64,000 nucleotides of DNA from an uncultured Pelagibacteraceae bacterium (GTDB lineage: Bacteria > Pseudomonadota > Alphaproteobacteria > Pelagibacterales > Pelagibacteraceae): the NCBI GenBank assembly GCA_902578255.1, contig CACHCH010000004.1, positions 1-64,000 on the forward strand, given 5' to 3'. This document shows positions 1-64,000 of this stretch, in pieces; positions within the stretch are counted from its first letter, which is position 1, and each line of letters begins with the position of its first letter. The position numbers were made by a program, and so were the translations under genes. The notes below the pieces were generated by a model, which was not told the DNA's origin, did no database searches, and worked only from the letters and a program-made list of their open reading frames with translations.

Positions 1-2
1 CT

Positions 3-77
3 AAAGATATGGGTGACGCTATAAAAGTATTTGATGGTTGGTTGAAAAAATATAAGAGAAAAAAAAATGAGAAGTAA
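3..77 (+). CDS. C-terminal fragment of an upstream CDS (truncated by window edge), ...KDMGDAIKVFDGWLKKYKRKKNEK*
   Basis: Open frame from window start to TAA at 75-77, overlapping the ATG at 67. Confidence 0.5.
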   Translation, partial: KDMGDAIKVFDGWLKKYKRKKNEK

Positions 78-1509
78 GATGTCTAATTTTTTAAATAAAA
101 TAATAATTTTAACAATTTTAATAATACCCAACATTGTTAATGCAGATTTTTTTGAGGATATAACTGATAAAATTGTAGATAATCCAAAAAGACTTAGTTA
201 TGGCATTTCTGTTGCCGATATAAATCAAAATGGAAAATATGAATTTATAGTTACAGGATTTGGTTATCCTAATTTAGCTTTATCATACGATAATGGAACA
301 TTAATTAATATTGCTAATCAAAATATATTTTCTGATGAATCTAGAAAAACTATTGGTGTTGCAGCATGCGATGTTGATAAAGATGGATATGAAGAAATAT
401 ATTTTCTTAACACAGATACATATAGTGGAACAAAAAAATATTCCGATAGACTTATAGATTTGGAAGGAAATAAATTTTTAGACATGTTTGAAATTGAAAA
501 AAATAAAGAGGATTTAAATTTAACAGCAGGTAGATCCGTTGCTTGTGTGGACAGGAAAGGTAATGGTGAATATGGTCTCTATGTATCAAATTATGGAGGA
601 CCAACAAGGTTTTATGAGATTGAAGATAAAAAGATTAAGGATAAATCAGTTAGCTTAAATTTAGATAAGGTTACAGGTGGAAGGGCAGTTGTTTCAGGGC
701 ATATTTTAACAGATAGATCTGATATTTTCGCAGCAAATGAAAGAGGCCCAAACTTTCTTTTGAAAAATAATAATGGGGTTTTTGAAGATGTTGCATTTGA
801 TTATCGAGTAGATGATGTGATCCAAAACGGAAGAGGAACTGCATTATCAGACATACTTTATCGAGGAAGACTGGATATAATAAGTGGAAATTGGCAGGGT
901 TATCATAGAGCTTATGCCTTAAAAGATAATCAATTTAAAGACATAGGTAATAGTAAATTTGATAAACCATCAAGAATACGAACCATTATATCTGCTGATT
1001 TTGATAATGACGGTTATGATGAAGTTTTTATGAACAACATCGCTGAGCCTAATAGGTTATTTAGGATAAAAGAGAATGGAGCTTTTGAGGAAATAATATT
1101 AGAAAAAGGACTTGAACCGGATGGGTTTGGTACAGGAGCTGCAGTTGCTGACATTGATGATGATGGTATTTTAGAATTATTAGTTTCTCGTGGTGAAAGT
1201 AAAGAACAGCCATTAACTTTATATAAAGCAAAAATTGATAAACAGAGCAAATATTTGAGAATTAAACCTATTAATAAATTTGGAGCACCAGCAAGAGGTG
1301 CAACAGTTACATTATTTACAAATCAAAGAAAACATTCAAAAACTATTGATGCTGGATCTGGTTATTTGTGTCAAATGGAGCCTGTGGCACATTATGGAAT
1401 TAGAAAAAACGAAAAAAATTTTAAAGTAGAAGTTAAATGGACTGATGGTACTAAAAATTTAATCAAAATAACTTCGTTAAATCAAACAGTTACTGTAAAA
1501 CAAAAATGA
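67..1509 (+). CDS. Secreted FG-GAP/VCBS-repeat protein with C-terminal ASPIC/UnbV-like domain (CRTAC1-like)
   Basis: Signal peptide; Ca-binding-type repeats DVDKDGYEE, DFDNDGYDE, DIDDDGILE; C-terminal NKFGAPARGATVTLF..GSGYLCQMEPVAHYGI. Confidence 0.8.
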   Translation: MRSKMSNFLNKIIILTILIIPNIVNADFFEDITDKIVDNPKRLSYGISVADINQNGKYEFIVTGFGYPNLALSYDNGTLINIANQNIFSDESRKTIGVAACDVDKDGYEEIYFLNTDTYSGTKKYSDRLIDLEGNKFLDMFEIEKNKEDLNLTAGRSVACVDRKGNGEYGLYVSNYGGPTRFYEIEDKKIKDKSVSLNLDKVTGGRAVVSGHILTDRSDIFAANERGPNFLLKNNNGVFEDVAFDYRVDDVIQNGRGTALSDILYRGRLDIISGNWQGYHRAYALKDNQFKDIGNSKFDKPSRIRTIISADFDNDGYDEVFMNNIAEPNRLFRIKENGAFEEIILEKGLEPDGFGTGAAVADIDDDGILELLVSRGESKEQPLTLYKAKIDKQSKYLRIKPINKFGAPARGATVTLFTNQRKHSKTIDAGSGYLCQMEPVAHYGIRKNEKNFKVEVKWTDGTKNLIKITSLNQTVTVKQK

Positions 1510-2195
1510 AAAAAATCTTATCTAAATTCGTTTTAATTTTCTTAGTATTTTTTCAATTTGAATCATTTGCAGAAGAAAAAAATTATCATAAAGAATTAAT
1601 TACTGATTGGTCTAGAATATTTCCAGATCAAAATAGAAATGCAGCTGGACCAAAGTTTTTTAAGTATGTTATAGATAAAGAAATTACATATAAAGATTTT
1701 ACAGAATTTAATAAATTATATTGTGCAGTTTCTGGATCATTAATTGACCCAAATAGCGAACCAGATTTTCTATACGCTAAAGAGAGCAAAACTGGCGAAA
1801 AAATTTGTGGTGACTACTACAAGTGCTGCATTCCTTGTTCGTGTGATATTATGAAATATTCTGAAGTTGAAAAGATGACTTACAAATTTTTGGACGGTTT
1901 AAAAGATTTCTATGTATTCACGATCAGAAATCCTTGTAAGAAGAAAGATTTTCCCGACCGGGTAAATAAAGATTACTTTTGTGATGGAGAAAAAATCAAT
2001 AATAATCAAGTCTATAATCTTAATGATCGAGTAGTAATAGGTTTATTACATGAAGGAAGAAGCTGTAAAAAAGAAGAGATAGATTTTGTAAAAAGTCACG
2101 AAGTAACGGGGAGGTTTTGTGAATTACGAAATAATACTCCTTTAGAAAATTTAAAAACTGGAATGGGCGACATATTTATAAAGCTTGCCAGATAA
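1506..2195 (+). CDS. Secreted cysteine-rich protein of unknown function
   Basis: Signal peptide; ten Cys after it including KCCIPCSCD; ATGA overlap with previous gene. Confidence 0.6.
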   Translation: MKKILSKFVLIFLVFFQFESFAEEKNYHKELITDWSRIFPDQNRNAAGPKFFKYVIDKEITYKDFTEFNKLYCAVSGSLIDPNSEPDFLYAKESKTGEKICGDYYKCCIPCSCDIMKYSEVEKMTYKFLDGLKDFYVFTIRNPCKKKDFPDRVNKDYFCDGEKINNNQVYNLNDRVVIGLLHEGRSCKKEEIDFVKSHEVTGRFCELRNNTPLENLKTGMGDIFIKLAR

Positions 2196-2242
2196 TATTT
2201 TTTAATTTGTTCAAAGAACTGTTCTGAGCTAAGCTAAATTTA

Positions 2243-2962
2243 GTGAATATTATCGTATTACAACACATTAAGATAGAAGACCCCGGATATATCAAAGATT
2301 TAATGTTAGCTGATGGATTTAATCTAACCACTATTCAATTAGATGAAGGTGAAAAAATACCTGAAGATTTAAATAAATTTGATGGAATGTTTTGTATGGG
2401 AGGTCCTATGGATACTTTTATGGAAAAGCAGTATCCATGGCTAGTTGAGGAAAAGAAAAAAATTAAAGAGTTTGTTTTAGATTTAAAAAAACCTTATTTA
2501 GGATTTTGTTTGGGCTGTCAGTTATTAGGAGAAGTAATAGGGGGGCAAGTAGTTAAATCAAACCCTGCTGAGATTGGAATGATGGATATCAACTTTACAA
2601 AAGAAAAGGAAGTTGACAATTTATTTTCAAAATTTCCTAACCAAATCAAAAGTCTACAATGGCACTCTTATGAGGTGCAGGGTATTCAAAATCATAAGGA
2701 CGTGACTTTATTAGCTTCGTCACCAGTTACAAAGTTTCAAATTTTTAAATACCAAAACCACGCCTACGGAATTCAATTCCACATAGAAATAAAAAATACC
2801 ACAGTCAATGAATGGGGATGTGTTCCAGAATATAAAAAAGCTTTGGAGGATCAGCTTGGTAATGGTGCGTTAGAAAAATTTGATCAATCTGCAAAGGATA
2901 ACATGAAAGATATGAACAACTATTCTACAATCCTCTATAATAATTTTAAAAAACTTTTATGA
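2243..2962 (+). CDS. Class I glutamine amidotransferase-like protein (GMP synthase-type GATase domain)
   Basis: GFCLGCQLLGEVIGG nucleophile elbow and QFHIEI His/Glu motif; GTG start. Confidence 0.85.
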   Translation: MNIIVLQHIKIEDPGYIKDLMLADGFNLTTIQLDEGEKIPEDLNKFDGMFCMGGPMDTFMEKQYPWLVEEKKKIKEFVLDLKKPYLGFCLGCQLLGEVIGGQVVKSNPAEIGMMDINFTKEKEVDNLFSKFPNQIKSLQWHSYEVQGIQNHKDVTLLASSPVTKFQIFKYQNHAYGIQFHIEIKNTTVNEWGCVPEYKKALEDQLGNGALEKFDQSAKDNMKDMNNYSTILYNNFKKLL

Positions 2963-3180
2963 ACAATAAAATATTTGAATGGGCTGGAGTCATAACTGCA
3001 ATATTATATTCTTTGTTTGTAGCTTTAAATATAGGGATTGAATTTTTCGGTTTTTGTTTATTACTTTTTTCAGCAATTTTAATCGGAATATGGGCTTATA
3101 GGGGCGGTCATAAGGGAATTTTATTTCTACAATTTTTTTATGCAACAGCCGGTATTATTGGGATGGTACGTTGGTTTTAA
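2959..3180 (+). CDS. Small membrane protein, unknown function
   Basis: 73 aa, hydrophobic segments, ATGA overlap with previous gene. Confidence 0.6.
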   Translation: MNNKIFEWAGVITAILYSLFVALNIGIEFFGFCLLLFSAILIGIWAYRGGHKGILFLQFFYATAGIIGMVRWF

Positions 3181-4316
3181 TTAAAGCTTGATATTATTTT
3201 TGGAATATAATTTTTAAAATTAAAAAAACCTTTGTTGCAATATTGCCAGGAAAATCGATCAAGATCCCTGTATAAAAAATCTAATTTAATATTATTTGAA
3301 TTTAAATAATCTAAGTTTTCACCAACAGTTGGATATAATCCAAAACAGTTTTCAATATTTTTAATTTCACTAATATCAATAACCTCACATTCAATAGAAT
3401 TATCTTTTAATCTTTGTTGTTGGTCATTCATTAAAAGAGACTTAAATTTCACTGCCTTTTCACTAAGCTTGATAGCTCTATTTTCATTTTTAACAGCAAC
3501 TATATATATTTTTTTAAAATTATTTTCTTTGAAGTCAGTGATTTCAAATGAGAGATTATTCTCAAAAACTACAAGATTTTTTCTCTCAATATCCTGAGGA
3601 TTGCTGAAATCTTGTCTAATTATAGAGTAAGTTTTTTCTGAAATTTTTGGAGAAGCATTCTCGTTTAATTTGATGTTTTGAAATCTGTTATTGGTAAATT
3701 TTTTTATATTCCATTCACTTGCCAGGTAATGCTTACCTTGTGTTTGAATTCCGGCTACCCATCTCCAACCAAGGGTGTTAGATGCAGCATCTCCATCATA
3801 CAGATGTTGCATAAAAAACTCAGCACCAAGTTGCCATGGTAATTCTAGTGTGAAAATCCAAATACTCGCAAACCACATTCTGGTGTGGTTGTGAAGATAG
3901 TTAGTTTCTTTGAGCTCATTTACCCAAGAATTAAAGCACTCAATGTTTGTTTTCCCTTCAATTGCATTTAAATATTCTTTATTATCTTTAAAATCTTCTC
4001 TTATTTTTTTTAGCTCTATTATATAATCATTCCATACATTTGGTCTTAACTCGAGCCACCCTTTCCAATAAGTACGCCAAAGAACTTCTTGAATAAACTT
4101 TTCATTTTTAGCGAAAGAAAATTTATCAAGAGATTTTTTTATTATTTCTTTTTCGTTTATTATCCCGTGTGTAATGTAAGGTGATAAGCAAGAGACATTA
4201 GATCTACTCTCTGGACCAAGATCAAAATTTCTTAATTTAGAGTAATCTGTTAAATTATTTTCAATAAAATGATTTAGTTTTTCAATGGCTTTCTTCCTCG
4301 AAGCCTCAAATAACAT
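3177..4316 (-). CDS. Photolyase/cryptochrome-like FAD-binding domain protein
   Basis: LHNHTRMW...HLYDGDAASNTLGWRWVAGIQTQGKHY resembles the photolyase FAD domain; FAD-like domain is N-terminal. Confidence 0.8.
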   Translation of the reverse strand: MLFEASRKKAIEKLNHFIENNLTDYSKLRNFDLGPESRSNVSCLSPYITHGIINEKEIIKKSLDKFSFAKNEKFIQEVLWRTYWKGWLELRPNVWNDYIIELKKIREDFKDNKEYLNAIEGKTNIECFNSWVNELKETNYLHNHTRMWFASIWIFTLELPWQLGAEFFMQHLYDGDAASNTLGWRWVAGIQTQGKHYLASEWNIKKFTNNRFQNIKLNENASPKISEKTYSIIRQDFSNPQDIERKNLVVFENNLSFEITDFKENNFKKIYIVAVKNENRAIKLSEKAVKFKSLLMNDQQQRLKDNSIECEVIDISEIKNIENCFGLYPTVGENLDYLNSNNIKLDFLYRDLDRFSWQYCNKGFFNFKNYIPKIISSFN

Positions 4317-4323
4317 ATTTAAA

Positions 4324-4704
4324 TTACCTAGATTTTTTTTTCTTTAGACCAAGTTTGTCACTATGTCTTAATCTTAGAACAACAATTGCTCCAGCAATCA
4401 ACAATATAGCAACTGCTTCATAAACAAGAGCTGTAGGATCCATTTCTTTTCCTTGAAGAATAATAAATCGAGCAAGAGCTGTTATTGCAATAAGAAGTGG
4501 CAGGGTTATACTTATAGATTGTTGATTCCAAAAAACTCTTACCATTGCAAGCACTTCTAAATATAGAAACATTAAAAGCAAATCAGCTAGAGTAACTAAT
4601 TGATTTGCAAACATATTTAATATTTCAATGCCAACAGCAATAATAGTGCTGATTAAAATAATACACATCAATCCCAATTGTAAGTTTTTTGCGATCTTAT
4701 CCAT
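4324..4704 (-). CDS. Phosphate-starvation-inducible PsiE family membrane protein
   Basis: Four-TM pattern with LLMFLYLEVLAMVRVFW and RFIILQGKEMDP. Confidence 0.7.
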   Translation of the reverse strand: MDKIAKNLQLGLMCIILISTIIAVGIEILNMFANQLVTLADLLLMFLYLEVLAMVRVFWNQQSISITLPLLIAITALARFIILQGKEMDPTALVYEAVAILLIAGAIVVLRLRHSDKLGLKKKKSR

Positions 4705-5162
4705 TATTTATCTTTACTAAACGGTAGCCATTTTTCAAATACTGATTTTGAAGAACCATCATATGGAATTGAGTAAGAATAAGGGTTTGGACTAGTTAGA
4801 ACTTCAATTCCTTTTGAAAAGACGAATATAAAAACAATAACAAAAACAATTACCATTATCTTAAAGGGATCAAAATTTTTTGTCTTAAAAACGCTAGCAG
4901 AACTTTCTTCAGCTCTGTGGAAATGTTTAAATGTCATATAGACTGCAAAAATCAAACCAATATGAGCTATAAATAGACCTGCCCAACCAAATGCAAAAGT
5001 TGTATATGAAAAAACATATAAACTAAAAACTGTAGTCCAAATAAAACTTAACACTAAAAGAATTTGTAATCTAACTGTTTTAGGAAGGGCCCTCAAATCA
5101 TTTTTACTATCATCAAATAAAATATTTGCTGCTTCTATCATCCAATTTTTTAATGATTCCAT
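4704..5162 (-). CDS. Membrane protein of unknown function
   Basis: Three hydrophobic segments; abuts the PsiE-like gene. Confidence 0.5.
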   Translation of the reverse strand: MESLKNWMIEAANILFDDSKNDLRALPKTVRLQILLVLSFIWTTVFSLYVFSYTTFAFGWAGLFIAHIGLIFAVYMTFKHFHRAEESSASVFKTKNFDPFKIMVIVFVIVFIFVFSKGIEVLTSPNPYSYSIPYDGSSKSVFEKWLPFSKDK

Positions 5163-5219
5163 AAATCTAAGATATAGTTTTAAATAAATTTGACAAACGA
5201 TAAATTGACCTAAGATTTA

Positions 5220-6407
5220 TTAAGAACGTAGTTTTTTCTTATGAAAATTAATAAATCTTTCAACATTTGTTTTATTAAAGGTTTTATTTTCTTCAAAAGA
5301 AACTTTTTTCATAGAGTAGGCTGCACTCTTAGTTTGTCTTGAAATTATTGTAACATTTCCTTTGTAAAGTTTGAGTTTAACTGAACCATTAACTTTATTT
5401 TTACTTAGATCCACAATTTTTTGAAGTTTAAATCTTTCTTTTGAATACCAGTAGCCATTATAAATAAGCTCTGCATATCTTGGCATAATTAAATCTTTTT
5501 TATGCATTGTATCTTTATCGAGAGTTACAGATTCTATTGCACGATGGGCATGCATTAACAAGGTACCCCCTGGTGTTTCGTATACACCTCTAGACTTTAT
5601 TCCAATAAATCTATTTTCAACTAAATCAACTCTGCCAATTCCATTTTTACCCGCAAGTTGATTTAATTTGTCTAATAATTTTGCTGGGGTAATTTTTTTC
5701 CCATTTATACCAAATGGATCTCCATTTTTAAAATTGATAGTAACAAAAGATGCTTTATTTGGTGCTTTTTCAGGAGAAACTGATCTTTGAAAAATAAATT
5801 CTGGTGCAAAATTTTTGGGATTTTCTAAAAGTTTACCTTCAGTAGAGGTATGAAACAAATTATCGTCCACTGAAAAAGGAGATGCGCCTTTTTTATCCTT
5901 TGGAATAGCTATGTTGTGTTTTTTTGCATAATTAATTAGGTCAGTTCTTGATTTTAATTTCCAAATTCTCCATGGAGCAATTACTTTTATTTTGGGACCA
6001 AAATAATGATACCCTAATTCAAATCGAACTTGATCGTTTCCTTTGCCTGTTGCACCATGGGATACAGCAAATGCCTTAAATTTTTTAGCAACTCTAATTT
6101 GATCTTTTGCAATAAGTGGTCTTGCAATTGATGTACCCAATAAGTACACACCTTCATAAATAGCATGACCTCTGATCATTGGATAAATATAATCTTTCAC
6201 AAAGACATTTTTTAAATCTTTAATAATGATTTTAGTAACACCAAATTTTTTTGCATTAGAAATAATTTTTTTTCTATTTATTTCTTGCCCTACATCTGCA
6301 GTATAACAAATTACTTCTGCATCATAATTTTCTTGAAGCCACTTTAGAATTATAGAGGTATCAAGTCCTCCAGAGTATGCTAGAACAATTTTTTTTTTTG
6401 ATTTCAT
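5220..6407 (-). CDS. argG: Argininosuccinate synthase
   Basis: KKIVLAYSGGLDTSIILKWL; AVSHGATGKGNDQVRFELGY; full length 395 aa. Confidence 0.97.
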   Translation of the reverse strand: MKSKKKIVLAYSGGLDTSIILKWLQENYDAEVICYTADVGQEINRKKIISNAKKFGVTKIIIKDLKNVFVKDYIYPMIRGHAIYEGVYLLGTSIARPLIAKDQIRVAKKFKAFAVSHGATGKGNDQVRFELGYHYFGPKIKVIAPWRIWKLKSRTDLINYAKKHNIAIPKDKKGASPFSVDDNLFHTSTEGKLLENPKNFAPEFIFQRSVSPEKAPNKASFVTINFKNGDPFGINGKKITPAKLLDKLNQLAGKNGIGRVDLVENRFIGIKSRGVYETPGGTLLMHAHRAIESVTLDKDTMHKKDLIMPRYAELIYNGYWYSKERFKLQKIVDLSKNKVNGSVKLKLYKGNVTIISRQTKSAAYSMKKVSFEENKTFNKTNVERFINFHKKKLRS

Positions 6408-6411
6408 TGAT

Positions 6412-6924
6412 TTAACTACAAGCTTTTCGAGATGCGTTGTAAGCTTTAGTAAATCCTAGCAATGAATAGTGATCAATTGTTTGAGAACCTTTCTGATTGT
6501 ATCCAGTAATCATTATTCGAGAACCTTTTCTCATTTGCTTAATCATTTTTAGTTCAATTTTATTATCAGCAATCCAGGCAAATCCTTGCTCTTTGATATC
6601 AAATTTAAATTTATTTTTTCCTGAAGCCGCAGTAACGGAGTTGCTTTTGTTAAATTCATAGCCTGGGGTGACACTCACTTCATTAGTAATGCTTTCATTT
6701 GGTCTAAAGGCTACAAATAATTTTGCATCTCTTTTGTTTGATTTTGGGGCTTGCAAGATAGGCGAGGATTGTGCGAAACAAACTTTTCCACTTGCTTGAG
6801 AAACCACCATTGCTTCCCAATCCTTGTATTTACCAATTTTTTTTACTTCTTGAGCTTGAAGCTGACCAAAGCTAGTTAAAAACAAAATACTACAAAACGT
6901 TATAATTCTTTTAATTAAGGACAT
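6412..6924 (-). CDS. Invasion-associated locus B (IalB)-like periplasmic protein
   Basis: Signal peptide, YKDWEAMVVSQASGKVCFAQSSP, length and pattern of IalB family. Confidence 0.75.
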   Translation of the reverse strand: MSLIKRIITFCSILFLTSFGQLQAQEVKKIGKYKDWEAMVVSQASGKVCFAQSSPILQAPKSNKRDAKLFVAFRPNESITNEVSVTPGYEFNKSNSVTAASGKNKFKFDIKEQGFAWIADNKIELKMIKQMRKGSRIMITGYNQKGSQTIDHYSLLGFTKAYNASRKACS

Positions 6925-7949
6925 GGATTTGGGTAAATTTTTTGAACTTGGTTAATTTCTTTAATGACATCATCTGATAGATTAACATTTACACTTTCTA
7001 TATTTGTTTTCAACTGCTCCATTGTTGTTGCACCAATTATTACACTGGTCATAAAGTCTTGTATTTCACAAAATTTAATAGACATTTGACTCATATCAAG
7101 ATTATGTTTTTTGCTTATATTGTAATAAAGCTCTACCGCTACCTCAGTGTTTGGCTTTCTATATCGTGTCCAAAAATCGAAATCTCTTTCCATTCTTGAG
7201 CCTTTTGGAAATTTTTTATTTCTATATTTTCCGCTCAAATAACCACTAGCGAGAGGAGAATATGACAGGCAACCGATTTCCTCTCTTATTGACACTTCTG
7301 CTAATCCAACTTCGTAAGATCTATTCAACAAACTATATGGATTTTGGATTGACATCATTCGTGGTAAATTTTTGTCCTTTGAAAGTTTGAGAAAACTCAT
7401 TGTTCCCCAAGGCGTTTCGTTGGATAAACCGATGTATCTAATCTTACCTTGATCTATGTACTTGTTTAATTCTTCCAATACATCTTCAAATTTGTTCCAG
7501 TTATTTTCTTGATGAACGTAACCCAATCTCCCAAAGTTATTTACTTTTCTTTCAGGCCAATGAAGCTGATATAGATCAACATAATCAGTTTTTAGTCTCT
7601 TCAGACTATTATTTAAAGCACTTTCTAAGTTATTACCCACAAAACTATTTTCTCCATTTCTCAAATAATCTCGAGCAGGACCTGCAACTTTAGTAGCAAG
7701 TATCACATCATTTCTTTTTTTTGTTTTTTCAAACCAATTTCCAATAATTTCTTCAGTATCTCCGTAAGTTTCTTTTCTTGGAGGTACAGCATATAATTCT
7801 GCTGTGTCCCAAAAATTAACTCCTTGATCTAAAGCAAAGTCCATTTGCTCAAATGCTTCATTTTGCGTATTTTGTTCTCCCCAAGTCATAGTTCCGAGAC
7901 AAATTGTGCTTACTTTTAAGTCAGTATTTCCTAGATTTTTGTAATTCAT
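6915..7949 (-). CDS. Aldo/keto reductase (Tas-like)
   Basis: LGNTDLKVSTICLGTMTWGEQNT; DTAELYAVPP; DLYQLHWPER. Confidence 0.9.
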   Translation of the reverse strand: MNYKNLGNTDLKVSTICLGTMTWGEQNTQNEAFEQMDFALDQGVNFWDTAELYAVPPRKETYGDTEEIIGNWFEKTKKRNDVILATKVAGPARDYLRNGENSFVGNNLESALNNSLKRLKTDYVDLYQLHWPERKVNNFGRLGYVHQENNWNKFEDVLEELNKYIDQGKIRYIGLSNETPWGTMSFLKLSKDKNLPRMMSIQNPYSLLNRSYEVGLAEVSIREEIGCLSYSPLASGYLSGKYRNKKFPKGSRMERDFDFWTRYRKPNTEVAVELYYNISKKHNLDMSQMSIKFCEIQDFMTSVIIGATTMEQLKTNIESVNVNLSDDVIKEINQVQKIYPNPCP

Positions 7950-8027
7950 TTGAAAATTGTGTTAATGTTTTATTAACCTTTTAAGGTATCTTGAATAATT
8001 AGTAAAAGGCTATTATATAACAATCAT

Positions 8028-8789
8028 ATGGAATTTGATAAAAACGGAATACTAAACAGATCAAAAGCAGCTCAACAATCAACTGTTGTAATGGATGAAG
8101 GTTTAAGAGCCTACATGCTAAAAGTTTACAACTATATGGCAACAGGAATTTTATTAACAGGAATAGTTGCATTAATAACATTTAAAATGTCTGTCGTTAC
8201 TAATGATGTCGGATCCATTGTAGCTCTAACTCAAATAGGCAATGCGATTTATATGTCAGGTTTAAAATGGCTTGTCATGCTTGCGCCTTTAGGAATTGTT
8301 TTTTATATGAGTTTTGGAATTAATAAAATGAGTGCATCAAAAGCTCAAACAACTTTTTGGGTTTTTGCAGGCTTGATGGGCTTATCTTTATCGTCAATTT
8401 TATTAGTTTATACAGGAATGAGTGTAACAAGAGTTTTCTTTATTTGTTCAGCAACGTTTGGTGCAATGAGCATTTATGGATACACTACCAAAAGAGACCT
8501 AACTAAATTAGGTTCTTTCTTAATGATGGGCCTAATTGGAATAATTATAGCTTCGATAGTCAATATATTTATGAAATCATCAATGATGTATTTTGTGATT
8601 TCAATATTAGGAGTTCTAATTTTTGTTGGTCTTACAGCTTACGATACTCAAAAAATTAAAAATATGTACGCAGTTAGTGATACAGGCGAAATCATGGGCA
8701 AAAAAGCTGTTATGGGTGCTCTTACTCTTTATCTAGACTTTATAAATTTATTTATAATGTTGTTAAGACTTTTTGGCCAAAGACGTTAA
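8028..8789 (+). CDS. Bax inhibitor-1/YccA family membrane protein
   Basis: Multi-TM; TAYDTQKIKNMY and ALTLYLDFINLFIMLLRLFGQRR C-terminal signature. Confidence 0.93.
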   Translation: MEFDKNGILNRSKAAQQSTVVMDEGLRAYMLKVYNYMATGILLTGIVALITFKMSVVTNDVGSIVALTQIGNAIYMSGLKWLVMLAPLGIVFYMSFGINKMSASKAQTTFWVFAGLMGLSLSSILLVYTGMSVTRVFFICSATFGAMSIYGYTTKRDLTKLGSFLMMGLIGIIIASIVNIFMKSSMMYFVISILGVLIFVGLTAYDTQKIKNMYAVSDTGEIMGKKAVMGALTLYLDFINLFIMLLRLFGQRR

Positions 8790-8794
8790 TTTTA

Positions 8795-9136
8795 TTAAAG
8801 CTTTTTCCAATTTGTATTTTTTAATAACAATCTTAGGTCAAAAGAGTTTTTTAAAATTTTACCGTTCGTATCAGTAATCAAATATTTAAGAGTTTTATTT
8901 TTTGGCTTAAAATTTTTACAAATTTTATAAATTGCATTTTCAGTTGCGTTTCTAAAAACACTAAAGCTCACCTGTTTGCTTGAAATATTTAATCCATAGT
9001 CCTTCCAAGATCCCTCTGACACCATCTTTGCATATAGATCCAAAATTATTTTAAGTTCATCTTTTTCAAAGAACTGTTTTTGCTCTATTTTATTTTGAGG
9101 GTTGTTAATTATTAATTTTAGATTACTGCGCATCAA
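8795..9136 (-). CDS. DUF2794-like protein
   Basis: Small protein with FFEKDELKIILDLYAKMVSEGSWKDYG...FSVFRNATENAIYKI pattern seen in alphaproteobacterial DUF2794. Confidence 0.7.
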   Translation of the reverse strand: MMRSNLKLIINNPQNKIEQKQFFEKDELKIILDLYAKMVSEGSWKDYGLNISSKQVSFSVFRNATENAIYKICKNFKPKNKTLKYLITDTNGKILKNSFDLRLLLKNTNWKKL

Positions 9137-9677
9137 TTTTATGTCTATTAATTAGTGGTATTTGAAATGCTGTAAAAATTATTGTAATTGGCAACATTCC
9201 CCATACCTTAAAGTTAACCCAGAATTCCTCAGTTTGTGTCCTCCAAACAAATTCATTAAGTATAGCGAGCCCAAGAAAAAAAAACATCCATCTTTTATTT
9301 AATATCTCCCATCCAATATCAGATAGGGGTATGGATTTTCCCATAATTTTTTTTAGAATTGGTTCTCTTGTAAAATATTTTCCAAAAAATAAAGCAAGAG
9401 CAAATAAGATATTAATTATAGTTGGTTTTACATAAATAAATATTGGGTCATTGAAATAAATAGTTAGTCCACCAAAGAATGTAATTAATATTCCACTTAC
9501 TAATGGCATTGTAGGTATTTTTTTTTCAAAGAACCATACAACTGCTAATGCAATTAAAGTTGCAACTATTAGTGGAGGGATTGCAACTGATAAATTTTTA
9601 TTATTATTATAATAAAAGAAAAAAAATATTGCTAAAGGCCCGAAATCGGTAATAAATTTCAAAAAAGATTTATTCAC
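9123..9677 (-). CDS. Inner membrane septation protein A / intracellular septation (YciB) family
   Basis: LKFITDFGPLAIFFFFYY; FFEKKIPTMPLVSGILITFFGGLTIYFND; LNEFVWR. Confidence 0.9.
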   Translation of the reverse strand: MNKSFLKFITDFGPLAIFFFFYYNNNKNLSVAIPPLIVATLIALAVVWFFEKKIPTMPLVSGILITFFGGLTIYFNDPIFIYVKPTIINILFALALFFGKYFTREPILKKIMGKSIPLSDIGWEILNKRWMFFFLGLAILNEFVWRTQTEEFWVNFKVWGMLPITIIFTAFQIPLINRHKIDAQ

Positions 9678-9764
9678 AAAAAAGATATTAACATATTTGC
9701 CACATCACAAAACATTAATCTTTTTTGCATTGATTTTTATATTTAAATACCCATACTAAACATA

Positions 9765-10085
9765 ATGCCAATTCAAAAAGCAAAATTCTCAATAGGCGAT
9801 ATCGTTAAACATAAACACTTTGAATTTAGAGGTGTTATTTATGACGTTGATTTTGAATTTAATAATTCAGAGGAATGGTATCAATCGATCCCAAAAAATG
9901 TCAGACCAAGAAAAGATCAGCCATTTTACCACTTACTTGCTGAAAATGATGAAATTACTTATGAGGCATATGTTTCAGAGCAAAATTTGCTTATGGATGA
10001 CTCTGATGAGCCAATAAAACATCCTCTAATTGAAGAAATTTTTTCGGGAAAAAAGGGCTCAAGTTACTTTAAGCTTTCAAATTAA
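9765..10085 (+). CDS. hspQ: HspQ heat-shock/hemimethylated-DNA-binding family protein
   Basis: AKFSIGDIVKHKHFEFRGVIYDVDFEF...RPRKDQPFYHLLAEN...YEAYVSEQNLL. Confidence 0.9.
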   Translation: MPIQKAKFSIGDIVKHKHFEFRGVIYDVDFEFNNSEEWYQSIPKNVRPRKDQPFYHLLAENDEITYEAYVSEQNLLMDDSDEPIKHPLIEEIFSGKKGSSYFKLSN

Positions 10086-10153
10086 GCATATCAATATTCC
10101 AACACATTTAGCTCAAATCTAGGCCATAAATATTCGTTATATTTAAGTTATAT

Positions 10154-10217
10154 TCTGATCAAGGATGTTAAACGTTATATTTATTCTTATTGTCTCCCCT
10201 CTGCATTCTTGATCAGA
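10154..10217. repeat. 14-bp inverted repeat (TCTGATCAAGGATG / CATTCTTGATCAGA) with 36-nt interior; possible structured RNA or operator
   Basis: Arms read directly at 10154-10167 and 10204-10217, complementary with one G-U pair. Confidence 0.65.
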
Positions 10218-10265
10218 TAACCTTTTCATAATAGAAATTCCAAAATTAATTATTAAATAATAAGC

Positions 10266-10973
10266 ATGTTTAAGATTTTAGAACCTAATAAAATTTTCCA
10301 AATAACCTCTAAAGCCCCAAAGTATATTTTATTTTTATTTGTTGTTGTTTTGACAGTCGGTTTGACAGAGGCATTAATTTTGTCACCAGAGGATTACAAA
10401 CAAAGTGATGCGGTAAGAATTATGTATGTTCATGTTCCATCAGCATGGATTTCACTTGGAATTTTTTCTTCAATTACTTTGTTATCGATAAGTGGTTTTA
10501 TTTTTAAGAATAAAAACTTTTTTTTAATGTCTAAAAGTTTAGCACCATCTGGGTTTGTTTTTAATATAATCGCTTTAGTCACAGGTGCAATTTGGGGCAA
10601 ACCTACATGGGGAACCTGGTGGGCATGGGATGCTCGAGTTACATCAATGTTAATTTTAGCGTTATTTTTTGCTATGTATTTAATAGCCTGGAGAATTTAT
10701 GAGAAAGAAGAAAAAGTTTTTAAGATTACTACTTTTATAACTGTTGTTGGAATTATTAATGTTCCAATTACTAAATACTCAGTTGAATGGTGGAATACAC
10801 TTCACCAGCCAGCATCAATTAATATTTTAACAAAAAGCTCAATTCATTCTTCAATGCTTTTCCCTTTATTATTAATGACTGCGGCATTTGCTCTATTTTC
10901 GTTGTTAATTTTCTTAATGAAATATAATACAGAACTGATAAAAATTAAAAATAAAGGCTTAGATAGATTATGA
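10266..10973 (+). CDS. ccmC: Heme exporter/cytochrome c maturation protein CcmC
   Basis: VHVPSAWISLG, WGTWWAWDARVTSMLIL WWD motif. Confidence 0.95.
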   Translation: MFKILEPNKIFQITSKAPKYILFLFVVVLTVGLTEALILSPEDYKQSDAVRIMYVHVPSAWISLGIFSSITLLSISGFIFKNKNFFLMSKSLAPSGFVFNIIALVTGAIWGKPTWGTWWAWDARVTSMLILALFFAMYLIAWRIYEKEEKVFKITTFITVVGIINVPITKYSVEWWNTLHQPASINILTKSSIHSSMLFPLLLMTAAFALFSLLIFLMKYNTELIKIKNKGLDRL

Positions 10974-11197
10974 TTAATGAATTACTTTTTATGAATGGAT
11001 ATGTTGGATACGTAATGTCTGCTTTTGGCTTTACACTTTTAAGTTTTTTAGGTTTGTACACAATTACAAAACTACAATTTGTTAAAGAGCAAAGTAAATT
11101 TGTTGCTAAATTTGGGTCTTTAAATCCTGAGAAAGCTAATTCTGCAAAAAAACAGAGAATCAACAAAGAAATTTTAGCTGACGCCACAAATAACTAA
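10970..11197 (+). CDS. ccmD: Heme exporter protein CcmD-like
   Basis: Small single-TM protein between ccmC and ccmE. Confidence 0.75.
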   Translation: MINELLFMNGYVGYVMSAFGFTLLSFLGLYTITKLQFVKEQSKFVAKFGSLNPEKANSAKKQRINKEILADATNN

Positions 11198-11207
11198 CTT
11201 TTGAACC

Positions 11208-11627
11208 ATGTATGGTCGCAAAGTTAAATTAAGATTTTTGTTTGTAACATTGATTTTAGTTACTTTGATTTTAACAGTTTTTTTAGTTTTAAAATCTTTA
11301 GAGGAAAATGTTGTTTACTTTCAATCACCAACCGAAATTAAAACATTATCAGAATTAGATACAAACAAAATTAGAGTTGGAGGAATGGTTAAAAAAAATT
11401 CAGTAAATGTAAGCTCGGATGAAGTTAACTTTATTATTACAGATTTTAAAAATGAAATAAATGTAAGTTATTCTGGTGCTGTCCCTAATCTTTTTGCAGA
11501 GGAAAAAGGAGTTGTTGCAGAGGGATTTTTAAAAGACAGAAATTTTTTTTCTGCTACTAAAATTTTAGCTAAACATGACGAAAATTACATGCCACCAGAA
11601 GTAAAAGAAGCTTTGGAGGAGCAATAA
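11208..11627 (+). CDS. ccmE: Cytochrome c maturation heme chaperone CcmE
   Basis: [23 protein letters not shown] heme-binding His region. Confidence 0.93.
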
Positions 11628-11628
11628 A

Positions 11629-13503
11629 TTGATTTACAGTGTTGTTGGTCATTACTCACTTATTCTAGGCTTATGTGTTGCCTTAATTTTAATTTTTTTT
11701 TCAATTCAAAATTTTAAAAACTCAAATCAACTAGACACTAAAATTTTATCGTTTTCTTTTTTACAATTATTTTTTGTTTTAATTAGTTTTTTAGCTTTAA
11801 TTATTTCTTTTGTTATTTCAGACTTTAGTAACGAAACTGTATTTAACAATTCACATACAACTAAACCACTTTTTTATAAAATTAGTGGAACTTGGGGAAA
11901 CCACGAGGGGAGCTTGCTGCTATGGTTATTAGTTTTGACATTATTTATATTTATATTTTTATTAAGAACTAAAAATCAACCAATTAAGTATAAAATTTTA
12001 ACACTAGGTTTTCAGCAAGTAATTATAATTAGTTTTTTTTTATTTCTCATTCAAACTTCAAACCCTTTTAATTATTTATTTCCAGTTCCAGATGAGGGCT
12101 TAGGATTAAATCCAATATTGCAGGATCCTGCTTTAGCAATACATCCACCAATTTTATATTTAGGATATGTTGGCTCCTCTATTATTTTTTCATCTGCTTT
12201 AGCTGCAACCACTTTAAAAATGGTTTCAACAAGCTGGGCTACTCATATTAAAAAATGGGTTTTAATTTCCTGGATTTTTTTAACATTAGGTATTTTGCTA
12301 GGATCGATTTGGGCTTACTATGAATTAGGTTGGGGAGGATTTTGGTTTTGGGATCCAGTAGAAAATGTTTCCTTAATGCCTTGGTTAGCTTTGACAACTC
12401 TTTTACACTGTATTTTGGTACTCGAGAGAAAAGAAATCCTAACTTCTTGGGTAATCGTATTGTCCATTGCAACTTTCACTTTGAGTATGTGTGGAACTTT
12501 TTTAGTAAGATCTGGAATTCTAAATTCTGTTCATACATTTGCGAATGATCCAGAAAGAGGTTTATTTATTCTAATATTCTTATTTGCTCTAATTTTTTTG
12601 TCTTTATTTATTTTTTTCTTTTTTCATCAAAATAGTAAAAATAATTCGTCTAATTTTTTTTGGTTAAGTAAAGAAACTTCAATTTTAGTAAATAACTGGT
12701 TTATGATGTACTTTCTATCAGTTGTATTGATTGGTACTGTTTATCCTATCTTTTTAGACGTAATATCCTCCCAAAAAATATCTGTGGGGCCGCCATTCTA
12801 TCATAAACTCATTGCTCCATTTTTAATTCCATTTTTATTTGCGATGGCAATTGGGCCAAGGTTAAAATGGATAAGATCCGATTTAAAAGATAAGATCTAT
12901 CTGATTTTTTTGTTAATTATCTCTGTTTTAATATCTTTTTTTATTGTCAAAAATTTCAATACAAATATTCTTATTAATACCATCTTAATCTCCAGTGCTC
13001 TTTATTTATTTTTTATTACACTGAGAGATTTTGTTAATAAGAAATACAAAAATTTTGCCCAAAACACTGCTCATTTTGGATTTAGTTTATTGATTTTAAG
13101 TATTTTATTAAACAATTTATTTTCAAGTGAAATAATAACTAATTTAAAAGTAGGTGAAACTTATGATAATTCGAAAACAAAAATATTTTTTGAAAGTATA
13201 AATCAAGAAAAAGAAAAAAATTATAAATCTATAATTGCTAATTTTAACATTACTAATTCCGAAGGTATAAACAATAACTTGTCACCTGAATTAAGAATAT
13301 ACAATCAACCTAATATTACAACTAGTGAGGCAGATATTAAAACTACATTATTGAAGGACAAATTTATTGTAATAAATCTTGTCCAAAATCAAGATTATTT
13401 TAATGTAAGATATCAAGTTAAACCCTTTATGTTGTGGATATGGTTATCAGTTATCATGATAAGCATAGGTGGTTTAGTTAGTTTTTTACAGAAAAGAATA
13501 TGA
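11629..13503 (+). CDS. ccmF: Cytochrome c-type biogenesis protein CcmF
   Basis: WGNHEGSLLLW; GWGGFWFWDPVENVSLMPWL; TTG start. Confidence 0.96.
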   Translation: MIYSVVGHYSLILGLCVALILIFFSIQNFKNSNQLDTKILSFSFLQLFFVLISFLALIISFVISDFSNETVFNNSHTTKPLFYKISGTWGNHEGSLLLWLLVLTLFIFIFLLRTKNQPIKYKILTLGFQQVIIISFFLFLIQTSNPFNYLFPVPDEGLGLNPILQDPALAIHPPILYLGYVGSSIIFSSALAATTLKMVSTSWATHIKKWVLISWIFLTLGILLGSIWAYYELGWGGFWFWDPVENVSLMPWLALTTLLHCILVLERKEILTSWVIVLSIATFTLSMCGTFLVRSGILNSVHTFANDPERGLFILIFLFALIFLSLFIFFFFHQNSKNNSSNFFWLSKETSILVNNWFMMYFLSVVLIGTVYPIFLDVISSQKISVGPPFYHKLIAPFLIPFLFAMAIGPRLKWIRSDLKDKIYLIFLLIISVLISFFIVKNFNTNILINTILISSALYLFFITLRDFVNKKYKNFAQNTAHFGFSLLILSILLNNLFSSEIITNLKVGETYDNSKTKIFFESINQEKEKNYKSIIANFNITNSEGINNNLSPELRIYNQPNITTSEADIKTTLLKDKFIVINLVQNQDYFNVRYQVKPFMLWIWLSVIMISIGGLVSFLQKRI

Positions 13504-14018
13504 AAAATAAATTAATTTTATATTCAATGATATTAATATTTTTAGTTATTTTTGCTGTTTTCTATAAAAGTTTAAAAGATACAAATATTTACACACCAAA
13601 GGCGAAGATCAATAATGATATCCCAATTTTCTCGGCTGATCTTCTGCTTTTGAGGGAAAATTTAACGTCAACTGAAATTTTTAAAATGAATGAATTTTAT
13701 TTATTAAACATTTGGGCTTCATGGTGTGCTCCATGTAGAGATGAACACCCAATATTAATGAGTCTTAGTAAAAATAATAAATTAAATATTATTGGTATGA
13801 ATTATAAAGATAATAAAAAAAATGCTAAAAGCTTTTTGGATGAATTAGGGAATCCTTATGAAAAAATCATCGTAGATAAAAATGGGACAAATTCAATCGA
13901 ATGGGGAGCTTTCGGTGTGCCTGAAACTTTTATAATTTATAATAACAAGGTAATTAAAAAATACATTGGACCTCTTAATCAGGAGTTGCTGGTGGAAATA
14001 CAAAAAATAACAAAATGA
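13500..14018 (+). CDS. ccmG: Thiol:disulfide interchange protein CcmG/DsbE
   Basis: NIWASWCAPCRDEHP thioredoxin motif. Confidence 0.93.
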   Translation: MKNKLILYSMILIFLVIFAVFYKSLKDTNIYTPKAKINNDIPIFSADLLLLRENLTSTEIFKMNEFYLLNIWASWCAPCRDEHPILMSLSKNNKLNIIGMNYKDNKKNAKSFLDELGNPYEKIIVDKNGTNSIEWGAFGVPETFIIYNNKVIKKYIGPLNQELLVEIQKITK

Positions 14019-14380
14019 AAATATTTAAAGCTTTTATAATTATTTTTTTCTTACTGTTTTTTAATAATCTTTATGCAAATGAAAATAGTCAAAGAAATGA
14101 GATAACTAAAAATCTTAGATGTTTGATTTGTCAGGGACAATCTGTTTATGATTCGGATTCTGATTTTGCAAATAGTATGAAAATTTTAGTAGATAAAAAA
14201 TTAGATCAAGGTTTGTCAGAGAAAGAAATATATATTTATTTTAAGGAAAAATATGGTGATTGGATTTTGTATGATCCAGGGCTTAATAAAAATACCTATT
14301 TACTATGGTTATTACCAATATTGATATTTGTATTTGGAGGTGCAATAATTTTTAAAAGATCTATATTTAAAAATAATTAA
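14015..14380 (+). CDS. ccmH: Cytochrome c-type biogenesis protein CcmH
   Basis: LRCLICQGQSVYDSDSDFA; EKYGDWILYDP. Confidence 0.94.
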   Translation: MKIFKAFIIIFFLLFFNNLYANENSQRNEITKNLRCLICQGQSVYDSDSDFANSMKILVDKKLDQGLSEKEIYIYFKEKYGDWILYDPGLNKNTYLLWLLPILIFVFGGAIIFKRSIFKNN

Positions 14381-14389
14381 TTATCAGCT

Positions 14390-14902
14390 ATGAGTTTTAA
14401 AAATTTTTTTTCAACATTTTTTATAATTTTTTTTTCGTTTACAGTTTTTGCTGAAGAATTAGAAATAAAAAACCAATATACAGAATTTAATGTTTATACC
14501 GGCATGTTTGACTTTAGTGATGATGGAAAAAAATCAACTTTAATTGGATTTCAACATCAAAATGAGAATTTAAATCGTGATACACTTTTAGGAAATCTCT
14601 CACCTGTTACTGGAGCACTGATAACAGCTGATAATGCAGGTTATATTTATACAGGTGTTCAAGCTCAATATAAAATTGGAGCATTAAATTTTACACCAAG
14701 TTTTACACCAGGATTGTATCATGAGGGAGACGGAAAAGATTTGGGTCATTTAATAGAATTTAAGAGTGAATTACAATTCTCACTCGATTTATCAAAAACA
14801 AGCGAATTGGGCTTCTCTTATAATCACATATCTAATGCGAGTTTAGGAGACAAAAATCCTGGGGCAAATAGTTATATGTTTAATTTCCTAAAAAACTTCT
14901 AA
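14390..14902 (+). CDS. PagL-like acyloxyacyl hydrolase / lipid A 3-O-deacylase
   Basis: Signal peptide, beta-barrel-like pattern, C-terminal YNHISNASLGDKNPGANSYMFNF (HxS motif). Confidence 0.75.
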   Translation: MSFKNFFSTFFIIFFSFTVFAEELEIKNQYTEFNVYTGMFDFSDDGKKSTLIGFQHQNENLNRDTLLGNLSPVTGALITADNAGYIYTGVQAQYKIGALNFTPSFTPGLYHEGDGKDLGHLIEFKSELQFSLDLSKTSELGFSYNHISNASLGDKNPGANSYMFNFLKNF

Positions 14903-14910
14903 GAGGATTT

Positions 14911-16062
14911 ATGAATTTAAAAGATTGTCATAATTTTGCTGATTTTAGAAAACTGGCACAAAAAAAGTTACCCTCTCCAATTTTTCATTATATTGATGGT
15001 GCTGCAGATGATGAAGTTACATATGTAAGAAATACAAGTGCATTTGATGATGTTGATTTGGTGCCAAATGTTTTAAGAGGTGTAGAGAATGTAGATTTAT
15101 CTACAACAATATTTGGAAAGAAATTAGATTTACCTTTTTATTTATCACCTACCGCTTTACAGAGATTATTTCATTATGATGGTGAAAGAGCTGTAGGCAA
15201 AGCAGCTAAGAAATATAACACCATGTTTGGGGTATCGGCATTAGCAACAGTAAGTGTAGAGGAAATTTCTTCACTTGTTGATACACCGAAAATGTTTCAA
15301 TTTTATTTTCATAAAGATAGAGGACTTAATGATTCATGCTTAGAGAGAGCAAAAGCTGCTAAGTTTGATGTGATGGCTCTAACAGTTGATACAATAACTG
15401 GAGGGAATAGAGAAAGAGATTTAAGAACTGGGTTTACGTCACCGCCTAAACTGACACTTTCAAGCTTATTTAGTTTTGCAACAAAGCCAATGTGGGGAAT
15501 AAATTATTTAACAAAAGGTAAGTTTGAATTACCTCATCTTCAAGATTTCGTAAAAGAAGGTACAAGCACCAACTCTTCAATCGGAAATTATTTTTCTACA
15601 ATGCTTGATCAGTCAATGAACTGGAAAGATGCTGAACAACTTTGCTCTAAATGGGGAGGTCATTTTGCTTTAAAAGGAATAATGAGCGTTGAAGATGCTA
15701 AGCGAGCGGCTGATATTGGATGTACAGGAATAATGGTTTCAAATCATGGTGGAAGGCAGTTAGATGGATCAAGATCTCCTTTCGATCAACTTGCTGAAAT
15801 TGTTGATGCTGTTGGTGATAAATTAGACGTTATTTGTGAGGGAGGAATTCATAGAGGAACCCATATGCTTAAAGCATTATCGTTAGGTGCAAAAGCATGT
15901 TCTGGTGGAAGATTATATTTGTATGCTCTAGCAGCAGCTGGACAAGCAGGTGTTGAAAGAGCTTTAGAAAAATATAAATCTGAATTAGTAAGAGATATGA
16001 AGTTAATGGGCTGCACTAAAATAAGTGATCTTAACAGAAGTAATTTAAGATTTAGAACATAA
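14911..16062 (+). CDS. FMN-dependent alpha-hydroxy-acid oxidizing protein (LldD-like), copy 1
   Basis: SNHGGRQLDGSRSPFDQ active-site motif; 383 aa. Confidence 0.92.
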   Translation: MNLKDCHNFADFRKLAQKKLPSPIFHYIDGAADDEVTYVRNTSAFDDVDLVPNVLRGVENVDLSTTIFGKKLDLPFYLSPTALQRLFHYDGERAVGKAAKKYNTMFGVSALATVSVEEISSLVDTPKMFQFYFHKDRGLNDSCLERAKAAKFDVMALTVDTITGGNRERDLRTGFTSPPKLTLSSLFSFATKPMWGINYLTKGKFELPHLQDFVKEGTSTNSSIGNYFSTMLDQSMNWKDAEQLCSKWGGHFALKGIMSVEDAKRAADIGCTGIMVSNHGGRQLDGSRSPFDQLAEIVDAVGDKLDVICEGGIHRGTHMLKALSLGAKACSGGRLYLYALAAAGQAGVERALEKYKSELVRDMKLMGCTKISDLNRSNLRFRT

Positions 16063-16067
16063 TAGTC

Positions 16068-17219
16068 ATGAACATAAATGATTGTTATAATTTTGAAGAT
16101 TTTAGAAAATTAGCAAAAAAAAAATTACCAGCTCCTATTTTTCATTACATTGACGGTGGCTCAGACGATGAGGTAACTTTAAATAGAAATACCACAGCAT
16201 TTAATGACTGTGATTTAGTTCCAAATATATTGGCAAGTGTGGGAGAACCTGATTTATCTACAACAGTATTTGGTAGAAAAATTGACATGCCTCTCTTTTT
16301 GTCACCTACTGCAATGCAAAGTTTATACACGCCTGAAGGGGACAAAGCATCAGCAAGAGCTGCTGAAAAATTTGGAACGATGTATAGTATGTCTACAATG
16401 GCATCGTTTTCAATTGAAGAAATTGCAAATATTTCAAGTGGTCCGAAACTTTTTCAACTATATGTTCATAAGGATCAATCTATTACTGATGATTTAATTG
16501 ATAGGTGTAGAAGAGCAAATTTCGATGGACTTTGTTTAACAGTGGATACTCTAGTTGCTGGAAACAGAGAAAGAGATCATCGAACTGGGTTTACTACACC
16601 TCCTAAATTAACTTTGGAAAGCTTACTAAGTTTTGCAATGCGTCCAGAGTGGGTTTTTAAATATTTAACAAATAAAAAATTTGAATTAGCTAACATTAAA
16701 CACAAAACTGACAAAGGCACTAACATTGCTAAGTCAGTTATAGATTATATTAATGAACAATATGATCCTAAAATGAATTGGAAAGATGCAGAATATTGTA
16801 TTAAGAGATGGGACGGTCCTTTTGCTTTAAAGGGGGTAATGTCTGTTGAAGATGCAAAAAGAGCAATTGATATTGGTTGCACTGCAATAATGATTTCTAA
16901 TCATGGAGGAAGACAATTAGATGGTTCGAGATCTCCTTTTGATCAAGTGAAAGCTATCTCAGATGCAGTTGGCGATAAATTAGAAATTATACTTGATGGT
17001 GGTATTAGAAGAGGAACGCATGTTCTTAAAGCGTTGGCTGCTGGAGCAACAGCTTGTAGTTTTGGCAAAGCATTTTTATTTAGTTTAGGAGCAGGAGGTC
17101 AAAAAGGTGTTGAAAGATTATTAGATAATATGCAAAAAGAAATTAGACGAAATATGATTTTAATGGGATGCAAAAAAATTGAAGAGTTAGATGCGTCAAA
17201 AATAATCTACCGTAACTAA
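16068..17219 (+). CDS. FMN-dependent alpha-hydroxy-acid oxidizing protein (LldD-like), copy 2
   Basis: SNHGGRQLDGSRSPFDQ, DGGIRRGTHVLKAL; 383 aa, tandem to copy 1. Confidence 0.92.
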   Translation: MNINDCYNFEDFRKLAKKKLPAPIFHYIDGGSDDEVTLNRNTTAFNDCDLVPNILASVGEPDLSTTVFGRKIDMPLFLSPTAMQSLYTPEGDKASARAAEKFGTMYSMSTMASFSIEEIANISSGPKLFQLYVHKDQSITDDLIDRCRRANFDGLCLTVDTLVAGNRERDHRTGFTTPPKLTLESLLSFAMRPEWVFKYLTNKKFELANIKHKTDKGTNIAKSVIDYINEQYDPKMNWKDAEYCIKRWDGPFALKGVMSVEDAKRAIDIGCTAIMISNHGGRQLDGSRSPFDQVKAISDAVGDKLEIILDGGIRRGTHVLKALAAGATACSFGKAFLFSLGAGGQKGVERLLDNMQKEIRRNMILMGCKKIEELDASKIIYRN

Positions 17220-17325
17220 TCAACAAGTAATTGTTAGGATTATTGCAAATATCTTAAAAAAGTTTTTTAAAAATCATGAATAGACATTAGTCTACTTTTC
17301 GTCTAGGTTTTCATTTTTTAAAATT

Positions 17326-18492
17326 ATGATACTAGCAAAAAATTTAGAAAATTTAGGAACAGAGTCTGCATTTAGTGTATTAGCAGAAGCTAAAGCATTA
17401 GAGGCCAAAGGCCATCCAATGATTCATTTAGGACTAGGTCAGCCAGACTTTAAAACGCCGAAGCATGTTGTTGAGGCTGCAAAAAAAGCATTGGATGATG
17501 GACATCATGGATATGTAATGTCTAACGGAATTCCAGAATGTAGAGAGGCTGTAACAAGGTGGATTAAAAAACAGTATAACGCCAAAGTTGATCCTGAAAG
17601 AATTTTAATCATGCCTGGTGGAAAGCCTACGATGAGCTATGCCATTCAATGTTTTGGTGAACCAGGAGCAGAAATAATTCATCCTACACCTGCATTTCCG
17701 ATCTATGAATCTATGATAAATTATACTGGTTCTACTCCTGTTCCATATGATCTTACTGAAGATAAAGATCTTAAATTTGATCCAGATAAAATAATATCTC
17801 TAATCACTGATAAAACCAGATTGTTAATTTTAATTAACCCAAACAATCCAACGGGCAGTTTTGTAGAGAAAACAGTAATAGATTACTTTGCAAAAGAATT
17901 AGAAAAACATCCACATGTTACTATTTTAAGTGATGAAATTTATAGTAGACAAATTTTTGACTATAAAGAAATGCCATCTTTTTTTCATTATGAAGCTTTA
18001 AAAGAGAGATTAATAGTTTTAGAGGGATGGAGCAAAGCTTACTCAATGACTGGTTGGAGACTAGGATGGAGTTATTGGCCTAAAGAAATGATCCCACATG
18101 TTAATAAGTTATTGATAAATAGTGTGTCGTGTGTAAATGCAGCTGCACAATTTGCAGGTATAGCAGCTTTAGATGGACCAGATGACTCGATTAAAGATAT
18201 GTTAGATAAATTTACATTAAGAAGAAATTTAATTCATAAAGGATTAAATGATTTGCCTGGAATTGAATGTAGTTTACCAGGGGGTGCTTTTTACGCTTTT
18301 CCAAAGGTAATTGGTACCGGTATGAATGGATCTGAATTTTGTAAAAAAGCTATGCATGAAGCTGGAGTTGCTATTGTTCCAGGAACAGCATTTGGTAAAA
18401 CTTGCCAAGATTACGTAAGATTTAGCTTTGCTGCATCTAGGGATAATATACAGCAAGCATTAGAAAACATAGGTAAGATGCTTTCTAAATAA
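17326..18492 (+). CDS. Pyridoxal-phosphate aminotransferase class I/II
   Basis: INPNNPTGSF; LEGWSKAYSMTGWRLGW (PLP lysine). Confidence 0.93.
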   Translation: MILAKNLENLGTESAFSVLAEAKALEAKGHPMIHLGLGQPDFKTPKHVVEAAKKALDDGHHGYVMSNGIPECREAVTRWIKKQYNAKVDPERILIMPGGKPTMSYAIQCFGEPGAEIIHPTPAFPIYESMINYTGSTPVPYDLTEDKDLKFDPDKIISLITDKTRLLILINPNNPTGSFVEKTVIDYFAKELEKHPHVTILSDEIYSRQIFDYKEMPSFFHYEALKERLIVLEGWSKAYSMTGWRLGWSYWPKEMIPHVNKLLINSVSCVNAAAQFAGIAALDGPDDSIKDMLDKFTLRRNLIHKGLNDLPGIECSLPGGAFYAFPKVIGTGMNGSEFCKKAMHEAGVAIVPGTAFGKTCQDYVRFSFAASRDNIQQALENIGKMLSK

Positions 18493-18531
18493 GCTGTATT
18501 TTTTTATTTTTTTTTAATAATATTAAGATTA

Positions 18532-19905
18532 ATGAACCAACAAGTTGAAACAGAATTAAAAAGTCTTTTAAACAGTAGATATTCAACGTCAGAGTCCGCG
18601 CGTGGGAATTATGCTAGAGGCGAGGATACTTACGATCCAATTTTATCAAAAGCGGTAGTTTTTCCAGAAACTAATGAAGAGGTATCAAAAATATTAAAAC
18701 TTTGTAACGAGCATAAAATTCCAGTAGTTCCATACGGAACAGGTACATCTTTAGAGGGTAATGTTGTAGGAAATGAAAATGGCATAACTATCTGCTTGGA
18801 AAAAATGAATAAAATTTTAAGTGTAAATACTGAAGATTTTGATTGCAGAGTTCAGGCATGTGTAACAAGAGAACAATTGAATGAACATTTAAGAGAGGAC
18901 GGTGTTTTTTTTCCCATAGACCCAGGGGCAAACGCTGCTTTAGGAGGTATGGCATCCACTTCGGCTTCAGGAACAATGGCAGTAAAATATGGGACCATGA
19001 AAACAGTCATTTCTGGTCTGACTGTAGTATTACCAAATGGAGATATTATAAACACAGGTGGCAGAACTAAAAAAACTTCAGCAGGTTATAATTTAACAAA
19101 TTTATTTATTGGGTCGGAAGGAACTCTCGGTATTATTACTGAAGTTCACTTAAGATTATCACCTATACCCGAAAGTATAATGAGTGCGGTGTGTCACTTC
19201 CCTTCATTAGAGGACGCAGTAATGACAGCTCAACAGGTTATTCAGTATGGTGTTCCAATTGCAAGAATTGAAATGCTTAATGCAGATCAGATGGGAATTT
19301 CTATAAATTATTCAAAATTAAAAGACATTGACGCAGTACCAACTTTATTTTTTGAATTTCATGGATCTGAGTCTTCAAATAAAGAAAATATCAACATTGT
19401 AGAAGAATTATCAAAAGAAAATAACGGAAGCTCATTTAAATGGGCCAAAGACTTAGAGGATAGAAACAAACTTTGGCAAGCAAGATGGGATGTATATTAT
19501 TCTGTTAAAGCTTTAAACGATAATGGAAGAGTTTATTCAACTGACGTATGTGTTCCAATTTCAAAAATAACTGAATGCGTAAAATTTGCAGAAGAAAAAG
19601 CAAAAGAATTCGGGGTTAGAGCGCCAATGGTAGGACATATGGGGGATGGCAATTTCCATGTTGTATTACCTTACGATCCTGCAAAAAAAGAAATGTACAA
19701 ACAGCTTAGAGCATTTAATGGAACATTAATTAGAAAAGCTTTAGAGCTTGAAGGAACAATTACAGGTGAACATGGAGTTGGACTTCACAAAAAAGAATAT
19801 TTACTTGAACAGCACCCTGATAGCATTCCAGTTATGAAATCAATTAAAAAAACATTAGATCCGAATAACATAATGAATCCTGGAAAAATTTTTGATTTAA
19901 ACTAA
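18532..19905 (+). CDS. FAD-linked oxidase, GlcD/D-lactate dehydrogenase type
   Basis: VPYGTGTSLEGN; GSEGTLGIITE; GEHGVGLHKKEYL. Confidence 0.92.
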   Translation: MNQQVETELKSLLNSRYSTSESARGNYARGEDTYDPILSKAVVFPETNEEVSKILKLCNEHKIPVVPYGTGTSLEGNVVGNENGITICLEKMNKILSVNTEDFDCRVQACVTREQLNEHLREDGVFFPIDPGANAALGGMASTSASGTMAVKYGTMKTVISGLTVVLPNGDIINTGGRTKKTSAGYNLTNLFIGSEGTLGIITEVHLRLSPIPESIMSAVCHFPSLEDAVMTAQQVIQYGVPIARIEMLNADQMGISINYSKLKDIDAVPTLFFEFHGSESSNKENINIVEELSKENNGSSFKWAKDLEDRNKLWQARWDVYYSVKALNDNGRVYSTDVCVPISKITECVKFAEEKAKEFGVRAPMVGHMGDGNFHVVLPYDPAKKEMYKQLRAFNGTLIRKALELEGTITGEHGVGLHKKEYLLEQHPDSIPVMKSIKKTLDPNNIMNPGKIFDLN

Positions 19906-19913
19906 TCTTCAAC

Positions 19914-20867
19914 ATGAAAAAAATTCTCATCACAAGAAGATTATTAAGATCTTGTGAGGATAAAGCTAAAGAAACATTTGAAGCAAATTTTAATTTAAAT
20001 GACGAATTATATTCTCAAAAAAATTTAATTGAGTTAAGCAAAGGACAAGATGGAATACTATCATCTTTGACTGATAAATTAGATGCTGAAACAATTAATC
20101 AACTTCCAGACTCTATAAAAATTATTTCCAATTTTGCAGTTGGATTTGGAAACATAGACTTAGAAGCCGCAAAGAATAGAGGCATTGCAGTAACAAATAC
20201 TCCAGATGTTCTAACTGATGCAACAGCTGAAATAGGAATGCTGTTAATATTAGGTGCTTGTAGACGAGCTGCTGAGGGAATTGAAAGTGCTAAAGAAGGT
20301 GGCTGGAAGTGGTCTGCAGATTATTTAATCGGTAAGCAATTAACAGGTGCCAGACTTGGAATACTTGGGATGGGGAGAATTGGTCAAAAAATTGCAAAAG
20401 TTGCTAAATCTTTAGGAATGATCATTCATTACCACAATAGATCTAAGTTAAGTGAAGATAAAGAAAACGAAGCAACTTACCACAACAATTTGAAAGACTT
20501 ACTGTCAGTATCAGATGTATTATCTGTTTGTTGTCCAGCCTCAAAAGAAACAATTGATATGATCAACAAAGATACAATTGAATATTTACCTAAAGGAGCA
20601 ATCGTCACAAATGTTGCTAGAGGAGATATAATAGACGACGAAGCTTTGATAGATGCTCTTGATCGAAGAAAAGTTTATGCGGTTGGATTAGACGTTTATA
20701 AAAATGAACCAAATTTAAATCCTGGATATCTTAAACATAAAAGCGCATTTATACTTCCACATTTAGGTAGTGCGACGAAAGAAACTCGAACAGCAATGGC
20801 TAATTTAGCAATAGATAATATTGATGAATTTTTTAAAACAGGTAACTGTAAAAATAAAGTTAATTAA
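19914..20867 (+). CDS. D-2-hydroxyacid dehydrogenase (glycerate/hydroxypyruvate reductase type)
   Basis: LGILGMGRIGQKIAK; VNVARGDIIDDEALIDAL; ILPHLGSAT. Confidence 0.93.
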   Translation: MKKILITRRLLRSCEDKAKETFEANFNLNDELYSQKNLIELSKGQDGILSSLTDKLDAETINQLPDSIKIISNFAVGFGNIDLEAAKNRGIAVTNTPDVLTDATAEIGMLLILGACRRAAEGIESAKEGGWKWSADYLIGKQLTGARLGILGMGRIGQKIAKVAKSLGMIIHYHNRSKLSEDKENEATYHNNLKDLLSVSDVLSVCCPASKETIDMINKDTIEYLPKGAIVTNVARGDIIDDEALIDALDRRKVYAVGLDVYKNEPNLNPGYLKHKSAFILPHLGSATKETRTAMANLAIDNIDEFFKTGNCKNKVN

Positions 20868-20979
20868 CAATCTGTAGTTGTATTGGTCAAATCTATTATT
20901 CATTAAAATTATTCTAAGCTGCTAGACTTATTTTTTAATTCAATCTACAATTTAAAAAAAAAAATTAAAGAGGGATATA

Positions 20980-22041
20980 ATGAAAGCACAGGTGTTACAC
21001 AAGTATGACCCGGAGATGAAAGAAAAGGTTTGGGTCACAGGTGAAGAGTTACCAAATCCAAAAATAGAGAAAGCCAGCGATGTAATTGTTAAAATTGGAG
21101 CTGCAGGTGTTTGTAGAACTGATTTACATATCATCGAGGGTGTTTGGAAACACATTACAGACCAAAATAATGATCTATTACCAATGGTTATGGGACATGA
21201 AAATGCTGGTTGGATAGAAGAAGTCGGTAAAGATGTTACAGGATTTAAAAAAGGGGATGCAGTTATTTTACACCCTAAAGTTTCTGGCACAGGAGGAACA
21301 TGTTTAGACTGCAGAAGAGGAAATGATATGCATGCGGAAGATCCTATCTTTGCAGGTTTGAATGTTAAACATGGAGGATATTCAGAATTACTTCAAACAA
21401 GTGTTAGAAATTTAATAAAAATTCCAAAAGTTCTTGGTCCAATAGATGTAGCTCCTTTTTCTGACGCTGGTTTGACGGCGTACAGAGTAGTGAAAAAAGC
21501 TACAAGACATCTTCTGCCTGGAGAAACTTGTGTAATTATAGGTGCTGGTGGATTAGGACATATAGCAATTCAATGTATGAAAGCGATGTGTGCTGCAAAT
21601 ATTATTGTAGTTGAAAAAGCTAAAGCACCTCTAGACCATGCAATGGAGCTTGGGGCAGATCATGGAGTTTTAATAGATGGTAATGAAATAGAGAAGGTAA
21701 AAGAGCTTACTAAAGGTAAAGGAGCAGAGGCTGTCATAGATTTTGTTGGTGAAAAAGGTTCAACACCAATGGGAATTAAAATGACCAAAGCAACCGGAAC
21801 ATTTTATATTGTAGGCTATGGTGAAGAAATAAGAGTTTTGGCGATTGATATGATCGATCAAGAGAAAAGTATAGTTGGAAGTCTTGTTGGTACATGGGCT
21901 GAATTATACGAATTAATGGAATTAGCTGACAAAGGTTTAGTTAAACTTTCTATGAAAGAATATAAACTTGAAGATGCTAACAAAGCTTTACATGACCTTA
22001 ATGATGGAAAGATTAAAGGTCGTGCTGTTTTGGTTCCATAA
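20980..22041 (+). CDS. Zinc-type alcohol dehydrogenase
   Basis: GVCRTDLHIIEG; GHENAGWIEEVG; IGAGGLGHIAIQ. Confidence 0.92.
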   Translation: MKAQVLHKYDPEMKEKVWVTGEELPNPKIEKASDVIVKIGAAGVCRTDLHIIEGVWKHITDQNNDLLPMVMGHENAGWIEEVGKDVTGFKKGDAVILHPKVSGTGGTCLDCRRGNDMHAEDPIFAGLNVKHGGYSELLQTSVRNLIKIPKVLGPIDVAPFSDAGLTAYRVVKKATRHLLPGETCVIIGAGGLGHIAIQCMKAMCAANIIVVEKAKAPLDHAMELGADHGVLIDGNEIEKVKELTKGKGAEAVIDFVGEKGSTPMGIKMTKATGTFYIVGYGEEIRVLAIDMIDQEKSIVGSLVGTWAELYELMELADKGLVKLSMKEYKLEDANKALHDLNDGKIKGRAVLVP

Positions 22042-22065
22042 TTAACAACAAAAAGAGGGGAAAAC

Positions 22066-23601
22066 ATGAAGACAATAAAAACTTACGTAGTAGCACTTAT
22101 CTCGGCTTTGTTGGTATTAAGTCCTGTTGCGTATGCTGATAAGTGGAGCGATCAGTTTCCACATATCAAGGCTACTGGAGATATTCCAGGCGAGTGTTCT
22201 TACGAGTCTATGTCAAAGAAAAATTACAAAGGTAAGACACTTAAAATAAACACACACGCTGTTCCAGTTATGGGGGAGCCAACAGCTTTACATGCTGAGC
22301 AATTTGCTAAACTTACAGGAGCAAAAGTTGATGTAACACATACACCTGCTGGTGATTTGTATGCAAAGGCGATGGTTCCATTTCAAGCAGGTCAAGCTCC
22401 GTATGATATAGTTTTTGGATTTTCAAACTTTATTAATGATTGGAAAAGATACTTAGAGCCAGTTCCAAAAAAATATGTTGAGATGAAACAAATGCAAGAC
22501 GTTACTCCATCTCACATTGGTATAGCATCTTGGGATGGTGTTATGTATCAGTTTCCAGTTGATGGTGACAGACACTATTTAAAATATAGAAAAGACGTGA
22601 TTGACAACCCTGAGTATCAAAAAAAATATAAAGCTGATACTGGTAAAGAGTTAAGAGTTCCACAAACATGGAAAGAGTATGGAGAAATGGCTGCGTACTT
22701 TAATGGTTGGGACTGGGATGGAGATGGCGAGAAAGAATATGGATCTGCAGAAGTTATGAAAAAAGATGACTTGATGTATGCAGCTTTTTATTCAAGATCT
22801 GCCGCTTACTCAAAAAATCCTAAAACTCCAGGTGGTTTTTTCTTTGATTTAAAAACTATGAAACCATTGATTAACAATCCAGGTTTTGTGGAAGCTTTAA
22901 CAGACTGGGTTGCAGCTACTAAATATGTTCCTCCAGGAGGAATAAACTTTGGTCTTGGTGATGAAATTGGATCATTTGGTGGAGGACAAACTTTGTTTAG
23001 TTTCTCATGGGATGATGCATTTGTTGCTGCTATGCAACCTGACAGCCCAATTAACAACAAAGTTGGTGCTGCTCAATTACCTGGTGCAATGAAAGTTTGG
23101 AATAGATCAACAAACTCTTGGGATGAAGGCTTTAACCAAGCTCCTTTCTTCGTATGGGGATGGGCAGTTGGTGTTGCTAAGAAAAGTAAAGAAAAAGAAA
23201 TGGCTTTTGATTACTTATGTTTCTTTGCAAACGAAGCAAATCACCAAGCTGACATAGGTATTGGTCGTTTTGGAGTTAACCCATTTAGAAATGATGACTT
23301 TAAAGCAGATGTTTGGACTCAAATTGGTTGGGATAAAGATATTGCCCAATCATATGTTGATACCCTAGCTCAGATGGAAGACAGTAAGAATAGAGTTTTT
23401 CCTTTGAGAGTTCCAGGTACATTTGAGTTTAATGCTGCATTAGCTACAGCAGCTGCAAAAGCTTTAGCTGGTCAGCTATCACCACAAGCTGCCTTAGACG
23501 AAGCTGCTAAGCAGTGGGAAGATATACTTAATAGAGTAGGAAAAGATAATGTAAGAGCGGCTTACTCTGTTGGTGTAGCAATGGAAGATAATAAGCTTTA
23601 A
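22066..23601 (+). CDS. ABC transporter extracellular solute-binding protein (family 1)
   Basis: Signal peptide; TALHAEQFAKLTGAKVDVTHTPAGDLY; upstream of two permeases and two ATPases. Confidence 0.9.
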   Translation: MKTIKTYVVALISALLVLSPVAYADKWSDQFPHIKATGDIPGECSYESMSKKNYKGKTLKINTHAVPVMGEPTALHAEQFAKLTGAKVDVTHTPAGDLYAKAMVPFQAGQAPYDIVFGFSNFINDWKRYLEPVPKKYVEMKQMQDVTPSHIGIASWDGVMYQFPVDGDRHYLKYRKDVIDNPEYQKKYKADTGKELRVPQTWKEYGEMAAYFNGWDWDGDGEKEYGSAEVMKKDDLMYAAFYSRSAAYSKNPKTPGGFFFDLKTMKPLINNPGFVEALTDWVAATKYVPPGGINFGLGDEIGSFGGGQTLFSFSWDDAFVAAMQPDSPINNKVGAAQLPGAMKVWNRSTNSWDEGFNQAPFFVWGWAVGVAKKSKEKEMAFDYLCFFANEANHQADIGIGRFGVNPFRNDDFKADVWTQIGWDKDIAQSYVDTLAQMEDSKNRVFPLRVPGTFEFNAALATAAAKALAGQLSPQAALDEAAKQWEDILNRVGKDNVRAAYSVGVAMEDNKL

Positions 23602-23608
23602 AAATACT

Positions 23609-23635
23609 TTGTGGCCGTCATAACGACGGCCACAA
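23609..23635 (+). promoter_or_regulatory. Perfect 11-bp hairpin TTGTGGCCGTC-ATAAC-GACGGCCACAA without U tract
   Basis: Arms read directly; lies between SBP stop and permease start. Confidence 0.85.
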
Positions 23636-23660
23636 CTAACAAATTCCAAAAATTACAATT

Positions 23661-24527
23661 ATGAATTTTAAGCACAAGTACGTTTTTTTATTTCCTGGCT
23701 TGTTTGTGCTTATAGGAATCCTTATTTTTCCTATTATTTTTACCATTAGATTAAGTTTATCGGGTTGGAATAGCTACACGCCTGAAATGAATTTTATAGG
23801 AATTACAAATTACATAAGACTTTTTACTGACGACCCAAGATTTTGGGAGTCTTTTTTTAGACTGAGTTTTTTATCAGTTACTACTGTTATTCTTCAATAT
23901 ATCATTGGTTTTGCACTAGCGCTTATAGTTTGGAGAGAAATTAAATTTAAAAGATTCTTCAGAGTTATTTTTTTAATTCCTATGATGACTACGCCTGTCA
24001 TTATGACAGTAATTTGGAGAACGTTTTTTCATGAGTCCCTCGGTCCCGTAAATGATCTTTTAGGAAACTTAGGAGTGGAGCCTATATTATGGCTCAGTGA
24101 TCCAGTTATTGCTAAATTTACTGTTATTATTGTTGAAGTTTGGCAGTGGACCCCATTTATGTTTTTATTGTTACTTGCAGGCTTATTATCTTTGCCCAAA
24201 GAACCTTTTTTAGCTGCAGCTATAGATGGCGCAAGTCCTTTTAGAAAGTTTGTATATGTTACATTTCCATTAATGGCTCCAATCTCAATTGGGGCAATTA
24301 TTATTAGATTAATTGAAGCCTCAAAAATAATGGATACAGTTTTTGTTTTGACTTCTGGAGGACCGGGTACTGCAACAGAGACTTCAAGTTTTTATATTTA
24401 CATCAAAGGCTTGAGGGAGTTTCAAATGGGTTATGCTGCAACACTTTCTTTTACTTATTTAGTTATAATGATCATAAGTTTAACGATCATAGCAAAAGTT
24501 TTAACAAAATTAATGATTAAAAAATAA
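23661..24527 (+). CDS. ABC transporter permease (MalF-like)
   Basis: Multi-TM; EPFLAAAIDGASPFRKFVYVTFPLMAP EAA loop. Confidence 0.93.
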   Translation: MNFKHKYVFLFPGLFVLIGILIFPIIFTIRLSLSGWNSYTPEMNFIGITNYIRLFTDDPRFWESFFRLSFLSVTTVILQYIIGFALALIVWREIKFKRFFRVIFLIPMMTTPVIMTVIWRTFFHESLGPVNDLLGNLGVEPILWLSDPVIAKFTVIIVEVWQWTPFMFLLLLAGLLSLPKEPFLAAAIDGASPFRKFVYVTFPLMAPISIGAIIIRLIEASKIMDTVFVLTSGGPGTATETSSFYIYIKGLREFQMGYAATLSFTYLVIMIISLTIIAKVLTKLMIKK

Positions 24528-25375
24528 TGGAAAAACTCTACAAATTTTTAAAATATACTTTTATTATTCTCTGGACAGTTTTTATTGTGGCGCCTTTTCT
24601 GTGGGCTATTTCTACATCTTTTAAAGACTTCCAGTCAGTAAATAGTAAGGTTACCTATATTCCTTGGTTAGATTTTGAACCAACACTTGAAGGATGGCGT
24701 GTATTAGTTAAGTCACCTGCAAGAGGTGGAGTAGATATTGTTGAACCTTACTTTAATAGTCTTTTTGTAACATGCACTGCAAGTTTAATAAGTATAGTTT
24801 TAGGAACTTTGGCAGCTTATGCTCTATCAAGATTTACTTTTAAAGCTGGTTTTGTGAGAAATAACGATATTACTTTCTTTTTTATATCGCAAAGAATAAT
24901 GCCGCCGATTGTTTTATCGATACCCTTCTTTATATTTTTAAGCACGATTGGATTATTAGATAGTCTAATAGGACTAGTAGTAGTTTATATTGTTCTATTA
25001 ATGCCTATAGCAGTTTGGATTATGGTAGATTTTTTTAACAGAGTTCCAAAAGAGTTAGATGAAACTGCATTGATAGACGGATGCAATCCTTACCAGGCAT
25101 TCTATAAAGTTGTGCTGCCAAACTCTATACCAGGACTAATTGTTGCGGGTATGTTTTGTATTATATTTGGTTGGATAGATTTTTTCTTTGCATTTATTTT
25201 AACATTTACAGAAGTACAGTTATTACCTGTAAAAGTTGTAGCACTTAATTCTTCAATTACACCGTGGTGGAGCTTATCAGCGTCTGCCTTAATATCTGTT
25301 GCGCCTCTAATCATAGTCGCTTTTGTTGTCGAGAGATATTTATCTAAAGGAAATTTATCTGGAGCATTAAAATAA
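24527..25375 (+). CDS. ABC transporter permease (MalG-like)
   Basis: Multi-TM; KELDETALIDGCNPYQAFYKVVLPNSIPG EAA loop. Confidence 0.93.
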   Translation: MEKLYKFLKYTFIILWTVFIVAPFLWAISTSFKDFQSVNSKVTYIPWLDFEPTLEGWRVLVKSPARGGVDIVEPYFNSLFVTCTASLISIVLGTLAAYALSRFTFKAGFVRNNDITFFFISQRIMPPIVLSIPFFIFLSTIGLLDSLIGLVVVYIVLLMPIAVWIMVDFFNRVPKELDETALIDGCNPYQAFYKVVLPNSIPGLIVAGMFCIIFGWIDFFFAFILTFTEVQLLPVKVVALNSSITPWWSLSASALISVAPLIIVAFVVERYLSKGNLSGALK

Positions 25376-26454
25376 TGAATTTAATCGGAGAAAATATAAC
25401 TTACAAGCCAGACGATCAGTTTCATCTAAACGATGTTTCATTTAATTTTAAAAAAGGAAATTTGTATACTATCTTAGGAAGAACTTTATCTGGAAAAACT
25501 ACATTTTTAAAAACAATTGCTGGTTTGCTAAACCCTGATAGTGGAAATTTATCATTTGAAGATAATGATTTTATCAAAATACCTGTGTGGGAAAGAAATG
25601 TAGCAATGGTTTATCAACAATTTATTAATTATCCTCATCTAAATGTATATGAGAATATAATTTTCCCGCTTAAACAACGGAAAATAAGCGAAGATCAAAT
25701 AAAGAAGGATGTAGAAGAAGCGCTTAAAACTGTAGGATTAGTTGGTTTCGAAAATAGGAAAATTCAAGAACTATCTGGAGGACAGCAACAAAGAGTTGCT
25801 TTAGCGAGATCATTAGCAAAAAAAGCAAAAATATTATTACTGGATGAACCATTAGTTAATTTAGATTACAAATTAAGAGAACAATTAAGAGAAGAATTTA
25901 AAAGAATATTCACACAAGGTTTATCTGAAGATACTATTTTAATCTACTCTACTACTGACCCACAAGAAGTCATGGAATTAAATGGCGAGGTGATAGTGTT
26001 AGATGAGGGTAAAGTTTTACAAAAAGGACCTGCAAAAGAAATTTTTGAAAATCCTAGAACTTTAAAGGTGGCTGAAATTTCAAATGATCCACCAATGAAT
26101 ATTTTGAAGGGAACAAAAAATTCTGAAAAACTAAGTTTTGAAAATATTTTAATTAATTCTCCTTCCCATTTTAAAAATTTAAGTGACCAAGGTTATAATT
26201 TTGGGATTAGGGCCTCAGAAATAAAATTAGATGATCAAGGTGAAGAGTTTGAAATAGAACTTGCTGAAATTAGTGGTTCAGAAACTTTATTGCATTTAAA
26301 AAAGGGAGAGTCAAAAGTGATAGCTCTTATTGAAGAAGTTATGAATTTTAAAATTCACGAAAAAGTAAAAATTAAATTTAATGAAAATAAATTATATGCT
26401 TTTGATCAAAATGAAGAATTAGTTTCTTCACCTTATGGAGTATCTCATGGCTAA
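25375..26454 (+). CDS. ABC transporter ATP-binding protein A (intact LSGGQ, H-loop His replaced)
   Basis: GRTLSGKT Walker A, LSGGQQQRVALARSL, LLLDEP, YSTTDPQEVM in place of YVTHDQ. Confidence 0.92.
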   Translation: MNLIGENITYKPDDQFHLNDVSFNFKKGNLYTILGRTLSGKTTFLKTIAGLLNPDSGNLSFEDNDFIKIPVWERNVAMVYQQFINYPHLNVYENIIFPLKQRKISEDQIKKDVEEALKTVGLVGFENRKIQELSGGQQQRVALARSLAKKAKILLLDEPLVNLDYKLREQLREEFKRIFTQGLSEDTILIYSTTDPQEVMELNGEVIVLDEGKVLQKGPAKEIFENPRTLKVAEISNDPPMNILKGTKNSEKLSFENILINSPSHFKNLSDQGYNFGIRASEIKLDDQGEEFEIELAEISGSETLLHLKKGESKVIALIEEVMNFKIHEKVKIKFNENKLYAFDQNEELVSSPYGVSHG

Positions 26455-27523
26455 AATTGAGTTATCAAATATTTCCCATACTTATAATCCAAACGACACT
26501 AATCCAACTTATGCACTTAATCCGTTTTCTATGACTTGGGAAAATGGAAAAAGATACGCAATTTTAGGACCATCTGGTTGTGGAAAAACCACAATGTTAA
26601 ATATCGTTTCAGGATTAGTTAAACCATCAAAAGGAAAAATTTTATTTGATGAAAATGATGTTACAGACCTAATAACGGAAGAGAGAAATATAGCTCAAGT
26701 CTTTCAATTTCCAGTCATTTATAACACCATGACAGTTTATGATAATTTAGCTTTCCCATTAAGATGTAGAAATTTTACAGATCAAAAAATTGAAGATAGG
26801 GTAAAATCAGTTTCAGATACTCTTAGATTGTCGTCTTTTTTAAATTCACCAGCAAGAAAACTAACTGCCGACCAAAAGCAACTTATATCTCTTGGAAGAG
26901 GATTAGTAAGAGAGGATGTTGCGGGTGTCTTAATGGATGAACCACTAACTGTAATTGATCCGGATTTAAAATTTAGATTAAGAAGAAATTTAAAGGAAAT
27001 TAATGAACAATATAAAACTACATTAGTTTATGTCACTCACGATCAAAATGAGGCAATGACATTTGCTGACAATATAATTGTGATGGATCAAGGTGAAATA
27101 GTTCAAGTAGGACTTCCAAAAGACTTATTTGAAAAACCAAGAACTACATTTGTTGGATATTTTATAGGTTCCCCTGCTATGAATTTGTTTAATTCTGAAA
27201 TTCTTTCGAATAATTCAATAAAATTTAATAATGATACCATTAAAACAAAAACTGACTTGTCAAAAATTAAAGATAAGAATGTAAAACTGGGAATACGATC
27301 AGAATTCATTAAAATTGCAACTGATCAAAAAGAAAATATTGTTAGTGTTAAAGTAACAAGAGTTGAGGATTTTGGAAATTTTAAACTCATAACTGGTAAA
27401 GCTGGCGATTTAGAGATTAAGTCTAAAATTGAGAGAGAAATTCCAATATCAATGGAGGAACTAAAACTTCATTTACCTGCAGAAAAATGTTGTATCTACT
27501 CTAACGAAATGCTTGTTAATTAA
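26435..27523 (+). CDS. ABC transporter ATP-binding protein B (intact H-loop, degenerate signature LTADQ)
   Basis: GPSGCGKT Walker A, KLTADQKQLISLGRGL, VLMDEP, YVTHDQNEAM. Confidence 0.92.
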   Translation: MEYLMAKIELSNISHTYNPNDTNPTYALNPFSMTWENGKRYAILGPSGCGKTTMLNIVSGLVKPSKGKILFDENDVTDLITEERNIAQVFQFPVIYNTMTVYDNLAFPLRCRNFTDQKIEDRVKSVSDTLRLSSFLNSPARKLTADQKQLISLGRGLVREDVAGVLMDEPLTVIDPDLKFRLRRNLKEINEQYKTTLVYVTHDQNEAMTFADNIIVMDQGEIVQVGLPKDLFEKPRTTFVGYFIGSPAMNLFNSEILSNNSIKFNNDTIKTKTDLSKIKDKNVKLGIRSEFIKIATDQKENIVSVKVTRVEDFGNFKLITGKAGDLEIKSKIEREIPISMEELKLHLPAEKCCIYSNEMLVN

Positions 27524-27525
27524 AA

Positions 27526-29103
27526 TTAATACCCAGATGCATATCCATCTTTTCTAGGATCCGAACCTCCAATTAATTTACCTTTTTTTCTGTCTATTTG
27601 GATTGCTTGACCTCCACCATGTGGATCATTAGTAAATTCTACTTTATGGCCAATTGCTTCAAGTTTACTTTTTATATCCTCGCTTATTTCTTTTTCGAGT
27701 TTGTAGATATTATTGAAATGAAATGCTCTTGGATAAGAAATGGCTTCTTGGGGAGTCATATTAAAGTCAAAAATATTATTAAATACATGCACTTGTCCAA
27801 CGGGTTGATATTGACCACCCATTACTCCAAATGAAAGTACGGTTTTATTATCATTGTTTAAAGCTAAACCTGGGATAATAGTGTGTAATGGTCTTTTGCC
27901 ACCTTCAATACAGTTTGGATGATCTTTTTCTATTCTAAAATTAGTTCCTCTATTGTGAAATAAGATACCTGACTTGTTAGATGTAATCCCACTTCCAAAC
28001 GAGTAACAAATAGAATTTATAATGGAGACAGAATTTAAATCCTTGTCAACCACTGTTAAGTATACAGTTTCAGGATGATTTGGAATCCTTAGGTCATTGA
28101 TTTTATAACATTTGTTTAAAGATATATTATTAAATATTTCTTGAATATTTTGTTCACTTAGAATTTTTTCTAGATCAATACTTATAAAATTTGGGTCTGC
28201 AATATTCTCTTCTCTTATTTTATAACATAATTTTGTTACTTCGGCTTCAAGATGGAACCTTTCAACACTATCAGGATTAAATTTATTTATTTTTAATTTC
28301 TCTAACAGCTTTAACATTAATAAAACAGTTACACCTGGTCCGTTAGGGGGGCATTGGTGAACAGACATATCTTTAAAATTCGAGGATATAGTTTTAGATT
28401 TTAAAGTTTTTTGAATTGAAAAATCTTCAATTGAATGTAGTCCTCCAATTTCATTTAAGCTCTCTACCATATCCTGAGCTATTGAACCTTGATAAAATTC
28501 CTTTATTCCATTTCTTTTGATTAATTTTAGAGTATTAGCTAAAGGAATATTTTTTCTGAGTTCATTATTTTTATAAACTTTTCCATTATTTAAATATAAG
28601 TTTTTAGTAATTTTATGATTATTTAATTTTTTAAATGACTTTTCCCAAGCTTCAGAAACTTTTTTAGTTATTTTATATCCACTCTCAGCATAATTAATCG
28701 AATTTAAAAATAACTCCTCAAAGTCTAATTTGCCATGCTCGTTGTGAATAGTTTTCCAAGCATCAAGAGCTCCAGGAATAGTTACTGAATGAGGTGTTGT
28801 CAGTTCTATTTTGTCTATGTTTTTACTTTCAAAAAATTCAAAGTTAGCTTTTTTAGGAGCAATACCTGATCCATTGTATGAAATTGGATCTTTATTTTCC
28901 ATTTTAACTATTGCAAAACAATCACCACCAATACCAGTTGAATTTGGTTCCACGACTGATAAGCAAATTGATGCTGCAATTGCAGCATCTACTGCATTCC
29001 CACCTTTTTTTAGAATATTAAGAGCCTCTTCCGTTGCGAGTGGGTGTGAAGTAGCGGCCATTGCATTTGGAGATATAGAGTCTGAATTTTTGTTAGATTT
29101 CAT
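27526..29103 (-). CDS. Gamma-glutamyltransferase family Ntn hydrolase (HpxW/YwrD-like)
   Basis: AMAATSHPLATEEALNILKKGGNAVDAAIAAS; ETVYLTVVDKDLNSVSIINSICYSFGSGI; GGQYQPVGQVH. Confidence 0.9.
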   Translation of the reverse strand: MKSNKNSDSISPNAMAATSHPLATEEALNILKKGGNAVDAAIAASICLSVVEPNSTGIGGDCFAIVKMENKDPISYNGSGIAPKKANFEFFESKNIDKIELTTPHSVTIPGALDAWKTIHNEHGKLDFEELFLNSINYAESGYKITKKVSEAWEKSFKKLNNHKITKNLYLNNGKVYKNNELRKNIPLANTLKLIKRNGIKEFYQGSIAQDMVESLNEIGGLHSIEDFSIQKTLKSKTISSNFKDMSVHQCPPNGPGVTVLLMLKLLEKLKINKFNPDSVERFHLEAEVTKLCYKIREENIADPNFISIDLEKILSEQNIQEIFNNISLNKCYKINDLRIPNHPETVYLTVVDKDLNSVSIINSICYSFGSGITSNKSGILFHNRGTNFRIEKDHPNCIEGGKRPLHTIIPGLALNNDNKTVLSFGVMGGQYQPVGQVHVFNNIFDFNMTPQEAISYPRAFHFNNIYKLEKEISEDIKSKLEAIGHKVEFTNDPHGGGQAIQIDRKKGKLIGGSDPRKDGYASGY

Positions 29104-29266
29104 TAATAAACTCTATAGAATTAATTTAATTTAATACAAATAATTAAAATACAATCTGGAATTGAATAAATCGTCATTAGGGGCAAAACGTCCGACTTTT
29201 TAGAAAGACTCTATTGTGAATCTATGTTTAACTTCGCGCAGTTAATTAACTAGAGGAGAGAACAAA

Positions 29267-30427
29267 ATGATTAAAAATAAAAAATCATTAAAAGGTGCAA
29301 AAACACCTTCAAGACGAAAGTTCTTCAAAGCAGCAGCAGCAACTGGTGCAGCAGCAACAGCAGCTGTAGCAATGCCGAATCTTGCTTTGGGAGCTGGTCA
29401 CATTACTCTAAAGATGCAAGCAGCTTGGCCTTCAGGCGCTAACATCTTTTTTGAAATGGCGTCAGACTACGCAAAAATGGTTAGCGATATGTCAGACGGA
29501 AAACTAAAAATTGACGTTCAACCAGTCGGTGCAGTTGTTAAAACTTCTGAAATCGGACAAGCGGTAAGTTCTGGAGTAGTAGATATGGGTCACTGGGTGA
29601 CTGCATACTGGTACGGAAAAAATCCAGCAGCTTCACTATTTGGAACTGGTCCTTCATACGGTATGTCATCTCAAGAAGTTATGGCTTGGATGGAGTATGG
29701 TGGAGGAAGAAAGTTATACGAAGAAGCAGTAGCAAGTGTAGGATTTAATTACACAGGTTTCTTCCATATGCCTATGCCAGCTCAACCATTTGGTTGGTTT
29801 AAAAAGAACGTAACAAAAGTATCTGATGTTAAAGGTATGAAGTATAGAACAGTTGGTCTTGCGACTAACGTTTTAACTGCTATGGGAATGGTCGTAAGAC
29901 AATTGCCTGGTGGTGAAATCCAACCAGCGATGAAAACTGGTTTGATTGATGCTGCGGAGTTTAACAACCCAACATCAGACTCACAGTTTGGAATGCAAGA
30001 TGTCTCTAAACATTATCACTTAGGAAGTTTCCACCAATCTCAGGAAATGTTTGAAATTCCTATGAATACTAAGAGACTAAATAGCCTTTCACCTTCTCAT
30101 CAAGCTATTTTGAGAAATGCTGCATATGCTGCAAACTCAGATAACTACTTCAAAGCTTTAGTTAGATATTCAACTGACTTAGCTAAATTGATGAATGAGC
30201 ATAAGGTTAATGTTTACCAAACATCTGACGCTATCTTAGCTGAACAACTAAAAGGTTGGGATAAGGTCATTGGTGAGTTTTCTGGTAAAGATGCTTTCTT
30301 TAAGAAAGTAGTAGACTCACAAAAAGCATACGCTAAGAGAACTATGAAGTATCTGTTGATGAATCAACCGAACTACAAATTAGCTTATGAAAATGAGTTT
30401 GGTCCAATTCAGAAAGTTAAAATCTAA
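29267..30427 (+). CDS. TRAP transporter solute-binding protein (DctP family), Tat-type signal
   Basis: SRRKFFKAAAATGAAA signal; TRAP SBP pattern; followed by DctQ/DctM. Confidence 0.92.
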   Translation: MIKNKKSLKGAKTPSRRKFFKAAAATGAAATAAVAMPNLALGAGHITLKMQAAWPSGANIFFEMASDYAKMVSDMSDGKLKIDVQPVGAVVKTSEIGQAVSSGVVDMGHWVTAYWYGKNPAASLFGTGPSYGMSSQEVMAWMEYGGGRKLYEEAVASVGFNYTGFFHMPMPAQPFGWFKKNVTKVSDVKGMKYRTVGLATNVLTAMGMVVRQLPGGEIQPAMKTGLIDAAEFNNPTSDSQFGMQDVSKHYHLGSFHQSQEMFEIPMNTKRLNSLSPSHQAILRNAAYAANSDNYFKALVRYSTDLAKLMNEHKVNVYQTSDAILAEQLKGWDKVIGEFSGKDAFFKKVVDSQKAYAKRTMKYLLMNQPNYKLAYENEFGPIQKVKI

Positions 30428-30444
30428 TTAACTTTTAGAAATTT

Positions 30445-30479
30445 AAAAGGGGGGGGTTTAAAAAACCCCCTTTTTTTTT
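30445..30479 (+). terminator. Intrinsic terminator-like hairpin between dctP-like and dctQ-like genes
   Basis: GGGGGTTT (30452-30459) / AAACCCCC (30463-30470) stem, AAA loop, followed by T9. Confidence 0.9.
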
Positions 30480-30496
30480 ACCTTAATTTAATATAT

Positions 30497-31090
30497 TTGT
30501 TGTTGATGGAATCTTTCATTAAATTTGCTGACACTCTTAGCACCTCAATGGGTAAGGCATTTTCTTGGTGTATCGTAATTTTAATGGGTGGAACCGTTTA
30601 TGAAGTTGTTATGGCTTATGTTTTTAATAAGCCAACTTTATGGAATTTTGATTTTAGCATGCAGATGTACGGTGCAATATTAATGATGTCAGGCGCATAC
30701 TGTTTAGCAACTGAAGCTCATGTGAGAGGTGATGTCATTTATAGATTATTTAAAGAAAGAACTCAGGCTTGGATAGATTTAGTTTTATACTTTATATTCT
30801 TTTTTCCTGGCGTAGTAGCTCTAGCGTTTTATGGTTATGAATACGCTGCAATGGCTTGGAAGATTAAAGAAACTAGCTGGAGTAGTCCTGCGCAAATTCA
30901 AATTTATATGGTTAAATCAATGATACCTTGTGCTGGTGTCCTCTTAGTTATTCAAGGAGTAAGCGAAGTTTTCAGATCAATTATTTGTATAAGAACAGGT
31001 CACTGGCCATCCAGAATGGTTGTTGCAGAAGAAACGGAGCAGATATTAATGAGGCAGTCAAAAGAGGAGGAACAAAAAGATGTTGTTTAG
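30497..31090 (+). CDS. TRAP transporter small permease (DctQ)
   Basis: Four-TM protein between SBP and large permease. Confidence 0.9.
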   Translation: MLLMESFIKFADTLSTSMGKAFSWCIVILMGGTVYEVVMAYVFNKPTLWNFDFSMQMYGAILMMSGAYCLATEAHVRGDVIYRLFKERTQAWIDLVLYFIFFFPGVVALAFYGYEYAAMAWKIKETSWSSPAQIQIYMVKSMIPCAGVLLVIQGVSEVFRSIICIRTGHWPSRMVVAEETEQILMRQSKEEEQKDVV

Positions 31091-32441
31091 TCTAACAAAT
31101 CCAGAAGTTGCTATTTTAATGATGGGAATTTTTCTTTTTGCGGTTCTTTTAGGTTTTCCAATTGCCTTTACTTTAATGGCAATGGGAATTGGTTTTGGTT
31201 ATTACGCTTATTACGATGCGACCATGATGGAGCATATTTTTGATAATCGAATATTTCAACTTTTTGTTCAAAACACTTATACAGTAATGGATAACAATGT
31301 TCTCACAGCTGTACCTTTATTTTTATTTATGGGTTACTTAGTAGAGAGAGCAGGAATAGTAGCAAAATTATTTTTTGCAATCAGATTAGCTGCACATAGA
31401 TTACCTGCATCAATGGCGGTAGCAGCCTTGATAACTTGTACATTATTTTCGACAGCAACAGGAATTATTGGAGCAGTTGTAACTTTAATGGGATTATTAG
31501 CTTGGCCTGCGATGGTTAAAGCAGGTTATGACAAAAAATTTGCATCAGGTATTATTTGTTCTGGAGGGTGCTTAGGAATCTTAATTCCTCCAAGCATTAT
31601 GTTAATTGTTTATTCAGTTATCGCGCAACTTTCCCCACTAAGACTTTTTGCAGCTGCTATTTTTCCAGGTTTATTATTGGCAGGTTTATATATTGGTTAT
31701 GCAGTTTTTAGAGCTTGGTTAAACCCATCAATTGCACCGAGACCTCCTGAGGAGGATATTCCTCCAAGAGCTGAAATTTTAAAAGAAGTTTTAGTATCTT
31801 TCGTACCTTTGTTTGGATTAATTATGTTAGTTCTTGGAACAATTTTGGCTGGGATTGCAACTCCTGCAGAGGCAGCAGCAGCAGGTGCATTTGGAGCTCT
31901 GATATTATCATGGTTTTATAAGACACTTAAATGGCAAAATTTTAAAGAGTCAGTATTTTTAACTGCTAAAACAACAGCCATGATTATGTGGTTATTTATT
32001 GGGTCTTGGACATTTTCATCTGTGTTCTCTTATTTAGGAGGTCACGAAGTTTTTGAGCATTTCTTTACTTCAATCAATATTTCAACTTGGCAGTTTTTAG
32101 TTATCACTCAAATTATAATATTTCTTTTAGGATGGCCGTTAGAGTGGACAGAGATTTTAATTATTTTTGTACCTATATTTTTACCTTTACTAGAAATATT
32201 TGGAGTTAATCCGTATTTCTTTGCAATGTTGATTGCTTTAAACTTGCAAACATCATTCCTAACTCCACCTATGGCGATGTCCGCCTATTACTTGAAAGGA
32301 GTTCAAAAAACAAATGTTGAACTTCTACAAATTTTTAGTGGAATAATGCCATTCTTAGGGATTGTTATTTTTGCAATGTTCCTAATGTACATGTTTCCTG
32401 CAATAGCATTATGGTTACCAGAAACATTATTTGCACAATAA
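31080..32441 (+). CDS. TRAP transporter large permease (DctM)
   Basis: Multi-TM, ICSGGCLGILIPPSIMLIVYSVIAQ, ATPAEAAAAGAFGAL. Confidence 0.95.
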   Translation: MLFSLTNPEVAILMMGIFLFAVLLGFPIAFTLMAMGIGFGYYAYYDATMMEHIFDNRIFQLFVQNTYTVMDNNVLTAVPLFLFMGYLVERAGIVAKLFFAIRLAAHRLPASMAVAALITCTLFSTATGIIGAVVTLMGLLAWPAMVKAGYDKKFASGIICSGGCLGILIPPSIMLIVYSVIAQLSPLRLFAAAIFPGLLLAGLYIGYAVFRAWLNPSIAPRPPEEDIPPRAEILKEVLVSFVPLFGLIMLVLGTILAGIATPAEAAAAGAFGALILSWFYKTLKWQNFKESVFLTAKTTAMIMWLFIGSWTFSSVFSYLGGHEVFEHFFTSINISTWQFLVITQIIIFLLGWPLEWTEILIIFVPIFLPLLEIFGVNPYFFAMLIALNLQTSFLTPPMAMSAYYLKGVQKTNVELLQIFSGIMPFLGIVIFAMFLMYMFPAIALWLPETLFAQ

Positions 32442-33774
32442 AAAAATGTCTAACATATTTTCGTTAAAAGTTGAGGAGCTTACCTCAAAGATCAAAGATG
32501 CCCAATTAACATCCGTTGAGATTTGCGAAGCATATTTGGAAAGAATTAAAAAGTTTGAAAAGGATGTAAAGGCTTGGGCTCATTTTGATAAAAAACTTTT
32601 ACTTGAAAAAGCAGCTGAGTCAGACGAGCATAGAAGATCAGGTAAACCCCTAGGACCTTTGCATGGAATCCCAATAGCTCTAAAAGATATAATTGGCACA
32701 GTAGATATGCCAACTGAATGTGGAACTGTCATTAGAAAAGGAAAATCTTTTTCTCAAAATGCAGAAATAGTAGATTTACTTTTGTCAGCTGGGGCAATTG
32801 TGATGGGCAAAACAGCAACATCTGAGCTTGCCTTTCTTGGACCACCTAAAACTACTAATCCACACGATCATACAAGAACGCCAGGAGGTTCATCTAGTGG
32901 ATCTGCTGCATCAGTGGCTTCTTTTATGGCACCTTTATCAATCGGATCTCAAACTGGTGGATCTGTCATAAGACCAGCATCTTACTGTGGAGTTGTAGGT
33001 TATAAACCATCTTATGGATTAATTTCTAGAAATGGAGTTCTTAAAACATCTGACAAGTTAGACCATATTGGCATCTTTGGAAGATCTGTAGAGGATGTTG
33101 CGTTACTTGCAAAAGTTCTTATTAAAAAAGATAATTATGATAGTGCTACAGTTCATTATTCAACTGAAAATATGTTGGATGAAACAAAAAAGGGACCATT
33201 GTTTGATCCAAAGTTCATTTTTTACAAAACTGATCATTGGAAAATTATAGATAAAAAATCAAAAGAAGCTTTTGAGTATTTTATAAAATCTTTTAAAAAA
33301 AATATCGAAGTATTTGATACACCTTCATATTTTAAAGATATTCATAAGTACCATCAAATAATTCACGAAACTGATTTAGCAAATAACTTTGCTCTTTACT
33401 ATAAAAAATATAAAAAAAAATTGTCAAAGTATATGCAAGACGCGATAGCAAAAGGGAACAAGCATTCAGCGAAAGATTATGCAGAAGCAATAGACTTTAT
33501 GAAAAGAAGTTATGAGTCTTATCAAGAAGTTTTCGAGGATTATCATGGAGTTTTGTCTCCATCTAGTCCAGGTGTAGCACCCAAGGGTTTAAAAAGCACA
33601 GGAACTGCTGAATTTAATAAAGTCTGGTCGTATTTGGGAACTCCTTGTATTTCTTTACCTTTACTTCAAGGGGAAGGAAATATGCCTTTAGGGGTGCAAC
33701 TAATAGGTGCTAAATACGATGATCACAGGTTTTTAGGTGTTGCTAATTGGTTAGAAAAAGAATGTAATAAATAA
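32431..33774 (+). CDS. Amidase (amidase-signature family); start may be 32446
   Basis: GIPIALKDIIGT; RTPGGSSSGSAASVAS; QTGGSVIRPASYCGVVG. Confidence 0.92.
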   Translation: MHNKKMSNIFSLKVEELTSKIKDAQLTSVEICEAYLERIKKFEKDVKAWAHFDKKLLLEKAAESDEHRRSGKPLGPLHGIPIALKDIIGTVDMPTECGTVIRKGKSFSQNAEIVDLLLSAGAIVMGKTATSELAFLGPPKTTNPHDHTRTPGGSSSGSAASVASFMAPLSIGSQTGGSVIRPASYCGVVGYKPSYGLISRNGVLKTSDKLDHIGIFGRSVEDVALLAKVLIKKDNYDSATVHYSTENMLDETKKGPLFDPKFIFYKTDHWKIIDKKSKEAFEYFIKSFKKNIEVFDTPSYFKDIHKYHQIIHETDLANNFALYYKKYKKKLSKYMQDAIAKGNKHSAKDYAEAIDFMKRSYESYQEVFEDYHGVLSPSSPGVAPKGLKSTGTAEFNKVWSYLGTPCISLPLLQGEGNMPLGVQLIGAKYDDHRFLGVANWLEKECNK

Positions 33775-33775
33775 A

Positions 33776-33952
33776 ATGAGTAAATTTACAACATTTCTTG
33801 GAACTTTGCTTGCTGCTGCATTTTTAATTGGTCTTGCAACCACGTTAACAAGATCAACTATGATTGGTTTTTTTGATGTTCTTCCTGTTTATATTTTGAT
33901 GGCTATAGCAATTTTCATGATGGTCTACGAAGCTTTCTTCGATAAAAAATAA
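33776..33952 (+). CDS. 58-aa hydrophobic small protein, not in supplied ORF track
   Basis: ATG at 33776, TAA at 33950-33952: MSKFTTFLGTLLAAAFLIGLATTLTRSTMIGFFDVLPVYILMAIAIFMMVYEAFFDKK; two hydrophobic stretches. Confidence 0.6.
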   Translation: MSKFTTFLGTLLAAAFLIGLATTLTRSTMIGFFDVLPVYILMAIAIFMMVYEAFFDKK

Positions 33953-33967
33953 TTTTTAAGTATTAAA

Positions 33968-34873
33968 TTGTCTAAACAGAATAAAAATTTTTTAGCTTTC
34001 TCATTGCTTTTTATCCAACCAATTTTTATGTCCTCTAATTTAATAGTTGCTAGAGGTGGTATTGAATTTGTTCCTCCAATTTCTTTAGCATTTTGGAGAT
34101 GGACTTTTGTTTTTATAATCCTTTTACCTTTTACTTATATATCTTTAAAAAAAAATTATTTGATAATCAAAAAAGAATATAAAAAATTATTTTTCTTAGG
34201 TGCTATGGGATGTGGGGTATGTGGTGCTTTTCCATTTCTAGCTGGAGCAACAACGACAGTCACTAATATGGCTATTATTTATACCTCATCACCTATTTTT
34301 ATAATTTTAATTTCTGCAATTTTTTTTCAAGAAAAAATAAATTATCTTAAAATAATTGGATTAATTTCATGTTTAATTGGAGTTTTTGCAATTATTATTA
34401 AGGGAGACCTTAACTTATTAATAAATTTAAACTTTACTATTGGTGACCTATGGATGCTTGCTGCAGCTATAGGATGGGCATTATATTCAATCTATCTTTT
34501 TTACTGGAAGTCTGAATTATCAATTTTTCAGAGATTTACATTGGTGTCTCTTTTTGGTGCACTCAGTTTGTTACCTTTTTATATTATTGAGGAGCTTTTA
34601 ATGGCTAGAACTACTTTTAATGAACAATTTTATATGTGGGTATTATTTGCAGCTATTTCTCCCGGTATAATTGCATTTACCTTATATACTAAAGCTCAAA
34701 AAAGTCTTGGAGCATCATTAACTGGATTTACACTTTATGTTTTTACAATTTATGGGGCAATTTATGGATATTTTATATTTGATGAAAAACTTGAATCATT
34801 TCATTATGTAGGTACAGCTTTGGTGTTCTTGGGTGTTTACCTGGCAAAAAAAAACTATGAAACTAAAACGTAG
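33968..34873 (+). CDS. EamA/DMT-superfamily transporter
   Basis: Ten-TM pattern, GGIEFVPPISLAFWRW, EKINYLKIIGLISCLIGV; TTG start. Confidence 0.9.
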   Translation: MSKQNKNFLAFSLLFIQPIFMSSNLIVARGGIEFVPPISLAFWRWTFVFIILLPFTYISLKKNYLIIKKEYKKLFFLGAMGCGVCGAFPFLAGATTTVTNMAIIYTSSPIFIILISAIFFQEKINYLKIIGLISCLIGVFAIIIKGDLNLLINLNFTIGDLWMLAAAIGWALYSIYLFYWKSELSIFQRFTLVSLFGALSLLPFYIIEELLMARTTFNEQFYMWVLFAAISPGIIAFTLYTKAQKSLGASLTGFTLYVFTIYGAIYGYFIFDEKLESFHYVGTALVFLGVYLAKKNYETKT

Positions 34874-35675
34874 GAATTTTTTCTTGGAAATTATAATTGG
34901 TATTATAGCTATTTATCTTTCAATATTAATTTTACTTTTTTTATTTCAGCGAAATCTCATGTACCACCCAGATGAAAACAACTATTTTGGTGATAAGTTA
35001 GAAGTAGAAATAGAAAAGGTTAATATTAAGACAAGTGATGACATTAATCTTTTAGGCTGGTTTCATAATAAAAGTTTAGAGAACTATAAAACTATAATTT
35101 ACTTTCACGGAAATGCAGGAAAATTAGAAAATAGAATATACAAATTAAATCATTTTAAAGATTTAAATGTAAATTTTTTAATCATCGCCTGGAGGGGTTT
35201 TAGTGGCAATGAGGGAAAACCCTCAGAAAACAATCTTTATACTGATGGAATTAGTGGAATAGAATGGCTTAAAAAAAAGGGCGTGACTGAAAAAGATATA
35301 ATTATTTATGGGGAATCTCTTGGCACTGGGATAGCAACAGAGATCGCTCAAAATAAAAATTTTGCTGGATTAATCTTAGAGACACCTTTTACCTCCATGG
35401 TGGAAGCTGCAAAGAATTTTTATCCTTATATTCCTGTAGGACTTCTTTTAAAGGATAAATATAAAAACCAAGAAAAAATTAAAAATATCAATATTCCAGT
35501 TTTGGTCATGCATGGTGAAGCTGATCAAATAGTTCCTTTCTGGATGGGAAAAAAAATATTTGATTTAGCAAATAATCCTAAATATTCATATTTTACAGAG
35601 TATGATGATCACATGATGGAATATGACTCTAAATTAGTATCAGCACTGAATGATTTTTTAAAAAGTTTAAATTAG
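34857..35675 (+). CDS. Alpha/beta hydrolase with N-terminal TM (Bem46-like)
   Basis: IIYFHGNAGKLENR; IIYGESLGTGIATEIA; VLVMHGEADQIVP; ATG 34857 preferred over 34833. Confidence 0.85.
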   Translation: MKLKRRNFFLEIIIGIIAIYLSILILLFLFQRNLMYHPDENNYFGDKLEVEIEKVNIKTSDDINLLGWFHNKSLENYKTIIYFHGNAGKLENRIYKLNHFKDLNVNFLIIAWRGFSGNEGKPSENNLYTDGISGIEWLKKKGVTEKDIIIYGESLGTGIATEIAQNKNFAGLILETPFTSMVEAAKNFYPYIPVGLLLKDKYKNQEKIKNINIPVLVMHGEADQIVPFWMGKKIFDLANNPKYSYFTEYDDHMMEYDSKLVSALNDFLKSLN

Positions 35676-35723
35676 GCCACATTCTAAACAAATAAAATTC
35701 AAAATATTTTTTAATAGTTAAGT

Positions 35724-36287
35724 ATGAAAAAACTATATTTAATTATTCTATTACTATTCTCAATTCAAACCTTCAGTTCTGCTAACGAAAATTTGTACTC
35801 TGTTGATAATTTATTTCATATAGACCAAATGAATTCTCACAATGATAACTTTGCTTTATACTTTAAAACGCGTGAAAAGGCTATTTTGGCAAAAGGTGAA
35901 GATAGTAATTATATAAATGACTATCCTAAAGATCTTTATATTTACAATTACGAAACAAAAAGTTCTTTACCATTAATATCTTATGAATGGTTTCCAAGAA
36001 AAGCTAAATATTTTTTACAAGAATATGATTTTCCAGTATTTCCGGATGATTTTGCTTATTATTTATTAAAAGATAACAAAACACTTGTAATGATTAGTGC
36101 TGTCAAAAGCTTAAGAGCAAACTTTAAATTTGATATTATAGAGAAGAAATTAGAAATTTATCCGGTTAATGGAAAGTTTGATTTTATTATTTCTTCAATT
36201 GCAAAAGACTGTGATCATTATGATTTTAAGGATAATTATAAATGCAGTTTTTACAAACCTTTAATCTCAAGCACTTTAATTAATTAA
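35724..36287 (+). CDS. Secreted protein of unknown function
   Basis: Signal peptide MKKLYLIILLLFSIQTFSSA; no recognised domain. Confidence 0.55.
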   Translation: MKKLYLIILLLFSIQTFSSANENLYSVDNLFHIDQMNSHNDNFALYFKTREKAILAKGEDSNYINDYPKDLYIYNYETKSSLPLISYEWFPRKAKYFLQEYDFPVFPDDFAYYLLKDNKTLVMISAVKSLRANFKFDIIEKKLEIYPVNGKFDFIISSIAKDCDHYDFKDNYKCSFYKPLISSTLIN

Positions 36288-37197
36288 TTTGTGTAAAAGC
36301 TTCGGCAAATTTTTCTGCTTCAAAAATCTGGAGATCATCTTCTTTTTCCCCTAATCCAAGAGCAATAATCGGTAACTTATATTTTTTAGCAACTGCTAAA
36401 AGAATACCACCTTTCGCTGTCCCATCTAATTTTGTCATTATTAGTCCTGTAATGGGTATAATTTTATTAAATTCTTCAACTTGGTTGATTACATTTTGTC
36501 CAGAGGTAGCGTCTAAAACTAAAACTACATCGTGAGGAGCCTCAGAGTCTATTTTTTTTGTCACGTTTGCAATTTTTTTGTATTCCTCCATTAAATTTTT
36601 TTTGTTTTGTAATCTTCCAGCAGTGTCTATCAAAACTTGATCGAATTGATTATTTACCGCTTCTTCTATTGCTTTATATGCCACTGAAGCTGGATCAGAT
36701 CCTTGTGATGATTTAGTGATTGAAACATCTACTTTTTTTGACCAATTTTCTAATTGCTCAATAGCTGCTGCTCTAAATGTATCTGATGCAGCAAGCATTA
36801 CTTTGTTTCCATTGCCTTTAAATATTTTACTAATTTTTCCTATGGTAGTTGTTTTGCCAACTCCATTAACACCAGAAATAAGTATTGCGTTAAGTTTTTC
36901 TTTTTTTTTAAAAAATTCAAAATTTTCTAAAGGTTTCATCAATTCGATTATATAATTTTTTAAAATAATATTTATTTCATCTGATGTATCTTTGTTTGGA
37001 TCAATTTTAGTTTGGGAAACAATTTCTCTAATTTCTGATGCAGCAGCAATACCAACATCTGATTGAATCAAATAATCTTCAATCATATCTAAAGTTTTGT
37101 CATCTATTTCTTTTTTAATGACAATATTTTTTAAACCAGAACTAAATGCTGACGCGCTTTTCTTAAAACCAGATTTAAATTTATCAAAAATTCCCAT
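36280..37197 (-). CDS. ftsY: Signal recognition particle receptor FtsY
   Basis: ILISGVNGVGKTTTIGKI; DTFRAAAIEQLENW; LIDTAGRLQNKKNLMEEYKK; TKLDGTAKGG. Confidence 0.97.
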   Translation of the reverse strand: MGIFDKFKSGFKKSASAFSSGLKNIVIKKEIDDKTLDMIEDYLIQSDVGIAAASEIREIVSQTKIDPNKDTSDEINIILKNYIIELMKPLENFEFFKKKEKLNAILISGVNGVGKTTTIGKISKIFKGNGNKVMLAASDTFRAAAIEQLENWSKKVDVSITKSSQGSDPASVAYKAIEEAVNNQFDQVLIDTAGRLQNKKNLMEEYKKIANVTKKIDSEAPHDVVLVLDATSGQNVINQVEEFNKIIPITGLIMTKLDGTAKGGILLAVAKKYKLPIIALGLGEKEDDLQIFEAEKFAEAFTQIN

Positions 37198-38021
37198 TAA
37201 ATTTTTATGTTAATTTCTTTAATATCAGAAACCGGTCCTTTCATGTGAATACTGTCGTTTTCATCAATAAATATTGATAACTTGCCAGTTGAAAACTCGA
37301 TATCTACTTTATTACCTGAAAGTCCATTTCTCAATGCAGCAAAAGCAGTAGCACAAGCTGCCGTACCACAAGCCTTAGTAAGACCCGCTCCTCTTTCCCA
37401 CACTTTAACTTTAATTAGTTCTTTATTAACAACTGTTGCTAAAGTGACATTGCATTTTTCTGGAAACAAGGGATGGTGTTCAATTTGTGGTCCAATTTTT
37501 TTTATTTCAAAATTTTCATTATTCTCAACAAAAAAAATGATATGAGGGTTACCAACATTTACTGCTGTACCTCCAGTATGATTATTATTATTTAGATCAG
37601 TTATTTTTATATTAAGGTTATTGGTATCCAATTCTTCAGAAAGTGGAATTTCATTCCATTTTGTTCTACCTTTCCCAATTTCTGTAGAGACTAGTTTTTT
37701 TCCTAATATCTCAGATTTTAAATCACCAGATTGTGTAGTTAAAGTTATTAATGATTTATTATTTTCTTTAGATAACAAATCTGCAACACACCTTGTTCCA
37801 TTTCCACATGCTCCAGAAGTTCCACCATCAGAGTTATAAAATTCTAGAGATGCATCAGAACTATCATTTTTAGTTATTAATATTAATTGATCACAACCTA
37901 TAAATTCTCTGTCACAAATTTTAATAATTTGCTCTTTGCTTAAATTAGTAATTTTTTGCCTATTATCTATAATGACAAAATCATTTCCTAAACCATCCAT
38001 TTTAAACGCTTTGATATCCAT
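37197..38021 (-). CDS. dapF: Diaminopimelate epimerase
   Basis: KMDGLGNDFVIID; ACGNGTRCVA; ACGTAACAT. Confidence 0.97.
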   Translation of the reverse strand: MDIKAFKMDGLGNDFVIIDNRQKITNLSKEQIIKICDREFIGCDQLILITKNDSSDASLEFYNSDGGTSGACGNGTRCVADLLSKENNKSLITLTTQSGDLKSEILGKKLVSTEIGKGRTKWNEIPLSEELDTNNLNIKITDLNNNNHTGGTAVNVGNPHIIFFVENNENFEIKKIGPQIEHHPLFPEKCNVTLATVVNKELIKVKVWERGAGLTKACGTAACATAFAALRNGLSGNKVDIEFSTGKLSIFIDENDSIHMKGPVSDIKEINIKI

Positions 38022-38059
38022 ATATAGATATTTAACTTATTTATTGACTTTTTGAACCT

Positions 38060-38179
38060 CTATTATAGGTTGTTGGCGTTTCCGCAAAAACATTAACTTT
38101 GCGGTGTCTTTGGAAACAAAGAGATCGACACTAGTCAGCGAGGCTTCGCCCACTAGTGCGATTACTGCTGTGAAAAAAT
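38060..38179 (+). ncRNA. Structured leader upstream of ffh with three hairpins (candidate ffh-associated RNA motif)
   Basis: CCGCAAA/TTTGCGG (38082-38104); GTGTC-TTTG-GAAA-CAAA..GACAC (38104-38131); CACTAGT..GCGA-GGCT-TCGC..ACTAGTG (38129-38158). Confidence 0.7.
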
Positions 38180-39538
38180 ATGTTTGAAAACTTAACAAAT
38201 AAATTTGAAGAAATCTTTTCTTCTTTAAAAAAATCACCATCACTTGATGAAACTCAAGTCGACGAGGGTTTAAGAGGAATTAGGCAAGCTCTTTTAGAAG
38301 CCGATGTATCTTTAGAGGTTGCTAAAGATTTTATTGAAAAAGTTAAGCCAAAAGCTTTAGGACAAGAGATTATTAGGTCAACGTCTCCAGGAGACATGGT
38401 TGTTAAAATTGTTTATGACGAGCTTGTAAGTTTGTTAGGAGAGGCTAACAGTGAAATAAATCTTAATGCAGTACCCCCAGTCCCTATGATGTTGGTAGGA
38501 CTTCAGGGCTCAGGTAAGACAACAACAACTGCAAAACTTGCCAAGTATTTAGAGAATAACAAAAAGAAAAAAGTCATGATGGTAAGTTTAGACATCTATA
38601 GACCAGCAGCTCAAGAGCAACTTAGATCTTTAGGAGAACAAAATAATATTTTAACCTTACCAATTGTTGAAGGGCAACAACCCACAGATATTTGTAGAAG
38701 AGCAATTGGTGCTGCAAATTTAAATGGCGCTGAGATAATTCTTTTTGATACTGCTGGAAGAACTCAAATTGACTTACAGATGATGAGTGAGATTAAACAA
38801 ATTGAAGGTGTAATTAATCCAACAGAAACATTCTTAGTAGCAGATTCTTTAACAGGTCAAGTTGCAGCATCTGTTGCAAAAGAGTTTAAAAATACTGTTA
38901 ATCTATCAGGAATTATTTTGACTAGAGCTGATGGTGATGCCAGAGGCGGTGCTGCCGTTAGTATGAAATATGTTTCTAATGTTCCTATTAAATTTTTAGG
39001 AATTGGGGAAAAAATTGAAAATCTTGAGGTATTTCACCCCGATAGAATAGCTAACAGAATTCTTGGAATGGGAGATATCGTTTCTCTTGTTGAAAAAGCA
39101 GCTCAAGATCTTGGTGAAGAAAATATTAAAAAAGCTGAAGAAAATCTAAAAAAGGGTCAGTTTTCAATGCAAGATTATTTGGCTCAATTGAGACAAATGA
39201 AAAAAATGGGAGGCATCGAAGGAATAATGTCATTTATGCCAGGAGTATCAAAAATTAAATCTCAAATGGACTCAGCTGGAATTGATGAAAGTATTATTAC
39301 TATAAATGAAGCTATTATTTTGTCCATGACAAAAAAAGAGAGAGAGAACCCAAAAATAATTGATGGTTCTAGAAAAAAAAGAATTGCTAATGGCTCTGGT
39401 ACTAATCCAGCCACTATCAATAAATTGTTAAAACAATTTAAAATGATGTCTGAAATGATGAAAAAAATGTCCAAAGGAAATATGAAAGGTATGTCTGATA
39501 AAGGAATACCACCAGAGCTATTTAACCAATTAAAATAA
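38180..39538 (+). CDS. ffh: Signal recognition particle protein Ffh
   Basis: [44 protein letters not shown]-rich C-terminal domain. Confidence 0.98.
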
Positions 39539-39552
39539 TAAAAGGAGAAGAC

Positions 39553-40017
39553 ATGTTAAAACTAAGATTATCAAGAGGAGGAACAAAAAAGCGTCCAGTA
39601 TATAAAGTTGTTGTAGCTGACAGCCGTTTTGCAAGAGATGGAAGATTTATTGAGAAAGTTGGATTTTTTAATCCACTTTTGCCTAAAGATAAAAAAGAAA
39701 GGGTCGGTCTCGAAGCTGAAAGAATTAAATATTGGCTTGGTCAAGGTGCCAAACCAACAACTAGAGTTGCTAGGATATTGGGAGAAAATGAGTTAATGCC
39801 TATGCCTGCAAACGGCAATAATCCTAATAAAGCTATTCCAAAAAAAGAAAGAAATAAAAAAGAGGACGATAAAAAAGAAGAAGCTCCTAAAGCAGATGCA
39901 GCACCAGCAACAGAAGCTCCTAAGGCAGAAACTCCAAAGGAAGAAGCTGCAAAGGAAGAAGTTCCTAAAGCAGACGCAGCACCAGCAGCAGAAGCTCCAA
40001 AGGAAGAAAAAAAATAG
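39553..40017 (+). CDS. rpsP: 30S ribosomal protein bS16 with K/E/A/P-rich C-terminal extension
   Basis: [42 protein letters not shown]. Confidence 0.97.
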
Positions 40018-40031
40018 TTTAAAAATTATTT

Positions 40032-40718
40032 ATGTGGCAAGCTCAAGTGTTTACACTTTATCCAGAAGTTTTTCCTGGTCCTCTGTCAAAAGGATTATAT
40101 GGAAAAGCTATGTCTAAAAAGTTATGGGATTTAAAGGTTGTTAACATAAGAGATGCAGCTGAAGATAAACATAAAACTGTAGATGACACACCTTATGGTG
40201 GTGGATCAGGAATGTTACTAAAGGCAGATGTCCTTGCTAAATCGTTAGATCAAAACAGAATTGAAGGTGAAAAAATTTTATATTTATCTCCAAAAGGAAA
40301 AAAATTTGATCAAAGCTATGCGAAAAAATTGGCAACTGCAAAATCCTTATCACTTATTTGTGGTCATTTCGAAGGCGTTGACGAGAGAGTATTATCTACA
40401 AGAAATATAGAAGAAGTAAGTATAGGAGATTATGTTTTGTCTGGAGGCGAAACAGCTGCATATGTTGTTATTGATAGTGTACTCAGGCTATTACCAGGGG
40501 TATTAGGGAATGATAATTCTAAGATCGAAGAAACTTTTGAAAATGGTCTATTAGAGTATCCGCAGTATACAAAACCTCAAATTTGGGAAGAAAAATCAGT
40601 ACCAGATGTACTATTATCAGGTGACCATAGTAAAATTAAAGACTGGCGTTTATCTCAATCTGAGGCTATAACACGCGACCGGAGACCAGATTTATGGGAA
40701 AAATATAAGAAAGACTAA
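40032..40718 (+). CDS. trmD: tRNA (guanine-N1-)-methyltransferase TrmD
   Basis: [36 protein letters not shown]. Confidence 0.97.
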
Positions 40719-40719
40719 T

Positions 40720-41289
40720 TTGATTAACATAAACATGAAAACTATTGAGGAAATAAACCAACACAAAGTAAAAAAAATTCTTTCTGAGAAAAAAATTCCA
40801 GATTTTTATCCAGGGGATGTTGTTAAGGTTGGGGTAAGAATTACTGAGGGTAAAAAGGAGAGAATTCAATATTTCGAAGGTGTATGTATTGCAAAAAAAA
40901 GTAGAGACTTAAACTCTTCTTTTACAGTAAGAAAGATTTCATTTGGAGAAGGCGTTGAAAGAACATTTCCTTTATATGGAACTTTAATAGACTCAATTAA
41001 AGTTATTAGATCAGGCAAAGTAAGAAGAGCAAAACTATATTATTTAAGAGATAGAACAGGTAAATCAGCAAGAATTGCAGAAAAAATAAGAAAAAAAATT
41101 GGTATTGATATCGATGTTAAGCGAGAGACTGTAACGGAAGAAAATGTTGCCCCAACTGCTGAGGCTACAAAAGAGGAAGCCCCTAAAACAGAAGCGGTAC
41201 AAAATAATGCTGTTAAAGCTGAGGAGGCACCGAAAGAAGAGGCTTCTAAAGAAGAAGAAAAATTAGAAAGCCCTTCAGAAAAAAAATAA
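40720..41289 (+). CDS. rplS: 50S ribosomal protein bL19 with acidic C-terminal extension
   Basis: [44 protein letters not shown]; start may be the internal ATG 40735. Confidence 0.96.
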
Positions 41290-41300
41290 TTTTTTTTTCA

Positions 41301-42704
41301 ATGTCCACAACACTTTACGATAAAATATGGAATGATCACTTGGTTGATCAACAGGATGATGGAACAGCGCTTCTTTTTGTTGATAGACATTTAATTCACG
41401 AAGTGACAAGTCCACAAGCATTTGAAGGATTAAGAAATTCAAATAGGAAAGTAAGACATCCTGATCTAACACTTGCAGTTGCAGATCATAATGTTCCAAC
41501 TACTGATAGAACTAAAGGAATAGCTGATCAAGAATCTAAAATACAAGTAGATACTTTAGATGCAAATTGTAAGGAGTTTGGTATTCAACTTTTTGGAATG
41601 GATGACAGACGACAAGGAATTGTGCATATCATAGGTCCAGAACAGGGCTTTACTCAACCGGGTACTGTTATTGTATGTGGTGATAGTCATACTGCAACCC
41701 ATGGAGCTTTTGGTGCTTTAGCATTTGGAATTGGAACGTCAGAAGTTGAACACGTTTTAGCAACACAAACACTAGTTCAAAAAAAAGCAAAAAATTTTAG
41801 AATTAATGTTAATGGGAAACTTCCGATTGGTGTCACTTCAAAAGATGTAATTCTTCAGATAATTGGAAAAATTGGTACAGCTGGCGGTACAGGTTGTGTA
41901 ATAGAATATGCTGGTGATTTAATAAGATCATTGAGCGTTGAGCAAAGAATGACAATTTGCAATATGACAATTGAAGGTGGAGCAAGAGCAGGATTGATTG
42001 CACCAGATGAAAAAATATTTGAGTATTTAAAAGGCAAACCTATGTCACCGAAGGGTCTAAATTGGGAAAAAGCTTTAAATTACTGGAGTGGTCTAAAGAC
42101 TGACAAAGATGCAAATTTTGATAAGGAAATAAATTTAAATGCAGCGGAAATTTTGCCAATGATAACATGGGGAACTTCGCCACAAGATGTTATTACAATT
42201 GATGGAAAAGTTCCTAATCCACAAACTGAAACAGACGAAGATAAAAAGAATTCAATTGAAAGATCATTGAAATACATGGGACTAAAACCTGATATGTCAG
42301 CAACTGACATAAAAATCGATAAAGTATTTATAGGAAGTTGTACAAACGGAAGAATTGAGGATTTAAGAGAGGCAGCAAAAATTTTAAAAGATAAAAAAAT
42401 ATCATCACACGTTAATGCAATGGTAGTTCCAGGATCTGGGTTAGTTAAAGAACAAGCTGAGCAAGAGGGATTAGATAAGATTTTCATCAGTTCAGGATTT
42501 GAGTGGAGAGAGCCAGGCTGTTCTATGTGTTTAGCCATGAATGCTGATAAGCTTAAGCCAGAGGAAAGATGCGCTTCTACTTCAAATAGAAATTTTGAGG
42601 GTAGACAAGGTAGAGGTGGCAGAACTCATTTGGTCAGTCCAGGGATGGCAGCTGCAGCTGCAATTTCTGGAAACCTTGATGATGTTAGAAAGTATCAAAA
42701 TTAA
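41301..42704 (+). CDS. leuC: 3-isopropylmalate dehydratase large subunit
   Basis: [37 protein letters not shown]. Confidence 0.97.
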
Positions 42705-43310
42705 ATGCAAAAGTTTAATACACTAAAGAGTATTCCTGCATATCTGCCAATAGTTAATATTGATACAGATATGATTATTCCTAAGCAATTTTTGAAAACT
42801 ATTAAAAGAACTGGACTTGGAAAAAACTTGTTTTTTGAGATGAGATATGATGATCAAGGAAAAGAAATTGAAAATTTTATTCTTAACAAGGATCCCTTCA
42901 ATAAATCCAAAATTTTGATTGCTGGAAAAAATTTTGGATGCGGTTCATCAAGAGAACACGCTCCATGGGCATTGCTAGATTTTGGAATTACATGTGTAAT
43001 TAGCTCAAGTTATGCAGATATTTTTTATAGTAATTGCTTCAAGAATGGTATTTTGCCAATTATTCTTGATGAGGAAAAAATAAAAGAGATTTCAGAATAT
43101 GCAACTAGAAAAGAAGAAATCTCAGTCGATTTAAATGAACAAGTAATTTGTTATGGTAATAACGAAATTAAATTTGAAATAGATCCATTTAAGAAAAAGT
43201 GTTTACTAGAAGGCCTTGATGACATTGCTTTATCTTTAAAAAAAGTAGACAAAATTAAAACTTTTGAAAATAGTTTAAAAACTAAAAAACCATGGATTTT
43301 TAATGATTAA
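42705..43310 (+). CDS. leuD: 3-isopropylmalate dehydratase small subunit
   Basis: [31 protein letters not shown]. Confidence 0.97.
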
Positions 43311-44409
43311 GGTAAAAAAAAGAAAAATTCTTTTATTGCCTGGTGACGGTATTGGACCAGAAGTAATTCGTGAAGTGAAAAAAATTATTAACTGGTTCAA
43401 CGACAAAAAATCTTTAGATTTTGAAATAGATGAAGATCTTGCTGGTGGTTGTTCTTATGACAAACATGGCACTCCAATTACTGACGAAGTATTTTATAAA
43501 GCTCTGGAGAGTGAAGTTGTTATGTTAGGTGCGGTGGGAGGACCAAAATGGGATGAAGTAGAATTTTCTAAAAAACCAGAGAGAGCATTGCTAAAACTTA
43601 GAAAAGAATTAAAACTATTTGCTAATTTACGACCAGCAATATGCTTTGAACAATTGGTAAGCGCATCAACATTAAAACCAGAGGTAGTTTCAGGATTAGA
43701 TATAATGATTGTTAGAGAGCTTACAGGTGGAATATATTTTGGTGAACCAAGAGGAATTAAACCGATTGAAAATGGAGAAAGAAAAGGAATAAATACCCAT
43801 ACATATACGACTAATGAAATCGCTAGGGTAGCACGTATTGCATTCGACCTAGCAAGAAAAAGATCCAATAAAGTAACCTCATGTGAAAAATCAAACGTTA
43901 TGGAAGCCGGACAGTTATGGAAGGAAGAAGTACAAGAACTTCATGATAAAGAATTTAAAGATGTAGAATTAAGCCATATGCTTGCTGATAATTGTGCAAT
44001 GCAACTATTAAGAAATCCTAAGCAATTTGATGTAATTGTAACTGATAATTTATTTGGCGATATGCTTTCAGATCAAGCATCAATGCTAACAGGCTCTTTA
44101 GGTCTATTACCTTCTGCATCTTTAGGAGCAAAAAATAAAGATGGAGAAATGAGAGCGATGTACGAACCTATTCATGGTTCAGCACCAGATATTGCCGGTA
44201 AATCGATTGCAAACCCTATTGCTTCTATTTTAAGCTTTGCTATGGCTTTAAGGTATTCTTTAGATTTAGATAATGAGGCTGATGCATTAGAAAAAGCAGT
44301 ACAGCAGGTATTAAATGATGGTTTGAGAACTAAAGATATTCTATCAGATGGAATGAAACAGGCATCAACTTCAGCAATGGGTGATGCGATAATTTCAAAA
44401 TTGCAATAA
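43303..44409 (+). CDS. leuB: 3-isopropylmalate dehydrogenase
   Basis: [42 protein letters not shown]. Confidence 0.97.
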
Positions 44410-44435
44410 ATCTATAATTATTCTAAACTTTTAAA

Positions 44436-46199
44436 ATGCCAAGTTATACAGCTCCAGTAAAAGATATGATGTTTCTTTATGATAAGTTAAGAGACAATAA
44501 ATACTACAATGAATTAGAAAAGTATAATGAAGTTAATTCTGATTTGGTAAAAGATATTTTAGAAGAAGCAGCTAAAATAAATCAAAATTTAATTTTACCA
44601 CTTGCAAAAGTAGGGGATGAAAATCCTGCAGTTTTAGAAAATGGAGTTGTTAGAACCCCCCCAGGCTATAAAGAGGCATACCAAAAATATATAGAAGATG
44701 GATGGACATCATTATCTTGTGATCCAAAATATGGTGGTCAAGGGATGCCTAAAACTGTGAGCGCGTTTTTTGACGAAATGTTATCTTCTGCGAGTTTGTC
44801 ATTTAAACTTTATAGTGAATTAAGTATTGGAGCTTATAATTGTATTAATCGTCATGCTACAGAGGAAATAAAAAACAAATATTTACCTAAAATGGTTGAG
44901 GGTAAATGGAGTGGCACGATGTGTTTAACTGAACCAGTTTGTGGAACTGATTTAGGGCTTTTAAAGACTAAAGCAGAAAAACAAACTGATGGAACATATA
45001 AACTAAGTGGTCAGAAAATATTCATCACTTCTGGTGATCAAGACCTAACAGAAAATATTATTCATCTCGTAATTGCTAGAGCCACAGACTCTCCAGCTGG
45101 AACTAAAGGCATAAGTTTATTTTTAGTACCTAAATTTATAGTCAATGAGGACGGAACTGTTGGCCCAAGGAATGGGGTATCAACAGGTTCTATTGAAAGT
45201 AAAATGGGAATAAAAGGTTCAGCTACATGTGTCTTAAATTTTGATGATGCAACTGGCTATATGATTGGAGCCAAAGACAAAGGTTTAAGTGCGATGTTCA
45301 CAATGATGAATTTAGAGAGAATAGTAGTTGGTATACAAGGTTTAGGCCTATCTGAAATTGCTTATCAGAACTCACTTGCATATGCTAAAGAGAGAAAACA
45401 AGGAAAAACAAATAATACCAAGTCAACTAATGGTGCAGATTTTATAATTGAACATGCTGACATAAGAAAATCTTTGTTAAATATGAAATCAATCATTGAA
45501 GGAGAAAGAGCATTATGTTTTTGGTTATCTCAACAAACGGAGGTTAGCCTTTATCATCCTGATGAAAAAATAAAACAAGAGGCATCTGATTACGTTTCAT
45601 TAATGACACCTGTGGTAAAATCATTGTTTAGTGATTTAGCTATGGAGATAACAAATGACGCAATGCAGATACACGGAGGCTATGGCTATACAAAAGATCA
45701 AGGAATTGAGCAATTATATAGAGATAATCGTATTACTCCTATTTATGAAGGAACAAACTCAGTTCAAGCTGCAGATTTAGTATTTAGAAAATTATCAAAC
45801 AAAAATGGCAATATAATTGAGAGATTCTTAGGCATGGTTAAGTCTGAGTGTGATAGTAAAAAAGGAAAAGTTGAAATTTTTTCAAAAGAGTTAAATCATT
45901 ACTTGGATATATTATCTAAGTTTACAGGTTGGATCAGTGATCAAAGTAAAATTGAAAAAGACGATGTAAGTGCGGCAGCAAATGATTATTTAAGAACACT
46001 TGGATACGTTTCAATTGCTTATTCTTGGATTAAAGTTTTAGAAGTTAGTTTTAATGACTACGAAAAAAATAAAGACTTTTACTCAGATAAAATTAATACA
46101 GCTAAATTTTATTTTGAAAAGGTATTACCTAGAGCAGAATATCATTACAAATCTGCAATTTCAGGTAGTTCCAATATTATGAAATTTAAATTTATTTAG
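44436..46199 (+). CDS. dmdC: Acyl-CoA dehydrogenase, probable methylmercaptopropionyl-CoA dehydrogenase (DmdC)
   Basis: MCLTEPVCGTDLGLLKTKA; QIHGGYGYTKDQGIEQLYRD; context with dmdB/dmdA. Confidence 0.82.
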   Translation: MPSYTAPVKDMMFLYDKLRDNKYYNELEKYNEVNSDLVKDILEEAAKINQNLILPLAKVGDENPAVLENGVVRTPPGYKEAYQKYIEDGWTSLSCDPKYGGQGMPKTVSAFFDEMLSSASLSFKLYSELSIGAYNCINRHATEEIKNKYLPKMVEGKWSGTMCLTEPVCGTDLGLLKTKAEKQTDGTYKLSGQKIFITSGDQDLTENIIHLVIARATDSPAGTKGISLFLVPKFIVNEDGTVGPRNGVSTGSIESKMGIKGSATCVLNFDDATGYMIGAKDKGLSAMFTMMNLERIVVGIQGLGLSEIAYQNSLAYAKERKQGKTNNTKSTNGADFIIEHADIRKSLLNMKSIIEGERALCFWLSQQTEVSLYHPDEKIKQEASDYVSLMTPVVKSLFSDLAMEITNDAMQIHGGYGYTKDQGIEQLYRDNRITPIYEGTNSVQAADLVFRKLSNKNGNIIERFLGMVKSECDSKKGKVEIFSKELNHYLDILSKFTGWISDQSKIEKDDVSAAANDYLRTLGYVSIAYSWIKVLEVSFNDYEKNKDFYSDKINTAKFYFEKVLPRAEYHYKSAISGSSNIMKFKFI

Positions 46200-46200
46200 G

Positions 46201-47817
46201 ATGAATCATTACGATAATAATTTGGACAAAAATGAAGCCAACCATGTTCCGTTAACACCTCTAACATTTTTAAAAAGAGCAACAGAAATTTATCCAAATT
46301 ATGAAGCAATCGTTTATGAAGACAGAAGTTATACTTGGAGTAAAGTTTACCAAAGAGCAGTAAAATTTGCCAGTGCATTGTCTAAAATTGGTATTAAAAA
46401 AGGTGATACTGTTTCATTCTTAGCATTTAATACACCTGAAATATTCGAAGCACACTACTCTGTTCCTATGACAGGAGCAGTTTTAAATACAATTAATATT
46501 AGATTGGATGCAAACACGATTGCATACATTTTAAATCATAGTGATGCAAAAGTTTTAGTCGTTGATAGACAGCTACATATAGAAGTTAAAAAAGCTCTAA
46601 AAACTTTAGATAAAAAAATTACAATTATTGATATAAATGACAAATATGCTGACCAATCAAAGTGTGAAAAAATTGGTGAGCATGAATATGAAAACTTTTT
46701 AAATACTGGGGATGAAAATTATAACTGGCAAATGCCCAACGATGAATGGCAGTCTATTTCGTTAAGTTATACTTCTGGAACTACAGGAAATCCAAAAGGA
46801 GTAGTTTATCATCACAGAGGTGCTTATTTAATGTCCACAGGAAGTTCAGTTGCATGGAATATGCCTAATCGTTTAAATTTTTTAACAGTCGTGCCAATGT
46901 TTCATTGTAATGGATGGTGTTATCCTTGGACAATTCCGATGCTAAACGGAAGAACTATATGTTTAAGAAATATAGATATTAAAAAAATATTTGATCTAAT
47001 TGATAGATACGATGTAACGCATTTTGGTGGAGCACCTATTGTTTTAAATATGATTACTGGTGCTCCAGAAGCTGACAGAAAAAAATTAAATCATAAAGTT
47101 TATGTTTTAACTGCCGGGGCTCCTCCACCTAGTGTAATTTTTAAAAAAATGAAAGCTCTTGGTTTTGAGGTAATGCATGTTTATGGTTTAACAGAGACAT
47201 ATGGGCATGTTACTCAATGTGCTTGGAATGATGAGTGGAATGATTTTGATGAAGATAAACAAAATGAAATCAAAGCGAGACAGGGAGTAAGATATCCAAA
47301 TACTGAAGGTGTAACAATTTTAGATCCTGAAACTATGAAAGAAGTTCCAAAGGATGGTAAAACTATAGGTGAAATAATGATAAGAGGCAATATAGTTATG
47401 AAGGGATATTTTAAAGATAAAGAAGCTACAGATAAAGCAATGAAAGGTGGCTGGTTTCACACTGGAGATTTAGCCGTAATGCATCCTGATGGATATGTCA
47501 AAATACAAGACAGATCTAAAGATATAATTATATCTGGAGGAGAAAATATATCTTCAATAGAAATAGAAAATACTCTTTCTAAACACCCTTCTGTTTCTAT
47601 TGCAGCTGTGGTTGCAAAACCTGATGAAAAATGGGGTGAAGTTCCATGTGCTTTTATCGAAATGGTTAAAGACAAACCGGCAAGTGAAAAAGAATTAATA
47701 GATTTTTGTAAAGAAACTTTAGCAGGATTTAAAGTCCCAAAAAAAGTAATTTTCTGTGAGTTACCAAAAACTTCTACAGGAAAAATTCAGAAGTTTGAAC
47801 TAAGAAAACAATTCTAG
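46201..47817 (+). CDS. dmdB: Acyl-CoA ligase, probable methylmercaptopropionate-CoA ligase (DmdB)
   Basis: LSYTSGTTGNPKGVVYHHRGAYLMS; GWFHTGDLAVMHPDGYVKIQDRSKDIIISGGENISS; context. Confidence 0.82.
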   Translation: MNHYDNNLDKNEANHVPLTPLTFLKRATEIYPNYEAIVYEDRSYTWSKVYQRAVKFASALSKIGIKKGDTVSFLAFNTPEIFEAHYSVPMTGAVLNTINIRLDANTIAYILNHSDAKVLVVDRQLHIEVKKALKTLDKKITIIDINDKYADQSKCEKIGEHEYENFLNTGDENYNWQMPNDEWQSISLSYTSGTTGNPKGVVYHHRGAYLMSTGSSVAWNMPNRLNFLTVVPMFHCNGWCYPWTIPMLNGRTICLRNIDIKKIFDLIDRYDVTHFGGAPIVLNMITGAPEADRKKLNHKVYVLTAGAPPPSVIFKKMKALGFEVMHVYGLTETYGHVTQCAWNDEWNDFDEDKQNEIKARQGVRYPNTEGVTILDPETMKEVPKDGKTIGEIMIRGNIVMKGYFKDKEATDKAMKGGWFHTGDLAVMHPDGYVKIQDRSKDIIISGGENISSIEIENTLSKHPSVSIAAVVAKPDEKWGEVPCAFIEMVKDKPASEKELIDFCKETLAGFKVPKKVIFCELPKTSTGKIQKFELRKQF

Positions 47818-47825
47818 GTAATTAT

Positions 47826-48602
47826 TTGATTTTCCAAGTAGAAAATAAAAATGTCCATGCATCAGATGCAGGGCAAGGCATTGATCCAAAAAAGCAAACA
47901 ATTGTATTTTTACATGGAAGTGGGATGTCACATATTGTTTGGTCTTTAACAGAGCAATTTTTTTCAAATCAAAATTTTAATGTTTTATCAATAGATTTAC
48001 CTGGACATGGAAATTCTGATGGTCCTTGTATTAATACTATTGAAAAAGTCACAGAATGGTTAGAAAAAGCATTTATTCAGTTAAATTTAAATGATTTAGT
48101 TTTAATTGGACACTCTCAGGGATGTTTAGAAATTTTAGAATTTGCTCATAAGCACCCAAATAGAATAAAAAAATTAATTTTTGTTGGTGGCTCTTATAAA
48201 ATGCCAGTTCATCCAGATTTAATTGAATTAGCTAAAAATGGCGATTCAGATGCTGTTAAATTGATGATGAAGTGGGGGTATAATGGGTCAAAAAAATTTA
48301 TTGGAGGTAATCCACTTGAAAGGATAATCCAATCACCAAGAGATATTAGTAAAATATTGGCTGTTGATCTTATTGCTTGTAATAATTATTCCAACGGAAA
48401 AAAGGCTGCTATCTCAATAAATTGTCCAAGCATGTTTATATTTGGTGCCCTTGATAAGATGGTTAATCTTGAAGTCGGAAAAAAATTTTCAAATCTTGTA
48501 AAAAATTCATCTACCCACATCTTCGAAGGTTGTGGTCACATGATTATGATTGAAAAAGCATTTGAAATGAGAGAAAAGGTCCTAGAATTTTTAAAAAAAT
48601 GA
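47826..48602 (+). CDS. Alpha/beta hydrolase embedded in DMSP demethylation cluster
   Basis: [23 protein letters not shown] nucleophile elbow; [13 protein letters not shown] start. Confidence 0.88.
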
Positions 48603-49708
48603 AAAACTTTTCTATAGCAAAATCAAGAAGATTACGAAGTACACCTTATACTGACAGAATAGAAGCTCATGGTGTGAGCAGCTACACAGTTTATAATCAT
48701 ATGTTACTTCCAGCGTCATTCAAATCTTTAGAAAGCGACTATGATCACTTAAAAAAATATGTTCAAGTTTGGGATGTTGCAGCAGAGAGACAAGTTGAAA
48801 TATCTGGAAAAGACTCATCTAAATTAGTTCAATTAATGACTTGTAGAGATTTATCTAAATCAAAAGTTGGAAAATGTTATTATGCTCCATTAATTGATAA
48901 CGATGGACTTTTAGTTAATGACCCAATAATCAATAAGCTTGCAGAGGATAAATGGTGGTTGTCTATAGCTGATGCAGATGTAATATTTTTTGCAAAAGGT
49001 CTTGCAGCTGGAAATAGATTTGATGTTAAAATTAATGAACCAAATGTAAATATCTTAGCTGTTCAAGGACCTTTGGCTGATGATTTAATGTCAAAACTAT
49101 TCAGTGAAGAGATTAGAAAATTAAAATTTTTTAACTTTGATTATTTTGAATTAAAAGGTCACAAATATTTCATTGCAAGGTCTGGATGGTCAAAACAAGG
49201 TGGATTTGAAGTTTATGTTGATAATGACATTGCAGGTCAGAATTTATATGATTATTTGTTTGAAGAGGGAAAAGAATTTAATGTTAAGCCAGGTTGCCCA
49301 AATTTAATAGAGAGAATTGAAGGTAATTTGTTATCTTATGGAAACGATTTTGACAATAGAGACAATCCTTTTGAAGCAAATTTTGATAAATTTATTCATT
49401 TAGACAGTGACGTTAATTTTTTAGGTAAAGAAAAACTTAAAAAAATAAAAGAAAAAGGAATAACTAGAAAACTTATGGGTGTAAAAATTGATCATAATAA
49501 AATTGATATGTATTGCGAAAAGACTTTATTTGCTGATAACAAAGAAATAGTTGGATATGTTAGATCAGCAACTTATTCACCCACATTTGATAAAGTTATT
49601 GGAATTGCAATGATTAATAAACCCTACTGGAATACAAAAAATCAGTTTAATATAGAAATAAATGAAAAAATATATGTGGGTACTGTTTGTGATTTACCCC
49701 TCGTTTAA
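48599..49708 (+). CDS. dmdA: Dimethylsulfoniopropionate demethylase DmdA (GcvT superfamily)
   Basis: 369 aa GcvT-fold protein, [32 protein letters not shown]; adjacent acyl-CoA ligase and dehydrogenase. Confidence 0.88.
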
Positions 49709-49729
49709 AATTAAAAGTCATTTAGTGTT

Positions 49730-50740
49730 ATGAATATAGCAATTGTAGGCGCAACAGGAAATGTTGGTAGAAAAATAATAGAAATTTTAGAAAAAAAAAA
49801 AATAAATATTGAAAATCTTTTTTTACTGGCTTCAAAAAAAAGTGAAGGAAAAAAATTAAATTATAATGGAAATGAACATACAGTAACTGATCTTGAAAAA
49901 TTTGATTTTTCCTCTGTAAAGATTGCTTTTTTTGCAGCAGGAAGTGGGGTAGCTGAAAAATGGGCTCATGTTGCTGCTGAAAAAACTATTGTTATAGACA
50001 ATTCAAAATATTTTAGAAAAGACCCTGATATTCCATTAATTGTTCCTGAAGTTAATTCAAAAAAATTATCTGATGTAAAAAATAAAAATATTATTGCTAA
50101 TGCTAATTGTTCAGTGATTCCAGTTGTTGTGGCTTTAAAACCTTTGCATGACTTGTACAATATAAATCGCATAGTTGCATCTACTTATCAGTCAGTATCT
50201 GGGGCAGGTAAATCAGCTATGGATGAATTATTATCTCAAACAGAGGATTATTTTCAAAATAAAGAAATATACTCAAAAAATTTTACTAAGCAGATAGCCT
50301 TTAATGCAATTCCTCATATTGATAGTTTTTTGGAAAATGGTTACACAAAAGAGGAACAAAAAACTACTGACGAAATTAAAAAAATTTTAGATAAAAAAAT
50401 TAAAGTAACTTCTACTTGTGTTAGGATACCTGTTCTTGTTTCTCACTGTATTAGTGCAAATGTAGAATTTAATAAAAAATGTGATTTGGATGAAATAAGA
50501 AAAGTTCTATCTACCTCCCCTGGGTGCAAGGTTATTGATGAACATCAGGATGGGGGCTATATAACACCAGTAGAGGCTGAGGATAAATTTGAAACTTTTA
50601 TTTCAAGAATAAGATTGGATGAGTCTCAAGAGAATACAATAAATTTGTGGATCGTATCAGACAATTTAGTTAAAGGGGCGGCATTGAACGCAGTACAAAT
50701 TGCTGAAAGTTTGATTACAAATGATTTTTATGGAAGATAA
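49730..50740 (+). CDS. asd: Aspartate-semialdehyde dehydrogenase
   Basis: IAIVGATGNVGRKI; NANCSVIPVVVALKPL catalytic Cys; STYQSVSGAGKSAMDEL. Confidence 0.96.
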   Translation: MNIAIVGATGNVGRKIIEILEKKKINIENLFLLASKKSEGKKLNYNGNEHTVTDLEKFDFSSVKIAFFAAGSGVAEKWAHVAAEKTIVIDNSKYFRKDPDIPLIVPEVNSKKLSDVKNKNIIANANCSVIPVVVALKPLHDLYNINRIVASTYQSVSGAGKSAMDELLSQTEDYFQNKEIYSKNFTKQIAFNAIPHIDSFLENGYTKEEQKTTDEIKKILDKKIKVTSTCVRIPVLVSHCISANVEFNKKCDLDEIRKVLSTSPGCKVIDEHQDGGYITPVEAEDKFETFISRIRLDESQENTINLWIVSDNLVKGAALNAVQIAESLITNDFYGR

Positions 50741-51113
50741 AAAACCACTATCACCACATATACAAATTTATAGATGGCATATCTCTTCATTGGTGTCTAT
50801 TTCTCATAGAATAACAGGTATAATTAATATTATAGCTATTACATTTATTTGTTTGTGGTCTGGCTGGTTAATTCTAGGAGAAGCAAATTACACTCTAATA
50901 AATTTTTTTCTTAATTCATTTTTTGGTAAATTTGTTGTTTTAGGTATCGTTTGGTCATTTAGTTTCCAAGTTTTGAGTGAAGTACGACATCTAATAATGG
51001 ATATGGGTTACGGTTTTGAATTACAAACAACTCGTATAACGGGCTTGCTTGTTATATTTGGTTCATTCCTGCTTACGGTAGTTATTTATTTAATTGGTAG
51101 AAATTTTTTTTAA
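50730..51113 (+). CDS. sdhC: Succinate dehydrogenase cytochrome b556 subunit
   Basis: RPLSPHxxIY-type PLSPHIQIYRWHISSLVSISHRITG; ATG 50730 preferred over 50721. Confidence 0.95.
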   Translation: MEDKKPLSPHIQIYRWHISSLVSISHRITGIINIIAITFICLWSGWLILGEANYTLINFFLNSFFGKFVVLGIVWSFSFQVLSEVRHLIMDMGYGFELQTTRITGLLVIFGSFLLTVVIYLIGRNFF

Positions 51114-51441
51114 TATGAATTTAGCAACAAAAAAATGGATTTTTACTAAAGTTTCATCAGTAATTTTATTACCTCTTATGCTTTGGTTTATATTAAGTTT
51201 TGTATCTATTTACGATCAAGGCTATTTGGAAATTTTAAATTTTTTTATCACCCCAATAAATAAATTTCTCTTTAGTTTATTTATTACATTTGCATTTTTT
51301 TTCTCATCTTTAACTATTAGTGAGGTTTTTGAGGATTATATTGCTAATGAAAAAATCAAAAATGTCGCAAACAGACTACTGTATATTTCTGCTATAGGTA
51401 TTTCATTTTTAACAATAATTATTATATTTAACCTAAAATAA
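51094..51441 (+). CDS. sdhD: Succinate dehydrogenase membrane anchor subunit; start may be 51115
   Basis: Three-TM small protein between sdhC and sdhA. Confidence 0.88.
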
Positions 51442-53216
51442 TGAGTTCATACAATATTATAGATCACGAATATGACGTTGTAGTCTTAGGTGCTGGTGGA
51501 TCAGGATTGAGAGCTGCCGTCGGTTTGAGTGAAGCAGGTTTAAAAACTGCATGTATTTCAAAAGTATTTCCAACTAGAAGTCATACTTCTGCAGCCCAAG
51601 GTGGGATTTCTGCTGCGCTTGGAAACATGGGTGAAGATGATTGGAGATGGCATATGTATGATACTGTTAAAGGAGCTGATTGGTTAGGAGATCAAGATAG
51701 CATTGAGTATCTTTGTAAGGAAGCACCTAAAGCAGTTTTAGAATTAGAAAAATATGGAGTTCCATTTAGTCGAACAGATGAGGGAAAAATTTATCAAAGA
51801 CCATTTGGCGGAATGACTAAAAATTATGGAAATGGAATAGTCCAGAGAACATGTGCAGCCGCAGATAGAACTGGACATGCAATATTACATACTCTTTATG
51901 GCCAAGCTTTGAAACACAACACAGAATTTTTTATAGAATATTTTGCATTAGATTTATTAATGAAAGATGGAGAGTGTAAAGGATTAATAGCTTGGAACTT
52001 AAATGATGGAACAATTCATCGATTTAGAGCTCATACAGTAATTATAGCAACAGGTGGATATGGAAAAGTTTATTATTCAGCAACTTCTGCGCATACTTGT
52101 ACAGGAGACGGAAATGCAATGGTATTGAGAGCAGGATTACCGTTACAAGATATGGAGTTTGTTCAATTTCACCCAACAGGTATTTACGGACACGGAACAT
52201 TAATTTCTGAAGGTGTTAGAGGAGAAGGAGGATATCTAGTAAACTCTAAAGGCGAAAGATTTATGGAAAGATATGCTCCAAATGCTAAAGATTTGGCATC
52301 AAGAGATGTTGTGAGTAGATCAATGTCGATAGAAATTAATGAGGGAAGAGGTGTAGGAAAAGATCAGGATCATGTTCATTTACATTTGAGTCATTTAGAT
52401 AAAAGTGTAATTGAAAATAGACTTCCAGGTATCACTGAAGCAGCAAGATTATTTGCAAACGTTGATGTAACTAAGGAACCAATCCCAGTTGTTCCTACCG
52501 TGCATTATAATATGGGTGGAATTCCAACTAATTATAAAGCAGAGGTTCTAACAGTAAATGGATCAGAAAAAACAGTGCCAGGCTTGATGGCAATTGGAGA
52601 AGCAGCATGTGTATCAGTTCACGGAGCAAATAGACTTGGATCAAATTCTTTAATTGATTTAGTTGTTTTTGGAAGAGCTGCAGCAAAAAGAGCAGCTGAA
52701 CTAATCAAACCAGGCGCACCTCATGAAGAAATTCCAGAGACAGAAACTCAGAAGTGTTTAGATAGATTTGATAAATTGAGAAATGCACAAGGAGATAATA
52801 GTACTGCAGAACTAAGATTAGCCATGCAAAAAACAATGCAGTCAAAATGTGCAGTATTTAGAACAGAAAAAAATTTAGAAGAAGGTGTTAACGAAATTAG
52901 AAAAACTTATGAAAGTATGGATTCAATTTCAGTTAAGGATAGATCTTTAGTTTTTAATACAGATTTAGTAGAAACCTTAGAGTTTGATAATTTAATTAGA
53001 CAGGCAGTAACCACAGTAGACTCTGCTTATCATAGAAAAGAGAGTAGAGGAGCTCATGCAAGAGAGGATTATCCTAACAGAGATGATAAAAAATTTATGC
53101 AGCACACACTTGCTTGGTGTGATGGAAAAGATACTAAAATAACATACAGACCTGTTCATAATTCAACATTGACTAATGAAGTCCAATATTTTCCACCTCA
53201 AGAAAGAGTTTATTAA
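51441..53216 (+). CDS. sdhA: Succinate dehydrogenase flavoprotein subunit
   Basis: [51 protein letters not shown]. Confidence 0.98.
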
Positions 53217-53995
53217 TGGCTCAAATAAGTTTACCTAAAAATTCTGAGGTAAATAAAGGGAAATATTTCAAAGATAAGACAGGGTCAAAAAATATTCGTA
53301 AAGTTAATGTTTATAGATGGGATCCATCTACAGAGGAAAATCCAAGGATTGATACTTACGAAGTTGATATGGACAATTGTCCTTCAAAAGTTTTAGACAT
53401 TTTAAACAAAATTAAAAATGAAATAGATCCAACTCTGGCATATAGAAGGTCGTGCGCTCATGGTGTTTGTGGTTCATGTGCAATGAACATGGGAGGTAAA
53501 AATGGTCTTGCTTGTACAAAACCTCATGCTGAAATAGATGGTGATATAGACATTTATCCTTTGCCTCATTTAAAAGTGAAGAGAGATTTAATAGGTGACT
53601 TAGATGGTCTTTATAAACAGTACCAGTCTATTGAGCCTTGGTTAAAAAATAATTCATCTAAAGATACAACTGAGATTTTTCAATCAAAAGAAGATAGAGC
53701 AAAATTAGATGGTGCATATGAATGTATAATGTGTGCATGTTGTTCTACTTCGTGCCCTAGTTATTGGTGGAATGGAGATAAATATTTAGGACCCGCTGTG
53801 CTTTTGCAGGCTTATAGATGGATTGTTGATAGTCGAGATGACGAAAGAAAAGCAAGATTAAAAAAAGTTGCTGATGAACTAAAACTTTATAGATGTCATA
53901 CTATTCTAAATTGTACTAGTGCTTGTCCTAAAGGGCTAAATCCAGCAAAAGCAATTGCTGAAATCAAGAAAATGTTAGCTACAGCTAATGTTTAA
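53216..53995 (+). CDS. sdhB: Succinate dehydrogenase iron-sulfur subunit
   Basis: [43 protein letters not shown]. Confidence 0.98.
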
Positions 53996-54025
53996 ATAGA
54001 CTAATAAGTATTTTTGTTTTAAAAG

Positions 54026-55528
54026 ATGCTTCTCATGAAGTTAATTGAACACTTTGTTGGCGGAAAATTATTTTCAGGTTCTTCTGACAGAAAAGGTAAA
54101 GTTTTTAATCCAGCTACAGGTGAACAAGAATCTGAGGTTAAGTTAGCGTCGAAATCAGATTTAAATCAAGCAGTTGGAATTGCCAAAAAAGCTTTTGAAA
54201 CATGGTCTTTAAAGCCAGCTCTTCAAAGAGCAAGAGTAATGTTTAAATTTAAAGAATTAATTGAAAAAAATTCTGATGAGTTGACAAAACTAATTGTTTC
54301 TGAACATGGAAAAGTTTTTGAAGATGCCAGGGGTTCTTTAACAAGAGGACTTGAAGTTGTTGAATTTGCTTGTGGAATACCTCATTTATTAAAAGGTGAA
54401 TTTTCTGAAAATGTTGGCACAAATGTTGATAGTTGGTCAATGAGACAACCTTTAGGGGTGGTTGCAGGAATTACCCCATTTAATTTTCCTGCCATGGTTC
54501 CAATGTGGATGTTTCCAATTGCAATCGCATGTGGGAATACATTTATTTTAAAACCATCTGAAAAGGATCCTTCATGCTCTATTATGTTAGCTCAATTGCT
54601 TACAGAAGCAGGTCTTCCAGATGGCGTGTTTAATGTAGTGAATGGTGACAAAGAATCTGTAGATGCAATATTGGAGAACTCAGATATTAAAGCAGTAAGC
54701 TTTGTAGGCTCAACTCCAATTGCAAAATATATTTATGAAAATTCAGCTAAAAATGAAAAGAGAGTTCAAGCACTAGGTGGTGCTAAAAATCATTTGGTGG
54801 TAATGCCAGATTGTGATTTAGATGGAGCAGTTAACGGTTTAATGGGTGCAGCTTATGGTTCTGCAGGTGAAAGATGTATGGCCCAATCAGTTGCGGTTGC
54901 TGTTGGAGATATTGGAGATGAGCTTGTTTCAAGATTATCTAAAAAAGCTGAAGCTTTAAAAGTTGGCCCTGGAATGGATAAAGCATCTGAAATGGGTCCT
55001 TTGGTCACAAAAGAACACCTAGAAAGAGTTAAAGGATATGTAGACTTAGGTGTTAAAGAAGGTGCTAAACTAGTTGTTGATGGAAGAGATCTTAAACTTC
55101 AAGGTTATGAGAATGGATTTTATATTGGTGGTTGTTTATTTGATCATGTCAATAAAGATATGAGAATATACAAAGAGGAAATATTTGGCCCAGTATTATC
55201 AGTTGTAAGAGTTAAAACTTTTGAAGAGGCTGCAAAATTAATAAACGATCATGAATATGGAAATGGAGTAAGTATTTATACTAGAGATGGAGATGCTGGA
55301 AGAACATTCGCTAGCAATATTCAAGTAGGTATGGTCGGTATTAACGTACCCATACCAGTGCCGATGGCCTTTCATAGTTTTGGGGGCTGGAAAAGATCTT
55401 TATTTGGAGATAGTGCAATGCACGGTATGGAAGGAATAAAATTTTATACAAAACTTAAAACAGTAACATCTAGGTGGCCTTCTGGTATCCGTTCAAATGC
55501 GGAATTTGTAATGCCAACAATGAAATAA
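54026..55528 (+). CDS. mmsA: Methylmalonate-semialdehyde dehydrogenase (CoA-acylating)
   Basis: [45 protein letters not shown]; start may be 54035. Confidence 0.93.
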
Positions 55529-55538
55529 AAGGAAAATA

Positions 55539-56501
55539 ATGACAAAAATATCTTTGATTGGCGCAGGCCAAATTGGTGGAACTCTTGCTCACTTAATTGG
55601 TACAAAAGAATTAGTAAATGAAGTAGTGTTATTTGATGTAGCGAGCGGTATTGCAAAAGGAAAAGCTTTAGATATAGCCCAATCTTCATCTGTAGATGGT
55701 TTTAATGTTAAATTTTCAGGTACTGATAATTACAAAGATATTAAGGACTCTGATGTAATAATTATTACTGCAGGTGTACCTAGAAAACCAGGAATGAGTA
55801 GGGATGATTTACTAGGAATAAATTTAAAAATTATTAAACAAGTGGCTGAAGGAGTTAAACAAAACGCCCCAAATGCTTTTGTTATATGTATTACTAATCC
55901 ATTAGACGTGATGGTTATGGCATTTCAAAAATTTTCTAGTTTACCAGCTAATAAAGTTGTGGGCATGGCAGGTATTTTGGATAGTTCTAGATTTAAATTA
56001 TTTTTATCTCTAGAATTAAAAGTACCAGTTAAAGAGATTGAAGCGATGGTGATGGGTGGACATGGTGATACAATGGTTCCTATGCCTAGATTTACAAAAG
56101 TCTCTGGCCGACCTTTACTTGATTTAGTCAAAGATGGAAAAATATCTCAAGAAAGACTTGAAGAAATAAATCAACGAACAAGAGATGGAGGAGCTGAGAT
56201 AGTTAAGTTTTTAGAGAAAGGTTCTGCATTCTATGCTCCTGCAGCATCAGGTGTTCAAATGGCTGAAGCATATTTAAATGATCAAAAAAAATTATTACCA
56301 TGTGCTGTCCAATTAAATGGAGAGTACAGTGTAAATAATGTTTATGCTGGAGTGCCAGTTATCATTGGAAAAAGTGGCGTTGAAAAAATTGAGGAAGTCA
56401 GTTTAGATGATAATGAGAAAAAAGAGTTTATGCATTCAATAGATGCAGTAAAAGCTCTTTGGGAAGCTGCATCAAAAATAGATCCTGATCTTACCAAATA
56501 A
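55539..56501 (+). CDS. mdh: Malate dehydrogenase
   Basis: [49 protein letters not shown]. Confidence 0.97.
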
Positions 56502-56503
56502 AA

Positions 56504-57664
56504 ATGAATATACACGAGCATCAAGCCAAACAAATCTTAAAAAAATATGGTGCATTAGTCCCAGAAGGAGTATTTGCTTTAAACATTGAGGAACTGCTTG
56601 AGAAAGTAAAATCACTGAAAACTGAAAAATACGTTCTCAAAGCACAAATACATGCTGGTGGAAGAGGAAAAGCTGGAGGTGTAAAAATTTTAAATACAAT
56701 TGATGAGCTAGAATTAGCAGCTAAAGAGTTGCTCGGTAAAACACTTATTACACATCAAACAGGCCCAGAAGGAAGAGAAGTTAAAAGATTATATGTTGAA
56801 GAGTCCTCAAACATAGAAAAGGAATTTTATTTATCGTGTCTTGTGGATAGAGCTAGTTCAAAAATTGCCTTCATATCAAGTGATCAAGGAGGCATGGATA
56901 TTGAGGAAGTTGCGAGTAAAACACCAAAAAAAATTTTAACTACAAAAGTTGATATTAATGAAGAAATTTCAAATACTGATTGTGAAAAAATTATAGAAAT
57001 TTTTGATTTAAATAATGATGTAAAAAACCAAGCTATAAATTTGATCAAATCAATTTATAAAATGTTTATAAGCACTGATGCTAATATGGTTGAGGTCAAT
57101 CCTTTGATTTTGACTAAAGATGAAAAAATAGTTTGTTTAGATGCAAAAGTAAATTTTGACTCAAATGCCTTGTTCAGACATCCTGAAATTGTTGAGCTTA
57201 GAGACCTTAATGAGGAAGACTCAACAGAAATTGAGGCAAGCAAACATGACCTCGCTTATATAAAATTAGATGGAAGCATAGGCTGTATGGTCAATGGAGC
57301 AGGATTAGCAATGGCTACAATGGATATAATAAAATTATATGGAAAGGAGCCTGCCAATTTTTTAGATGTGGGAGGTGGCGCATCAAAAGAAAAAGTTTCT
57401 GCAGCTTTAAAAATTATTCTTTCTGATAAGAATGTTAAAGGTATCTTAATTAATATTTTTGGAGGAATTATGAGATGTGATGTGCTGGCACAAGGGGTAG
57501 TAGACGCTGCTAAGGAGGTAAATATTAGTGTTCCTTTAGTGGTTAGACTTGCAGGTACAAATTTTAAGCAAGGTAAAGAAATACTCGATAGTTCTGGTTT
57601 GAAGTTAATATCAGCAGAAAATCTAGATGATGCTGCTAAAAAAATTGTTGAGGCGATAAAATAA
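56504..57664 (+). CDS. sucC: Succinyl-CoA synthetase beta subunit
   Basis: MNIHEHQAKQILKKYG; KAQIHAGGRGKAGGVK; INIFGGIMRCDVLAQG. Confidence 0.98.
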   Translation: MNIHEHQAKQILKKYGALVPEGVFALNIEELLEKVKSLKTEKYVLKAQIHAGGRGKAGGVKILNTIDELELAAKELLGKTLITHQTGPEGREVKRLYVEESSNIEKEFYLSCLVDRASSKIAFISSDQGGMDIEEVASKTPKKILTTKVDINEEISNTDCEKIIEIFDLNNDVKNQAINLIKSIYKMFISTDANMVEVNPLILTKDEKIVCLDAKVNFDSNALFRHPEIVELRDLNEEDSTEIEASKHDLAYIKLDGSIGCMVNGAGLAMATMDIIKLYGKEPANFLDVGGGASKEKVSAALKIILSDKNVKGILINIFGGIMRCDVLAQGVVDAAKEVNISVPLVVRLAGTNFKQGKEILDSSGLKLISAENLDDAAKKIVEAIK

Positions 57665-58540
57665 ATGTCAGTATTAGTAAACAAAAATACAAAAGTTATT
57701 TGTCAGGGCTTCACAGGATCTCATGGCACATTCCACTCTGAACAAGCAATAAAGTATGGGACAAATCTTGTAGGTGGAGTAACCCCTAAAAAAGGAGGCC
57801 AAAAACATTTAGAAAGACCAGTTTTCAATACAGTGTTGGAGGCAAAAAATGAGGTAGGTGCAGACGCCACTATGATCTATGTTCCAGCAAAATTTGCAGC
57901 TGCTGCAATCATTGAAGCAATAGATGCTTCAATAGATCTTATTGTTTGTATTACAGAAGGCATTCCAGTTCAGGATATGCTTAAAGTAAGACAAAGTTTA
58001 GCTAACTCAAATAGTCGTCTTATTGGGCCAAACTGCCCAGGAATAATTACACCTGATGAATGTAAAATTGGAATAATGCCTGGAAATATTCATAAAAGAG
58101 GTTCGGTTGGTATCGTTTCTAGATCAGGAACACTAACTTATGAGGCAGTAGCACAAACTACTGAAAATGGACTGGGTCAATCAACTTGTATTGGCATTGG
58201 AGGAGATCCAATCAACGGTACAAATTTTATAGATTGTTTAGATTTATTTTTAAATGATGATGAGACAGAGTCGATTTTAATGATTGGTGAAATAGGGGGT
58301 ACAGCAGAGGAAGAGGCTTCAGAATTTATCAAAAATCATAAAATTAAAAAACCTATAGTTGGATTTATAGCAGGAATTACAGCTCCGCCAGGTCGAAGAA
58401 TGGGTCATGCAGGGGCTATTATTTCTGGAGGCAAAGGTGGGGCAAAAGACAAAATAAAAAAGATGGAAGAATGTGGGATTACAGTTGCAGAATCACCATC
58501 AATTATTGGAAAAACATTGTTTAATAAACTGTCTAATTGA
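57665..58540 (+). CDS. sucD: Succinyl-CoA synthetase alpha subunit
   Basis: [53 protein letters not shown]. Confidence 0.98.
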
Positions 58541-58575
58541 AAAATACTATTAGAAGGATATATTAAGTAAAAAAG

Positions 58576-61494
58576 ATGTCTTCATCAAAAAATCTTGAAT
58601 TTGAAAAAACTTCATTCTTAAATAAGTCTAATAGTGCATTTATTGAACAAATGTATCTTAAGTTTATCAATAAAGATCCTGAATTACCTGAGAGCTGGGT
58701 AAATTATTTTGAGGGTATAGGCGAAGAGATAAAAGTTATTGCTTCAGAAATAAATGGGCCATCTTGGGGGCCTTCAAAAGTAAAAATAGATATTGATGAA
58801 TTACAAAAAAAAATAGAGATAGAGGATAACAATAAAGTAAATAATGAAAAAATAGATTCATCAGAAAAATTCAATTTTCAATTACTTGCAGACTCTAACA
58901 AAGATTCCATAAGTGCTGTTGCCTTAATACGTGCTTATAGATTGAGAGGACATTTATTAGCAAATTTAGATCCACTAGAAATGAGAGAATCTGAGTATCT
59001 TGATGAATTACATCCTGAATTTTATGGTTTTAAAAAACAGAATTATGAAAAGAAAATTTTCTTAAATGGAGTAATTAATAAAAAATATGCAAATATTAGA
59101 GAAATACTAAAATTTTTAAAAAAAACATATTGTGGAAATATTGGTTATGAGTTTATGCATGTTTCAAATCCAGTTGAGAGAAAATGGTTTAGAGACAGAA
59201 TAGAGCAAGATCAAAATGCTTTAAATTTTACGAAGAATGGTAAAGAGGCGATACTAAATAAACTTGTACAAGCAGAAGGTTTTGAAAAATTTTTAGCTAC
59301 TAAATATGTTGGTACAAAAAGATTTGGTCTTGATGGAGGTGAAAGTTTAATACCAGCTCTTGAGCAAATAATTAAAATTGGTGGGCAAAATCAGATTAAA
59401 GAAGTTAAAATTGGAATGTCTCATAGAGGTAGACTTAATGTTTTGGCAAATGTGTTACAAAAATCATATAAAAGGATATTTAATGAATTTGCAGGGGAAG
59501 TAAGCTCAGATTCTGAGGAAAGTGCAGGAGATGTAAAATACCATCTTGGTGCATCTTCAGATAGGCAGTTTGATGGAAACTCTGTTCACGTAAGTTTAAC
59601 AGATAATCCCTCTCACCTAGAAGCTGTCAATCCAGTAGTTTTAGGACAAACAAGAGCAAAGCAATTTTTTCATAAAGATAAAGAAAGAAATAAAGTTATA
59701 CCTATTCTTATTCATGGAGATGCTGCTTTTGCTGGCCAAGGAGTGGTAGCAGAATGTTTTGCTATGTCAGGACTTCCTGGCCATAATACAGGCGGCACCA
59801 TTCATATTATAGTAAATAATCAAATTGGTTTCACTACTAGTCCAAGATTTGCCAGGTCGTCACCATACCCATCAGATGTTGCAAAAATGGTTGAAGCCCC
59901 AATTCTTCATGTGAACGGAGACGACCCAGAAGCAGTTGTTTATGCGACTAGAATTGCTACTGAATTTAGACTGAAGTTTAATAGAGATGTTGTAGTCGAC
60001 CTAATTTGTTATAGAAGATTTGGACATAACGAAGGGGATGAACCTTCATTTACTCAGCCATTGATGTATAAAAAAATTAGAGCACATCCGAGTGTTTATA
60101 AGATATATGGAAATAAGTTAGTTAATGAAAACTCAATTACCCAAAAACTTTTAGATCAAAATGTTAAAGGATTTAAAGATTTATTGGACGAACAATATAA
60201 AAGTGCAAAAGATTATAAACCTAAAATAGAATGGTTTGAGGGCTCATGGTCTAGATACAAACCATCCAAAGGCAAAGATAAAAGAGGTGTAACTGGTTTT
60301 GATGAACACAAACTTAAAGAGATATCAGATAGAGTCAATACCATACCTGCAGAAATTAATATTCATAAAACTATTTCTAAAATTTTGAATATTAGAAAAA
60401 ACTCAGTAGATAAAGGTTTTGATATTGATTGGTCTACAGCAGAAGCGCTAGCTTTTGGTTCTTTACTTGAAGAGGGTTACCCTGTTAGGCTCGTTGGTCA
60501 AGACTCTGGTAGAGGAACATTTAGTCAAAGACATTCAGTTTTAAGAGATCAGATTGATAATTCTAGGTATATTCCATTAAACAATATTTCAAGTAAACAA
60601 AAAAAATTTGAAGTCGTTGATAGTTTTTTATCTGAACTTGCTGTTTTAGGATTTGAATATGGATATAGTTTAGTGGAACCCAATACATTAACATTGTGGG
60701 AAGCTCAATTTGGAGATTTTGCTAACGGTGCACAAGTTGTAATTGATCAATTTATAGCATCAGGAGAAAGAAAGTGGAATAGAGCTTCTGGATTAGTGAT
60801 GTTATTACCTCATGCCTATGAAGGACAAGGGCCAGAACATTCTTCTGCAAGATTAGAAAGATTTTTACAACTTTGTTCAAATGATAATATGCAAGTATTA
60901 AACTGTACTACCCCTGCCAATTATTTTCATGCTTTACGAAGACAAATGCATAGAGATTTTAGAAAGCCATTAATAATTATGACACCAAAATCTTTACTAA
61001 GAAATAAGTTCTGTGTTTCAAATTTAAAAGATTTTAATAAAGAAAATACTTTTCATAGAATATTATGGGATCATGCAATTGATCCAAAAGTAGATGGTTT
61101 TATTGAGCTAAAAGATAGCTCAAAGATAAAAAAAGTAATTTTATGTTCTGGTAAAATATATTTTGATCTTTTGGATGCCAGAGAAAAACTAAAAAAAGAT
61201 AATGTTATAATTTTTAGAATTGAACAATTATATCCTTTTCCTGCAAAAGCTCTTGTAAATGAGTTAAAACCATACGTAAAAAATGCTAATTTTTTTTGGT
61301 GCCAAGAGGAGCCTAAAAATATGGGCGCCTGGTTTTCAGTTAGAGATTATATCCAATGGACATTAGATAGTTTAAAGGCTAATAATAACAAAATTTCTTA
61401 TATAGGAAGAAGCCCAGATGCAAGTCCAGCAACCGGATATGCCAAAAGGCACAATTCTCAACAACAAGAAATAATAAATAAGGTTTTTGAATAA
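58576..61494 (+). CDS. sucA: 2-oxoglutarate dehydrogenase E1 component
   Basis: IGMSHRGRLNVLANVL; HGDAAFAGQGVVAECF; YEGQGPEHSSARLERFLQL. Confidence 0.98.
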   Translation: MSSSKNLEFEKTSFLNKSNSAFIEQMYLKFINKDPELPESWVNYFEGIGEEIKVIASEINGPSWGPSKVKIDIDELQKKIEIEDNNKVNNEKIDSSEKFNFQLLADSNKDSISAVALIRAYRLRGHLLANLDPLEMRESEYLDELHPEFYGFKKQNYEKKIFLNGVINKKYANIREILKFLKKTYCGNIGYEFMHVSNPVERKWFRDRIEQDQNALNFTKNGKEAILNKLVQAEGFEKFLATKYVGTKRFGLDGGESLIPALEQIIKIGGQNQIKEVKIGMSHRGRLNVLANVLQKSYKRIFNEFAGEVSSDSEESAGDVKYHLGASSDRQFDGNSVHVSLTDNPSHLEAVNPVVLGQTRAKQFFHKDKERNKVIPILIHGDAAFAGQGVVAECFAMSGLPGHNTGGTIHIIVNNQIGFTTSPRFARSSPYPSDVAKMVEAPILHVNGDDPEAVVYATRIATEFRLKFNRDVVVDLICYRRFGHNEGDEPSFTQPLMYKKIRAHPSVYKIYGNKLVNENSITQKLLDQNVKGFKDLLDEQYKSAKDYKPKIEWFEGSWSRYKPSKGKDKRGVTGFDEHKLKEISDRVNTIPAEINIHKTISKILNIRKNSVDKGFDIDWSTAEALAFGSLLEEGYPVRLVGQDSGRGTFSQRHSVLRDQIDNSRYIPLNNISSKQKKFEVVDSFLSELAVLGFEYGYSLVEPNTLTLWEAQFGDFANGAQVVIDQFIASGERKWNRASGLVMLLPHAYEGQGPEHSSARLERFLQLCSNDNMQVLNCTTPANYFHALRRQMHRDFRKPLIIMTPKSLLRNKFCVSNLKDFNKENTFHRILWDHAIDPKVDGFIELKDSSKIKKVILCSGKIYFDLLDAREKLKKDNVIIFRIEQLYPFPAKALVNELKPYVKNANFFWCQEEPKNMGAWFSVRDYIQWTLDSLKANNNKISYIGRSPDASPATGYAKRHNSQQQEIINKVFE

Positions 61495-61500
61495 ATTGTA

Positions 61501-62805
61501 ATGAGTGAAAAAATTGTAGTTCCTGCACTTGGTGAGAGTATAACCGAAGCAACAGTGGCCAAATGGTTAAAAAATACAGGAGATTCTGTTGATGCAGACG
61601 AACCAATAGTTGAACTTGAAACAGATAAAGTAAATTTAGAAGTCCCCTCTCCAATAAAAGGAGTATTAACTGAAATAAATTCTAAAGACGGGTCTGTAGT
61701 GGAAGTGGGAGCTTTACTAGGTTCTGTTTCTGAAAATGGGAGTGGCGTCAAACCCACTCCTACAAATAATGAGGAAGTTAAAAAACAAGAGATCGAACCT
61801 AGTGAAAATAACGTTATTAAATTAGACCCAATTAAAAAAGAGCCTAAAGTTTTTGAGGAGACTTTGAAAGTAGACGAGCAAATTGAAAAACCTTTAGTAT
61901 TATCTGATGAAGTTGTTGATCAAGCACCAACAATTAACAATACTCAGAGCCAAACACTGTCACCAGCTGTTCGTAAAATTGTTGCTGAAAATAAAATAGA
62001 CCTAGCTACAGTTCAAGGTTCTGGAAAAGATGGGCGAGTTCTTAAAGGTGACTTGATAAGTATGATGGGAGTAAATCCAAAACCTTCAGAGAGAAAAATT
62101 CAATATGGTCAAGAAGAAAGAATCAAGATGACCAGACTTAGACAAACTATTGCTAAAAGATTAAAGCAAGCTCAAGAAAATGCAGCCTTACTAACAACAT
62201 TCAACGAAGTCGACATGACAAGTATTATGCAAATGAGAAAAGAAAATCAGGAAGATTTTCAATCTAGATATAATATTAAACTTGGCTTTATGTCATTTTT
62301 TGTAAAAGCATGCGTTGTTGCTTTAAAGAATTTTCCAGCAGTAAATGCAGAAATCGATGGGGATGAAATAATTTACAAAAATTATTATAATATTAGTTTT
62401 GCGGTTGGAACTGATAAAGGTTTAGTAGTACCAGTTTTAAGAAATGCAGATGAGTTATCTTTTGCAGATATTGAAAAAAATATTAAAGAAATTTCTGAAA
62501 AAGCGAAGGATGGAAAATTGGCAATTGAGGATCTTCAAGGAGGAACATTCACAATAAGTAATGGTGGAGTTTATGGTTCTATGCTTTCAACACCTATATT
62601 GAACCTTCCACAATCTGGTGTTCTAGGAATGCATAATATTGTTGAAAGACCTGCTGTTGTTGATGGAGAAATTAAAATAAGACCAATAATGTATTTAGCT
62701 TTGTCGTATGATCATAGAATTATTGATGGTAAAGAGTCAGTGTCATTTCTTAAAACGATAAAGGAAAATTTAGAGGACCCGAGAAGGTTGTTTTTGGATA
62801 TTTAG
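61501..62805 (+). CDS. sucB: Dihydrolipoyl succinyltransferase (E2)
   Basis: [28 protein letters not shown] lipoyl site; [18 protein letters not shown]. Confidence 0.97.
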
Positions 62806-64000
62806 ATGTCAGAAAAATTTCAAGCAGTAGTAATTGGTGGTGGACCTGGTGGATATGTTTGTGCGATTAGACTTTCTCAATTAGGATTGAAAACAGCATG
62901 TATAGAATCTAGAGGTTCTTTAGGAGGCACCTGCTTAAATATTGGCTGTATACCATCAAAGAGTTTGTTAAATTTATCTGAGGAATTTCATAAAGTTAAG
63001 GGATTGGCTAACAAAGGAATAGAAGTAGGAGATGTTAAGCTAAACCTTAATAAAATGATGAAAAGTAAAGATAAAGCTGTAACTGTTCTAACAAAAGGGG
63101 TTGAATTTTTATTTAAGAAAAACAAAGTAACTTATTTCAAAGGTTATGGTAGTTTCAAAACTCAAAACGAAATTTCAATTAAAGATAATGAAAATAAAGA
63201 GACTATTATACAGTCTGAAAAAACTATAATAGCAACAGGATCTGTAGCTACTTCATTACCAGGAATTGAAATTGATGAGCAAAAAATAGTTTCTTCGACT
63301 GGTGCATTAAAGCTTGAAAAAGTTCCAAATAAAATGGTTGTTGTGGGCGGCGGTTATATTGGATTAGAAATGGGATCGGTTTGGTCAAGACTGGGTTCTG
63401 AAGTACAGGTGGTAGAGTTTTTAGATCACATCACACCAGGTATGGATAAAGAAATATCCTCAGAATTTATGAAAATTCTAAAGAAACAAGGCATTAAGTT
63501 TAATATGCAAAATAAAGTTGAAAAAATTAAAAAAAATAAATCTGGAGTAACAGTATCCACTGTAGATAAAGAAGGAAATAAAAATGATTTAGATTGTGAT
63601 GTAGTTTTAATTTCTGTTGGTAGGAAGGCAAATACTGAGGGCTTAAATTTAGAAACTGTTGGAGTTGAACTGGACGATAGAAAAAGAATTAAAACTGATA
63701 AATCATTTAAAACAAATTTAGAGAATATATATGCAATTGGTGATGTAATATCAGGACCCATGCTTGCTCATAAAGCTGAAGATGAAGGTATTGCTGTTGC
63801 TGAAAACATTGCAGGACAATCAGGGCATGTCAATTATGATACTATTCCAGGTGTTGTATATACCACACCAGAAGTTGCAGCGATTGGTAAAACAGAGGAA
63901 CAATTAAAAGATTCTAAAATAAAATATAAAGTTGGAAAATTTTCATTTATGGCTAATTCAAGAGCTAAAGCTATTGATGATGCAGAAGGATTTGTGAAAA
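62806..64000 (+). CDS. lpdA: Dihydrolipoyl dehydrogenase (partial, runs off window; absent from supplied ORF track)
   Basis: MSEKFQAVVIGGGPGGYVCAIRLSQLGLKTACIESRGSLGGTCLNIGCIPSK; GGGYIGLEMGSVW; AIGDVISGPMLAHKAEDEG. Confidence 0.96.
   Translation, partial: MSEKFQAVVIGGGPGGYVCAIRLSQLGLKTACIESRGSLGGTCLNIGCIPSKSLLNLSEEFHKVKGLANKGIEVGDVKLNLNKMMKSKDKAVTVLTKGVEFLFKKNKVTYFKGYGSFKTQNEISIKDNENKETIIQSEKTIIATGSVATSLPGIEIDEQKIVSSTGALKLEKVPNKMVVVGGGYIGLEMGSVWSRLGSEVQVVEFLDHITPGMDKEISSEFMKILKKQGIKFNMQNKVEKIKKNKSGVTVSTVDKEGNKNDLDCDVVLISVGRKANTEGLNLETVGVELDDRKRIKTDKSFKTNLENIYAIGDVISGPMLAHKAEDEGIAVAENIAGQSGHVNYDTIPGVVYTTPEVAAIGKTEEQLKDSKIKYKVGKFSFMANSRAKAIDDAEGFVK

Follow-up and report, generated by a model that had tools for sequence, protein, structure and literature searches.

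The ffh motif of Alphaproteobacteria as a possible leader of the S16–L19 operon

Meyer et al. (2009) described the ffh motif, a single bulged hairpin in the gap between dapF and ffh, from Candidatus Pelagibacter ubique (PMC2704228). The model of the corresponding Rfam family, RF01793, holds one hairpin whose 5′ flank is unpaired. RNA signal from the same dapF–ffh gap was obtained in S. meliloti, where sm5, with a predicted σ70 promoter and terminator, a length predicted at 108–258 nt and an array signal, was treated as an sRNA candidate (PMC2573895). In Bartonella an expressed ffH leader RNA was treated as an sRNA or leader candidate (PMC7717549). Neither RNA was given a function. A structured S16 leader has been reported before rpsP, usually with rimM, in Flavobacteria, and the same work calls the nearest gene a poor guide (PMC7247131). 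For the trmD operon, a 2024 review states that information on regulation is lacking (PMC10931766).

The locus studied here lies in the window, a stretch of 64,000 nucleotides from an uncultured Pelagibacteraceae bacterium. When the whole window was searched by cmscan with Rfam 15, a single match was obtained, RF01793 (ffh), at 38114..38167 on the + strand, spanning the full model from 1 to 52 (E 1.4e-7; 54.4 bits against a gathering score of 35). The element is therefore an RNA that is already known, and the guess in the initial annotation that it was the ffh motif of Pelagibacter proved right. The locus, the hairpin (P3 below) and the two conserved cytosines are those of RF01793, the score exceeds 35 bits and the match stands 5′ of ffh on the same strand. 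The differences lie in the flank (GAUC), which is unpaired in the published model and pairs here in a second helix, in a conserved 3′ tail and in a distribution wider than that obtained with RF01793.

The gap runs from the start of dapF, an ORF on the − strand (37197..38021, start 38021), to the start of ffh at 38180 and carries three hairpins. The ffh ORF (38180..39538, + strand, 452 aa) served as the tblastn query for downstream ffh. It is followed on the + strand by ORFs for rpsP, encoding ribosomal protein S16 (39553..40017; PF00886 match in the genome of the window), trmD (40032..40718; placed as trmD is in other operons) and rplS, encoding ribosomal protein L19 (40720..41289; assigned by synteny). 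As the gap between rpsP and trmD is only 14 nt, there is no rimM between them in the window, which means that RimM is not required there as an operon-encoded ligand. This gap is shorter than in most other Alphaproteobacteria examined.

The leader RNA (38078–38182) folds at −33.9 kcal/mol as compared to −20.5 ± 3.0 kcal/mol for 200 dinucleotide shuffles, none of which was as good (z −4.46). The first hairpin, P1 (38082..38104, + strand), is formed by CCGCAAA/TTTGCGG, with 38082–38088 paired to 38098–38104 around a 9-nt loop. P2 (38103..38126, + strand) reads GGUGUCUUUG-GAAA-CAAAGAGAUC, with the GAAA loop at 38113–38116, CAAAGAGAUC (38117–38126) as its 3′ arm and a G·G mismatch between 38106 and 38123. 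Since the register of P2 runs 38103–38112 with 38117–38126, the GAUC left unpaired in the Rfam model belongs to the 3′ arm of P2. P3 (38129..38158, + strand), which is the published motif, consists of 7 bp and 4 bp (38129–38135 and 38138–38141 with 38146–38149 and 38152–38158) separated by a CA/CC internal loop of one C·C and one A·C apposition. It is followed by the conserved 3′ tail CGAUUACUGCUGUG (38159..38172, + strand), which was recognized from the base profile 3′ of P3. The distance from the 3′ end of P3 to the ATG of ffh is 21 nt, and no clear Shine–Dalgarno sequence is visible in the leader of the window. On all these points, namely the positions of the three hairpins, the 9-nt loop, the GNRA cap, the CA/CC loop, the spacing to the ATG and the missing Shine–Dalgarno sequence, our analysis agrees with the initial annotation.

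Covariation was examined in 63 distinct SAR11-family leaders, in which all three hairpins recur with compensatory changes. Over P1, P2 and P3, 99.4% of the cells are paired and 11 of 25 pairs show changes on both sides; the covariation score was 0.223, against 0.112 for shuffles and at most 0.091 for slid controls. P2 is the best supported helix, being paired in 99.8% of the cells with compensatory changes in six of the seven pairs tested, while P3 is paired in all cells with three compensating pairs and P1 in 98.2% with two pairs changed on both sides. The G·G mismatch of P2 was kept in 95/99 SAR11 leaders and the mismatch of P3 between its two cytosines (C136·C151) in 99/99. The position neighbouring the latter is, class-wide, mostly A·C, C–G, G–U or U–A, and P3 is further conserved in the apical GCGA/UCGC and in a fixed geometry of 7 + 4 bp. 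Among 24 leaders of other Alphaproteobacteria, picked for a compact 14-nt P2 hairpin one nucleotide 5′ of P3, P2 was paired in 98.3% of the cells, and four of five pairs were compensating. In a wider set of leaders from other Alphaproteobacteria a helix ends 1–3 nt 5′ of P3 in 75/86. The SAR11 tail has the consensus CGAUnnnUGYUGGA; in other Alphaproteobacteria the tail is U-rich. The comparison thus supports three helices, and the same alignments place P2 and the short 3′ tail within the element throughout the Alphaproteobacteria.

The competing pairings fared differently. The second hairpin had been drawn in the initial annotation with an outer stem, GTGTC/GACAC. Its inner stem and GAAA loop are retained; the outer stem is not supported, with two pairs broken in 24/63 and 15/63 sequences and none compensating, and the inner stem alone compensates. 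The alternative GTTTCC/GGAAAC was paired in 65.7% as compared to 63.9% in shuffles, and an extension of P3, GAUCG/CGAUU, taken from the minimum-energy fold, is without covariation support. None of the three alternatives tested behaved as one of two conserved, mutually exclusive helices, and none was backed by covariation above the level of the shuffle and slide controls. The switch that had been proposed from these competing folds is therefore not supported. P1 and P2 overlap by only two nucleotides, the two G at 38103–38104. A long-range pairing between CUUCC at the 5′ end and GGAAG in the Shine–Dalgarno region is a possibility in SAR11 leaders; its mean over all SAR11 was −3.0 against −2.4 kcal/mol for shuffled pairings, a value that carries no control for relatedness and is apparently driven by some genera (e.g., TATTCC/GGAATA). 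The pairing is weak or missing in the genus of the window itself.

Upstream of P1, a −35-like TTGACT (38044..38049, + strand) is conserved in an alignment of 101 distinct SAR11-family leaders. The putative −10 region, TATTATAGGTT (38061..38071, + strand), contains TAGGTT at 38066–38071, 16 bp from the −35-like element, and corresponds to a TATAG/TATGTAG block conserved across SAR11. From the distance to this block and the 6–7 hypervariable nucleotides that precede it, a putative start zone is placed at 38071..38079 (+ strand), with the purine at 38078 as the likeliest start; transcription would then begin just 5′ of P1. A simple generic promoter scan made no call for the −35/−10-like pair of the window. 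The − strand of the same AT-rich block reads TATAAT (38067–38062), so that the divergent promoters of dapF and ffh may overlap in this region.

With RF01793, leaders were gathered from 47/61 genomes of the genus, 127/146 of the family and 106/386 of the class, which gave a working set of 210 loci; most of the genomes surveyed are incomplete or MAGs. A covariance model of P2, P3 and the tail (R2) raised detection in the class to 243/386 genomes, against 106/386 for RF01793. The R2 alignment was fitted to its own structure, and synteny with rpsP provides an independent test: all 27 new matches that could be checked against rpsP coordinates sit 1446–2504 bases 5′ of rpsP on the same strand. Nearly always there is one copy per genome. 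An absence of the motif from three SAR11 genomes that look complete (G168, G037 and G088) was dismissed, as in these rpsP and a partial ffh stand at the start of a contig and the leader is unassembled.

Downstream of the motif, ffh was found on the same strand in 204/210 loci by tblastn. Two of the six exceptions, L127 and L150, stop at the contig end. The other four (L093, L098, L110 and L121) come from one family, f49, and carry the motif directly 5′ of rpsP. Forty loci, each taken from its own genome and almost all representing separate families, were extended to about 6.7 kb, and in all 40 rpsP lies downstream in the same orientation; ffh lies between in 39 and is absent in L222, the extended L121. 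In another family, f23 (L366 and L368–L370), rpsP is found 2–4 kb 3′ of ffh with other DNA between, and trmD and rplS are farther away. The motif stays 5′ of ffh there though the operon is loosened.

Family f49 comprises 18 genomes, 55 to 97% complete (loci L222 and L256–L269). Close relatives by rpsP carry the label PS1 clade or OCS116 cluster, and the family is therefore taken to include the PS1/OCS116 clade. The search for Ffh (TIGR00959) succeeded in 0/18 of these genomes, with one 17-bit noise match, and in 0/6 of the best genomes. FtsY (TIGR00064) was above the cut-off in 0/18, with just weak matches of 17–26 bits. The 4.5S RNA (RF00169) was found in 0/4 genomes tested, while all four comparison genomes gave a match, in two cases below the gathering score. 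The signal recognition particle (SRP) thus appears to be missing from an entire family of marine Alphaproteobacteria with small genomes, and no published report of this loss was found in the open-access literature searched. The motif is nevertheless kept in 14/18 of the genomes. It sits between dapF and rpsP in 13 loci, and in the fourteenth the contig starts near the motif and continues into rpsP. P3 is 100% paired in f49 with two compensating pairs, which argues that it is still under selection. These neighbourhoods establish, as far as sequence comparison reaches, the link of the element to the operon and its persistence after SRP loss. Since a family lacking the SRP keeps the motif before rpsP, ribosomal-protein genes are a likelier target of the motif than ffh. 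The element could also be retained in f49 simply as the promoter-proximal UTR of the operon.

These results bear directly on an autoregulation of the SRP, in which Ffh, or Ffh with 4.5S RNA, would bind P3 and repress ffh. Regulation of ffh was suggested in print by Meyer et al. in 2009 (PMC2704228), the motif adjoins ffh in nearly all genomes and Ffh is an RNA-binding protein. However, in f49, where none of Ffh, FtsY and 4.5S RNA was detected, the element persists with compensating pairs, and the motif is, by a published statement, unlike the 4.5S site bound by Ffh (PMC2704228). We regard this explanation as distinctly unlikely, and in the reading we prefer the element is not an SRP-specific device. 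Two targets had been offered in the initial annotation, the SRP itself and the downstream ribosomal genes; the second gives the best fit, and the f49 genomes are evidence against the first as a general function.

Another explanation is a trans-acting small RNA terminated at P3, with ffh downstream by an accident of genome position. A terminator-like U tract follows P3 in 46/84 non-SAR11 leaders, against a background of 1.8% in the coding region of ffh and 4.3% elsewhere in the leader. This would suit such an RNA, as would the sRNA class of RF01793 in Rfam, the predicted promoter and terminator and the array signal of sm5 (PMC2573895) and the expression of the Bartonella RNA (PMC7717549). Yet the association with the operon is fixed class-wide, even after the loss of ffh, most SAR11 tails have no terminator (25/88 leaders have one), and the stem sequences vary freely while the structure is kept, unlike a base-pairing seed; a trans-acting RNA is accordingly judged unlikely. 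The same counts also fit attenuation at P3 in some members of the class, in line with the sRNA-like signals from S. meliloti and Bartonella. A passive structured 5′ UTR, which would guard the operon mRNA from decay or fix a constant expression with no ligand, is favoured by P1 at the probable 5′ end and by the lack of a known ligand. Stability by itself would not demand the conserved C·C mismatch, the apical GCGA/UCGC, the tail and the 7 + 4 bp geometry, and we consider this explanation very improbable.

The explanation we prefer, though with no better than even confidence, is a 5′ leader acting in cis on the [ffh]-rpsP-(rimM)-trmD-rplS operon, with S16 or L19 probably serving as autogenous regulator. 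Its assignment as a leader is well supported by the comparison of genomes, a conserved structured RNA being found upstream of a ribosomal-protein operon; the ligand and the mechanism are what we infer. S16, TrmD and L19 are the candidate ligands because they are common to all operon forms observed, and S16 is the ribosomal protein nearest to the leader and the one for which a leader is on record in Flavobacteria (PMC7247131). In the proposed mechanism, a promoter just upstream would start the RNA beside P1, giving a transcript in which P1, P2, P3 and the conserved tail precede the first start codon. An excess of an operon product, most likely S16 and next L19, would bind the P2–P3 unit and thereby halt expression of the operon at P3 and its tail. 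In lineages with a U-rich tail this could take place by premature termination or pausing, and in SAR11, with 21 nt between P3 and the ATG, by a block of the translation start. In SAR11, control of the translation start, at about 20 nt from P3, is as likely as attenuation. A hairpin-stabilized pause at the tail, as in the his leader, was considered for the Y-G 11–12 nt after P3 as no more than a candidate idea.

Two observations count against the operon leader. The spacing in f23, with rpsP 2–4 kb after ffh, is one; feedback by S16 on a single transcript is less obvious there since other DNA separates the two genes. The tail of the window is the other, as it is not terminator-like and a terminator scan of the window called none. 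By gene position the leader can be likened to the S16 leader of Flavobacteria, which also precedes rpsP (PMC7247131); that leader belongs to another phylum, and in most Alphaproteobacteria ffh stands between the leader and rpsP.

Taken together, we consider it about an even call that the ffh motif is misnamed and that it is a two-to-three-hairpin r-leader of the S16–L19 operon of Alphaproteobacteria, under whose control ffh has come in most lineages and which is still selected in marine bacteria that have lost the whole SRP. The trmD operon (rpsP-rimM-trmD-rplS) has been described as one of the rare ribosomal-protein operons for which no regulation is known (PMC10931766). This widespread leader, which stays with the operon after ffh is lost, is a concrete candidate, and an orphan RNA family of 2009 becomes a testable r-leader. 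Such a leader would explain the coupling of SRP and ribosome production in one of the most abundant marine bacterial groups.
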